This document shows positions 1-64,000 of a stretch of DNA of 64,000 bases, in pieces; positions within the stretch are counted from its first letter, which is position 1, and every line of letters begins with the position of its first letter. The stretch comes from Polytrichum commune. Lineage: Eukaryota; Streptophyta; Polytrichopsida; Polytrichales; Polytrichaceae. Location: the NCBI GenBank assembly GCA_950295325.1, contig OX485808.1, positions 14,324,501 to 14,388,500 on the forward strand, in the 5' to 3' direction. Below the pieces are notes generated by a model, which saw nothing but the letters and a program-made list of their open reading frames with translations, did not search any database and was not told the origin of the DNA. Position numbers and translations under genes: made by a program.

Positions 1-16
1 AGCGACATAGTAGGCT

Positions 17-48
17 AGTGACACTAAATACCATGAACAATGTAGTAA
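17..48. mobile_element. Truncated terminus of a TIR element
   Basis: This short stretch matches the right end of the element at 2130-2875: it has GTGACACTAAATACCATGAAC followed by a TGTAGT-like tip. The rest of the element lies outside the window or has been lost. I infer a second copy of the same family because the match covers the whole known terminal repeat. Confidence 0.5.
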
Positions 49-640
49 TATTGCTAAGACGTGATGATATTTCCATTCTTGTTTGTTTTAACATGATAAC
101 TTTGCCTCCGGAAATTTGTGTTTTCTCACTTTGAACATATTACTTTGACTTCTCATTGTAGTATTCTTCTAATGTGATGAACCAATTTACGAAGCTTTCA
201 ATTGCATTTACACTCGTCAAACAGAAAAGAAAACAAAAAAAGACTCATAAATGTAACGGAATCTCCAAATTTAGAAATACTTCAAGTGAGAAGTTGACCT
301 CGCTTGAGGGAATTTTTTTAAAAAATGAATATAATGAAGTGAAAGTTATAAGTTTGACCAAATCAATGACCTCACGACCACTACCATCCTTTGAGGAGTA
401 GTAAAATTGGAAGCGAGCATGTTCTTTTGGGAAACATCAACAATCGTTGACATTTGGTGTCAAATGAAAGTTTGCTCCCAATGGCAAATTTTCTATAGCA
501 TTTGATGTCACGGATATTTGAAGAGATCTATTACAAAATAGAATATGCTTTGGGGCAACGTTCCAATTTTCACGGCCTCGGGGAGGAACATTAAACCTCA
601 AAACCCGGGGTGCTTTGTTATACCTTATGGCTTTCTAATA
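49..640. other. Intergenic DNA, no gene seen
   Basis: AT-rich sequence. The only open frame is short (75 codons) with low-complexity lysine-rich composition and no recognisable domain. I see no RNA gene or clear repeat apart from the terminus at its left edge. Confidence 0.4.
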
Positions 641-1234
641 AGGGCCCGTTTACACCATGGACCATGAAGTCGGACCATGGAAGATGGCCCTTTTCCATGG
701 TCCGACTTCATGGTCCAACTTCCATGATCCGATTTCTTACAAAACTTAATTTATAAAGCCTTGGCGCTCCTCACTAGGTGTAAAGTGAATGTGGACCAAG
801 AGGAATGACCATGCACCAAAAAATGAACGTGCTAATTTTTTTCATATATTCCCCAAAGGGCAATTTTGAAAAGAAAAAAAAGTAAAAGTAAAAAAAAGTT
901 TGACCGATTCTTGTCATCTCTTGTCTTCGTCTTCTCTTCCCCCTAAAAGACATTTCATTCAAATTTTATTATAATAATAATTCTTTGCCATGGGCCATGT
1001 CTTTTTCTATCATAGCACATTTTTTTTGCCTCTCCCACTGCAAAACCTGTTGGACCATGTTAGTGGATAATGTAGGCCTTCAAATATGTCTTTTGGGGAC
1101 CTCGAACTCCATGGTCACTTTGACATTTTTTCCCTTGGTGTAAACCAAAGTGGTCCCGAGATGAATTCAACATCAAATCACAGATTTTATATGGCCTTGG
1201 GATGACTTCGTGGTCCATGGTGTAAACAACCCCT
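641..1234. mobile_element. Non-autonomous TIR element, about 594 bp, hAT-like
   Basis: The left end reads AGGGCCCGTTTACACCATGG and the right end, reverse-complemented, reads AGGGGTTGTTTACACCATGG. Both continue into GACCAYGAAGTC, giving about 31 bp of imperfect terminal inverted repeat. Just inside the left end, TCGGACCATGGAA and TTCCATGGTCCGA form a perfect hairpin (about 671-709). There is no coding capacity. The AGGG-type tips resemble hAT elements, but no clear 8-bp target duplication is visible, so the superfamily is inferred. A partial inverted relative lies at 37995-38225. Confidence 0.7.
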
Positions 1235-2129
1235 AAGGTAACATATGATGTGGGTCTTATTGATCGATCTTCTTAATGGACACCTGTATTTGTGTGGTAT
1301 ATCATATGGCTTGTAGTTAATCTAATGGACACCAACCGAACACGTGTTATGATGAGATTGGGTTGTGTGCTCAAAACATAGACAACATCAGAGGTTTAGC
1401 ATAGATAACAAATTGGGAGGGTTATGTGATTAGGTCAATGTTAACCTATAATGTTAACAATATATTCGATCTACCTAAGGTTTGAGCTACAAAACTTAAA
1501 CAAATGTCAAAGTGAAGACTATTTTTCTCTTGAAACAATCATAGAGGCCCTTCCCATTGTGTTAACTACCTATTACCCATCATTAATCGTTAGGGTTCTA
1601 TGTATTGACAACGGCGATAAGGGCCACACTAATTTTGATATGTGAGTTTTTAAATGCATGCAAAAGTAGTGTGACCCACACTATGTTTGCATGTCATACC
1701 CTTTTTGAATGATTGTGCATGGTATAAAGGCATAGAGAAACCGTACCATCATGTTTGGTTTCGGCATTTCCTTCAAATGCCACGTGGAATTAGCGGGTTT
1801 TGCCGATGTGTTAGAATGCTTCAAAAACATCTACATATGGATGTTAAAGTAGCCAAGAGTGCCGTACAATATTCGCTATTATAAATAGAGCAAAATAGTA
1901 GTAAGTAGTTTCTTGCATTCATTCTTGTCAAAAATAGTGTGGCCCACTTTGTGTGGTAGGTCTTAGTGAACCCCCCGAAGCAACACTAATATCAAGATTG
2001 TCATAGTGGGGGCTAGAATCCAAGGGTTTATTGGACCCTAGGGACTCTTTCGTTTCTTTTTATTATTGCCGTTGCTATCTAGAACATTGCTTTTCGCTAT
2101 CCAATTGACACAACAAGGTACCTATTACT
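1235..2129. other. Intergenic DNA with dispersed GTGTGGCCCAC motifs
   Basis: I see no gene. The stretch contains motifs that recur elsewhere: GGGCCACACTAAT near 1623 and ATAGTGTGGCCCAC near 1934. The latter is shared with about 53345. These look like ends of decayed small elements, but I could not pair them into a complete unit. Confidence 0.35.
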
Positions 2130-2875
2130 ACTACACCGTTCATGGTATATAGTGTCACGTGCACTATTTTGCAAAGTGCCTAAACTAGACGCCTAGAGGT
2201 CTCAAAGTCTTACGACCACTAATTGCCAGTACGATACTATTTGTCCACATTGGTGACTTGTTTAAGTGAAAATTTATTTACAATATGATATTTGGTGTAG
2301 CAGATTGGGATATTTGAGATGATAGTTTTGCGTTTTAGTATGCAAGGGGAAGATACTATTGAGCATACCAGTGGCAAGTGTCATGTGTTTACATTTTGGT
2401 CAACTTGTAGACCATTGTGTGACATATGCATACATCTCATAACACTATTGAACATACTTTGTGTCAAGATATTAGAAGCGCCCTTGAATGCTACCGTAAC
2501 ACAATAGCTGGTTCGTCCCCTGGCGAACGAATATTTATTTATTTTGAAAAAATAAGGTTCGCCTCTCAAAAAACTGAATTTCTCAATTTTCATTTTTAGC
2601 AAAAAAATCAGTAAAAATGACCTTAAATGGCTTAGAAACACCAAAAGATTGCAAAAATTAATTAATTTTATTTTCGTTTTTTTGTCTTCATAATTTCATA
2701 ATTTTTACGTTTTTTATTTTTAGAATTATTTTTTAACGAACCAGCTATGGTACTACGGTATGTGTCAAAAAGGTGACACTAAGTTGTTGACCATTAATGT
2801 AACCTACCATACACCTCCAAAAAGGGTGGGTGACACTACTATGCATGTGACACTAAATACCATGAACGGTGCAGT
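2130..2875. mobile_element. TIR element, about 746 bp
   Basis: The left end (ACTACACCGTTCATGGTATA, then TAGTGTCACGTGCAC) is matched by an inverted copy at the right end (near 2841-2875), about 34 bp with three or four mismatches. Another 269-bp element (2492-2760) sits inside, so the original was about 470 bp. No transposase is encoded and no target-site duplication was convincing. The tip shares its outline with the MITE family at 5737, 13635 and 23687. Confidence 0.72.
2492..2760. mobile_element. Nested TIR element, 269 bp
   Basis: The terminal repeats begin TACCGTA and run into ATAGCTGGTTCG. The right end is the reverse complement over 24 bp with three mismatches. The inside is extremely AT-rich, with a second GGTTCGCC/GGCGAACG pair near the left end. 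It has no coding capacity. It lies within the larger element 2130-2875, so it probably inserted later. No target-site duplication is evident. Confidence 0.68.
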
Positions 2876-5736
2876 CTTTTGGATTTCGTACAATTAAGGG
2901 CCCTAAGGACCAAGAAAGATTTTTTTGTCCAAGCAAACACATGTGCCCATCCATGCCAATGTACATGTTTATGTTATAATCATCTCAGCTAGGACACATG
3001 GACGATTGAAATGTTTTTGGAAACAATCCTTACTCTACAAACATGTCATCCAAACAATCAAATCCATCATTAGAGGTATGGATTTTCTTTGTTGAGTTGC
3101 TAAATTAAGGTAGTATTTTTAAAGCAATTTTGGGGGGGATTTGGGCTTGGAGCTTACATGTGCGCATGATATTTAGTGCCTCTAGAGCCTTCATCACACT
3201 ATCACTTGTTAAAATGGATTTTCTTGTCACACATTGTCGATGTCAATGAATGTTGCATAATTAAAGTGGAAAACCGAGACCTAGTGTGGACAATCTCGAC
3301 ACCACGAACCTCTCCATTGACTTCATGTTCATTCAATCACGTCAAAATCCAACATTTCATCAATGCCTACCAAACATAGGGTTGCAACTCAAATCTTTTG
3401 TTTCAATGCCTTATAGTTGCGAGACTTAAATTTTTAGATTTAGGGATGAATCAATGTGTGATGAATCATTAGCCACTAGATGTTGAATTAGTGTATATTA
3501 AACCCTAAAGGGTATATGGTACCAACATGGACTCAACATTAACCACAATTGGTCACTTGCATTTTGATAATGAACAACTTTTGCAAATGGTGTAGATGGT
3601 GGAGCCACCCAATGGCCGTGATGATGCTATGTGATGAATAAACAAGTTTAACATTTCATAAAGACCTTCATATTTATACTACATGTTTTAAATAACAAAA
3701 GCCATTGATATATATGGTCACAATACACGTACTCACAAGTAAATTAAATCAATGTTGACTTCAAAATTGTTGTACACCATACAAATTAATGTTGCATGTT
3801 AAAATTAGTATGTAACGAAATAATCTAGAGATAATATGCATAATTATATTTCAAAAAATTCCCTTACATAAGTGGGTATCCAATTGAGGTCATTCTTTGT
3901 GATCAAACACCTATAATTTAGAGGTATATGGCAAAGCTTATAACTAAGAAGCAGACATCAAAAAGACACATGTCATGGTGAGGATGGATTAAGCGTTTAG
4001 AACACAAGATACTTAACACACACACATTATCCTCAACAAAAGAATTAAGAAAGAAACAATTCCCCGTCCCACTAGACACCATATTAAAGCCCCCCCCCCC
4101 AATGTTCATGCAAACATGACTAAGAAAGGGTGAATGAACGTAGCACGCTGATGTAAAAACATTGACGTTCCTTATTATGATTCTTATTATTATACAATCT
4201 CCAAACTTTGTCGTAGCAACCTTTTGTCTAAAACTCTAAGCTTTGAGAACTTTGTAGTTGGCATTTGCTGATTGGATGAGACAATTCTTGAGTTCATCCA
4301 ATGGCTTAAATTGTTTGTGGAGTTGGAAGTTGCCTACAGTAGGGCCACGTACCTTATTTAATTCAATATGGCATTTGAATTTACGTGCACCATGTTAATT
4401 AGGATGTCGTCTCTGTCTTGTCATGTAACAACAAAGGTCCCATACTATCGCCTTCCTTGGTTTGTCACCAGATGATAGTGAGATTATTTACGTGGGTTGA
4501 TGATGAATAGTATGGGCCACACTAAATCAAATGTGCAGTGTAGTAGTGTACCAAGTTGTTGGAATTGAGAACCAACATACTATAAGTTTTTAGTACTCCA
4601 ACATCTAGGGCACGTATCAATGTGGTGCAAGGTCACTTTGGCTTGAGTTTGGTGGCATCTAGGTGACGTGAGTCTATTATGGACGAAGGGGCTTTAGTGA
4701 AACCAAATCCCTTACGGGTTGAGGGGCGATTGTTCCAATTAGATCCTATTAGACTGATGTATGATTGGGGATCTCATACTATAGCTCTCTAGCAACTTGG
4801 GCACCTTTCTACCTAATAATTAATCAAAGTGTGAAAGTAAGTTGGGCAACCCATAAAATAATATTCTAAAATTAGACAGATTAAAGAAGTAATTTAAAAA
4901 AAAGTTAGAAATTCATCAAGGTGATTCCTATAATTCACGGATCGTTTTCCTATTTTCATCTATGATGGCTACGATTAGCCTAAACACTTCCCTTAACCAA
5001 CATTCCTTACCCTAGAGTTTGTTTGTTTTTACTTGTATGTCATAATTTGATGCCGCGTGAAGACACTATTGAAGTTATCTGATGCTACTTTGCTAGATTC
5101 CAGTGAATGCCACTTGCATTATTGTGATTTTAGACACTCTTTGAATGTTATTTCTTTTTTTTTTGGGACACACAACGGGTTGCTTTATAGGCATTCCACA
5201 TTATCTTGAATGTTGACTAACATGGTGACAAAATACAATATCTATACGGATGAATATACAAAGGTTATTTATTTATTTATTTATATATATACGGTTTTGA
5301 TCCAAGATAATTTTCATGAGTAAAGAGGCAACTTGTTTGCAAAGGCAACCTAGTTGCACATTTCAGTGTAGAAATAAGAAAAAGTTTTAGCTATAAAATA
5401 ATTCATTGTGTTTCACCTTCCCAATGAATGAGATTAGACAAACAACATGAAGTTCTAGCCATGTTGCCTGGTAGCATGATACACTCTCGGTAGGATTTAG
5501 TCCCAATTTAGTGTGGATAAGTAATAGGGGCCCACTACATCGATCAAAAGAGAACTGTGAACCTTGTGTTGCCATTTTTGATATATTTAACCTCATGAAA
5601 TGACTAACGTAATAATGGTTGCAACACTAAATAGTCTTATCGGTGTGGGTTTTTAATTTGAGTTACATGTTGCTATAATGTTTTACATAGTTTAGCATTT
5701 TTTACTCAGATAAGACAAACAACTAAACCAAATAGA
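2876..5736. other. Long intergenic stretch, no gene seen
   Basis: AT-rich DNA with only short, unconvincing open frames. A C-run lies at about 4090-4100. The motif TATGGGCCACACTAAAT near 4510 is one of a dispersed set also seen near 1620, 52985 and 53345. I found no clear RNA gene or complete transposon. Confidence 0.35.
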
Positions 5737-6101
5737 GTATTTAGTGTCACCAATGCTATTTGTCTTGCTCAAGTTTAATTAAAACCACCCATGTAGTTTC
5801 ACCAACACCAAATGTGAACCCACCACTATTTGTCATTCCTTGTAAAAAGAAATTAGGTATTATAGATTTATAATGTTATAATTATTGTCACTTACTAAGT
5901 GATTTTTCATCCAAATTTCAATCATTCATGACAAATTTTCATTACAAAATTGTTAGGATGCAGATATTAACCAAAAGTGGATGAAGAAAAAGTAAATTAG
6001 GTGACACTATTTGTAAACTTATTCATAAGAAGTGTCATTAGAAAAGTTATTACACTGACATAAAATACCATATGACACTAAACACATAAATTAGTGTAGT
6101 T
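5737..6101 (+). mobile_element. MITE, ATTTAGTGTCACC family, copy 1
   Basis: The left part reads TATTTAGTGTCACCAATGC and the right end reads ATTAGTGTAGT. The internal sequence (including CATTCCTTGTAAA and GTGATTTTTCATCCAAATTT) is shared with the copies at 23687-24075 (same orientation) and 13635-14018 and 38528-38690 (opposite orientation). The outermost left tip is degraded. It encodes nothing. This is a non-autonomous DNA element family identified by its repeated occurrence in this window. Confidence 0.75.
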
Positions 6102-7324
6102 TACACGTCAAGGAAAATGAAATAACATACTTGGTGAGAATCAATGCTCTTGATAAAAAAAAAAATTAGCTATGACAATGTGTAAGTCCAAATGGGTAAC
6201 TTACAATAGTAGGCCTAAAATGTGTAGTGTCAAACTTTGCTATGTGCGAAGGAAAGTGGGAACTTGAAAGCTTCATGACACTCCAAGACGTAAGTTTATG
6301 CAAGTTAGATTGTGTTTATTAGGGAATGAATGGATTAGCGTGTCTATTACATTCGTTTAAGTAACTCCATTAAACTACGTAGTTGGAGCACTACATAAAA
6401 TTAGCAACATAAAAACGGCACCAAAAGCAAATGTCCATGTGCCACTCCGCAAGGTTGGTGGAGGAAGAAATGCATTTTTTTGCATGAGTTGCACTCTTTT
6501 GTTGAAGATTCCGTTCTCCAAACTTTGAAGACTAGGGAGACAAGAAATATTCTTGGTTCATGACACCCATTATTAATTTCAACGGGGATTGGTACTTTCA
6601 ACTTTGGCCAAGATTTCAAAACACCCTCTTTAAGGAACTAAAAAGGGAATGGCAACAATGCGTAGGTAGAACTTAAAGAAGTGTACCATCAACCCCCATC
6701 AAAAGGTGGTAGTAGTCTACAGGCGAAGAAATACTTTAGAATTTATTCTAGTTTCTTCATGGTTTCGATGTTTATGTCTTTGTTCTTGTCATGACCAACA
6801 TTCATGTTGGTTATTTATCCCATGAAGAAAGATATGTATCCACTAAAAAACAATTGTATAGGTTTCTAGTTGTTTCTATCCCATTGGGTAGACTCATTCA
6901 AGAATTTGTTGTCAATTCCATGACAGAACTCAAGTCCAACCAATATTGGATTGAAGTCTAGTCCATAACATCACACTCGAGTTATATAATAGAGCCCTCT
7001 GATATAATTGCAAACGCGGACATGATTACGATGACATTATGAGAGATGCTCTAATTATGATTTAATCTATTTAACAATTGATTATATATATCTACCATTT
7101 GAAAAAATTGTGCATTGAATGTTTATTACATCTTAATACTAGGATATTCAAGTAATGAACGAGGATTCCCATACCTTCCATGAAATTTAGAGGCAATGGA
7201 AGTCCATGGACAAATACACCCATAGAATTGAATTAAACGAAAGTCTGGATTTTGAGAACATGTCCAACTTTACTTAAATATGAGTTTCAAGTTTATTAGG
7301 ATGTTGAATATCATGGCGCATAGG

Positions 7325-7356
<32 letters not shown>

Positions 7357-7363
7357 TCATTTA
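7325..7363. repeat. (TTTC)n microsatellite
   Basis: About nine uninterrupted copies of a TTTC tetranucleotide, ending in TTCCTC. It is simple sequence in intergenic DNA. Confidence 0.9.
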
Positions 7364-7949
7364 CATAACGCATTTCCTTGCAACTACTCCGGGGAGGAGT
7401 TTGACGGTGTTTCATTATATTGTGAGTTGAAACATCTTAAAAGTTGAAGATGTCTTTGCAACACAAAGCACATGAGCCGTAAAAATATACTCTTTTCAAA
7501 AGTACACCTTTCACTTCACACTTATTGTGGCCCACTTTAATTTTGACACACCATGACAATTTCGGTCAACGTAACTTTTCTTACCCACGCCATTTTTTTG
7601 CCCACCATATCATATTGTGTTCAAAACATGGATTCAAAACCAATGCTTCATACATGAAAGTGGATTATTGTGGGCTGGAAAATATAATATCAATATTATA
7701 CCAAGATATCAATTTCATTCATATTAGATCACTTCTTAAGCCACCCTAATTTTCAACCCACAAAAAAATACAGTAGACCGCAACATTTTCTACTCAAGGT
7801 AACTTTCAACCCGCAATAATAGATGTGATTGATGTAGTGTGGTCCATATTAATTGCATGAAGAAGTATAAACCAATTATTGCGTAACTAGCAGAGAACAG
7901 TAAAACCACAGTAAAGACCTCACTTATATATTTTGTTAATGTGGCAATC

Positions 7950-8035
7950 AATATTCAAAATAGTGTGGAATGTTGATATATTAGTGTGAGGCAACCTAAT
8001 TGGGCATGTTGGTGTGGTTTCCCATCCCCATTAAT
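7950..8035 (+). repeat. Dispersed repeat, copy 1
   Basis: This stretch contains TAGTGTGGAATGTTG, then GGCAACC..AATTG and a second GTGTGG/GTGTAG block. The same order appears near 53997-54085. It probably derives from an old element family whose ends I could not define. Confidence 0.5.
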
Positions 8036-10535
8036 GACACATTTAAGTGAGTGTAGTGGAAGCAATGAATGATTCACATGGGTATTGAGAACCTCTAGCC
8101 ATGGGGATTGGGGTATCTTGACGCCACTAGTCATGCTTGGAATTCACGTGTGGTGAAGTGCCCTAGAAGTATAGTGGTGTTGGATGATGCCAAAAACACT
8201 ACCTACCAACCTAAAGTAGGAGCACCTTATACCAAGAAGTTAAGGTATTTGGCATACATGTGGTAGCCGTATTAACTGAGTTTTTTTTTGTTCCCAGGTA
8301 GTAAAAAGAGAGACCAAGGGTATTGCAAATTTGAGTTTTCTTTTCAATATTGAAATAAATACAAAATTGTGTAGTGAAAATTGTATTGTCACCCCTAGTT
8401 ATGATATGGTTTGCCCTACCGATAACTAGAGCACTACATATTAATAATGAAAATATTCAATTGGAAGTTTTTGTCCAATTGCATGTTTTTGAAAAAAATC
8501 ACAGTATTGGGTCTTGCCCACTGCAGTTGTTGGGGTATTCTAGATCATGGTTTTGGGGGCAATCTTGGTTTTAAGGTGCTCCTACCTTGGTCCGACCCAA
8601 ATATGGGTTCCAACTTCCTACTAATTTGACATTCCTTTAGGGCTTAACTCCTAAGCATCTTAACGCCAAAATGCACTTGGGTTTAGGAATCCAATTGACT
8701 TGGGTTTGAGATTGGTTTGAAGGAGATTGACACATGTTTGGTCAAATGTAATTGTACGAATGTGATTCACATTTTTGGGGAGTCAAATATATGCCATTGT
8801 TAGGTAAATCATAATTTATTCTTATATATATATATATATATTGGTATGAGGTAGTATGAAACATGTAGAATTGGAAGAAACTTGAATGTGATTTATTTTT
8901 CGATGCTTGCAATGTCCTACACCTAAATTGTGCCTTCATAAAGCCCCCGGACTTTGACTAAATAGTTGAGCCTAGTGTTCAAGTTTGAAGTGTGCACATG
9001 CATTTCAATGTGAAGGGCTTCAAAATAATCACACTTCACTCAAACTTTCAAACTTTTATGCACACTTCACCCCAAAAAAACTTGATATTGGCCGTTTTGT
9101 ATTGAATATGAAAATAATATGATGTCTCATCATATTGAAGAAGTATGTGCAATAAAATGATGCACTAAAATTATTTAGATTCCCTACATATTGCACCTAA
9201 TCATCATCCAACTCCAAAGGCAAAGCCCTCTGATTTTTGGTTGATTTTCAAGTGTCAAAAATTCTAGCCCAATCCACATTTTCCATCAGAAGACCGCATA
9301 ATGACACTCGCATCAATGCATCCCAATGTTTCAAGTTTCAATTGATTTTGCGATCACTCTTCACCCAACTTTGTTTGGAAAATCCATGTTCACATAAGCT
9401 TATAGTTGTGCTTGCCAAGCCGAAGATGCAGTCAGTGCCGAGTCGAAGTTGCAAAATCAAAATTATAGGAGTTATTGGAAATTGGAAGTGTCTGCTAGAA
9501 TGCCAAGACTGGAGTCCAACTATGTTTTTTATTTCAAATTGTAGCCACTGCAATTTGTGACAAGCAATTTTTTGAGAGACCTTCATTACGACTGGTGAAA
9601 ACTTTGCAGAGCGCATTTTTGTGAAGTGCCCCCCCCCCCCCCAAAAAAAAAACAAACTTTTTGGACAATCAAAATGGCATTTGACAGTTGTTGAAGACTT
9701 CAATATTGAACTCTAGTTGAGCCCCCCCAAAATAAAAACTTGGAAACCCTTAGAAATAGATGCTCTCAAAACCCCTTAAAGAGCCTTCCCTTCAAATTTG
9801 AGATGAAGTGGAGAATTTGAGCATCCATAGCACGTGCCTCCTAACTGAGTGATGTGGTCGTGTTTTTTATTGAGGGTTCAAATACACGTTTTCGGTCAAA
9901 ACCATTCTTAGTATTTTGATCAACAATGTTAAACTTGATTAAAATTTAACTTTCTCCTCCACTTAGCACAAATGTGCTAAAAATGTGCCAAACTTAGAAA
10001 TATTCAGAAATTGTTTTAATGCCACTACAACCTCATTCCATAAAGATCTCGTGAAGTTTTTATTTAAAATTTAAAATTTCTTTTTGACGTGCTTTAATGA
10101 ATCAATGATTACTTTAAAAACATTCTTGATAAGGCTTGTAGGAATTGTGTATGTAGGTCGTATAGTGAGCCTCTTGGGCCTTTAACTCCTACATGCTCAA
10201 GCATTCACATTCCATTTTCAGGCATGTCCAACACCGGTGCTTGAATTTTCAATCTTACAGCAAAATAGAATTTGTTTTCCTCAATTCCAACTGTACGGAT
10301 GTGAACTACAATACCATATATTGTGGATGTGAAATTTGGATTGAATCAAGCCACATTTACAAGGCCATATTGATGTGTGAATAGGGCCATCATTAGGGGG
10401 CATCTCCAAACAAATTTGAAATCCTCCATTCGATGCCCACTTGGGTTGGGGCAAAATTTTTTGGTAGGCTAGAAGTCTGGCCATAATATATTATATGGTT
10501 GTCAAGTGAGCTCCTCCCAAGAATTTGGGTTTCTT

Positions 10536-10884
10536 CTCGGGGGGGGGGGGGGCAGTGTGTTAAAAAGTTAAGGATATAGGTGCAAACAACCACTATTTTA
10601 TAGGGGGGTATTACTTTCAATTCACTTCTTTTTTTCACATGCTATCATTATGTAAACTTCTACTTTGGGTTAATAGAAAAATGGCTTGCCTTACTTATAA
10701 TTCCAAATTACCTATTATTTCATACCCTAAAGTACTTTAAAGATGTCCAATGCCATTTTTGATACCCTATATTACTCTTAAGTACAATTATAAATTTTTG
10801 CCCTCATGTTTTTTAAATACCCTATCATTTGTTCGCACGTGTATTGCTACTCCAACCAATGACTACCCCCCCCCCCCCCCCGAG
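10536..10884 (+). mobile_element. hAT-like MITE bounded by G-run and C-run, copy 1
   Basis: The element begins CTC followed by a G-run of about 14 and ends with a long C-run followed by GAG, so the termini are inverted repeats made mostly of homopolymer. It is flanked by a perfect 8-bp direct repeat, GGTTTCTT, at 10528-10535 and 10885-10892. An 8-bp duplication is the hAT-superfamily signature. The interior is non-coding and matches copy 2 (12416-12764) along its whole length, at roughly 94% by eye. Both copies are exactly 349 bp. Confidence 0.85.
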
Positions 10885-10892
10885 GGTTTCTT

Positions 10893-12415
10893 TGATGAAA
10901 TTTATTAAGACCATTACCCTCAAAGTTGAAGGATCAAATCATGACATTGTTGGAGATTTACCCTTTGAGTGAGGTCTTCGACATGTACACTCAAAGTTTG
11001 CCAAAACTCTGCGGTGAAGTCATGCACATCCATGATCTTGTTCGGTGGGAAAAAACTTCACCCAATTTGGACATGCTAGATGAATATATATATATATACA
11101 TATATATAGGTTGCAATCTAGAAAGGTCACATGTAGTTATATTTGCATTTGACACACATTGGGTAGCTCATGGGACCACCTCCCAATGCATGTAGTTCCA
11201 AACCCTCAAAAAATCCTACCATAACATTATTCAGCCATGTGGGTCGGTTTCATGACCCTGGAATATGTCAATTATATTACGTGCCCCCTGGGAACAAAGT
11301 AAAAATATTCATTTACTATTCATACATTTAGGCTGAAACTTGGGAATTTGGGTGGAGTTATACTCCCGATACGATTCAAAAGAATCATTGTTCATCCCCG
11401 TATTATTCATTGAAAGTACTACTCATAGTAGCACTATCACTGAAAATACCAACCCTATTCATAATAGTCATACTAGTTGTACCAACACTAGTCATTATAC
11501 GTATTGGCGTTAGTTTCTCCCTATTTCCTAAGTTTCTTCTCATGAAGGTAACATAGTGGAGGCCCATGTCAGATGCTAACTATAGAATGGAACATAACCA
11601 TGCAATTGTATAATGTTGTGACATGCTTGGAGTATGGCTTTTATACATGTTATTTTGACCCACATGATAGTGGGCAACACTGTAAACCAATACATACCTT
11701 CCATCCACATAGATGCCACCTAGTGGGTCACAAACGCCATGAGAATAATAGGTGGCAACCTGTTTTAGTTTGCCTGAGCACTTAAGGACTAAGGGTTAAT
11801 GTGTCTTAACGTAACACCAACACCAAATCTATTACCACTTAAATGAAGAGAGGGCTTCATTTTAACACATAAACATTGGACTTCCAAATTTCTCTTACAC
11901 ATGAAGGTTTGGGGGCTATAGGTACATGCCGGCTTGTCCACGCCCAATTCAAGTCCTGGGGGTGGACTACTCATCATAAACCTAAATGATGTGCATGGAT
12001 CAAGTTATGAAATAAACTCTCTTTATACAAGAAGTTTATATAGAAAACATAGGTATACATACTAATTGTCAGGCTAGAAAATGGACTCATGTATTTTTAT
12101 ACTAAGATTTCTAGTTCAATATGATAAATGCCTCTACTACATATGCAAATTATGAATTATGAATTATGAATTATTATGAATTAAACATGCCTTTATCAAA
12201 TCCACTTCCATTTTTCAATGAGAAAGTCATTAAACATTTTTTTTTTCTCCATAGCAAGCACCTTAATGATTGCATCAAACAAACAAAGAAAAGAGCTTAA
12301 TAACTTAGCCGCCATCTAGAGAGCAATCTTAGAGGAGCATATGAGCGTTGCAAGAGCCTCTAGTTTCCAGAAACCTAGAACCCAAATGCAAACTTTGACA
12401 AGAAAATACATGATA
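10893..12415. other. Intergenic DNA between the paired MITEs
   Basis: No gene is supported. A short (TA)n run lies near 11078-11108, and a GAATTAT-type tandem repeat near 12146-12182. Open frames here are short and without recognisable domains. Confidence 0.35.
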
Positions 12416-12764
12416 CTCCAGGGGGGGGGGGGCAGTGTGTTAAAAAGTTAAGGATATAGGTGCGAACAACCACTATTTTATAGGGGGGTATTACTTTCAA
12501 TTCTCTTCTTTTTTTCACATGCTATCATTATGTAAATTTCTACTTTGGGTTAATAGAAAAATGGCTTGCATTACTTATAATTTCAAATTACCTATTATTC
12601 CATACCCTATAGTATTTTAAAGATGTCCAGTGCCATTTTTGATACCCTATATTACTCTTAAGCCCAATTATAAAATTTTGCTCCCATGTTTTTAAAATAC
12701 CCTATCATTTGTTCACACATATATTGCTACTCCAACCAATGACTACCCCCCCCCCCCCCCCGAG
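12416..12764 (+). mobile_element. hAT-like MITE bounded by G-run and C-run, copy 2
   Basis: Same structure and length as copy 1. It starts CTCCA plus a G-run and ends in a C-run plus GAG, with internal sequence almost identical to 10536-10884. The flanking 8-bp direct repeat is different, ACATGATA (12408-12415 and 12765-12772), so this is an independent insertion and not part of a segmental duplication. Confidence 0.85.
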
Positions 12765-12772
12765 ACATGATA

Positions 12773-13634
12773 GTCATTTAGGGCTATTACCATATGACAA
12801 CAATGGATGGAAACGTGAATTTGGTGAAACTAACACACCTAAGGTCAAAATTCTCTAAACCTTAGGTCCTCCTTTTGTACATCTACCTTCACTTCAAATT
12901 TCTTAAAAACCTCTCAAAATGTGCACATTAGAGAGAAATAATACCTCTGTTTATGTAAACTATGTATGCTAATTCCCACGGGTAGGTCACTCTAAGGCTT
13001 TTTTGTGCACCACGTGCGGTTGGGGGTTTTTTTGTTTTGGGGCTATTTACCTTCAAGGGCTGAATTAAAGCCTCCCTATAATTACTTAAATTTCAAAAAT
13101 GAACCATTTGTTTGCACCCTTCCATTACTTATATTGTCCAAGTCACTGCAATTTTTTGTACTCTATATTCCTTTTAAGTAATAAAAGCTAATCTACTTCC
13201 TAACGCATTGACGAGTGTTAAGGGAAACCATGGAAACAAAGAAGGGTGCAAACAGTAATATCATTGCAAACAAAGTGATGAAGAAAACACATAGGAGACC
13301 ATAGCAAACATACTAAACATACCTTCTAGGATCCTTATCTTCAGCCCCTATATTAATTTTACAAAAAAATAATGGCCCACATTTTATGTCCACTAACTTA
13401 CTTATAATGGGATTGTCTACATTTAATGGCCCCTTCATTATTTGGAATTCCTTTATAAATTTTTTTCAAATGATTTTAATCCTCTCTATATTATGCCGCA
13501 CGTCGTTTTTAAAATGCACTAAGTGACCTACCCGTGCTAATTCCCCAAATAATTCCCCTTCTTACACTCACGTTAGTTCGTACATGGTATGACGAGTCTC
13601 ACCCCTAGGTTTAAAATGTTCACATTGGAGAGGA
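12773..13634. other. Intergenic DNA, no gene seen
   Basis: AT-rich sequence with no convincing open frame and no repeat unit I can define. Confidence 0.35.
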
Positions 13635-14018
13635 GCTACACTAAACATTGTATTTAGTGTATGGTAATTTATGTCACTTGTGGTAATTTTTCTATCAACT
13701 TTTTCTTTATGAATAAGTTACAAGTATTATCATCCCAACTTACTTTTAGTTCTTCCACTTTTAATTTGATATGTTATGGATCTAAACGTATCTATAATGA
13801 AATATCGTCATGGATGATTGAAGTCCGGATGAAAACCCACTTAACAAGTGACAATATTTGTAACATTGTAAATCTATAATGCCCAAATTTTGTTACAAGG
13901 AATGACAAATAATGCTAGGTTTACATTTAGTGTTGTTGTTGATACTACACGAGTGATTTACAATAGTATTGAGCAAGACCAATAGAAATGGTGACACTAA
14001 ATAAACATTTAGTGTAGT
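13635..14018 (-). mobile_element. MITE, ATTTAGTGTCACC family, copy 2
   Basis: This copy begins CTACACTAAACA and ends AACATTTAGTGTAG, so the tips are inverted repeats. Read on the minus strand, its interior follows the copies at 5737 and 23687, including AAATTTGGATGAAAA-like and TTACAAGGAATGACAAATAA blocks on the plus strand. A poly-A tract lies just outside, at about 14048-14070. It has no coding capacity. Confidence 0.75.
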
Positions 14019-14509
14019 GTTCTTTAAGGTGATTCTTTCACTGCCCAAGAAAAAAAAAAAAAAAAAAAAAACCTTGACAACGCTTTCCGATTCATACCAC
14101 GTTGTATTCATACATTACAATGTGCTAGAGTACGACATGTGGACAGTCCAAAAAATTATAATTTTCTAAAGGCTGCCCGGTTCTCACATCCATAAAGCTA
14201 AACTATCCTAGTTTCATATATATCTTCCACAAGAAACTCCCAAGGCCACCCTAAAATTTTGATTGCCCAAGTGCATTTAGGGGTTAAACCTTTAAAGATT
14301 TCAAGGTTAAAAAGGTTATAATTTAGAGTGCTGCTCCAATGTAAACTATATATATATTTTTTAACATCTAGGTCATTATACTAGTTCAAATTTCCACACA
14401 CAAGTATAGAGGTATATATATTTTGTATTTGTGTTGGTATAATTGGAAGGATGCAATTGGTAAATGGGTTGAATTCAAATGAGGTCATGTTTGACATAAT
14501 AACAATAGG

Positions 14510-14831
14510 TACACTAAATATGATATTTAGTGTTTGATACACTAAATACGAACGTACACACTAAATGTCAATAACCCTGTGAAAGTAAGTAGCATTATGT
14601 GAAAACTCAAACACTAAATATCAACTATGGTAATATGTGGAAGTTACATGTTTGAGTTTAGTGTTAGTAAGGATATGAAAAACAAGTTAACAATGATAGA
14701 AGGAGAATTCCAACATATCTTCTAGCATACCTTCTAACACTATTTGTCAAGAATTGAAAACTAGTGTTGAGCAAGGTAGGGTGGTAACAACATTAAATAT
14801 AATCAAACACTAAATATCATATTTAGTGTAG
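14510..14831. mobile_element. Related MITE with repeated ACACTAAATA blocks
   Basis: It starts TACACTAAATATGATATTTAG and ends TATCATATTTAGTGTAG, nearly perfect inverted ends. It contains several internal ACACTAAAT/ATTTAGTGT motifs and a GTTGAGCAAGG block recalling the interior of the larger MITE family. It is shorter (about 322 bp) and more diverged, so I treat it as a subfamily. Confidence 0.65.
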
Positions 14832-15211
14832 TGTTAAACGCCTTCATGTTATGACGCATTGAGGTCTAAAATGCATGTTAAAAAGAGACAATATAATATG
14901 AGGCCACTTCAATTCTCGTGATGCATGTTTCAAGATTATTCGTTCAAATCACATCAACTTTGAAGCACCGCTATAATTCACGTTGGTACCAATATCTTTT
15001 TCTTTGAGGATGTTGTGAACTTTGCAGTGTGCATGGAGATCATTGTAGGTGATAAGCATGTTCGGCACAAAACTGATTCAAAATTTGAGCAAAATGCCAT
15101 ATGCCATATTTGTTTCGATTTGGTCGGAATGTCTACACAATTCCATGTGTCATGTAATTAGCATCTCGGCACCATAGTGGCAGTGATGAACTTGTTTATC
15201 ACCCATGATAT

Positions 15212-15264
<53 letters not shown>

Positions 15265-16399
15265 TTGTCGTCCAACTTGGAAGGGCACATGGTGTTGGGT
15301 CCAATGTATGACCAATAAAAGGTTGGACCTACCCACCTACTAGGCTTTGGTGTGCACCTACCTACCAAACTCTAGTGTGTGTGTGTGTGTTGGGGGGGGG
15401 GGACCCCTAATCTTTGTGATGCATGTTTTGAGATTACATATACATTTAGACTTGTTCAAAGATGAAGCAACATCACAATTGGCGTTAGTAGCAACATCAT
15501 AATTCACGAACTCAATGGTAACATCAAAGTCATCTGGTTTGGTGAGGACATTTTGACCATTATTAATATGAGATCACCAATTTTTATTCCACTCGAGGTC
15601 GAATATAAGCCATATTTTACATTTTCTTTGATCAATACTGGTAAAGTATGTGTGTGTTGAGGATTATTTTGGTATAAGATACCATTCATGTCTATATACC
15701 ATCCATGAGCCTTCATACCTAGGTTGAGTTAGCCTACTATCAATATGGTATGAGGGTGATATCGACCCAAATGATGACTTGATACACAAAGATCGTCTCA
15801 TCTTTGTGATACCCACCAAGTATCAAAATTTGGACTAGCATTACAATTTGGATACTTTTTGGGTGGATGCTTCAATGCCTTCATTGATATTGTATGTTGA
15901 TATCATGCATTCACCTATATATAGAAGTTCAACCTTGGGGAGCACTCTTCATTGAGAGTGGTGGTTATGTGCATGCATGACCCTTTATTAAGACTCCCTA
16001 TATACAACATTTTCATGACCATGAAGAAGACCATGCATAAAAATGATGCACTACTTGGTAGTTTCCTGTAGGTACACGACAATTCAGAACTTCCACAGTA
16101 AAGTGTCTCAACTATGTATACACACTAGCCACCCACCCAACCACCCCCCTCCCTACCCCCTCCTCTCTATAGGTGGTGAGGGAAACCAATTGTCACTAGT
16201 GTGCACCGACATCATCAACACACACTCGAAAGACAATCCGGACCATTCACAATCCTTAACCGGATCAAACATTCTCCAGAGCCGACCCAATATAACACGT
16301 CCAACTTACGACTCCTATCAGCATGGGCCACTTTTAACTCCAATTTAACCAATGAGAGCCAGTGAATGTAGCTAGTGCTGGTAGAACCCCCGTCCACTG
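14832..16399. other. Intergenic DNA with microsatellites
   Basis: No gene is supported. The stretch contains the (AT)n(AG)n tract at 15211-15262 and a (TG)n-G10 tract near 15376-15402. Sequence near 15740-15910 has GATACCCACCAAGTATCAA, which recalls the repeat near 59445-59560. Confidence 0.4.
15211..15262. repeat. (AT)n(AG)n compound microsatellite
   Basis: About nine AT dinucleotides run directly into about seventeen AG dinucleotides. It is simple sequence, probably length-polymorphic. Confidence 0.92.
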
Positions 16400-17420
16400 G
16401 TGGCTTGCAACAGTAGGTGTGGGTGGGCTATTAGCACACCTTGTGGTCCAACTTGGAAGAGCACAAGGCACAAGACACAAGACCAAAGATAAAGGGAGGT
16501 ACCTACCTACCAACATACCCACCACCTCCCCACCTTGGAGCTGTGTGTATGTGTGTGTGTGTTTGTGTTTCTGTAGGTTGTTGCGAAGTTGCGGAGCGGG
16601 TGCGGGCGATGGTGAACTGGAGCCAGTGCAGCGCAGGAGAAGGAAGGAAGGAAGAAAAGGAAGGGAGAGGGAGAGAAAAGAGGGAGGGAGGCAGGCCCAC
16701 CACCAGTAGCCGGTGAGCATCCGCGCGGCTGCTGTTGTTGACGACGATCGGCGATTCCATGTCTCAAGACTCCACAACCTGCACGCAATTGCACTCCCAT
16801 GCAGCCAGCAGCCCTCGCTCCTCTTCCTCCTCCTGCCCCTCGAATCACCTCCTACTATTTCTCACGCGCCCCATGACTTTCGACCTCCCGCACACAACTG
16901 TCAACACATCGCAACACAATAGGCCCCCCAGCCCATCCCAGCCCAGCGCAGACCTGCGCAGACCTGCGCAACTCCCAGCAGCAGTGCGCACAATTCATGG
17001 CCACTCCACTCCCCTAAGCTCCTTAAACCCTGAAGCGAAGCATACCGAACCGAAGAGGGGTTTGGACCCAACCTGAGTTTGAATGTGGGTGGTGGTGGTG
17101 GTGGGGACAGAGGTAGAGACAGAGGCAAAGGTAAAGGTGTGCAATTGCGCAGGGTTGAGAGCTGCATTTGGTGGCGGTGGGAGATTTGGGTTTTGGGTTT
17201 TGGGTTGGAGAATTTGGAAAGAAGAGGAGGAGGATTGTGAGTGTGGTGCATGCGGGTGGGACGCGTGGGGCTAACTTGAGTTGAGTCGAGTTCTTTGGGG
17301 ACGCAAAGTTCATTTTCTTTCTTGATCCGAACCTGCCATTTTGGGCTTGGGTTGGGGGCGGGGGTTAAGGCAAAATTTGAAAATTAGGCCACTGTGGTGC
17401 ACGCCCCTCGGTGTGGAGCG
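16400..17420 (+). promoter_or_regulatory. GC-richer upstream region of the COBRA-like gene
   Basis: The kilobase before the COBRA-like start codon is clearly richer in G and C than the DNA to its left. It contains a GTGTGT tract (about 16549-16568), GGAAGG-rich purine sequence (about 16640-16690) and a GGTGGT tract near 17087-17103. It probably holds the promoter and 5' leader. Open frames on both strands here are low-complexity by-products of composition. I could not place a TATA box or start site. Confidence 0.4.
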
Positions 17421-20400
17421 ATGGGACGCTCTTCATCCGCAGCAGCAGCAGCAGCAGCAACATTAACAGCATTAACATCAAGATCATCGAGATGGGTGGT
17501 ACTTTTGATGATGGTGGGTATGCTCACATTGAACATGTATGGGGGTGTCCACGGTGCAGCAACAAACTCCACTGCTGCTGGAACAAACTCAACGGCTAAC
17601 TCCACAGCCAACTCCACATCTGTGTACCCGCCTTGCCAAGGCGTGCAGTTGGTGTATGAGTTGACAGCCCAGCCTGTGAAGATTTACCCCTTCATCACGG
17701 ACTCCACCAAGCAGGCCTACAGTTTTGGGGCTACAATCAACTTGACCAACGAGGGCTACAATGACTTGTCGTCTGACTGGACCGTGGGCATCGATTATCG
17801 ATACAACGAGGTGAGTGAGGAGGGGAGGATGGGTGTGACACGTGAATGAATGGCTGACTGACTGACTGACTGACTGAGCGACTGACTGACTGACTGACTG
17901 AACGACTGACTGAATGAATGAACAACTTGATTTGAGCTCCGAGGGCTGAATCGGGTTAACCTGTTGGTGTCTTGTTGGTATTTATGGTTTCCTTGTGTTT
18001 TTCATCTGGGTTGGGTTGAGACGATATTAAGATTACCTGTTTTGAATGAATTTGAGCACTAGCATGTAGACGTTGTTTTATAACTCTTGACTCGAAAGAG
18101 TACGGTGACAGATTTTTTTGGTTTGTGTGCTTTGGGTTATTAACCTGTTTCCTTCGTACATTTGTAGTTGGTTTCCTCTTGTCCTGGGTTGGAGGCGACA
18201 TTCAAGTAACCTGTTCTGGATGAATTTGAACACCAACGTGTAGACTCTTACAATGAATCTTGGACTCGAAGGAGTGCGGTGACAGATTTTTGTTGTTGTT
18301 GTGATGCTGCTTGGGTGACGGGCCTCTATTGTATTTCTTGCCGAAACCTACGTTGGGCAGGATAATCACAGAAATGTCTAATTTGAGCTCCTAGGCTCTG
18401 TGTTAACCTGCTTTCTTGGTACATTTATGGTTTCCTTTTTTCCTGGGTTGAAACGACGTCGTATACTTTTCGATGAAGTTGAACTCCAACACAGAGACAC
18501 ACTGTACGAGGCTAGACTTTTGAATCTTGGACCCATCTTGGACTTAAAGGAGTATGTATGGTGACAGATTTTTTGGTTGTGTTCTTGTGTGAGGCGTAGT
18601 TCACCGTAGAGAGAGTTCAGTAGATCTTTGTGATGATCACGGTGGCCTTCCGTCTTCCATTTCTTGCAGACACCCAAATTTAGCAGCAGCAGTCAAAAGG
18701 CAACATCCCTGGAAGCTAATTTTGTGACAACCTATATATGTTTCAGTAAAGGTTGCGTTTTGGGTTGAAATGTGGGCGTCTTCCCTTGAAGTTTGTGAGA
18801 CAATTTTGATTCTCGTACTAACAGTAGCGTACTAGCCTCTGCAGATTCTTGAGTTGTCAACCGTTTTTCGCACAGAAATGATTAAATTTGAGCTCCTCTT
18901 TGGGTTACCCTGTTTTCTTTGTAGATTTATGGTTTCCTCTTTTTGTGGGTTGAGACGACATCATTTTGGTGTGCAAGGAATTTGAACACCAACAACACAC
19001 CTTGAATCTTGACCTTGAACGATGATGTGAACAGGTTTTTGTTTGCTTGAGTGAGGGTTTAGTACATAGTGGTGGAATAGTACAATATTTCTTTCTGACA
19101 CCTAAATTTGGCAGCAGTAGTCAAACTGTGCATCCTTGGAAGCAAAGTTTGTGACACGAATGAATATATACGCTTTTTTGGACGCTTTTTGGGGTCAAAA
19201 AATCTGGTCTTTCCATAAAGGTTTAAACTTTTGGATCCTTGTACTAACAGTAATTGTATCTATCCAGATTATTGTTTCAGGAGGGGGTTTGGTGTTGGAA
19301 AATGGAAGCGCAGCTCCCTGGAACGTTTCGCAAGGTGCAATTTTGGCCCCTTCCTCTACCTCTTCAAGCCTGAAAACAGCAATTGAGACAGCAGGGGATA
19401 TGAGCCAAATTTCGAGGCAGTATGTAATCACAGGCACAGAGTTCGGCCAGAAATTGAGTCCTATGCCGAGGAACATTAATCTCACGAGTACGGGGTACAA
19501 CTGCAGCGTTGCGAGTTCTTATGGCTTAAGTAAGTGACTTAACCTTTAAAAGACCAAGGGTGTTTTTATGAGAGATACGTGATGATTTGTACGAACCCCC
19601 AACTGACAATAAACAATATGTTATGTGATCTATGGTAATTGAAATTTATTAATTTTGGCACAACCTGCTGTGATAAAGAGGAAGTGAAAATAAAGTCATA
19701 TGTGTTAATGGTGATTAGATAGATATACATGGTATGTATTTGAGTCTAGCTCATTAATACAAACTCAATTTCTTTTAATCATCCTTTTTACACGTGTATG
19801 CTTCAATTGGAAGAGTGCACATGTTGAATGTGCTAATTTAAGATAGGGTCACTTTTGACATTTAAAACTGAAAACATCATTCATATGTCATTTCAAACCC
19901 CTATCTATGACATCTTGAGGCCTGGAATGGGCCTCTTGGACTTTAAGGCTTAACCCTGTCAGTCTCCTTCGCCTGAAACAAAAGTGTTGCAGCAATGTAA
20001 TGCAATGCAATGTTCCCCAATGTTGTCATTTCCCTGATAATTTTTTGCAGTTGATCAGAATTTATGAGCAGTCTCTGTGAATGTAAATCTTGTATCTTAT
20101 GAATGGATGCATCCTTTGTTCGTTGTGCAGATAATACTTTGCGTACGTGCTGTGTGGAGTCAAATAACAACATTTCTTTGACAAGCGCGGACTCCTTCCT
20201 CCCTTCGGAGAAAGGCAACATCACCATCACTTACGATGTCACAAATGCTTACTCCAGCAACTACCTAGCTAAGGTCAGTCTGCACTTCACAACCCTGGGG
20301 CCTTACATGTTCATCTGAATCTGGAAGTGCAGGGTTATCACCAGTGTTGGTCTGGTATCGCCTTTTTCTTAATACAATTGGGGTATATATAATGAGGATT

Positions 20401-22291
20401 TCACACTTAAGTACTCATACACTAACTAGTGAACACGATTAGGAGGGCCTCTCTATTCAGTGAAGGAATTAACAAACATGCACTTTTGATAACCACAAGT
20501 AAATCAGGGAGGCTCGATTTTTGCTGATGCTTCGTCATAGATTTGCTGATGCAACTTCACAAGTTTCATTGTGTAGTTCTAATTGGCAGAAACTGGAGAG
20601 CATGAAAACCGAACCAAATAACGCCCACATACTTTACAACAAGTTTGCAAAAAACTTGGAATACCATCGTCAGTGATACTAGTTCTGATCGTTTGGTGAA
20701 TTACTTGACTTGCTTGCAGGTCACGATTTCGAATGATAGCCCGATTGCGCGGATCGACAATTGGAACTTGTCGTGGACATGGCAGCAGGGCGAGTTCATT
20801 TGGAATGTAAAAGGAGCGCAGGCACAGACATCTGACATCTCAGCCTGCTTGAATGGCGCCGCGGCAACGGATTACACGGGCTTGGATGTCAACAGCGCTG
20901 CGAGCTGCTCCCCAAACCCAGTCATCCTTGACCTTCCGGTCGACAAGACGAATGACACAACATTGGGGAATGTGAAATACTGCTGCAAGAATGGCACCAT
21001 CATGCCCGCCATCATCGACCCCTCAAAATCCAAAGCGGCTTTTACCATGCAAGTCTACAAGCTGTCTCCTCAGAACCAGAATGCGAGTACCATCACTGCC
21101 CCTGCCAGCTTCAAATTTGGAGACGGCACGTACAAGTGCGGGACATCTCGACTCATCGAGCCTACAGTTTTCCCTAACACCGACACGGAGTTGGTGGGAA
21201 CCACCTCGGCCGTCAAAACCTGGCAGGTAACATATATTGAATCAAATCAAATCAAATCAAATCTCCTCACATGCACATCTTTTCTCCATCTCAGAATGCT
21301 AAGGTAGATGAGACTTAAAACAGTTACCTTTTTCAACTAGCCTCAATAGGTTACTTCAGAATATTAAGCTGATGATTCACTATGAAGCACGTGCTTGTTG
21401 CGTGATCCATTCCTGGGTACTCACTCACTGGCATCCTTGTCGGAAGCCCTTAGCCTTGACTACGTTAAAGAGAAAATCCATTTTATGTTGCGGTCGATTG
21501 AAACTTTTTTGTTGTGATGAAAATTGCAGATCACATGCAATGTCACCACGGTCACGAGTACACCCAAGTGTTGTGTGACGTTCTCAACATACAGCAACGA
21601 ATCAATTTCCCCTTGCAAAACATGTGCGTGTGGGTGCCCTGCAAATCCTACCCCTACTTGTAGCAAGAACGCGACGGCGCTTGCGCTCCCTTACAGCGCT
21701 CTAACCCTAGCCCCTGAGAATCGAACTAGCAAGGTGGTGGCGTGGGCGGGGATCAAGCACACTGTAGTGCCGAACCCATTGCCATGCCAAGACTATTGTG
21801 GAGTGAGCATCAATTGGCACATCGTCTCGGACTACACGAAAGGTTGGAGTGCACGCATGACAATCTTCGATTGGAGCACCATGACCTATGTCGATTGGTT
21901 TGCTGTCATCGAATTGGACAAAGCGTTTCCCGGGTTTCAGAAAGCTTACTCATTCAACGCAACTGCGTTGACAGCCACAGAAATGAACAACACGTTCTTA
22001 AACAATTCGATTGTTGTGCAAGGGTTGCCAGGGGGGAATTACTTGATGGCCGAGCAAAATTTCGATGCGGGTAAGTTGCAATCAGTTATCTCATTTACGA
22101 AGACCACGACACCGGGGATTAGTATTTCCAATGGTGACGGGTTCCCGACGAAAGTGTGGTTTGACGGTGAAGAGTGCTCGCTCCCAGAGAGTCTTCCAAC
22201 TGCAGGCGCGTTTCGAATAATTGCTTCACACAAACTCTCTATTGTTGTTGTCGTCATCGTAGTCGTTCTCGGCCCTTTTGGAGTTTTGTGA
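17421..22291 (+). CDS. COBL: COBRA-like GPI-anchored protein (COBL7-11 type), five coding exons
   Basis: COBRA-like proteins sit at the outer plasma membrane and wall and influence cellulose deposition and directional growth. Inferred coding exons are 17421-17810, 19268-19529, 20131-20273, 20720-21226 and 21530-22291. All have GT-AG borders, phases agree, and the product is 687 aa. Seen in order: a hydrophobic N-terminal signal region (about residues 25-45) after a GCA-encoded alanine run; an N-glycosylation-rich stretch with four NST sequons; a long N-terminal extension typical of the COBL7-11 branch; the CBM-like part with WTWQQGEFIWNVKGA; the CCVTF motif and CACGC cysteine cluster; CGVSINWH; and a C-terminal hydrophobic tail (SIVVVVIVVVLGPFGVL) expected of a GPI signal. 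I chose ATG 17421; upstream in-frame sequence has only GTG. Intron 1 (1.46 kb) is internally duplicated. The family call is firm; the exact orthologue is not. Confidence 0.93.
17852..17920 (+). repeat. (ACTG)n microsatellite at the start of COBL intron 1
   Basis: About fifteen mostly perfect ACTG units with occasional AGCG/AACG variants, beginning about 40 bp after the splice donor at 17811. Confidence 0.88.
17932..19255 (+). repeat. Degenerate tandem duplications filling COBL intron 1
   Basis: Four related blocks start near 17932, 18133, 18380 and 18887. Each has TTAACCTG-like, TGGTTTCCT, GGGTTG and GAATTTGAACACC elements, and most end in GGTGACAGATTTTT. The last two belong to a longer duplication (about 18380-18830 and 18887-19255) that also repeats GCAGCAG(C/T)AGTCAAA and GTACTAACAGTA. 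The second copy supplies the real 3' splice site. Confidence 0.75.
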
Positions 22292-23020
22292 TGAGCTTCG
22301 ACGAGTTGCGACGATGGAACTTAGGGTTTGTATGTGCATATGATGTCCAGCTTTGTTTTGAGCTGCGATGAAATTTAGGGTTGTGTGCATATGTCCAGAT
22401 TTGTGATTAGGTCTGACACCACAAAGGCGGGGGTAGCTCCAAGAGCAGATTCTTCATTCATTCTTTGGGCAAATTTCACTGTGAAATAAGGAAGTTTGTC
22501 CCTGCGAGTTGTATAGTACACCAACGGAAGACAAAAGAATTTTGTCCACCAGGTTCGGGTGAGTTTGTGAATTCAATCAATGCTCAGCCCATTCAATCAA
22601 TCATTCTCCCAAGTGAAAATTCATTCCCAGCCCTTTGGGAGTTTTGTGAGCTGCGATGAAATTTTTAAGGTTGTGTGCATCATGTCCAAATTTGTGGTTT
22701 GTGGTTTTGTGAATTCAATACTCGGTCATTCAATCAATCATTCTCCCGAGTGTATTTTTTTGGCGCTTTGGGAGTTTTGTGGGCTGCGATGAAATTAGGG
22801 TCGTGTGCACATGTCCAGTTCTATGATTTGTGGTTTCGTGAATTCAATAATCAGCCATTCAATCAATCATTCTCCTGAGTTTTTGGGTCTTTCCAGAGTT
22901 TTGTGAGCTGCAATTTTTAAACTGTGATGAAAGTAGGGTTTATGTGCACATGTCCAGGTTTGTCGTTTCGTGAAGTCAATGTTCAGCCCTTCTTTCAATC
23001 ATTCTCCCAACTGAAATTTA
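22270..23020 (+). repeat. Tandem repeat overlapping the COBL stop codon and 3' region
   Basis: The units contain GGAGTTTTGTGAGCTGCGATG, a GTGTGCACATGTCCAG block, GTGAATTCAAT and CATTCAATCAATCATTCTCC. Units begin near 22278, 22355 (partial), 22638, 22768 and 22898. The first overlaps the last codons and stop of the COBRA-like gene. The repeats probably form much of its 3' UTR and flank. Confidence 0.75.
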
Positions 23021-23686
23021 CACCGAAGTTCACGAATCGATCGATCTGTGATGTGTCGATCAGTGTGCTGAGCTGATTTCAATCTCTGTTGCACTTTCCA
23101 GTGTCCTGTTTGTGCATTCCAAAACACTATTCAACAAGTCTTTCATGATATGTGGGCCTGGGAATTGAAAGGACTAACTTATTGTAATGCTCAGAACAAG
23201 CATGTGCGATGATGAGAGGTTTTGACATTTCAGTCTGAATCTAAGAGCTTAGCTCGGGTGTGACTATACATAGGAAGAGAAGAACAAATTCCTCGAGCTG
23301 AATACTGTTATTTTTTTTTATGCATCCACAATCATTGAATTTGAATTGCTCTCGTGGCGGGCATGGCAAAATTCCACTGGCTTAGAGCATGTCCAACTTT
23401 GATCTTTGCTTTGCTACCTTCCTTTTGTACTTTTGTGGGGATATCTACAAATTGTATTTGGCCTCATTGTGGATAGTCTCGGGACTCGAGGAGTTCAATC
23501 GTTGGCTAAGAAAAACAATTTTTATGGTTCAACCTGCTACTAAGAGAAGCAGATCGCATGTATGTCAGTGAAATGTCAAATCACAACAAAGAAACAGTCT
23601 GATCATGATAAATTTGCACTCATTTTCACACTTCAATTCACACATTTCTTTCAGCCAAAATGGTGCTACCGATGACCTTCAAGACA

Positions 23687-24075
23687 CTACACTAAATACT
23701 GTATTTAGTGTCACCAATTCTAATTGTCTTGCCCAATACTAATTGTAAACCCAGGTGTAGTGTCACAACACTAAATGTTAACCCAACATTATTTGTCATT
23801 CCTTGTAAATAATTTCAGGGATTATAGAATTGTAGTGTTGCAATTACTGTCACTTACCAAGTGATTTTTCATCCAAATTTCAATCATCCACGACAACATG
23901 TTATCACATATTAGTTAGGATGCAAATTATACCAAAATTTTGTTTTAATAATTGGCATTTGGATGAACGAAAAGAAAGTTGGGATGACAACACTTATTAA
24001 AAAAACAGTGTCACTATAAAAGTTGCCACAGTGGCATACAATATCATAGGACACTAAACAAAATATTTAGTGTAG
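23687..24075 (+). mobile_element. MITE, ATTTAGTGTCACC family, copy 3 (best preserved)
   Basis: The left end CTACACTAAATACTGTATTT, then AGTGTCACC, is mirrored by AATATTTAGTGTAG at the right end. The 389-bp interior is non-coding and collinear with the copies at 5737 and (inverted) 13635 and 38528. Both tips are intact, so this is the best reference copy for the family. Confidence 0.8.
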
Positions 24076-24477
24076 TAATCAAGAAAATCAAATGGCGAGA
24101 TGTTTCTATTGAAAGTATATATATATAATTTTATTTTTCTTGTAGATGACATTTAAAACAAATTGAAGTGTTGGCACTCCAACACCTAATTGAGAAGCAG
24201 ATAATGTCTTGGGCCTCGCAAGGAGGATTAGTTTACGATTCCTCTCCACGAGACCATGAGTTCTATCATGACACCTCCTTGAAGGTGGTAAGGTGAAGAA
24301 GTTCATGGTTGGTCTTGTGGAACTTTGATAATGGCCTCTTGAAGAATTGGAGAGCATCAACATTCATAACAAAATATACTTGCCTAGTGGAATTAATCCA
24401 CAATTGTCCATGAACAACATCGCGGGAGCATTGTGGGCCATCGAGATCGAGGATCCTAGGGTTGATATGCAAATCGT

Positions 24478-24504
24478 TGCATGGGGGGATTAAACCCCCA
24501 TGCA
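24478..24504. other. Perfect short hairpin
   Basis: TGCATGGGGG (24478-24487) and CCCCCATGCA (24495-24504) are exact complements around a 7-base loop. There is no poly-T or other context that would make it a recognisable terminator or RNA gene. Its role is unknown. Confidence 0.55.
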
Positions 24505-25184
24505 CGAACCACTAACTTGATAAGACCACAATTGATACCAAAATAGATATATGTAAAATCACACCAATTTTCCCTTGTCACTTGAAAGCATTCATTGTGG
24601 ATTTTTGCTACATTGTGGGTGAGCTTGATTGCCGGCCATCACACATATTTCTGGGTCCTGGATAAAGCTCCCCGAATGCTTTGGATCATAAAGCCCATTT
24701 GGACCCTGCAATTTCACATCAAAACATTTTTTTTAAACCTTAAAGGATGTAGGGGCTCAATATACGACATAATATGTGAGCTTCACCTGAACCACTCAAA
24801 AGAAAGGAAGAAAGAAAGAAAGAACTCTAAATTCCGTAATATCACGCTTTTGTGGCAACGAAAGTGCATTTGATATTAAAGAGGTGTGCAATGGTAACGT
24901 GGGTGTTTAATAAAAGAGGATTGGAGTAGCATGTGACAATGTGGAAGAACACAAAGTCAACATTTCAATAATGACGATATTTGATGACAATAATGACATT
25001 GTGATGCGTGCAAGCGTGTGGTTTGAGTTTTTTGTTGGTTTATTTTGATGTCAAGACCTTGTGATATGTGGGAGGGAAACACGACAATAAGGATTGAGAT
25101 CTAAGCCAAGAACATCAGCTCCCTAGGGATTCGGGATATAAGAGAAGGAGTGACATTAAGGAGGTTGATATTGCGGAGTTTAGA

Positions 25185-25185
25185 A

Positions 25186-25244
<59 letters not shown>
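25185..25244. repeat. (GT)n(AT)n compound microsatellite
   Basis: About a dozen GT units followed directly by about sixteen AT units, then AAATAATAATAAT. Confidence 0.92.
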
Positions 25245-25250
<6 letters not shown>

Positions 25251-25930
25251 TAATAATTTGGGGATTTAAAATTTTATTTAGTGCATTATCTTATGTCAAG
25301 GATAAAATAAAATCATACTGAAATGTGATATTGATGATCAAAATACAAAGTATGTATTTGTACCTCAAGATACTCAAGCTCTATATTTGAATATAAATCT
25401 TCATCAACACAAAATTCAACCAGTTTGAGAAATAAACTTGAAAATTATGTTAATTCCAAATAGGATTATTTTCTTAAATCATAATTAACTTAAACTAAAA
25501 ATATGTGACTCAAATACTTTTTTTTGTGTTGTGTGCATGGAGAGGCCAATTTAGACCTCTTGGACATTTAAGGGTTAAGATCTACGTTTCTTTTATTTCT
25601 TTATTTTGAATTTAATTGCAAAGCCTAGACAAGTTGCCTGTTCTGCAAATGTTTAGGTCAAGAAAAATTCCAACCGAGTCAAATAAATACAACCCCAATA
25701 CATATGAAATTGGCCCATTAATTTTACTACAATGAATTTCGACTCCTCATCTAAGGATCATAGTCCCATAAGGATCTTAACAAATTCCAACAATCACTCG
25801 ATGAAATTTCAGCAATGTAGTAAGGATTCCAATTCCGATAATAATAATAATAATAGCGAATCACTTGTTCGAAAGTAAACTACTAGATCATTATATTTGT
25901 TTTGAATTTTTATTTCATGTTTGCTTTAGT

Positions 25931-26749
25931 CACAGGGAGGTCACTCCATTATCAAGTTGAACACCAGGTGCCAATAAAAAAAATCTACTTTTTATATAAA
26001 GCATTACCAAAATGTGTCAAAATTTTATCAAATTTTTTCATGAGTAGATATACACGGTATCTATTACATAGTAAAAAAATTATAACCAAATTTGATGATT
26101 TTATTTATTTTATAAAACATACCGTTTCTAAGTAGAATGACATAGAATTTACCTAAAACAATTACTAATAAAAAATGAAGATGACTAAAAAATTCAAAAA
26201 TATATACAAAAGATACACAGGTAGATCCCTCCATTGTCAAGTTGAACACCACTTGCGACCAAAAAAAATCTTCTTTTGGTAAGTTGCACCACCAAAATGG
26301 GTCAAAATTTTATCAATTTTTTTTCATGAGTAGATATACACAGTACCTAAGACATAGTCAAAAGTGGTAACAAAATTTGATGATTTGTTTTTTTCATAAA
26401 ACATACCATTTCTAACTAGAATGACACAGAATTGAACTAAAAAAATTAAAGATGACTAAAAATTTCAAAAAAATATACAAAAGATACTATCAATGGTTAT
26501 GTATATGTACAAAAAATATCATAAATTTTAGAATTATATATGGCATGTAATATAGGGGTAGCAAACTTTGTCCGCACGTGGTGTCAACTTGACAATGAAG
26601 TGACCTCCCCGTGAAAAGATACTATCAATGGTTAAGTATATGTAGAAAAAATATCATAAAATTTAAAAATACTTATGACATGTAATATAAGGGTAGCAAA
26701 CTTTGTTCGCACGTGGTGTTCAACTTGACAATAGAGTGACCTCCCCATA
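25931..26749. mobile_element. hAT-like MITE interrupted by a sibling copy
   Basis: The outer left end begins CACAGGGAGGTCACTCCATT and continues into AAGTTGAACACC. The right end reverse-complements to TATGGGGAGGTCACTCTATT and the same continuation, about 38 bp of imperfect terminal repeat. Removing the nested copy (26216-26613) and one target duplication leaves about 413 bp. The flanking 8-mers GCTTTAGT and TCTTTAGG agree at six of eight positions, consistent with an aged hAT-type duplication. It has no coding capacity. Confidence 0.75.
26216..26613. mobile_element. hAT-like MITE nested in its own relative
   Basis: The inner copy runs from CACAGGTAGATCCCTCCATT to a right end that reverse-complements to CACGGGGAGGTCACTTCATT. 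It is flanked by a perfect 8-bp direct repeat, AAAAGATA (26208-26215 and 26614-26621). It is 398 bp, non-coding, and clearly the same family as the outer element. The perfect duplication indicates a later insertion than the outer copy. Confidence 0.82.
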
Positions 26750-28240
26750 TCTTTAGGTTTCAGAGTTTGCAAGGTGATGTTTCTGCTACCTCATTTTGGC
26801 TCTTTGTTGTTTTAGTGAATTTGCAGTTGATCCAAGTCAAGGAACTTCCTGTATCCACGTCTAAGAAATACTCTTGGCTTGGAATTCCAACTTGCAATTT
26901 TACGTAATACAATCTACATCTCATCACCAAGACACACTTGTGAGCAAGGTTCTCCTAGAATACTAATCACGTGATTAGTACAAGATGATTAGAAAATCCA
27001 AATCAATTCCATAGCCATTTTCCTTAGAATTTTTGGCGCTCATAAGGATATCTTATCATTATGAAAGTGAAGAGATTTCTTCTTTCACCACCAACATATG
27101 GGTCCTAGGCAATCATTATGCATTGGTGAATGAAATATGCAAGTCTATGACAATGGTAGATTTGCAGATTTTCCAATGATGTAGGACAATTTCTCAGTGA
27201 CCTAGGTCAATTGTCCATGCAATCATATGCTTGTAGTGTTTCATCTTAAGTGATCATATAGTAATAATAGGTCCCCCAACAAGGTTGACTATTGAAGCTA
27301 GAATAGTTAACAAATTTTTAAACACGTAGTTATATCTCATTATTTGGGTGTTTGTTCTTAGATCCACACTTAACCACATACCAATCAAATATACATGTCC
27401 CGATCATGAGATGAAGTCAAAGATCAGGTGCATACAATTGAACTTTCTACTTTCCATGAGATTCATGTGAGCACTGTCAAAGTAAAAAGGTAATGGGGTG
27501 ACAAAGAACCAGTGGCAACGACCCGTGATCCTTTTAGTGGATACACATTCTGTATACCAAAAGTAAGCAACAAGCAGCATCAAGAGGTTGATGGCCATCC
27601 AGACTTCCAAAGCAGCAGCTAAGGCCTTCACAATATCAGGTATGTGGCGCTAAAAGAGGGTCCATGATTTAGGTTGCACAAGTTACATATAGAAGTTCTT
27701 TACTATCGAGATGAACTCATCCGAATTCCCTTAAAACATAGACTTCATTGATTGGACTTGGATTGATGCTCAATATGGAGGAACTTCAAGCAGGAAATAA
27801 TTACAAGTGGATTGTTGCCATCCTGTGTAGTTTCTTCCATCAAGGGAAAGAAAGTCAAACATAGTTTCTGAATCATAATCAATTCTACCTAGGATCTTCT
27901 ATCAGGCTTCCAACCCAATTAAGCATCTGTAGTCTATCATTTACGGTTGTGAGCATCTTCAGAATGCTGAAGATTGCAATCAGCAAGAAGAAAGACTGGA
28001 GTTAGACCACCTGTGTCCTAAATAAAGAGGCGTTGCTAAAACCCTAAGTTCAATCCTACTTAGTTCGGGTACACCTTACATGGATGGTGAACCATTCACT
28101 GAATTAATGGAAAGGTGGTGTGTCAATGAAGCAACTGGCTTTAACCTTTGCACCCGCTTCACACTTTTCCTTGGAACTGCAACTTCCTGTCATCAACAAG
28201 CACATTCAACAGACTTGTGAGTAGACAAAAAGGCAAAAAC
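26750..28240. other. Intergenic DNA 3' of RBL, no gene seen
   Basis: No gene is supported; the frames present are short and unlike known proteins. Part of the right side may be the RBL 3' untranslated or downstream region. I saw no repeat structure here. Confidence 0.35.
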
Positions 28241-28594
28241 AGAGTTATCCTTTTAACTCGAGGACTTTTCGTCAGGAGTTGGTCCCCTATGATTTTCCAT
28301 TGGCTGTTTTGCATACAATATCAATGATTTCTTTCCACTTGTTATCCATGTTCAAAGGTAGTGTTTGAATTTGAATGAAGAGGAACCTATTTCAGTTCAT
28401 TGAAGGCCAAACTCATATTAGCACCTCTTGATATGCCAAAATGAGTTTGACCCTCAATGAACCACTATGGAACATTCTTCGTTCAAACCTTCACACTACC
28501 TCCAAGCATGCACCAAGAACTTACCAAACATGGAGGGTGCTGTATGCAAAACAACCTGCTCCCGACCGCAAGTCATGTTCAGTTAGCAGATACC
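28241..28594. mobile_element. Fold-back element, copy A (RBL 3' flank)
   Basis: The left arm starts AGAGTTATCCTTTTAACTCG. The right arm is its imperfect reverse complement, ending GTTAGCAGATACC, with arms of about 150-180 bp around a short centre (GCACCTCTTGATATGCC). It shares GTTGGTC, TTGTTTTGCATACAA and GGTAGTGT blocks with copies B to D in RBL introns. The ends are less clear than in copy B. Confidence 0.7.
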
Positions 28595-28743
28595 TCTCAG
28601 CCAGTAAAATTGGAGTACCAAGCACAAATCTGTGGTTCATAGTGATACATGGTGGGGTTGAAATTTGGGACGTTCAGAATTGGCATGAGGTCAAAATGGT
28701 TATCTCAAAATGAACTATTAATTAATGCACACATATTGCACAA

Positions 28744-31700
28744 TCACCATACTTTAAGGTTAAAGTGAAAGGTGTTAACCTCATCATCAGCATCTTCATG
28801 CAGTTCCTGCGGTTCGTGATGTTTTCCTTTTGCGGTAACGCTCAAGTTTCCGCCACTGCCATTGCTTGCTAGACCTTTCATTGAGGGTGAGCCTTTCAGC
28901 TCACCTTTGCCCAACTTTGGAGGTGGTCCAGGTTTTTTAACTGAAACCTTGCGGCCCTTTTCAGCTTGTAGTTCCGCAGCTTTCTCTGACAACTTTCTCC
29001 TCCTCTTAATTCGCCCATTTGGGCCCATTTCTTCGTCTGTGTGACAAAACCCAGAAGATTTATGCCATGTTCAGAGCAGGACATATTGACAAAGAATTTT
29101 GGTAAGCACAAATCAACATCAAAACCCACAATCAATTTGATGTCATGTAGCAAAAAGAGAGTTGGATTGCCACCCAGACATCAATCTGCAGTACCTTTGG
29201 AGAACTATTATGTGCAGTTAACAAATTCTAATTTTAATGGATAAAATTTGTCAAATTTGATGCCTGAGCACACTACAGGAAGATAGTTTTTAAGTATTAA
29301 TGACAATTTGAGGTCAAAGCAAACCATTTTTTATACTGAGCAACACAAAGCACAGAACATGACATTGATATTCATTAGAATTTTGACATGCTTGTGCAAG
29401 CACTCAATCACAAGTTTATCACATTCTAACTGGAACATGAAACAAGTCACAACACTCACAAAAAATATGTAATTTGGCATCTTGATAGCAACTTATTTGA
29501 TGTAAAACTCATTTTTTCAAACTGCATAATAATATAATTTGACCTCAGGGTTTTTTTAGTGTGATAGTTAATTTTTAACTGCAACCCTGAAACTTTTGTG
29601 ACAGTTCGGTTCAACACCAGCTTGATCAACTGCCAGACCTGCACCTCCATTCCTGTTTGTTGAATGAAATTAATTGGGCTGTGAAGTGGTAAGCGCAACT
29701 CCACTTTGTTTCCAATTCCACTTTGTCCACCTTTCTACCTTTCTCTCGTCTGCAGAAAATCAATTCCGGTTGACAGATTGCATACCAGATATTAGAGTTA
29801 TCCTCATAACTCAACGGAATTTTTGGTGGGGAGTTGGTTGTTTTGCAATCAACACCTTCCAGGTTCGCAAAGTTTCCAGTGGATGCTCGGAGGCAGTGTG
29901 GAGGTTTGAACAAAGAGGGTCAATGAGGACTAAACTCCTTTCGCTATGCTGACAAGGTCCTAAAATGAGTTTGGCCCTCAATGAACTGAAATGCGTTGCT
30001 CTTCATTCAAATTCAAACACTACCTCCGAATATTCATCACAAAGTGGAATGCAAGTATTGAGATTGTGTTACAAAACAACCATTGGAGATTCATAGGGGA
30101 CCAACTCCCAACGAAAAGTCCCATTGAGTTGAAGGACAACTCTATTGCATACCAAGGATTAGCTACAAATTTGATACCACTCTAACCTGTAAGAGAGTCT
30201 CTGAAAGTACCTCCAGAGTTTTGCTCTGTTTGCTGGCCGTCAATTTCAGTATCCGAATCTTGAGAATTTCCTCCAGATTCAGACGGGGTAACGCTGCCTC
30301 GAATTTTGGGAAGGGACACCGCTGTATTTGGGGAAGCCGGAAGTGAAGGGGGAGGGGGTGGAGGTGAAGCATCTCGTAATGGGACTGTCGGTAAGAAGTA
30401 GAGTCCATCTTCAGACTCGTCACTTTCGCTGAACGCTGCCACTTTTTCAACTGTCATTATGTCAACATCTGCATCTTCGTTCAATCGAGTTGGTTTGACC
30501 TGTTTAAGTGGAGAAAGCACACCAGAAAAGAAAAAAAAATCAAAATTAGACAGTAAACCAAATGCATATGAAGTCAGTGGGCTCCACATTCTCTGCAGTT
30601 GTACCTGGCTTCTCCATCCACATTCACAGATTAGCTAACACTGGAGTTCACAAATTGGAGTTCATAGCGAACAAGAAAAAGCAACCATTTCAGACCTGTC
30701 TCCCTCAAGTCACTACAGTACACATCTGCCCACACTGTTCACCATAATCAGTGTAGTAAATAATAATATAGTGGATACAAGGAACCCACCTTGTCGGCGT
30801 CAGGCATGATGTCAAACTCATCCTCCCTCTCCACATACTCCTCATTCTCTTCAAGCTCTTTAAAGTCTGGTGCAAAAGCGCTCCAATTTTCAGTGTAGTC
30901 TTTAGCCCATAAATATATAACTCCAGACATGGACACAGAGGCTACTACTGGGCGTGTTGGGTGCCAAGCCAGGTCAGCAAGTCCTTCTTTCTGACCTTCC
31001 AATATCCGTGCCAGCTGCCCAAAATTTCTGTGTCATGCAAACATTGTTAGCAAAGCCAGCCCATAGTAAAGTTCCCCTTTCACAAGACACTAGCAAGTTA
31101 GAGTTCAGTTGCACTATCAAAGAGCAAGAACCCTAAATTTTAAAAACTCAACCAGCCCCTCCAGTATCTTTAAGATCAAACATTTCGATACACATTACAC
31201 GTTACAATCATGTTCAAGCCATTCAGAGTGCCTGGAGGTGAAAGAATGGATGCTATATCTTTACAAGAATTTGATGATTTACAAAACTAATGTTTCTTGA
31301 TTTTCAATATGGAAGCAAACAAGATTCTTTGAGAAAACTTGGAGGAGAGGAGGTTCCTCCAATTATGTGCACATATGTAATTTGAGACGTATTAGAAGAT
31401 ACCCAGTGTTACAGGTGTATAAAAACCTCATTACAATAGAGTTATCCTTTACCTCAATGGGACTTTTTGTCGGGAGTTGGTCCCATATGATTTTGCATTG
31501 GTTGTTTTGTACACAATATCAATAATTTCTTCCTACTTGTGGTGCATGCTTGGAGGTAGTGTTTGAATTTGAATGAAGAGCACCTTAATTTGGTTCATTG
31601 AGGGCCAAACTCATATTAGCACCTCTTGGGATGCCAAAATGAGTTTGACCCTAATTGACCGAAATAAATTGTTCTTCGATCAAACCTCCACACAGCCTCC

Positions 31701-34700
31701 AAACATGCACCAAGAACTTACCAAATATGGAAGGTGTTGTATGCAAAACAACCAACTCCCGACCAAAAGTCATGTTGAGTTAGAGGATTACTTCAATAGG
31801 ATGCTAATGACTGCCTGCAAAATTTTATGGGCTCGTGTAAGGAAAATAATTAAAATGAAATTGTTACCTATTCCAAATGTGGATTTTATGCTCTCCCTTG
31901 TTAGCGGATGCTCCAACCACACACTCTCCATCTCCGTTAAAGCATGCAGCTTTCCAGTGCATCTTGTTAACAGCATCTTGGAAATCTTTGGTGAATTTGA
32001 GGCACTGAACATTTCGTGACATTCCCGAGTAATTCGTCGTCCCTTCCGCTTGATCTATTAAAGAGGCTAAGGCCTTCGCACCAGCACCAGCTCTTGGCAA
32101 GAGGTTCTCAAACACTCGTAAAATACGGTCCGTTGAGTTTGTGAGAACATATTGACCATTGCGACTAAATACGATTTGCCTAATTGCAGCATTTCCTGGA
32201 ACCTGAAACAAACAGATGGAAGTTTTTTGTGAGCAGTAGACTCCATGCAAAAGATATGCTTGAATCTTCTGGAAGTACATGAATAGAAGTGAGCCTGCCA
32301 AACACCACGATTTAAGAGATGCTAATAAAAGTAATGGAAGCCAAAACCTTCTCAGTTCAGGATTTCAATATGTCAAGTAGCATTCTTCCAGGGTAAGAAA
32401 ACAACTTAGACATTAATTCTCAACAAATTTATTAATCAAATAGTTTAGAATCTTGCCCTTTGTGATCATGGCAACACAGTAAAGTTTCAGAGCTTGGGAT
32501 TGAATATATAGAACCTATGAACTACTTTATTGGCCTGACAGTAAAATGCCAAGTGGAATTTCATCACCTCCCAATTTTACGGTTACAAAGTTAATACCTC
32601 TGGGTTTATTCCAAATTTACGCTAAGAGTATGTGGCAAACCACATTGGTATGCCAACTCTTCCTATAAAAAGATATGGTTCAGACAAAATACCAACCTGC
32701 ACACAGGTTCGAGTTTGTCGAGTCTCTGTATCAATAACCAATATCTCGCCTTTAAAATTCCCAACATAGATGAGGTCTCCTTTCTTGTTGAAACTAGCTG
32801 CTGAAGGAGAATATGGAGCATCCCCGAGTTTTCCTGCACGAACTTGTTGAGTACCATTTTCACCATCCCCTGAAGCAACCACTACAGGAAGTGGCTGAAT
32901 TTCCCCTGCAAAAATATAGAACAATTGCTCATTATTCAAAGCATACAAAACCAGTTGATGCCAAAAACTCACACTCGACGTCTCATAACACCAAAGTAAT
33001 CTGATGAAAGAAAAACCTTCATGAGTGTATATGTTCCTCAGAACTAAAACAAGACAAAGAGGATTTTACATTCAAGAACAGCACCACCCTATTAGAGTTA
33101 TCCTCTAACTCAACACAACTTTTGGCTGTGAGTTTGTTATTTGCATACAACACCTTCCATATTCAGGGAGCTTTCAGTGCATGCTTGGAGGTAGTGTGGA
33201 GGTTTGAATGAAGAACATTCTATATCGGTACATTAAGGGTCAACCTCATGTTGGCATGCCAAAAGGTGCTAAAAAGACTTGGCCCTCAATAGAACCGAAA
33301 TAGGGTGCTCCTCATTCAAATTCAAATTCAAATACTACCTTAGTATGCACCATGCGTGTTTAGAAATAAAAATAAAACTTGGAAATGAATTATTGATATT
33401 GTATGCAAAACAACCAATGGAAAATCACAGGGGACGAACTCCGCACAAAAAGCCCCGTTGAATTAAAGGATAGCAGTATTACATCCACACTTTCAAGGTT
33501 ACACAAAAAACTGGTCTTCCTTGCAAGCCAACAGCAAATATAAATTACAGATCAAACATAAAATACGTACCTGTCTCAAAATTCACTAGGATGGGTGCTC
33601 CAGACATTGGACAGGCAAGACAGAGAGAAGGCTGGACTGTTCCTGGGTGCAGCCGCGCATGTAGGGCAGTTTGTTGTAACGTAATTGAGCCAATTTTTGT
33701 ACCCTTTCCCACATCCCATAGTGCAAGTGTTTTCTCGGTATCGGCCGCAAGAAGACGATGGCCACATTTTGACCAGCTGACACTAGTAATTGGGGCTCCT
33801 ACATCTCGACTCCGTAGTTCTTTTGCAACACCTCTTGTGTCGAAATCCCAGATGATACACGCTCCGTCAACACACCCAGCTGATGATAAACATAACAAAT
33901 TAGATTGCAGTAAATAATGACAAAAATTTGTCATGCCTTATAAGACAACAACTTTGAACTTATTTGATGCGGAAATTGAGAGTGTATTGTTGGCCCTAAC
34001 AATGTTTGCGCATAACATGCTGCAGCCAACAAACCCTTTCAAAGCAGGAATTTGTAAAAACATAAATTGAACCTCAGGAGCATAGTCAATTCCTGGGTTA
34101 AACAGAGATATAAATTTAAAGCAAACCTATTCACTCTGATAACAAAAACTGTCTTAATCGTGATTAGTGCCTTGATACACATCCACTAATCCAAGTCAAA
34201 CAACAAGCGCTAAGGCAGATTAGTTGAGGGAGCTGACTGCAATGATGCAACCAATTCCAGAAAAAAGAATCCCAGAGATATGCATTTATGTTCTTTCAAG
34301 ACATGGATTAAAATTGGGTCACAAATCTAAACACATCTACATGTGAACGAGACTATATCCTTTCGATTGGTTAATTGATGTTATTTAGACTCTTCCAGAT
34401 TTTCAATACCAAAAATTTCGTCATGCTCATCACTGTCCCCTGTTGGTGAAAATGCCGTGGAATCCTCAACTCCTTTACAAGAATTTCAGGATATTTAAAC
34501 CTCCCCTTGTTTTCTATTTTGTTAATATGAAGTTTAAACCGCTCTTGGTAGTATTGACTTGGGAATTGTGAAATACACAAAAACAGTGTTAAATGCAACT
34601 CAACACCCAGTCAGTTAACGGTAGAATAAGAACCTGCAAGAAGCGTTCCCCTTCGATTAAATGAGATGCACTTTGTGACTCCGTGCTCCAAATACTCTTC

Positions 34701-35855
34701 TATCACTTCCGGGAAGTCACTTTGAAACGGATCTGCAATGAACCAAGTAGTTAAGGGAGTCAAGAAACAGAAAACATCCAGGAAACTATTTCTGTATAAT
34801 GACAACAACACAATTCCAATATGAAGCACTTCATAAAAGAAAAATCCAGCAGCTAGAAGACCTGATCCTCGGTTCATCTTGTGTGATTTTTGTTTGATTT
34901 GAGTATCCAAAAAAAGCATTACACAGAGGTTTCCAGCTGGAGCGGATATGGTTTGCATCATCTTATGCCTAGTTTTTCCTTTCGCAGTAAATCACAAAAA
35001 AAACCCTTGAAAACCTTCCACAATGCTGGAAACCCTAAAAATAATTCAAGACCTCAGTATTGAAGAACAAATTTGAACAACAATCCGTCGGTGCAAAAAA
35101 ATGACTTGTGTAGTGGAAGAAGTGAGCTGATTAAAAATGAGTTTTCAGCTTGCTATGATTCCTGGCCACCAACACCAACCACCAACAACAACAACAACAA
35201 AACCCTGGAGAAAAAAACCTCTACAGGGTTTACGTCCACCGAGACATGATGATGAACTTTCATTCCAAACAATATGCAACAGACTCTACGTGAGGCTCAA
35301 TGTAATAATTACATTACATTAATCTCAAAACTCTCTCACAATGTATTCCAGAAAAGAAAGGAAGACAAAATTTTATCTCGAGGAACCAATGATAAAGAAC
35401 TCATTGCGTCATCACAGTGATGCTGCTACTACTTGAACTAGGATCATATCCTATTTTCAATCACCAATTGCTCAACTACACTTCTCCCCGCGCACAGGAA
35501 AGATCGCCCCCTTCAATTATGACGAATTGGTACCCACAAAAAACCCCGCCAAAAGAAACCAATGCTTAGTCTCTGTTAGGACTACAAAGACAGCGCTGCA
35601 CGGGTAAGCTTAATCTTTCTTTCTACATTCTCTGTTTCGGAAAGAAAGAATTGAATGAATGCCTCCGTAGACGAGAAAGAAAAATGTGGAGGAAGTGGAG
35701 AAGTGTGTGGAGGATAGAGAGTGAGGTAAGAGTTGTTGCGATGGGAATTGAAGAAGAAGAAGAGAGAAACCTAAGTTACTAATGAGAAAGAGAGCTAGGG
35801 AGGATGTGTGTGGAGATGAAAGCAGACGATACGTACCAAGCAAGCAGAGATTCAT
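28744..35855 (-). CDS. RBL: RBL / RbBP5-like WD40 subunit of COMPASS-like H3K4 methyltransferase, eight coding exons
   Basis: RbBP5-type proteins are core subunits of COMPASS-like complexes. They act in the nucleus with WDR5, ASH2 and a SET-domain enzyme to methylate histone H3 lysine 4. Inferred exons on the minus strand are 35837-35855, 34634-34732, 33571-33879, 32697-32905, 31868-32202, 30790-31027, 30187-30499 and 28744-29036. All have GT-AG borders, phases match, and the product is 604 aa. Seen: DFPEVIEEYLEHG at the N-terminus; WD-type repeats ending IIWDF, LALWDV, IHIWNR and YLWAKD; then FKELEENEEYVEREDEFDI, which corresponds to the segment that in animal RbBP5 activates the SET enzyme and contacts ASH2L. 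A proline/serine-rich, acidic and then basic tail follows. The first coding exon is only 19 bases. The last residues (after DADDE) may be read-through of a further splice donor (GAG|GTTAAC), so the exact C-terminus is uncertain. Confidence 0.92.
29788..30143. mobile_element. Fold-back element, copy B (RBL intron 7)
   Basis: The 356-bp element has long complementary arms. The left arm opens ATTAGAGTTATCC and the right closes GGACAACTCT. It is flanked by an 11-bp perfect direct repeat, ATTGCATACCA, at 29777-29787 and 30144-30154. A 9-11 bp duplication fits Mutator-like insertion. It lies wholly inside intron 7 of RBL. Confidence 0.82.
31440..31791. mobile_element. Fold-back element, copy C (RBL intron 5)
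   Basis: The left arm opens AGAGTTATCCTTTACCTCAA and the right arm reverse-complements to TAATCCTCTAACTCAA. The arms can pair over most of their roughly 160 bp around a short centre. The flanking sequences TACAATAG (31432-31439) and TTCAATAG (31792-31799) match at seven of eight bases. It lies wholly within intron 5 of RBL. Confidence 0.78.
33095..33476. mobile_element. Fold-back element, copy D (RBL intron 3)
   Basis: Same family: it begins GAGTTATCCTCTAACTCAAC, and the right arm reverse-complements to GCTATCCTTTAATTCAAC. It is more diverged than copies B and C. A short TATTA is repeated on both sides, too short to define the duplication. It lies inside intron 3 of RBL. Confidence 0.72.
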
Positions 35856-35922
35856 GGCGTTGTTGTTGGAATGCGATCATGAGTGTGGACGCTACGATGA
35901 GCAGATTGTGACATGAGATAAG

Positions 35923-35969
<47 letters not shown>

Positions 35970-36010
35970 GTGTGTCTGTCTGTCTCCGTCTGTTTTCTTT
36001 TCCCTTGTTT
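35856..36010 (-). promoter_or_regulatory. RBL 5' leader/promoter with long (GA)n tract
   Basis: Immediately upstream of the RBL start codon (minus strand). It contains a (TC)n tract at 35925-35965 on the plus strand, about twenty units, which reads (GA)n on the coding strand, followed by GT/CT-rich sequence to about 35992. Such pyrimidine/purine tracts are common in plant 5' leaders and core promoters. The start site is not defined. Confidence 0.5.
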
Positions 36011-36929
36011 CTTAAATCTACAAATGCCGTAGATTTTAGGGTCTCGGGCTCTCCTGCTCTTTTGTGTGTATTCTCCTTGAGTCCTTAAACTGTTGAGAGT
36101 AAAGGATCTTGGGGCTTCTCTTTCCCTTGTTTTCTCTTGTGGGTGAAGAGCAATGTTGGGATTGGTTGGGGCAAGGCGAGCGGAAGGACTTTATTTGCAT
36201 TGTTATTTTGGGTGATGCCAAGTGGCAGCAGCTTGCGATTCTTGTATTCGGAAGGCAACCAGGGCAACCAGCACACTGAGGATTGCCACTATCTCAATAG
36301 GGATTGATTGCCTCTTCGTCTATAATTGCCTGAAAGGAAATTGGTAGAGACTAAGGCGTCAAAATCAAAGAAATTGAAGAAGGAAAGGCAATGGTCGTTG
36401 AGATTGTTGTAGGCACGGTGGAATCTGTTCAAGGAAGAGAGAGTTGACTCTTTCCAAAGCTCGATCTGCCTCTTTTCAAAGGCCTTCTCCTTTTTATTCA
36501 TCATCAAAATGAAGCAAGAGTGGGTGGGTGGGTGGGTGGGATTTTTCTACATCACAAGTCTATTGCATTACTAAACATAGCATCCAATATTTTAATCATG
36601 GATTTAGTGCTATGTTCTACACATCCAGTAAGTTGATTGGAACTTCAACAAGGAATAGGTATGCTTATCAAAGCAGCTAGATAGCCCGCTATGTTTCTTT
36701 GCTTTCAAATCAAAGCTTAGTAGCAAGGGTTGACATAAAGGTATAAAATCAAATACTATGATGTCATGATACATGCCTTGGTATTTGTTACACACCTCTC
36801 GCCGGTTGGCAATTGGTTTCACGACAACAATCTCTCAGAGTAAGGAATTGAAGAAAATATAATTTATTTCTTTGTGAGACCACTAAGTACAATCCAAGAC
36901 CAAATAAGGTTTGGTCAAAGAAGCTCTAC
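36011..36929. other. Intergenic DNA upstream of RBL
   Basis: No gene is supported. A short GGTG-type tandem repeat (GTGGGTGGGTGGGTGGG) lies near 36520-36540. The remainder is unremarkable. Confidence 0.35.
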
Positions 36930-37105
36930 CACCCGACCATAGGAGAGAGAGCTAACAACCAAAAAGCTCCTCTCTCCTCCCCCGAGCTTCCTCTTATGCC
37001 AAAGGCATTACTTTTACTTTCTATCTTTACATATAGTAAAAGTATTCTATTCATAGCTCTATCTTCTAGTACTACTATGAATCTTCATCTTTGGTTCTTC
37101 TTAAA

Positions 37106-37520
37106 CCTTCTTCAAGTTGGAACTGTCCAACTCCAACTCAGTTTACCATTCCATCTTCTAGTTGGAACTGTCTAATTCCAACTAGTTCATCCATTCATTC
37201 TTTTAGTTGGAACTGTCTAATTCCAACTAATTCATTCATTCAATCTTCTAGTTGGAATTGTCTAATTCCAACTAGCTTTATCTATTCATTGAGAGTTGTC
37301 TAACTCCAATGAATGACATTCATCTTTCCAAATATGGAGTGGTCTAACTCCGTGCACCTCATCGAGAGTTGTCTAACTCACGTGCACATGTTCTCAATTG
37401 GAATAGTCTAATTCCAATGCACTAAATGCAGAGCTGTCTAACTCCAGTGCACATGTTCTCAATCTGGAGTTGTCTTACTCCTATCCATTCATCTTCAACT
37501 GAGAGTTGTTTAGCTCTCAT
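37106..37520 (+). repeat. Array of about eleven small hairpin units, left arm
   Basis: Each unit has a core close to TGTCTAA between short complementary arms, for example TTGGAA/TTCCAA, GGAGT/ACTCC and GAGAG/CTCTC. Units are spaced about 30-50 bp apart by CATTCATTC- or GTGCACATGTTCTC-like sequence. Several units differ from each other by paired changes on both arms that keep the hairpin. Confidence 0.8.
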
Positions 37521-37994
37521 CTTTCTGTGCTTATACACTGGCACATGTAGTTAGAATATTCCTTAATAATTCTAGTTACATTACAGTATCAAATATTCAT
37601 CTCTTATGGCAACTAAGTAAAACTCACAAGGCATACTTTTCCACATCTATGTGATGTAATGAACCTTGAGAAGCAAATCTACCCTCTATGTGCCTTAGTC
37701 ATATCATAGCCCATGACACATACCATTTCTTCCTTGCCCTACCTCCTAAACCAACTCCCACATGTTTCACCAAACAACCAGGGACATCTAGAACTCAAGA
37801 ATTTGAGTACACATCATGAAGCGCATCGCAAATAATGCTCAATGTACATCACAAGGTACATATCCCATGTACAAATTGAATCATTCGTTTTTTTTTTTGT
37901 AAAAATTGTTGTGAGAAGATTTGCAAGCCACATCTTCAACACATTTAACAAGAAGTGAAGACAAGTGAAGCCCAAGAGAAGACAAGAGAATGGT

Positions 37995-38225
37995 CAAACT
38001 CAATTTTTTTTCAAAACTGCCCTTTTTGGGCATATATTTAAAAAAAATTAGCACATACATTTTTTGGTGCATGGTCATTCTTCTTGGTCCACATTTGGTT
38101 TATACCTAGTGAGGGGCCCAAAGGCTTTGTAAATTGAATTTTTTTTTAAGAAATTGGACCATAGAAGTTGGACCATCAAGTCGGACCATGGAAAAAGGCC
38201 ATCTCCATGGTCCGACTTATAAGGT
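37995..38225 (-). mobile_element. Partial inverted copy of the 641-1234 element
   Basis: Read on the minus strand, it contains AAGTCGGACCATGG, the hairpin partner CCATGGTCCGACTT, AACTTCTATGGTCC, GCCTTTGGGCCCCTCACTAG and GGACCAAGAAGAATGACCAT, in the same order as in 641-900. The other end of the element is missing. It sits inside the 36.9-39.7 kb structure. Confidence 0.65.
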
Positions 38226-38527
38226 ATGACATGTATTTCAAGGTTCATATGTGAATAGTACTTTGGAACATGCAAGGGAACCTCAAGAAATATTGTAAGC
38301 ATTCAGGAACGTTGTGAGCATATTTAGTCAATACACATGTTCTTTCATACTTATGAATCTTCATTCTATACACCAAAAGACACATTGGATTGAAATAGGC
38401 CAATTCCTTCAAAAACCTCCATCATACGACATTTGAGACCAAAATGCCATACTACCAAAAACATGACATTTGGATAATACGACACTTTCTTGCATGATCA
38501 AACATGTCTCAATAAAGATGGAGAATA

Positions 38528-38690
38528 GTAATTGCAACATTGTAAATCCATAATGCCATTTTTTTTTACAAGGAATGGCAAATAATGTTAGGTTAACACT
38601 TAGTGTTGGTGACACTACATGGGCAGTTTACAATTCATACTAAGCAAGACAAATAGAACTGGTGACACTAAATATGATATTTAGTATGCT
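38528..38690 (-). mobile_element. MITE, ATTTAGTGTCACC family, truncated copy 4
   Basis: It matches the second half of copy 2 (13635-14018) on the plus strand: AACATTGTAAAT, ACAAGGAATGGCAAATAATG, AAGCAAGACAAATAGAACTG, then GGTGACACTAAATATGATAT. The other half is absent. Confidence 0.65.
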
Positions 38691-39154
38691 TTCACTACAT
38701 CGTCATTCACCCATGGTGTAAATTACATTAGGCCATCCAAGAAAGAGTGAGGGTATTATTATATACGAACGTATCTCTCATTCATCCAACATAAAAACCT
38801 TGAAATAGTGTGTACTTTGGAGATGTTTTTTGAAGTTTATTTGATACCAAATTTAGTTTTAAGGACCCCAAATTAGTCTAGACCAAGGCATTTGAGATGA
38901 ATCGACCACAAACCTATAGGGGGTCAAGCTTCATGTTGGATGGGTGAGAGGTACACTTGTATGTGATATTTCCCTCTCTCCATCTGAGTCTAGATTTTAA
39001 ATAAAGGTAAAATCCGTTTTTTCATCCTAGAAGTCTCGTTCATCGCAGGAGATGGACTTCTATGATATACCCATATTAAAAGGTCTAATGTTGGATTATG
39101 CAAGAAATAAAGACTAACCATACTTTGTTGTACTTGGCATATGTGCAGATGATG

Positions 39155-39480
39155 TTTGGAGTTAGACAACTCCAAAGAAGGAATTGGGTCAAACAACCCA
39201 AGAGAGAATGGTGCACAAGGGCTAGACAACCCACGAAGGATTTGTGCATGGGAGTTAAATAACTCCAACTGGGATTTAGACACCTCCCTCTGAAAGATCT
39301 TTGTGTCGGAGTTAGACAACCCCAACTAGAAGATATGAATCAGAATTAGACAACACCTAGCGGATGGATGTTATTCATTGGAGCTAGACAACTCTCAATA
39401 AATAAATTTAGTTGGAAATAGACCATTCCAACTAGAAGAATGGATGAATGTATCAAGTTGGACAGCTCCAACTAGAGGAT
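39155..39480 (-). repeat. Array of about ten small hairpin units, right arm
   Basis: This is the inverted partner of 37106-37520; the core reads TTAGACAA on the plus strand. Units include TTTGGAGTTAGACAACTCC (with AAA completing the arm), GGGTCAAACAACCC, GGAGTTAAATAACTCC and TTGGAAATAGACCATTCCAA. Arm sequences vary between units while remaining mostly complementary. Confidence 0.78.
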
Positions 39481-39690
39481 TGTGATTGAGCCAAAGATAA
39501 GAAAGGACCACATGTTGAAATGAACTCTGTATATAGATAAGGAAGCTTAAGTCTAAATTTAGTGATACTTGAGACTTCAAAAAAGCTTGAGTATTGTGGA
39601 TAAAGATGGATAAGACTAGGAGTGCCTTTGGGGTATAGAAGAAAGCTCAGGGAGGAGAGAGGATCGTCTTTGGTCTCTCCTATGATTGCA

Positions 39691-42258
39691 TGGTTCGAGC
39701 TCAAAGCAATCACAATAGTTATGAAACAAATACACCGCATCCCCATTAACTATCTTATTATACAAACAAAATTTAAAAACAAACAAGCCCCCGTGGACCC
39801 ACCATAGAAGAAATACCACTCACGTTAAACATGCTACTTAAAGAAGCCCACCCCCTACAAGGTTGGAAGTACCTCTACCTTGAAGCTTGGTAAAACATGA
39901 TCAAAGTATGGATGAATGGACTCCCATTCACATTGGTCTAGGAATACACATTGATGTTGTTTTATTTTATTTTATTTCAAGCAGTAGAGAGGAGGGAAGA
40001 GGAGGGGAGCTCATCTATCAAATAGTACCCTCACCATAAACTGTCTAAGTGATCTGACCTAGCTTGCAATATTTGGGAAGCTTGCAATATTTGGGAATGT
40101 GGTTGCTAAACTTAAGTTATGTGTCATATTATGGAATATAATTTGGTTGATGCCAAGAATCAGAAAAAGATTTGATTGCTAAGTAAGGGTGTGTTTCCAT
40201 GTAGGTTGTCTGCCCACCAAATTCTTGTGGGAATAAGGTCAAACCTGTCCCAATGTATATGGGATCTGGTGGGGTAGGATTTGTATGTGCCAACTAGCTA
40301 CTCTCATCTTCTCTAATCTGGACTCACCCACTAACCTCCTCCTCCTAAAATCGGTCTTCAATCCTTCAATGACCAATACTTGTAGGTTAAAAAAATGCTT
40401 TAGTGGGCGCATGGAAGTCTAGCAGCCCGTATTCATGGCCCTCCATATTCTAGAGGCCCCCAGAATGTGGTTGGTTGGTGGCTTGTGCTTATCTACACGA
40501 GAACACCTCCAACCCATTATTATCTAGAATCTAGTGGGTGAGCGGTCTACATGGAAACTCAACCTAAATGAATGTTGTTTTTCTTAGTCGGACACCTATA
40601 TTTGATTGGTGTGTGATTCCATAAGGATAAAAGAAAAAAATACCATAAATACACATGTTTCATATTGGACTACATCTTCAAGTCTCATTAACTACCCCAC
40701 ACTCAATATTGAACACAATCGGGAAAACCAATATGTTCAGTTACAAAATCTCCCCCAAATCTTCACTGCACAAAGCTACGCTCAAAGGCCCACAAGTTGT
40801 GGTCAACAACTACAATACCGTGGTAGAAGACCATAATGCCATGGATGGCATGAGGTCCATACACCTATTTCGGTTTGTGAGCTAAGGTAAGTAGTCCCCA
40901 AAAGTGACACCCTCGGTGTTTTGTTTGTTGATTTTGGGTTTTTTAACATTTTTAGACCTTGCAAAGAAAATTGACCTAATCAACAAATGGGTTAGAAACA
41001 TGCCCATCAAATTTATGTAATGCATGGCCTATAAACCGTCAAAGTGCATTACATCATTGAGTTTTTCTGGCAAGGGTCCCGATGTTTCCAAGCCAACCTG
41101 AAGATCTGGTGCCAAACCTTTGCCACCTAGGACACCACATAAGGTGAGTAAACGTTCAAACCCAACCCTAGTATAAAGCCCTTGAGCCAGATTTGATAAA
41201 ATCAAGCGATCCTATCGGATAAAATTCTTACAGTTCAAGCTGGCCCTCAATCTAGCCCTGAGTATAAAGTGGGCCACTTATTCAAAAGCACTTTATCCCA
41301 TGCAAAGGTGGGGCATGGCCAAGATGGATAGCACAAATGGATGCCGTTATGTAACCACTATGGTTTGTGGAAACTTCACTTTCAAATTCCATATTTATTC
41401 TCTTGTATAGACAGACCCTCATGTAAAAACTCTCAATTCATGTCCTTGTAACGGATGTAACTTGCAGATTGTAATAACAATATTGTTTTCTATTACATAT
41501 GTGGTTATGTTACTACAATGCCTATGATACATGATTTGCATGTGTAAGGCCCATGTTTCAAAGTAGAACTTTATTTCTTCAATTCTTGGACTGGTGATAG
41601 ATTAATATTTTGCTTCCAAATACAGGAGATGTACCCAAATTCCTCATGGCAGTGACAAATAGGATTAGCATATAGAACTCATGAAGTTGTTAACACAATG
41701 TATCAATTTGCATAACCAGAGTAGTACAATGCCAGCATTTTTCCTCGATTTGTTACTTGTGAAATTTACAATTGCTACATGTGGATGCAAAGGCATGCAC
41801 AATAGGACTTAAATGATGCTATTAATCCAGACTGTCAACTGATGTGAAACTTGATATCACATGCATCAAGACATTTGATCCCAAAACTTGGAGTATAGTT
41901 ATGACAATGGCTAGGCTAGGCTGCATCACACCCTCTGAAAGGAAGTCACATAAAATTGCTTCATTTTTGGTTGAATACCAACTTGATTTATATATTACAG
42001 CAAGTTTGAAAAATTGATGTGCCAGGGCCCCAAAGTGTCTCCTTGCACGCTGTCAGATTTCCCTAACTAATTACAAGGTTGCTTGCTACATGGCACCTTA
42101 CAGGACAGGGGCACTTGACATACTACTTGCCCCTGAAAAGAGAGACTTGCTAAGTTGGAAAAGAAATTCTAACTCACTGCTAAGCTACAAAGCAATGTTG
42201 TGTTTAGGGTTTAGGGTCCTGTTTTCAGGACTCAAACACAACATCAATAATCTGCTCC
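39691..42258. other. Intergenic and 3' flank of BRR2
   Basis: I see no second gene between the inverted-repeat element and the BRR2 stop codon; short frames near 40606-40885 are not convincing. A short telomere-like run, TTTAGGGTTTAGGG, lies at about 42202-42216, only about 45 bp beyond the BRR2 stop, possibly in its 3' UTR. Confidence 0.4.
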
Positions 42259-45200
42259 CTACTCCTCCATAACATTGCCATCATCCTCAACATCTGCTGC
42301 CTCCTTTACATCAATAGTGAACTCATACTCCTGGTCACAGCCAAGATATGCATCACACATGAAGAAAAGTGTGTAAGTTTTCCTCCCGACCTCGTTGGGC
42401 GCAGTGAAATCGAGCTTCACTTTGGACCTCCGCTGCAACGAGACGCGCTTGATAGCGAGCAGCTGGTTGCTTTTTGGATCACCCACAACCAGCCACCACC
42501 CTTCCTCTTTCGGTTTGGGGAATCGCGGAGCATCCACAGGGCCAAGATCTTGCCGACCTTCCATCTCCCTCTCCAGAGTCACCTGGAGTGTGACAGTCTC
42601 TCCAGCCGCAATGTCATCGGTGTCCAAAACATCGTGGGCGAGATCAATATTCGGAAACCTATTGCAAACCCTGGCAATGTCCATTAACTGTGCATCGCTC
42701 ATTTGCAACAACTCCCTCCTCTCATCGTCTTCCATCTCCACGAGATCAAACACCGTCTCAATGGGCTTGCTTGGAGCTTCGGCACACCTCTTTGCAAGAT
42801 CCTTCGTGAAGTAGGGTAGCTGAAGTAGAACAGAATCCCGCTCCCAAATACCTTGGGTAACCATCTGACTTAGCTCCATAGCCGCTAGCGCAGGATGCAA
42901 CCACCCAGAGCTCGATATGACATCCACCATCGCTTGTATCAGTCGGCTTGCATCAATAAGAATCTCTTTCTGATCCAACGCAAGGTTTCCACTCACACCG
43001 TGCCTGGCGAAATGAGCTTGCAGAAGAGCATTAGCCTTCACATGTGGGTCGGTGAATTTTGGTTTGTCCATGGAAAACCGTTGGTGCATCACAAGCTTTC
43101 GGACAAGTTCATCTTCCCCTGGCCTCATTGGCAACTGTGCATATTCAGAAGCAGATGCAAGAATCTCAAGAAGGCCCTTCAGCTTCGTCTTTGCAGTGAG
43201 TGAAGAACTGAAGAGCTCAATAGTGGTGTAGCTGATGTAATAATATGCAGCAATCATACCCAGATTGAGTGGTGACAGGTCCATGTCATCTTCAATTGCC
43301 ACACACTTACTCGACTCCAGATCTGACAAGGTGGATTCCACAAGCTCTGACAAATGATCAGACAAGTGGCGGTGGCTGACACCTTGCAGATTGTAGTAAT
43401 TAGGATTCTGAGTAAGGCGCCGGTACATGAATGTCCAAGTGAGATAGTCCACAGCATCTTGCTTGTTCTCGATGGTGCGGACCACAACTTCAGCATTCAA
43501 ATGGTCATGTAAATAGTGATCCAAGTGGCTCTCAACAGGGAACGGCTCGTACAGGAACTTCTTGTAATACTCCTTGCGGGGGGCATGACAAAGAATAACA
43601 CATTTCCCAGATGTATCAACTTGAGGACGGCTAGCCCTTCCCATCATTTGAAGGAGGTCAGTAATAGGATAATCTGTATGAGCATTTTCTCGCCCATCAT
43701 AGAATTGAGTTCCCATTACAACAACCAAATGCGCTGAAAGGGTCATCCCCCAACACATACTACTGCTGGCAACACATACCTGATATGCAACACAGTCAAC
43801 AAGTTAATTGATTAGATGAAAACGAGGAAAACCCAAGCACATGCCATCACTAGAATGCAAGATGGGAAAACACTCTGTTCAAACCCAACAGCCCAGAGAG
43901 CTTTAGAACCTCAACCATTAATATTCACAGCAGACCACAACATGCAATCAACTTCAGTAGATTTGTTGAGTTTTTTAAACCAGGTTAAGTTTGGCTGAAA
44001 CACTTTCACAACAACCAACACAATAAATAATAAATTGAGATCAAACTGAGAGATTCCAAAAGGGCTGCAACACCACACCTGTATAGCTTCTGCAGCAAGT
44101 AGACTTTGTACCACTTCTTGTTCAATTGCACTCAATCCTTCGTGCAAATAACCAACCCCCTGACTCAGTGCATGGCTAAGAGCCTCATCCTTTACCTTCG
44201 CCAAAAAGGGAGCTAGATCTGCCTCTGTGCAGTGCAAGAAAGGCGATCTTTCACCCCCATTTACAGTGGCATATGTAACCAAATCCAAGGCTGTCAGGCG
44301 TGCATGCTTCCGAGTGGGTACAAAAATAAGGGCAGGTTCTTGCTTTTTCACATGCTGTACAATGGCAGTATATGTGGGCTTCGTCATTGCTTGCATACGA
44401 GCCTCAAAATTTGCAATGTCAACCCCCTGGATGTGAATTTCTAATGGCACTGGGCGGACTCCTGGAGGGAAGTTGAAGAGCCCATGAGAACTTGCTCCAA
44501 TCCATTCTCCAAGATCCTTTGCATTTGCCAGAGATGTTGAAAGAGCCACAATACGAATTTGATTATCCGTTTGGCTGCCTATATAGCGCATTCGAGAAAC
44601 AATCACCTCCAGTACAGGGCCTCCTTGTCCCCCAATAAGATGTAGTTCATCCACCACAAACAAACTCACCTGCATGATACAGGTCACATTTTAGTCAAAC
44701 ATGGAATTTTTTTTCCCACCACTACTGTTCATGCCCAATCCTTCAAAGCAACTGCCAACTTTTGAAGAAAATTAAAATTAAAGAATGAAAAAATAATAAT
44801 AATAAAAAGGGCAACTAGCAATAATTTGCATACACATTCGTAGTAGCTTCAATACACATGCTTGAGCACAAGGTCCCCCGTGAAGTTGGCAATTTTTTTA
44901 CTAAAATGTAAATAATGATAAATATAAATATGTTTTGGAAGTAATTTGTCCTCATACCTGTTGAACATGTTTGCGTTGTTTCCACCGACGAGAAAGGACA
45001 TCCCATCTCTCTGGAGTACTGATAATGATCTGACCCTTCTCTAGCAACTTAATGTCAGTAGCTGTCTCCCCGGTAAGCTCAACCACTTTCACTCCTAGCA
45101 TTCGACCAAACTTAGACTCCCAATCACGAAGCCGATCTTTAGCTAGCGCTTCCACAGGTGCAATGTAAACACAACGGGCACCAGCTGATTCTGCTTTTTG

Positions 45201-48200
45201 TAGCATCCGCAAAACAGCAAACTCTGCACAGATCGTTTTCCCACTTCCTGTTGGAGCTGCCACCAGGACATTGTCATCTGTGTTGTACAAAACAGGAAAC
45301 ACCTGCAATCCATATCAGGTGTCCATGTCAGTCACCATTAGGAAACCATAAACATGTCAAGATAGGGTCATCCCACTACAATGAGGTTTGCAATGACGTC
45401 ACCTTTACATGGAATACAGTTCAAAGAGGGTCAGCTGGAAATGCTACCTGTGTTTGAATAGGGTTGAAATGACGGAACTTCTGATAAAGGCTCTCGTATG
45501 AAGGATTTCGAAGAGCAGAGACTGGTAAAGGCTGAAGATCAAGAAGCTCTGTGGGTGGTGGATACTTCTCAGGCAAAATGAGGTGGCGAAATGAGACTGG
45601 CAGAACTGTTTCTGAACCCAGCCATCGGTCTGACACAACCCGCACAAAATATTGAGGTGGCAATGGCTCATAAATAGGAACCGTGAAACTCAGGTTGTGG
45701 TCCTCCTCAACATACTGCATTTTCAGTAGGAAATACTCATGATGCAAGATATTCTCCCCATCATTGTCTTCAACAATAACCCAGAAAGATTCCACATAAC
45801 CATGATACTTTTCGTCCCACTGAAAATCAGGAGTAATTGTGAGGTCGACTTTCAAGACAGAGCGGGTGATGGGTTGGACATGAGCTGCCAGCTCCAGCTT
45901 GGGAAACTGATGAATGTATCTGTGAATTGATTTACCCATCTTTGGATACCGAATAAGTTCACCAATCTCTTGCGAGGACAAATCATAATATCGTTCCCAT
46001 GGTAAGTCTTTCTTCTCAATCTTGCTGAGAATGTCATTTGGTATACCCTTAAACTGCCTTAAAGGCGTCTGGCTGCTCCACATGCGCCGATTCACCATCT
46101 TACAAAGAGTGAGAGCTTTCTCAGCTAGTTGTGCCCATCCTCGTTTCAGCACAATCTCAAACAGAGCTCTCATCAACCGACCCGCACTCTGTCATAAAAT
46201 CAACAACAAATTAGACTTGCAATGAGTTCATCAGTAATTTATATCCATGAAGTCACCAGAAAGGCAAGTTACAAAAGAAAAAATACAGCTCTTGTGATAA
46301 ATTTGAGAGGGGGTTACAAGATGACCAGAACACAACAACAAAATTTCTTCAGGTGGTCTATAGAACCACAATAAGAAAACCAACTGGAAGGCAAGGGCAT
46401 AGAAAAGCAAGACATCAGGTAGATACACCCAAGGAGCTCAAGAGATAATACTAGAAAGTCAGGATGTACCTGTGTAATGAAAACCATGTCTGATGTAAGG
46501 GATAATCCCTCAAGCTTTAGCTGCGAGATGTAAGCCTGCAACAAGACATTGATTTTTGCACTTGGTTCCTCTAAGCTCTCTTTCACAGGTATGGGTACCC
46601 GATCCAAGAGCTTCGCAAGCTCCATTTTCTCTTCCTCCCGGACTGTCACAAATTTGAACTCCTCTGAGAGCGAAAAGAGGCGACACAACTCAATGTCACC
46701 CATTGTGGGCTTCAAATGCTCATTATATGTGGCCATTGTGCCATGAGAAATGTAGTAATAACTAGCAATGCGTCCCAGATCAGTCACCTGGAAGTACCCA
46801 CTCTTGCGATCATACTTCACTAGATTGTTCCTGTCCAGTACTGTTGCTGCCGAGTGTACCTGCCAGCACCATCACAAATCTGAAATTCAGTACACTACAT
46901 ACTCCATTAGCCAATAATGCACTAAGTGCTGACAAACATGAAGAGCGACAACATATGCATTGCACATTACGTGATGTATACCAAAAAAGATGAAAAAAGC
47001 ACCGTGCAGTTGGCACTTTCCATATATTGCCTCCCAGTACCATCATCAACAGAAAATTCTGCAACATACATGTATACTTGAGAAGGAACGGAGAAAACTA
47101 AAACTGTGATACAACAACCTAAACACAGGGCAAAAATAAGATCACTTACAAGATCAGCACGGCGCTCCTCTAATGTTGGGTCAGCATGTAGGGCTTCATG
47201 ACTAACACCATAAAGGGTTGGGTTATCCAGCATCCGAATAAAGAGGTAAGTATAACCCAACCAGGTGCAAGCTTCACGAGCATCCTGCACACTGCCTAAG
47301 ACAATCTCTGCATTCAGATTGTCTGCAAGCTTTGATATATACTGACTCTCGATTGGAAGCTGCTGGTTCATCAGGGACAGGTAGTACTGAAGCTCACTGT
47401 GACCAGTAATGATGATACCTTCACCATATGTATCAAACTGTGGCCGTCCAGCTCGCCCCAACATTTGCATAACATCCAATGGACTAAGCTCAGTCCAAGC
47501 ACCTTTCTCTGGATTATAAATCTGAGTTCCCTTTATAATCACAGTATGGGCAGGGAGATTGACTCCCCATGCAAGAGTGGCAGTAGAAACCAACACTTGA
47601 ATGTGCCCATCTGCAAATAAATCCTCAACCAAAGTACGATCAGCCCTTGCCATGCCTGCATGATGGATAGCAAACCCATAAGGCAGCAAATCCTTCAAGT
47701 CAGTACTCTTCACTACCTCATTTTCCTTCTGCAGAATTTCTCGGCTAGCACTATCCTCCTTCAGAAAACGCCCCAACGTGTCGTTTGCTAAAGCTGTATC
47801 CCGTATTGCACGGCCAGTTTTAGCTGTCTCTTTTCTGGAGTGAACAAAGATCAGCACTTGATGCTTGCCAGCTACTTCCATAACCTTTTCATAGCAGATA
47901 TCATTCATCAGCTGGAAACGTTGCAAAGGCTTTCGGACCGTGACTCCAATATACTGCTGTGCTAAAGGACATGGGCGATAACTATTGTCAAAATGAAAGA
48001 GCCCTTTCTTCTCATCAACCTTGAGGAACAAAGCTACATCCTTGTAATTTGGTAAGGTGGCTGATAATCCAACCAAGCGAATCATCTCCTGAGTTGTTTC
48101 AATTTGTCTCACTGTCCTGGCAACAATGCTCTCAAGCACAGGGCCTCGATTATCGTGTAAAAGATGAATCTCATCAATAATTAACAGTTTCACCATTTGA

Positions 48201-50442
48201 GTGTATGTCCTGTCCCCAGACTTTCTAGTGATGATATCCCATTTCTCTGGTGTAGTAACAATAATTTGAGTTTCCTCAATTTGTCCCCTTGACAGAGTAG
48301 CATCTCCGGTGAGCTCCTTCACAGAAACTCCATAAGGCTCTAAACGTTTAGAGAAGTTACCCACCATCTCTGCAACCAGTGCCTTCATGGGCGCTACATA
48401 GACAATCTTGAATGAACTCAAATCAAAAGTACCATCAGCCTGTTTCCTCATACCAAGCTCATGTAAAATAGTGAGCATGGCTACATTGGTCTTTCCAGCA
48501 CCTGTTGGTGCACAGAGAAGAAGATTTTCAGCAGTGAACAGAGCTGTCTCATAAACTCTGCTCTGAACTCTGTTCAATGTCTTCATGCCTACGAATGCTG
48601 GCTGAGCCCAGTCAGGCATATCAGTGATTTTCACAAGCTCTTCACCATCTGCAAATGGTTTGGGTTTTAAGTGGGGAACATGTACTTCCTCATAGCCCTT
48701 CTTTGGAGTTCTGTATGAAAGAGGAGGTAGTTCACACCTGACAAACAACCACAAAATTCACATGTTGAATATGCAATTATAACCAGGTTAGAGGCAACTG
48801 CGCCTCCCAGAAAGTGTACTCCTGTATAGATTTGCAATATCATCTTGCAGAAATTTTGGCAATGTCTACAGATAATAATCCCCACATACTTTGGGCAATC
48901 TTGGAACTCCTGAAAACAGTGAGTGTTATTTTTTATGTAGGTTGTAAACAAAGCAGACAATAAACAGATGCAGCATATTTACGCAATTGTGTCCTTAATT
49001 TGGACTGACCGAGTTCATCTAAAACTAGGAAAAGCCCAAAACCCTTAACCTTGAAATGTGTTCAAAATGTGTGTTTACCTCTTGTTAGCCATTAGCAGTC
49101 CCCCTTGATGGAATGTGAGCTGCTCCAAGTCCAGCAATTGTCGCTGGCCCTTCAACCACCCGCCATCGCCTCCTCCTCCTCCTACGTCTCGATCCATCCG
49201 TCGCCCTTTATCTTCTGTCTCGCCACCATCGTCCCTCAATTTCCTAGCCTCCTCCCTGATACTCCTCTCCAGATTTTTTTGTCTCTCTTTTGCAGTTGCC
49301 CTAGTTGCATGCAGCTGCTCAAGAATACCTGCCAAGGCAACGCCTCCCCTGCTCATCTCTTCTTCTATGCTCTTCTTGGCATCTTCGTCTTCAGCTCTTG
49401 CTAACCGAGTGCACCACACTACCTTAAGGCGATTTCTGAGCAAAAGTTTGATCAAGTCGAACTTGTCGTAGTCCAAAAGCATCACCAAACGATTCTCAAC
49501 ATCCCGGTCATCGCCTTCAGCCAACGTACTAAGGACTTCCTCTGCGAGCTTCTGGCTCTGCTGAGGGTCAATATCTCCATGTGCTTGGGAAATTTTTCTT
49601 TGCAACCAATATGCATCTATGTCCTGAACATTCAAACCCTCATCTGCTTCTTCCATTTCTTCATCATCCTGCCCACCCATTTGCATAGCAGATGATTGTC
49701 GAGTATCTTGACCATCTTCTTCTCCATCGCTGTCTTCCTGCACCTCATCTAAATCACTTTCGTCATCCTCCTCATCTTCCTCGAACTCCACAGCAACTCC
49801 AATATCATCATCTAAAGCTTCCCCTGCACCTCCCGTCCCTGCATCCCCCGCCTCCGAATAATCACTAATGAGTTTCCCTATGGCCACCAGCTGCCCAAAC
49901 CTCTCATTCGACATAGAGTTCAACAGCTTCTCAATCTCCTTCTTTTTATCGGGATCCTTAAACTTATCATTCTTCAAAACCCCGAGTACTTCATCCGCAG
50001 CCCCACGCAGGATATCCTGCGGCTGGTCACCGAACTGTTGCTGAATTGTACTAAGTAGGGCTTCATAGGCTGCCCTCGTCTCCTTCGTCTTCGGCCTATA
50101 CATCCCATCGTCATTAAGCGACAATACACTATCTTCCTGCATCCCGCGCATCCGTTTACTCGCCTTCTTCGGTGCCTCCCCATTTACCTTCTCTTTCTCC
50201 TTGAGCTCCCTTTTCTGCCGCGACTTCGTCAGCTTCTCCTCTAAGTCGCCAGGCCGTCCCCGTGACACCCGGTCACCAAACGACCGAGGATCAATCTTCC
50301 CATACAAACTCTCCGGCTCTCCTGTAGGCTCATGTGTATCCCTCGGCCGTGTATCCGTTGTCAACACCAGACTTGAATTCGCTCTGTATTCATACTGCTT
50401 GAACCGAGCGTGGGCCTCCGCTCCTCCCCCCAAATGTGCCAT
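42259..50442 (-). CDS. BRR2: BRR2, U5 snRNP 200-kDa DExH-box RNA helicase, seven coding exons, complete
   Basis: BRR2 is the U5 snRNP helicase that unwinds U4/U6 during spliceosome activation. Inferred minus-strand exons are 49079-50442, 47150-48737, 46470-46859, 45448-46188, 44958-45302, 44079-44669 and 42259-43779. Every junction is GT-AG, phases close, and the product is 2,179 aa, close to the usual plant length. Seen: an acidic N-terminal region including a PWI-like helical part and an E/D-rich stretch; first helicase cassette with [10 protein letters not shown] (about 531-539), IIDEIHLL (DEIH about 643-646), GLSATLPN and [11 protein letters not shown]; a first Sec63 unit; second cassette with APTGSGKT (about 1377-1384), [10 protein letters not shown] (about 1482), ALSTSLAN and [11 protein letters not shown]; and a C-terminal Sec63 unit. 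The substitutions in the second cassette (DELH, STSL) are normal for BRR2. Orthology is firm; a paralogue elsewhere cannot be excluded. Confidence 0.96.
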
Positions 50443-50784
50443 CGCCCTTCACCCCAGTACCCTAAATCCACAACCTCAAACCCAATCGCATCAAACTCAA
50501 ACCCTAACACACACACACTCACTAAACCCTAGCACATCAAAAACCCTCCGCAGCTGCACAAAGAATTTACCAACGTTTATTCCAAATGCTCCTGCACTAC
50601 CCACAGTAGCAGTGCCGCTCAAACTTACAATGTCCGCAATGCTAACCCTGTCCTGCACACATCCTCCAAACCCTGGCGCCTCCAAAACCCTTTCGCACGT
50701 CAAGGGAGGGAGAGGAGGAAACAAAAGCACAAAGGCTCAAAAAATCTTTCGTGTGTTTCTGGGCAACCGCAGTAGCGGCGCCGT
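50443..50784 (-). promoter_or_regulatory. BRR2 5' leader with telo-box motifs
   Basis: The region upstream of the BRR2 start carries AAACCCTAA at 50499-50507 and TAAACCCTAG at 50523-50532 on the plus strand (TTAGGGTTT on the coding strand). AAACCCTA telo-boxes are known in promoters of plant genes for translation and RNA processing. I infer a role in BRR2 expression from position only. Confidence 0.5.
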
Positions 50785-53700
50785 TTGAAAATGCAATTGC
50801 CGGCGATGGTGACGACGATTATTGTGATGGTAATGTCATTCCCGCGGGCCTCCTTCACGTCCGACGAGACGAGAGGAGCGGAGGGAAGTGAAGAAGGGGG
50901 GTCAAAACCCGGTGATCGTAAGTTGGTTTCCTTATACCTTATTAGGGTTTGGGGTTTTGGAGCGGTGCCATTTAACTTCACCACGTGGACCCATGGCACT
51001 GAGAGAAAAACTACATGGGAAGAATTGTGAAATAAATATATATATGGGTGTGGAACCTCGTTGGCCCATAGTGTATATAGTTTTTTTGGGTTTAATAGTG
51101 TTGGACTAATGAACGGGAAGAACCGACCGCTAGTTACAAATTGAACCGGTTGAGTTCAAGAAATAATCGGTTCAACTTCAAGACTTCATGAAAATTACAT
51201 AATAATGTAAAAAAAATACATAATATTCCTTAATTTAACAAAGAAAAAAGGAAAGATGTCAACATCTAATGGTTGGTCTTGGAAACACTAGGATCTTGAC
51301 CAATTATGCTTATAAATCTCCTCAAACATTGTGTCAAATATGTCTTTGAAGTATGGTACCTAACTTAACGTGTATTTTATTCAGCAATCATTTTATACTA
51401 GACCTCTCATAAGAAAATATTGTATATGTATTTTTAATTAAATACGTAGTTGAAGCCTAGACACAAACATGTCATCTCAAAAATGACCAAAATTTGGATG
51501 TAAACCAAAATTGTTAACAAAATGAGAAGAAAAAAAATTGGAAATCTTATTCTTATAGACAAGGAAAATATGGAAAGCAAAAGATGTTTCTTCATTTTTC
51601 ACCTCCAGTAATGTTGGTTCCTCCTCCAATTGAGTGCAAGCTTACACAAAATTGGCAAACCCAATTACAACCCAAGTAATGTAACAAAACCAAAGTACAT
51701 TTATCCTCCCATTCCTCGTGTTCTCTCCTCCTCCTCCTCCTCTCTCTCTCCCCTATCATTCCCACCTTGTGATACCTAATGCGCCTGCAGAGGGCCTATA
51801 TATTGGGTATTCATTAAAAATCTAGTAAGTAGAGGTAGGCAAGAAGCAATGATATAACCAAGGGAATATAGAATTCAAGTTCCTACTTATAGTTAACATA
51901 AGAAACACTTGACATGATTACAGTCATCGATAATATTGAGTAACACTTCATCTCCACTCTTGTAGATAATGCATTTTCAATGGCACATGAAATATATTTA
52001 CTCCCAATAATCATAACATTACTTAGTTGAGTTTGTACGTTGGGTGGGGTTGGGAATAGGCTAGGTCTTATTCGGAATTGTTCTATGTTTGTTGGCTCTG
52101 TCTGTAGGACACAGACTATGCATCAACTTCTTCGTTTCAAGAGCAGATTTCCTAACCACTTTGTGGTCACACTTGGATGTTACTTGTTCTTGTTATTTTT
52201 GGTCCACTTTATGTAATGTGGATGTTAACTATAGTTTTTATATATATATACAAGTGCTCCCTAAAGTGCACTGAAAGAAATCTAGTTAACTATAGTTATT
52301 TCAACAGTTCTTGATTATTTATTTTAAAAAATTCGGGTGATAAATGAGTAGCTTCAATTCTTGACCCGTATTTGAGAAGAAGGTACACAAAATCCAAGAA
52401 AGGTTTGGTATAGTGAATAGCCATGGATTGGCATGAGCAAAGTAATCAACTACAATTGTAGTCTTTCATAGCAAAGGACAGAGCCTCACGGTTCTACCGT
52501 TTTCTTGTTCTCATAGCAAAGCACTGCAATGGCAATTTCATGTTGAAAAACTCAGGTGAAACAATCTACTATTAGAAATAAAACATAATGAAATGGCTAA
52601 TAACAGTTAAATAATGTTATGATCCTTCACCTCTACTTCATAGGAATATGGCACACAAATGATGACTTACCCCCTCACCCCCCCCCATTGGCCACCACAT
52701 ATTAACATGTGAACACGTATGGTACCAAACCAATTGATGACTAAACTTGGAAAAATATGGATTTGAATTGGTAAAATCAACAAATCAAAACATGACCCTT
52801 AATTAACTTAAAACAAAACTTTTTTGGTAATAAATAATAAAGTATGCAATAAACTTTTATAACATCCTGTAATTCAAACATTAAGTAGCACTAAACAACA
52901 TAAACATTGTAGTACTAAGTTCCACTTTTTGACACAGGTTGCTCAAAACCCATGTCCACATAGGTGGATCACACAACTTGTTAATGTTATAATGGGCCAC
53001 ATTAATATTCACACTCTTTCAAATCGATGTTTTATCTTGTTAAATGTTACTAAAGCCTTTTGTTTCAATGTCACCTTTCATAAATTGGCTCTATAACCTG
53101 TCATAATTTTGCGCCATTTGTCACAATATGTCTACCATTTATCACAAAATCTCCTACACTTGTCACAAGTTACTTGCTTTGCAAGTTATTAACCCACGTT
53201 ATTCCGAGTTGATGATAAATCATGTGGCCCATAATAGTGAAAATTAGTGAGATTATCAGGTGTTGCTTGAAGAAGAAGAAAATTTGGGCCCATGACACAG
53301 CTCAAAGTTAATTGTTAAGGGTCAATGACAAGTCGTTCATAAAATAGTGTGGCCCACACTAATTCATATGTATATTGTATACCAATGATGGGGAGAAATG
53401 ACAACTAAGCCAACCAATCAAAGCGGCAAGCAAACGAATTCAATTTTCAAATCGGGGGGTGTGTGTAGGGGGGGGGGTTAGACTACATGATATTGCATGT
53501 ATTTACATTCTTTTTCTTTTCCTCCCATGTCTACAACTTTGCTTATCCAAATCTAGTGATTTGCTTCTAAGCACATCTCATGTCCATAAGAACAATGATG
53601 CACATGGAATTTTAGTATAAATTCGATTGTCCCCATAGACAATATCTAGACTACTAGAAAGTTCAATTTAAGTTAAAATGTTGATATTGTTTACTTTATT

Positions 53701-55091
53701 CTCAACGCTCTTTTCTAAAACAATACCGAGGAACTATGAAGAACTATCATATTGAGTAACTTTGAAGAAGTAAGAAAACCCAACTCCCAACCGTCAGTGT
53801 ACATGGTGTGCAATATTGACAACCACACGAAGGGCCATATAACTACGTTGATATGTGCAATCAGGTTGTCACTGCAAATACATTGTCTCTTCACCAATGC
53901 AAATCACAAAGAGGCATGTCTAGATCAGATCACAAAACTTATCACTTTGTCTACTCATTTTTACAAGAACCACAATAAACAACAATGCTATTGTGGTAAT
54001 AAACATTCAAAGTAGTGTGGAATGTTGGTAAAATTAGCATGGGGCAACCAAATTGCACATTCTAGTGTAGCTTCATTGTGTTAGGGTGGCCCATAATATC
54101 CACATGTTACCGAACATGCAAAGTATTTTCCAAATTTCTTGCACCATATATATTGAGTATGAAATACACGGGATTTGCATTGCGACTCGATAAATATGTT
54201 CAGGCGTCAATGCTCTTCAATGTTTACATCAAAAACAACAACAATGACTATAAATGTTAGGACACCGATCATCTTACATGCATACAATATATTGATTTTC
54301 AACTTGGCGAAGGCCTAATCAATAGTTCTAGGTTCCATAAAGTTGGCAAGCTTTGGAAAACAAAATACTCGCGAGGTACCTATTAAGGAACCTAGAATCT
54401 CCGTTGGGAAACTTGACAGTCATTGATTCCAATCCTCACAAACTCTTTCATTATCGTTACTCATGAGACGTTAAGGGGTCACTCTAATGTTATTTGTGCT
54501 TCTTGCCAAACATAGGAACATTGACATATAGATGCAAACTAACCTCGACCTCATCGCCTCGCACGTTTACATATGTTATGTTTGACAATTTGTTTAAGTA
54601 CCATTACTTTTTATCTCAACCATAATTAGTCGTTTGCTTTGATAAATCCCCCAAGAGCTTTGCACACATACTTGACATGATTTTGACACGTGTGTGATGC
54701 CTATAACTCTTATTGCCTTAGAAATGGTCTAGTATATATTTGTATAGCTATGTGTATTTTGTATCTCTCCTACACTGAAATAATGCCTTTTTGGTGCACC
54801 CGTGTGGGTAAGTACAACTAATATTGTGTGCAGCCCCCCAAGAGGAAATATTTCATTCTTGTCATGACATAGATCCATGTTTTTTCTTTTGTTAAGTTTG
54901 TGTGGTGTAAAAGAGGGGTACTAAGGTATGTGGCCTTGTTGTGGGCGCTTCCAGCTCCACGAGCAACATTTGATCATTGGATTGAATTGGAAATTGCATC
55001 AATATGATATTAAGCAACTAGAATCACACATGTGGTCATTTCATAGTTGAAGTTTGAGATGCATAAGTTGCTATAAAAAGTCATAAAAAGA
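50785..55091. other. Long intergenic stretch, no gene seen
   Basis: AT-rich beyond about 51,000. It contains a TCC/TCT-rich tract near 51720-51760, a C-run near 52678-52687, G-runs near 53455-53478, and dispersed GTGTGGCCCA-type motifs near 52985, 53226 and 53346. Open frames are short and not recognisable. The start (50785-51030) may still be promoter or leader of BRR2. Confidence 0.35.
53997..54085 (+). repeat. Dispersed repeat, copy 2
   Basis: It shares TAGTGTGGAATGTTGGT, GGCAACC..AATTG and a following TAGTGTAG block with 7950-8035, in the same order and orientation. Confidence 0.5.
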
Positions 55092-55522
55092 TTATATTCT
55101 TCTTCCACTTATCACATAATCCCTCCCTGTTGTGTTAACAGTTGAACCTACAATGGTCATTGTATTTTTGTGACACATAGGGCATGAGGGGTTGGAGGGG
55201 CAATTTGCAAAATAAGGATCCAACCTCGTATTTGCATATGACTCCACGAGGACCTTATCAAGCTCAATGTTTGGATGATACTCGTACATTTAGATATAGA
55301 GTGAAATATGTAATTACAATGGATTGTATGATATTTCATGCCATGATGCATGGTGGGATAGTGCACTATGCAAGGTGTCCGCCCTTGACAAAGAAACATA
55401 CATGTCACTACTTTATGACCACATACGTAATCTAATCTCATCATAACACATATTATTTTGGTGTTGATTCTTATCTGCAACCCTTTGCTATCATACCACT
55501 CAAATAAGTATAAATGTATCAA
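55092..55522 (-). pseudogene. Cysteine-rich fragment of a MULE-type transposase relic
   Basis: The minus-strand frame 55092-55289 contains a C-x6-C-x2-C-x2-H-like cluster (NCPSNPSCPMCHKN), preceded by EYHPNIELDKVLVESYANTR. It lies on the same strand as the other transposase remains at 56.9-59.4 kb. I associate it with them by strand, proximity and a general memory of such plant transposon proteins, not by alignment. The flanking frames are broken. Confidence 0.45.
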
Positions 55523-56937
55523 ATGAAGGTGGGTCTACATTAGGGTTGACAACATCTCTTGATGGACCTTACTTTTGGATGCAAGGCTAGACCCAAGCTT
55601 GAAGTTTAGTTTCTCAAACCAGGAGGAGAATTTCCTTGAGTGAGGACCACTAAGATTTGACAGGAAAGTGATGCTACATTAGCACCACTCCAAACTTTTT
55701 TACCTAGTCTAAGCTCCTTGGGTCCAATTTTCTGCTTTTGGCAACAAATATGATCACACGATTTTGGAGTTCTTTTGGCCTCCGACCCTACTATAAACCC
55801 ACCCCAAAGTCTTGGTTTTGTTCTTCAATACACCAATATCACCTATTAGTGGGTTATAATTTGGAGTCGCACATTGCTACAACTTTTTGTTGATAGCATC
55901 AATTGTATGGTAAATATGTTGGGCAACATGCAATTGTATAGTACGACTTACCATTTGCATCCCTAAAGTGTGGTCCACATTATACACCATCAACCTTAGT
56001 TACACTTAAATCTTGAATCATTCATTATATTCTCATTCTTCTACTTCTAGTTGTGGCCAAGATGTCGATTGAAGTTATTGAGAATGTAAATACAGTGCAT
56101 AATTTCACTTCCTAAGTCCACCAATCAAGGTATAAAACATAAAAAATTGACACAAAAGTGTTTTTTGTGTGTATGTGCAATTGATCTTTAAATGGTCATT
56201 GTGGCCAACTTGTCAAGGATTAGGAAGTGATTTTGGTGTCTTCACAATTAGCTCCACACAACGGGTTGTTTGTTTATAGAATTAATACTCCTTCGGTAAG
56301 GTGGATTCACATGATTTTACAAACCAATTTAGCAATAGGTTCTACGAATTTCATTGGAATCATGAACCAAGTTCGCTATATAGACAACCAATTTAAGTTG
56401 AACTTGAACCAATTTCATTGCATGTTCTGAGCAATTTCATGATTTGGTACCCATATTCACGATTTCACAAAATCAAATTCATGATAACTATAACTTTATT
56501 TCACATTTTGTTCATGTGGCCAACATTCTTTCCATAATCAATTCCAAAATCACATTAGACTCTCAAATCCATGAGAATGTGCACGCCAATTACGTTGGGT
56601 TTGTGTTACTTGCTTCAATGTAGAGGGAAGCTAAGACATGAGAGATGAGCAATGAATGGTGAGCAATTTCAAATGAGTAATGAGTAGTAACATGTGAGTG
56701 ATGGCTCAAATTTTAGTAAATGTGCACGATTGTAGGCTCTATAGTCTAAATTTGGTGCTCATGTAATTGCAATTATTCAATAATAAAGTGCTAACACTTT
56801 GAATGCACAAGTTTAAAGATGGCATATTGCTATGGATATTTCCAAAAACTATCAACACATTGTTGTTTTTTATCATAACAAACCACACCAATACAAATCA
56901 CTTACTAATATTCTCAAACATGCAGTTGAACACAACA

Positions 56938-57270
56938 CTAGGAAAAATACTCACACTCTAAAACACCGGCAAATTCAAGTAGCCACATAACCTCGTTGTG
57001 GGTAAATGTTGAAACGAGAATGAACTTGTCACCATCATAATCCACCTTGTACACAATTCTTAACACATAATAAAAGATGTTTGCAGTAGATCCATTTTTT
57101 TTCTTTCCCAAAGATCGAGATGACATTATCGTGAACTCCGGACATGTGTAATGCGGAATGTTGCTAATTGTGACATGATATGCGATGTCCTCCTTGAAAA
57201 TGATGTTGATTAACACTCCAAACCTTGCATATGGAATGACAGTGACTCCAACCACATAATAAATGTCCAT
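56938..57270 (-). pseudogene. SWIM-like zinc-finger part of a MULE-type transposase relic, frameshifted
   Basis: The frame contains VTISNIPHYTCPEFTIMSS and, further on, FTHNEVMWLLEFAGV. SWIM fingers have the form CxC-xn-CxH. Here the first cysteine of the pair is replaced (YTC). The CxH half (IYCKHL) is present only in a different frame, just after the A-rich stretch near 57092-57100. The finger is therefore broken by a frameshift and a missing ligand. SWIM fingers are typical of Mutator-like transposases and their domesticated FAR1-type relatives. Decay argues for a dead transposon rather than a host gene. Confidence 0.6.
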
Positions 57271-57463
57271 GAGTCCAACGCTCTCTCATTTATTTTTGTG
57301 ATCGGCCGTTGGAGTTTGTTGGATTGCGATGAATTGTCTTCCCGCACTTGAAAGTTGGGTGGGCATCTAGAATTAGTGGCACACATACATGCGACTAATG
57401 GATGGGGAGGGTTGCAATTTTTGAAAGCCTACGACAAAGTGAAAGTGCCTCCCTCTATTGCAG

Positions 57464-57721
57464 TTAAAACCTAGCATCCTCTGGCGCCAATACCTCTTCC
57501 CTCAATAAATTGGTTCCAATTTTCACCAGCCATGTGTCGGGTACTATAGGCCAGTTCAACACATATGTTTTCTTGTTGCCACTCACACAAGGCTTGATGT
57601 CGTCAAGGCAAAACCAAAACTCATACTCCACATTTTTGGTGGAGTGAGGCTCCTTCTTCACACCCTTGTAGAGGGGAGCATGGGTGCCATGTTTTCCAAG
57701 TCCAATTTTGACATTAGGCAA
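57464..57721 (-). pseudogene. Further fragment of the MULE-type transposase relic
   Basis: An 85-codon minus-strand frame with VEYEFWFCLDDIKPCVSG and YVLNWPIVPDTWLVKIG, protein-like in composition, ending in a stop. It lies between the catalytic-like segment (58.4-59.4 kb) and the SWIM-like segment, on the same strand. I know no named domain for it. Its reading as part of the same broken gene is inference from collinearity. Confidence 0.5.
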
Positions 57722-58347
57722 AGTCCATGTATTACCTTACACCGCCCAACATCTTTTGGCAGAGTTGGGTGGCAATCGTGCAATGCGCCATTGGGAAGCA
57801 AGACAATTAGTCTTTAACATTGATGTGGTGTGAGCCACACCATGCTCTGCATAATTCAAGGATTTTTCTATGCATGACATTTATGCCCTAGTGTTAGGAT
57901 GAGGAAATGAGTAGTTTACTTTGTCATGTCAATGTAAGTGGCAATTAATACCTAGTGGCAGGTTAAGCTTCCATTTTGTGGATCCAAACAACTCCGACCC
58001 TTTTGAGGCACAATCTTATGGGTTAAGATCTTCTACCCCCGGACATGACTTCATGGCATCTACCAATAGCTTTAGGTCTCCACTTTTGGCAACTACCTTC
58101 AATTTTGAGGATGCAAAATTTGGGCCTATACCAATAAGACCACCTTGCAAATTACATGCACGACATGTAATTTGCAATTTGCAATTTGCATGAATCATAT
58201 CCTCCACTATTGTTTTATATAAGCAAGTCATCTTCTTGCGAGATTATTGGAGCTACTTGTTGTGCACTGTCTCTACAAAATTACATGGGCATTTCCACAT
58301 GTTTGTTCATAGTCATATCCAACAAATATTACACAAATCATAGTAGA

Positions 58348-58386
<39 letters not shown>
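58348..58386. repeat. (AT)n microsatellite
   Basis: About eighteen AT dinucleotides, lying between fragments of the transposase relic. Confidence 0.9.
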
Positions 58387-58387
<1 letters not shown>

Positions 58388-58399
58388 TGGATATTCAAA

Positions 58400-59387
58400 A
58401 TTAAACAACATTGCAAAATACAAGGTGGTAATGTACTTACAATAATCATATGACCACCCCATTGTTATAAGGGAAGTACCATAATCCCAACCACTTGGAG
58501 AGTTTGAAAATGCCTTCTTTTGTGGAAATTCCGGATGACAACCAATGTGAACAAATCACATAAGATTTAGTTCCGGCTTCGTCAATGTTTTTAGCATCAT
58601 TGTAGTCCTCGCATAGTTGTTTGTGTTGAAATTGTAAATAAACTTTGATATATTTTTACATCACTTTATCCAAGCTTGCAAACCAATAAAAGATATAAGT
58701 GCGCTCATGAACCACCATTGGTAGACTTGGGTCACCCTCCCTGTAAATCTTCCTAATTGCATTTTATTTAGCATGAGCATTGCCCCCTATGAAAGAGAAG
58801 AAACGTTGACCCCTTGTGAGATCAACATGATTGAAATGCCCGTTCAACCCACCCTTGATATTATGTCCACTGGACATAATATCAGTTGTGCAGGACTACT
58901 AACCCCTCTCGGGGTGGGCACTATAGAAACGCCCCCTATGAAACCTTTGAAGTTCACGTTTGGCACACCATTCTCTACCATGACCAAATTCAAGTTTTCC
59001 CATAATAGGGTCGGAGCTACATCTTCATATTGCATGTCACAACACGCAATCATCAAAACATTGCAATACTTACTATTGTACACATGACGTACTATAGTGG
59101 TATAGTCCTTCAAACGTTTGACATGGTCAAATATAATCCACGAATTCTCCATATCCTGGTCGAACGGCCCACGCTTCACAAAATTCACACCACTCCATGG
59201 AAGGTCCATTGACATTTTGGAAGACATACACTTTCTCTTTGGATTGCCCTTGGAACATGCTACCATGGACGTACATGAATTTCAAATGGTCTTTCAACGC
59301 CACAATACTATCTAATGTACCCATTTCACTACGACCAATATGATTTGAACCAGAAACAAAGTTACGACAATTTGACCCTATTATCAA
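58400..59387 (-). pseudogene. Catalytic-region remains of a MULE-type transposase
   Basis: On the minus strand, one frame gives DHLKFMYVHGSMFQGQSKEK and another gives NVLMIACCDMQYEDV, followed by NLNLVMVENGVPNVNFKGF. A third piece, beyond an insertion, gives RKIYREGDPSLPMV. The pieces need at least one frame change near 59200, and there is an in-frame stop just before the third piece (about 58770). The patterned hydrophobic-acidic segment resembles the DDE core of Mutator-like transposases, and the nearby SWIM-like motif supports that. The gene is dead as it stands. Confidence 0.6.
58795..58930. mobile_element. Small insertion in the transposase relic with 13-bp flanking repeat
   Basis: GCCCCCTATGAAA occurs at 58782-58794 and again at 58931-58943. 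Removing the intervening sequence plus one copy restores collinearity between two parts of the broken transposase. The insert contains GTCCACTGGACATAAT-type short palindromes but no gene. Its termini (GAGAAGAAACGTTGACCCC and, inverted, CGTTTCTATAGTGCCCACCCC) are only weakly alike. Confidence 0.6.
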
Positions 59388-59390
59388 TAT

Positions 59391-59817
59391 TGCTTAAAAT
59401 GATATTGACCCTGATTATAACTCGGGTATACAAAGATTCTCTCACCTTGACATACCCATCAAATATCAATATTTGCTTGGTATTATAATCTTGACACCCA
59501 CATGTTGGTTCTTTCATACCATTATTGATGTTGATTATTGATACCCTTGCATTCACAGATATACCGGTCCAACATCAATTATTTGGATAAAAAATATTCT
59601 AAATTATATTAATACATAGGTATATAAACCCGAGTACAACGATTCTTGCATTGTATATATAAACCCGAATGGTATCAAAATAAAAAACAATGTCAAATGC
59701 CCATACTCTACTGGTATCAAAATTATAATTTTCTCATTATAGATACCTGAATGGTATTAAAAAAAACCTTCATATGCCTGAATTCTTATTTAGGTCAAGA
59801 CCATTCTAAGCCATATT
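59391..59817. repeat. Repeat-derived intergenic DNA, including one of a pair of flanking repeats
   Basis: About 59619-59770 (containing TGTATATATAAACCCGAATGG, TGTCAAATGCCCATACTCTA and TTCTCATTATAGATACCTGA) is repeated in the same orientation, diverged, at about 60335-60477. The two copies flank the TIR element 59818-60320. Sequence near 59445-59560 recalls that at 15740-15910. Confidence 0.55.
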
Positions 59818-60320
59818 AGGGCTACTTCACACACGAGCCAAGAGCCGTGACCATGAAATTGTGAGAGCCCAAAGAAAGTGTCCAAAGGTCATCCCAATAC
59901 ACCTTCAAAACCATGTAGTGTGGTCATGGATCCTCTAGTGTAATGTGAAGTCATATGTGACCTAGCCCTCAACCAAATGTAATTTCAAGGAATTTCTACT
60001 CATGCAAGTCCGCACACATGATAAAATAGAATAAATCAATGGTTGTGACCATTCGGAGTGCCATGGTCTCCCAATTTTGTGTCAAGCCTACCTCCAACAA
60101 GTGTTTTTTGAAAATATTCCAAGTGACCATGAAACCCGATCCATTTGATGCCATGCAAGAATCCCATGAAGACTTTACATCCATCTTGCATTCACATACT
60201 CCGTTGGTCCCTCAAGCGTAGTGTGAAGCTTGAACTTGGACCGGGTGCGCCTTTTCCACCAATGAGAGCGCTTGAAGTGTAATGGTCACGGGCTCTCAGT
60301 CTCGTGTGTGGAGTGGCCCT
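59818..60320. mobile_element. TIR element, about 503 bp, hAT-like tips
   Basis: The left end, AGGGCTACTTCACACACGAG followed by CCAAGAGCCGTGACCAT, is matched by the reverse complement of the right end, AGGGCCACTCCACACACGAG then ACTGAGAGCCCGTGACCAT. This gives about 38 bp of terminal repeat with few mismatches. It is non-coding. No clear 8-bp duplication is visible; the superfamily is inferred from AGGGC tips. Confidence 0.7.
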
Positions 60321-60334
60321 TTCTATCTAGGTAT

Positions 60335-60477
60335 ATAGACCTAGGTAAAAAGATTATTGCATGATATATAGTCTTGAATGGTATCGACAACAAAAATAAT
60401 GTCATATACCATACCCTACTTGTATCAAGAGAAGTGAATTCTCATTATAGATACGTGAATTGTATAGAAAAGACCAT
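60335..60477 (+). repeat. Second copy of the repeat flanking the TIR element
   Basis: It matches 59619-59770 in order: GATTATTGCATGATATATAG, TTGAATGGTATC, AATGTCATATACCATACCCT and TTCTCATTATAGATACGTGA. The two copies differ by many substitutions and small indels. Confidence 0.55.
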
Positions 60478-60599
60478 ACCAATCCAACACTGGTGCAAAA
60501 CCCTTGCCATTTCAAGTTACTTATACCCACCACGGCTCAAATAGGTGTTGAGCTAATAAGGGGTACCAAACACCAGTGGAACTTCAGTGCTTCACAAAA

Positions 60600-61033
60600 A
60601 GAGGCGGTGCGGGCCAGACCATCCCGGGCCCGCGCCTCAACCCGCGCCAGACAGAAGAAACGCCCGCGGGCTGTGAGGACCCCCTCCCGTGCCCGTTCCC
60701 TCGCTTCTTCTTCCCCTCTCTGTCTGTTTTCTCTCTCTCTCTCTCTCCTCTCTTCTCTCTCTCTCTGCGTTTTCACAACTCTACACAAGCACAAGCAAAC
60801 TCGACTCCTCTTTCTCACTTCTTTGTCTCGCAGGAAAAAAATCACAGACGCGCTCTCTCGCACACGAGCCCCATGGCTCCGGAGGGGACGACCTCCGCAG
60901 CCTTGTATGGAGGAGCCCTTGTATCACTCGTGACAATTTTTTCAGAGCTCGCAGCAGCTCCCTCTTGAACCTCCCCGAGGGGAAGTCCTCCAATAGCCCG
61001 TGAGGCGTGGGATGCCGGTCGGCTTCTGCCACC
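60600..61033 (+). promoter_or_regulatory. TRA1 5' leader/promoter with (CT)n tract
   Basis: The DNA just upstream of the TRA1 start is much richer in G and C than its left flank and holds a pyrimidine tract, mostly (CT)n, at about 60727-60767. The frames that cross it on both strands are low-complexity. A likely good start context, GCCACCATGA, begins at 61029. Confidence 0.5.
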
Positions 61034-63809
61034 ATGATCCCCATAGCGAATTTCGAGATACACGCACGACGGTTCCTGGAGCAGGAGCTGTGTAAGTTTC
61101 CCGTGCTTTCGTGTAATGTGGACAGGGGAGAGAGAGAGAGGGAGGAGAAAAAAAACAGGGGAGAGGTTTTCGTGAGGGGTCACGGGAGACTGGTTTTGTG
61201 GGTGATGGTGTTAGGGTTGTCGGTTGGGGTTGGTGCGTTTTTGGATTGGCGAGTTTTTATACCGCCGGAGAGGTCTCAAGGGAGGAGTGGTATGAGTGGA
61301 GTATCCATGCGGGTCAAACAGGAATAAAAAGCAAGCGAGAAAACCCAGAGAGAGAGAGAGAGAGAGAATGCACGCATGTGTTTAATGTATTAGAGTGTTG
61401 ATGGATTACGGAATTCGATCAGCTGGGAGTGTGCAGTGGTTTGTCTTGTCGTGCTGCTACATTTTGAGGTTTAGAGTAGGGAGTGGTTTGCGCTATTTTG
61501 GAGAGGTGCGTTTTTAATATATTAGTTGCAACAACGTCACTGTTTCTTGTTGTATGTTCAAGCTAATTAATCAGCATCTAACTTTTTTTTGTAGAGTTTG
61601 TAGGAATTGTTACGTTCTCTTATTAGCTTAAAGGCAGCTGGAAGGACAGTCAGGTTTTAGTTGTAGTATACTCGGGGGAGTTGTACCGAATTTCTGGCCA
61701 GTAATCTGGCACACTAAAGAAATACGGATGGCCAGCCAGTGATCAACATTAGTACTTTTAAAGGTTTGAGAAACCTCTGGGATGGAGATTTTTTTTATTG
61801 TTAATTTGTAATGTGATCTCTCTCTCTCTAACTACTTCTGTGTGTAATTTCGTTAGCGATTAGAAAGGCCTCCTATGGTGCTGGAGGCATAATCTAAAAA
61901 CTAGCTCCTAACTTTGCATTATCATGTCAAGTAGTATTATGTCGGTGAAGAAAATATGAGAATATGTTGGTGGGAAATAGGACCAGCTTGAAAGTAATAT
62001 ATATATATATTTTTCGTCTGCAGCTATGCAAAACAGGCTGATTCTTGCTACGGAAGTCCGGGACAGCATCGAAATTGTGCATACATCGGAGTACCTAAAT
62101 TTCTTGAAGAGCTATTTTCGGGTCTTTTCAACTCTGTTAACGCAGATCACTAAGCCTCAAGCTACAGACAATGTTGAGCACAAGCTTAGAAATGTTGTCA
62201 TTGAGATTCTCAATCGCTTACCTCACAGTGAGGTTCTTCGACCTTTCGTGCAAGATCTCCTGAAGCTGTCTATGCATGTCTTGGCATGCGACAATGAGGA
62301 AAATGGCTTGATATGCTTGCGAATCATATTTGATCTGCACAAAAACTTCAGGCCTGCACTTGAGCCAGAGGTGCAGGAATTTTTAAACTTTGTACAGAAG
62401 GTAAGTCACAATGACTGAAGGCTGCATTTCCATCCTCATGTGATTATATTTGAGCTGCATAAAGCCTAATCACATCCTTGAATAATTGTTAACCCTGAGG
62501 TCTCTAGTGTAAAATATACAAAAATAGTATCACGGCCTTGAAGAATTTTCTTGAACCATAAACTGTCTGCTGATGTGACTAGAACACACCTCAGGCCGTC
62601 ACTGTATATATTAAATCTTCTGAGTCGCTCCATTTTGAAAGGCAAGCACTTCCAATTGTTGTCGGAGTTCATAAAATGTAATTGGTTGAACGTAGGTAGA
62701 TCGCTCTTCTCGCCATTTTCAATTTCATCCTATTTCATATTAGGAATTATAGCGATATACATTTCCAGCTCACATGTGGAACCTAAGGTGATTCCATGGA
62801 GAGCTCCTTGTATGCCTTCTAATAATAAATATCTAAAGTTTTTTTAGAGAATATTTAAAAATTTGGTCCCAATCTTTAACCAGGGTATAACTTTTAAACT
62901 CAAATCGTTTTTCAATTGCCTCTTAAAGAAATGCTTATCATGAATAGAAACTCATTTATTGGTGGTGGAAGGGTTATCAAAGTACTAGGACATCTTGAAA
63001 CTTACACGGTAGAAGTGAGACATGGAACATACACGGAACTTTTATCTGTTTTTTAAATGATTTCATCTTCTGTACTTTGCACGTAGGAGACTTTACCTCT
63101 TTGGGAAGCTTGATGGTTTACTAACTTCCTTTTTTGTCTGTTTGAATTTTGTCTGTGCAGATTTATCAGAACTTTAGGACAACGGTGACCTATTTTTTTG
63201 ATGAATCAAGCGCTGTAGATGTACAGCTAGCAGCTGCACATCATAATCTTGGATATATGGGACAATTGAGGTCACCAGCCAGCAGTCCAATGCCTGGGCA
63301 GCTCAATCCAAGTACACGATCTTTCAAAGTGGTTACAGAGTGTCCTTTAATAGTGATGTTTCTATTCCAATTATATCCACGTTATGTGCCCACAAATATC
63401 CCATTGCTTCTTCCTCTTATGGTGAATGCGATAGCAATCACCGGACCATCTGAAGTGCCCCCGATGCTGAGGAATGTATATGCAGAATTGAAAGGAGCTC
63501 AAGTCAAGGTATCTATTCTCAATTAATGTTTCTGGTTAGCTATGACTTGATTGTCGTTTCCCAGCCTCTCTGCACTTCTGTGATTGAGTATTATCTGGAT
63601 TTCTTCTTCAGTTTATTACTAGTGATTCAGTGTATGAATGCATGGTGAACTTTACTTACCTTATTGCCATGGTCTGTGTGCAGACAGTGTCCTTTCTGAC
63701 ATATTTGCTACGGAGCTTTGCTGATTGTATTCGTCCTCATGAGGAGAGCATATCCAAAAGCATCGTCAGTCTACTTGTTAGCTGCCCTGACTCTGTCTCA
63801 ATTCGCAAG
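61034..63809 (+). CDS. TRA1: TRA1/TRRAP-like protein, N-terminal part, gene continues past the window
   Basis: TRA1/TRRAP is the very large (nearly 4,000-residue) PIKK-related scaffold, without kinase activity, that links SAGA and NuA4 acetyltransferase complexes to transcription activators in the nucleus. Visible coding exons are 61034-61091, 62024-62400, 63161-63508 and 63684-63809, with GT-AG borders and compatible phases. Together they give 303 residues of the N-terminal HEAT-type solenoid. Matches to the plant proteins as I know them include ATEVRDSIEIVHTSEYLNFL, HKLRNVVIEILNRLPHSEVL, FVQDLLKLSMHVL and NGLICLRIIFDL, and further on VVTECPLIVMFLFQLYPRYV. The first intron is 932 bp and a strong start context precedes the ATG. 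The last visible donor is AAG|GTATGG at 63810; no next exon is seen before 64000. Confidence 0.94.
61351..61367. repeat. (GA)n tract in TRA1 intron 1
   Basis: About nine GA dinucleotides in the first intron. It is simple sequence. Confidence 0.8.
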
Positions 63810-64000
63810 GTATGGCATGTGACCAGAGGTGATCAATATGAAATTTTGATTGATGAAGCTGTTCTTGGGTGTGGACTAAATCATGGGATGAGTAGGAAGA
63901 ACAAATGAACAATCTGCAGCAACTATCTTGAACATTTAGTAAGTGAACTGGTACTAAGAATGTAAGAATGTTGGAGTTTGGCTTAGAATAGTCTATTACA

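Follow-up and report, generated by a model that had tools for sequence, protein, structure and literature searches.

A 2.8-kb stretch of the Polytrichum commune genome, at approximately 36923-39700 of the 64,000 nucleotides of contig OX485808.1 that were analysed (hereafter, the window), carries two opposed arrays of short hairpin-forming units with arms that differ from unit to unit in matched fashion, which raises the question of what kind of entity multiplied such units and why their arms are complementary. Two answers had been offered in the first-pass annotation of this DNA: subterminal transposase-binding dyads of an undescribed element family, or a transcribed hairpin-array RNA. The hairpin-unit structure is situated near a BRR2/SNRNP200-type helicase gene (minus strand, pieces between 42259 and 50442, by Pfam), approximately 2.6 kb past the stop codon in the final piece of that gene. 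On its other side is a COBRA-like gene (plus strand, pieces at 20645-22291, by Pfam), of a type found in plants and in keeping with a land-plant source, directly followed by a tandem repeat with a period of approximately 129 bp (22577-23012).

Opposed arrays of hairpin units and their outer ends

All of the units that had been described as sharing a TGTCTAA-like core between complementary arms, approximately 11 on the left and 10 on the right, were located, and the arm pairs that had been quoted are present (as GGAA/TTCC, GGAG/CTCC, GAGAG/CTCTC and GGGT/ACCC). The 21 units, 11 on the plus strand (left) and 10 on the minus strand (right), follow one plan, i.e., an arm, an 8-base centre (N)TGTCTAA and a complementary arm, with a dyad size of roughly 16-28 bp. 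The arrays and units are as follows, the last number in each unit line being the start of the centre.

37109..37527, plus strand, left array of 11 hairpin units
37115..37138, plus strand, unit L1, centre 37123
37160..37183, plus strand, unit L2, centre 37168
37205..37228, plus strand, unit L3, centre 37213
37250..37273, plus strand, unit L4, centre 37258
37288..37311, plus strand, unit L5 (stem extends outward beyond a one-base bulge), centre 37296
37332..37355, plus strand, unit L6, centre 37340
37361..37384, plus strand, unit L7, centre 37369
37396..37419, plus strand, unit L8, centre 37404
37426..37449, plus strand, unit L9, centre 37434
37462..37485, plus strand, unit L10, centre 37470
37498..37521, plus strand, unit L11, centre 37506
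39148..39479, minus strand, right array of 10 hairpin units
39154..39177, minus strand, unit R10, centre 39169
39181..39204, minus strand, unit R9, centre 39196
39214..39237, minus strand, unit R8, centre 39229
39247..39270, minus strand, unit R7, centre 39262
39268..39291, minus strand, unit R6, centre 39283
39304..39327, minus strand, unit R5 (counterpart of unit f in a second array, L045, described below), centre 39319
39338..39361, minus strand, unit R4 (Watson-Crick at 2 of 8 stem positions), centre 39353
39376..39399, minus strand, unit R3 (counterpart of L045 unit d), centre 39391
39410..39433, minus strand, unit R2, centre 39425
39450..39473, minus strand, unit R1, centre 39465

The TGTCTAA-like centre is asymmetric, and its orientation is inward from the nearer end in every one of the 21 units. 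Column information across these units reaches 2.0 bits at T4 of the centre and at the G at position -3 and 1.7 bits at G3 of the centre; arm columns beyond position 3 stay below 1 bit, except for -8 (1.01) and -11 (1.21). Two extra Watson-Crick pairs inside the core close the stem to a 4-base loop, mostly GTCT, in seven of the 21 units (typically GAGTT-GTCT-AACTC), and four further units reach this form with one G-T, making 11 of 21 together. Standard pairs, with G-U counted among them, occupy 73.8% of the 210 cells of this longer stem.

The arrays had been placed inside long terminal inverted repeats. Inverted similarity is indeed present, both between the arrays (local alignment score 192 vs. 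25.3 ± 3.8 for shuffled sequence) and between the leaders outside them (71.5 vs. 23.5 ± 3.8), but it is imperfect, takes in approximately 100 bp per side outside the arrays (36922-37029 with 39601-39701) and ends slightly beyond the 36930..39690 originally proposed. No inverted likeness was detected by local alignment in the outer flanks beyond 36922/39701 (27.0 vs. 26.5 ± 3.3), and the innermost parts score 36.0 vs. 28.6 ± 3.0, where shuffles reached as high as 42.5. The foldback trait of long inverted repeats that are themselves internally repetitive, one at either end, is found here in imperfect form. Left-right identity declines from core (0.72) to arm (0.62), spacer (0.58) and leader (0.55) in one MAFFT alignment, in which the cores may serve as anchors. 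The outer features are:

36923..37105, plus strand, leader on the outer side of the left array (putative start of the element, approximately 36922-36923; inverted similarity over 36922-37029)
39480..39700, minus strand, leader on the outer side of the right array (putative end of the element, approximately 39700-39701; inverted similarity over 39601-39701)
36915..36922, unstranded, left copy of a weak candidate target-site duplication, reading TCAAAGAA and agreeing with 39701-39708 at 7 of 8 positions
39701..39708, unstranded, right copy of the same weak candidate, TCAAAGCA

The TCAAAGAA/TCAAAGCA pair scores 4.8, just under nearby 5-of-5 matches (TCAAA and CAAAG, both inside the pair, as well as AGCTC). 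Shuffled sequence attains the best duplication score, 5.0, with p 0.044 when the ends may vary by 2 bp and 0.36 when they may vary by 10 bp, and no convincing target-site duplication was found by this scoring near the ends at 36922/39701.

Two known element types were considered and rejected. For a CACTA element, no partner of CACTAAGTACAATC (at 36881) lies close to the right end, even with 3 mismatches allowed; for an LTR retrotransposon, the arms are inverted and a whole-window repeat search (at least 60 nt) returned no direct-repeat pair flanking the region.

A one-sided second array

The first-pass annotation had staked its proposal on the existence of a second copy of the structure somewhere in the genome. 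A second array does exist elsewhere in the genome (L045:4337-4596), although it is worn and one-sided. By blastn it is 76.7% identical to the right array over 197 columns and 78.9% to the left array over 171, and the order of its units in an alignment follows that of L2-L5 and R1-R5. It is the one further array in a sample of 26 stretches amounting to 251,000 bases (21 stretches from contig C1, 4 from C2 and 1 from C3; the contigs seen in this assembly measure 77.9, 70.3 and 59.2 Mb). A unit model (R1, 36 columns) at E ≤ 0.01 gave 15 matches, comprising 13 in the window, two in L045 and none in the other 25 stretches; with E up to 5, it recovered 14 of its own 21 units and also matched L045 five times and L042 and L055 once each. 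A sequence-only profile with E up to 10 recovered all 21 own units plus four in L045, its best match elsewhere being at window positions 27994-28010 (E 0.33).

An opposed array is absent from the 5.4 kb downstream of the L045 array, and neither leader is recognisable upstream of it (26.5 and 32.5 vs. shuffled 25.5 ± 3.6 and 26.5 ± 3.8). The family is dispersed, with the two-sided structure seen once in the window and 26 stretches. Prokaryotic or viral relatives were also sought and dismissed: the 32 loci of a pattern scan hold at most two hairpin units per strand and were read as chance matches. The left array has no plasmid match.

These observations bear on a non-transposon origin, in which a short satellite-like array would have undergone an inverted duplication at a single locus before being copied to other places. 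Weak termini, the lack of a solid target duplication and a one-sided L045 array with no recognisable leader all agree with such a history. It fits poorly with the approximately 100 bp of non-array leader that fall within the inverted similarity at both outer edges, where the similarity stops, and with the rarity of the array (one place in 251,000 bases sampled), and we hold it to be improbable.

Paired change between units

The proposal that the arms vary between units in paired fashion withstood arm-swap, slid-register and tree-aware nulls, and the matched covariation among units is, on the whole, real. When the right arms were exchanged between units, the 21 units gave 88.7 ± 5.3 Watson-Crick cells, compared with 113 of 168 observed (20,000 permutations, p = 5e-5). 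A comparison with a phylogenetic null, of the kind that the first-pass annotation had called for, was made by placing the parsimony number of changes randomly on the unit tree; over three trees the null means were 77.6-84.2 vs. the same 113 (p = 2e-4 to 4e-4). Additional Watson-Crick pair types numbered 9 vs. 4.1-4.2 (p = 0.0014 to 0.0018). These p-values are rough, since the trees, built on 22 to 36 columns, have poor resolution. With the partner displaced by 1-3 columns, the paired cells fell from 66.7% to 31-44%, and the covariation score of 0.297 compares with 0.08-0.15 in the slid registers. Cells changed on both sides, with G-U taken as paired, numbered 23 vs. 11.9 ± 2.7 in shuffles. The arm-swap signal is weaker among nine dissimilar units (p = 0.007 with six pairs to 0.066 with four), and the weakest measure, the number of pairs with both-sided change, is 9 vs. 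6.6, attained in 15 of 500 shuffles; with the stem extended to the 4-base loop it is 7 vs. 5.8, attained in 145 of 500.

From paired change it had been concluded that selection acted on a hairpin or on a dyad binding site. While the covariation itself is statistically sound, this conclusion does not follow, because a sequence-specific dyad site alone does not predict free paired change, and template switching can yield it as well. Gene conversion, which had been named as the outcome that would count against selection, likewise keeps its place among the possible causes because template switching between arms can give paired change.

Six pairs of units were matched by position and flank (L2-a, L4-R2, L5-R3, R3-d, R5-f and, less surely, L8-R7, where a, d and f are L045 units). 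Of their 18 changed stem pairs, 17 differ on one side and one is compensated. This count leaves out L045 units b, c and e, units with no evident partner and positions paired in neither unit, and the R3 comparisons use the five innermost pairs only because of a bulge. The present copies are thus not visibly kept under selection, and on our reading of these six pairs the pairing would have arisen during unit multiplication and would now be decaying. Broader left-right counts were also obtained. Under dynamic-programming unit matching, 80 cells include 3 compensated changes (p 0.02-0.07), 11 further changes on both sides and 26 on one side, and under a simple shifted matching the respective figures are 11 (p 0.0002), 13 and 35 in 100 cells. 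Neither is relied on here, because the left and right unit orders, taken over the full arrays, show no significant colinearity (p = 0.15); two alignments pair the left and right units differently, the pairwise one following the shift and the three-way one with L045 not.

On a rival explanation, the paired arm changes would be a purely mutational by-product, in which short palindromes prime template switching and one arm is copied from the other without hairpin selection; the array could then still be part of a transposon, with covariation silent on function. Template switching, as described for RNA genes (PMC8794818), creates or maintains perfect stems and can keep the loop, with 4-base loops enriched, and 11 of the 21 units close to such a loop when a G-T is allowed; the scarcity of compensation in the six matched pairs (1 of 18 changed pairs) points the same way. 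Set against this, unit comparisons show 1 to 3 compensated pairs each rather than whole arms, under an uncertain unit matching. In addition, something beyond palindrome upkeep appears to have kept the unit, because the orientation of the centre is constant in 21 of 21 units and the core is better conserved between the two ends than arms and spacers. We regard a by-product of this kind as unlikely, if deserving of serious weight.

The second of the original answers, a transcribed hairpin-array or long foldback RNA that would be diced into small RNAs, with pairing selected at the RNA level, draws on the strong predicted folding (z = -10.2 for the left array and -5.4 for the right), on the mutual complementarity of portions of the two arrays and on the right arm of L045 unit c, in which, judged by eye, most of the differences still permit G-U pairing on the core strand. 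RNA constraint should, however, favour G-T over A-C, and the non-Watson-Crick stem cells comprise 15 G·T and 15 A·C of 210, so that no sign of a selected core-strand RNA is seen; such equality is as in a DNA-level feature. Moreover, the left array folds comparably well when its other strand is taken (z -9.5), and Rfam gave no match up to E = 1 in 36000-41000. This branch of the first-pass annotation found no backing, and we consider it very unlikely.

A candidate element and its place among known systems

37528..39147, unstranded, interior between the arrays, with no recognised coding sequence in the frames scanned

Ten of the 27 stop-to-stop frames listed for the region were scanned and gave no Pfam family above cut-off, nor any transposase, tnp2-type and MULE included; a sub-threshold match (Bfc, E 0.063) was disregarded. 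Absence of a transposase is what is expected of a non-autonomous copy, and a CACTA relative stays compatible with it. A coding repeat was tried and rejected: SSSWNCLIPT-like repeats run through one frame of the first units, but the spacing is not a multiple of three throughout, and no Pfam family scored above cut-off.

Portions of two repeats with further copies in the window also lie in the interior, at 38004-38218 and 38527-38685. The former makes an inverted repeat pair (86% identical) with 667-876, one copy lying in the element's interior and the pair ending in the palindrome AAGTCGGACCATGG...CCATGGTCCGACTT. The latter and 5727-5884 are 160-bp pieces that are related to a second palindrome family, ACACTAAATAnnnTATTTAGTGT (13637-13661, 13994-14015, 14511-14533, 14807-14829, 23689-23711 and 24051-24073), whose palindromes, judged by their spacing, may flank repeats of approximately 320-385 bp at both ends; there are also matches in L036, L043 and L052. 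A small inverted-repeat stretch at 38740-38985 (arms 38740-38795 and 38930-38985) has relatives in L042, L045 and L050. Elsewhere in the window, four MITE-like copies of approximately 330-400 bp alternate in orientation within 5.2 kb (28262-28591, 29807-30147, 31434-31803 and 33085-33480).

The explanation that we favour, with modest confidence, is that approximately 36923-39700 represents a decayed, non-autonomous, foldback-like terminal-inverted-repeat DNA transposon remnant of a land plant, with the arrays as former protein-docking arrays. In its favour are the inverted similarity, which covers the arrays plus approximately 100 bp of leader and stops at 36922/39701, the inward direction of all 21 cores, the ranking of left-right identity with the core on top, the covariation among units, the L045 array with its matching unit order, and the equal numbers of G-T and A-C mismatches; the lack of a transposase (in the 10 frames scanned) and of a convincing target duplication, the one-sided L045 array without leaders, the count of one array in 251,000 bases, the prevalence of one-sided changes in the six matched pairs and the lack of significant colinearity argue against it. 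The docking function is suggested by analogy, because a short conserved site, repeated in inward-facing arrays at either end of an element, resembles the recognition sites of transposases or their helper proteins. Of the original proposals, subterminal dyads of an element agree with the anatomy and with the existence of a second array. The units, their orientation, the covariation among them, the inverted layout and a second, one-sided array are observed, while we infer mobility, protein binding and a function of the pairing. The element is provisionally filed as foldback-like, with no superfamily assigned.

Under the docking-array explanation, the fixed centre and the inner GGA/TCC would be recognised by an element-encoded protein (a transposase, or a TNPA- or VANC-type accessory protein), and many sites per end may have given binding strength and specificity and helped to pair the ends. 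Arm complementarity would have been retained while the units multiplied, whether through a role of the dyad or of an extruded hairpin or through replication template switching, by which one arm was copied anew from the other, and the present copies would then have decayed. That the dyads act as extruded DNA hairpins, so that the mobilising protein of a eukaryotic element reads the fixed, asymmetric loop whatever the sequence of the stem beneath it, we regard as a long shot; selection would then keep pairing and loop, and not the stem letters, making a structure-read end-recognition array. The hairpins read by bacterial REP-associated enzymes would be a parallel for such structure-read ends in a plant transposon.

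Foldback elements known from plants also include FARE, Tnr8 and SoFT, and the target duplications of Mutator-like (MULE) elements are 8-11 bp long. Among other elements with comparable ends, Galileo carries many sites for the THAP domain of its transposase in long, internally repetitive ends (PMC3688188), and the ends of Tm1 hold varying numbers of a motif of approximately 14 bp (PMC3169594); target-site duplications are 8-10 bp in Tetris (PMC4079207) and 9 bp in Tm1 (PMC3169594). Unlike in Tm1, Tetris and Galileo, where the portions of these accounts at hand describe no covarying dyads, the repeat units here are such dyads. In VANDAL (Mutator) elements, VANC proteins read motifs multiplied by tandem repeats (PMC5735166); the VANC21 motif repeats lie upstream of VANA21 and in introns, unlike the two inverted terminal arrays seen here, and neither 'palindrom-' nor 'hairpin' appears in the text of that source.

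Subterminal stem-loop arrays are already known in plant DNA transposons (PMC2613891). The soybean CACTA (En/Spm) elements Tgm1, Tgmt* and TgmR* carry subterminal arrays able to form many stem-loops (in Tgmt*, 12 at the right border and two at the left), with motifs that diverge between families; a TNPA-like protein is presumed to bind these arrays, and the subterminal repeats of maize Spm are recognised by TNPA (PMC2613891, PMC4219821). The present arrays resemble those of soybean in this general respect, but in Tgmt*, as described, a conserved TTGGCAG lies in the stem-forming repeats, whereas here an asymmetric centre is conserved and the arms vary in pairs; CACTA...TAGTG termini with a 3-bp duplication are also not seen at this locus. 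A fixed asymmetric centre between arms that covary by unit was not described in the partly consulted literature of our search, which was limited in extent, and the papers listed as matching the four unit motifs as text are, by title, unrelated in subject.

Paired stem changes with loops kept liken the units to the hairpins maintained by template switching, which, as presented in PMC8794818, reflect a mutational mechanism in RNA genes and not an element family. The present arrays may serve as a test case of whether template switching alone can maintain palindromes in DNA transposons, that study having used RNA genes. Should the family be confirmed, each element would offer approximately 20 sister sites for telling sequence-reading from shape-reading of transposon ends, with the fixed centre and the arms that vary in pairs as the basis for separating the two.
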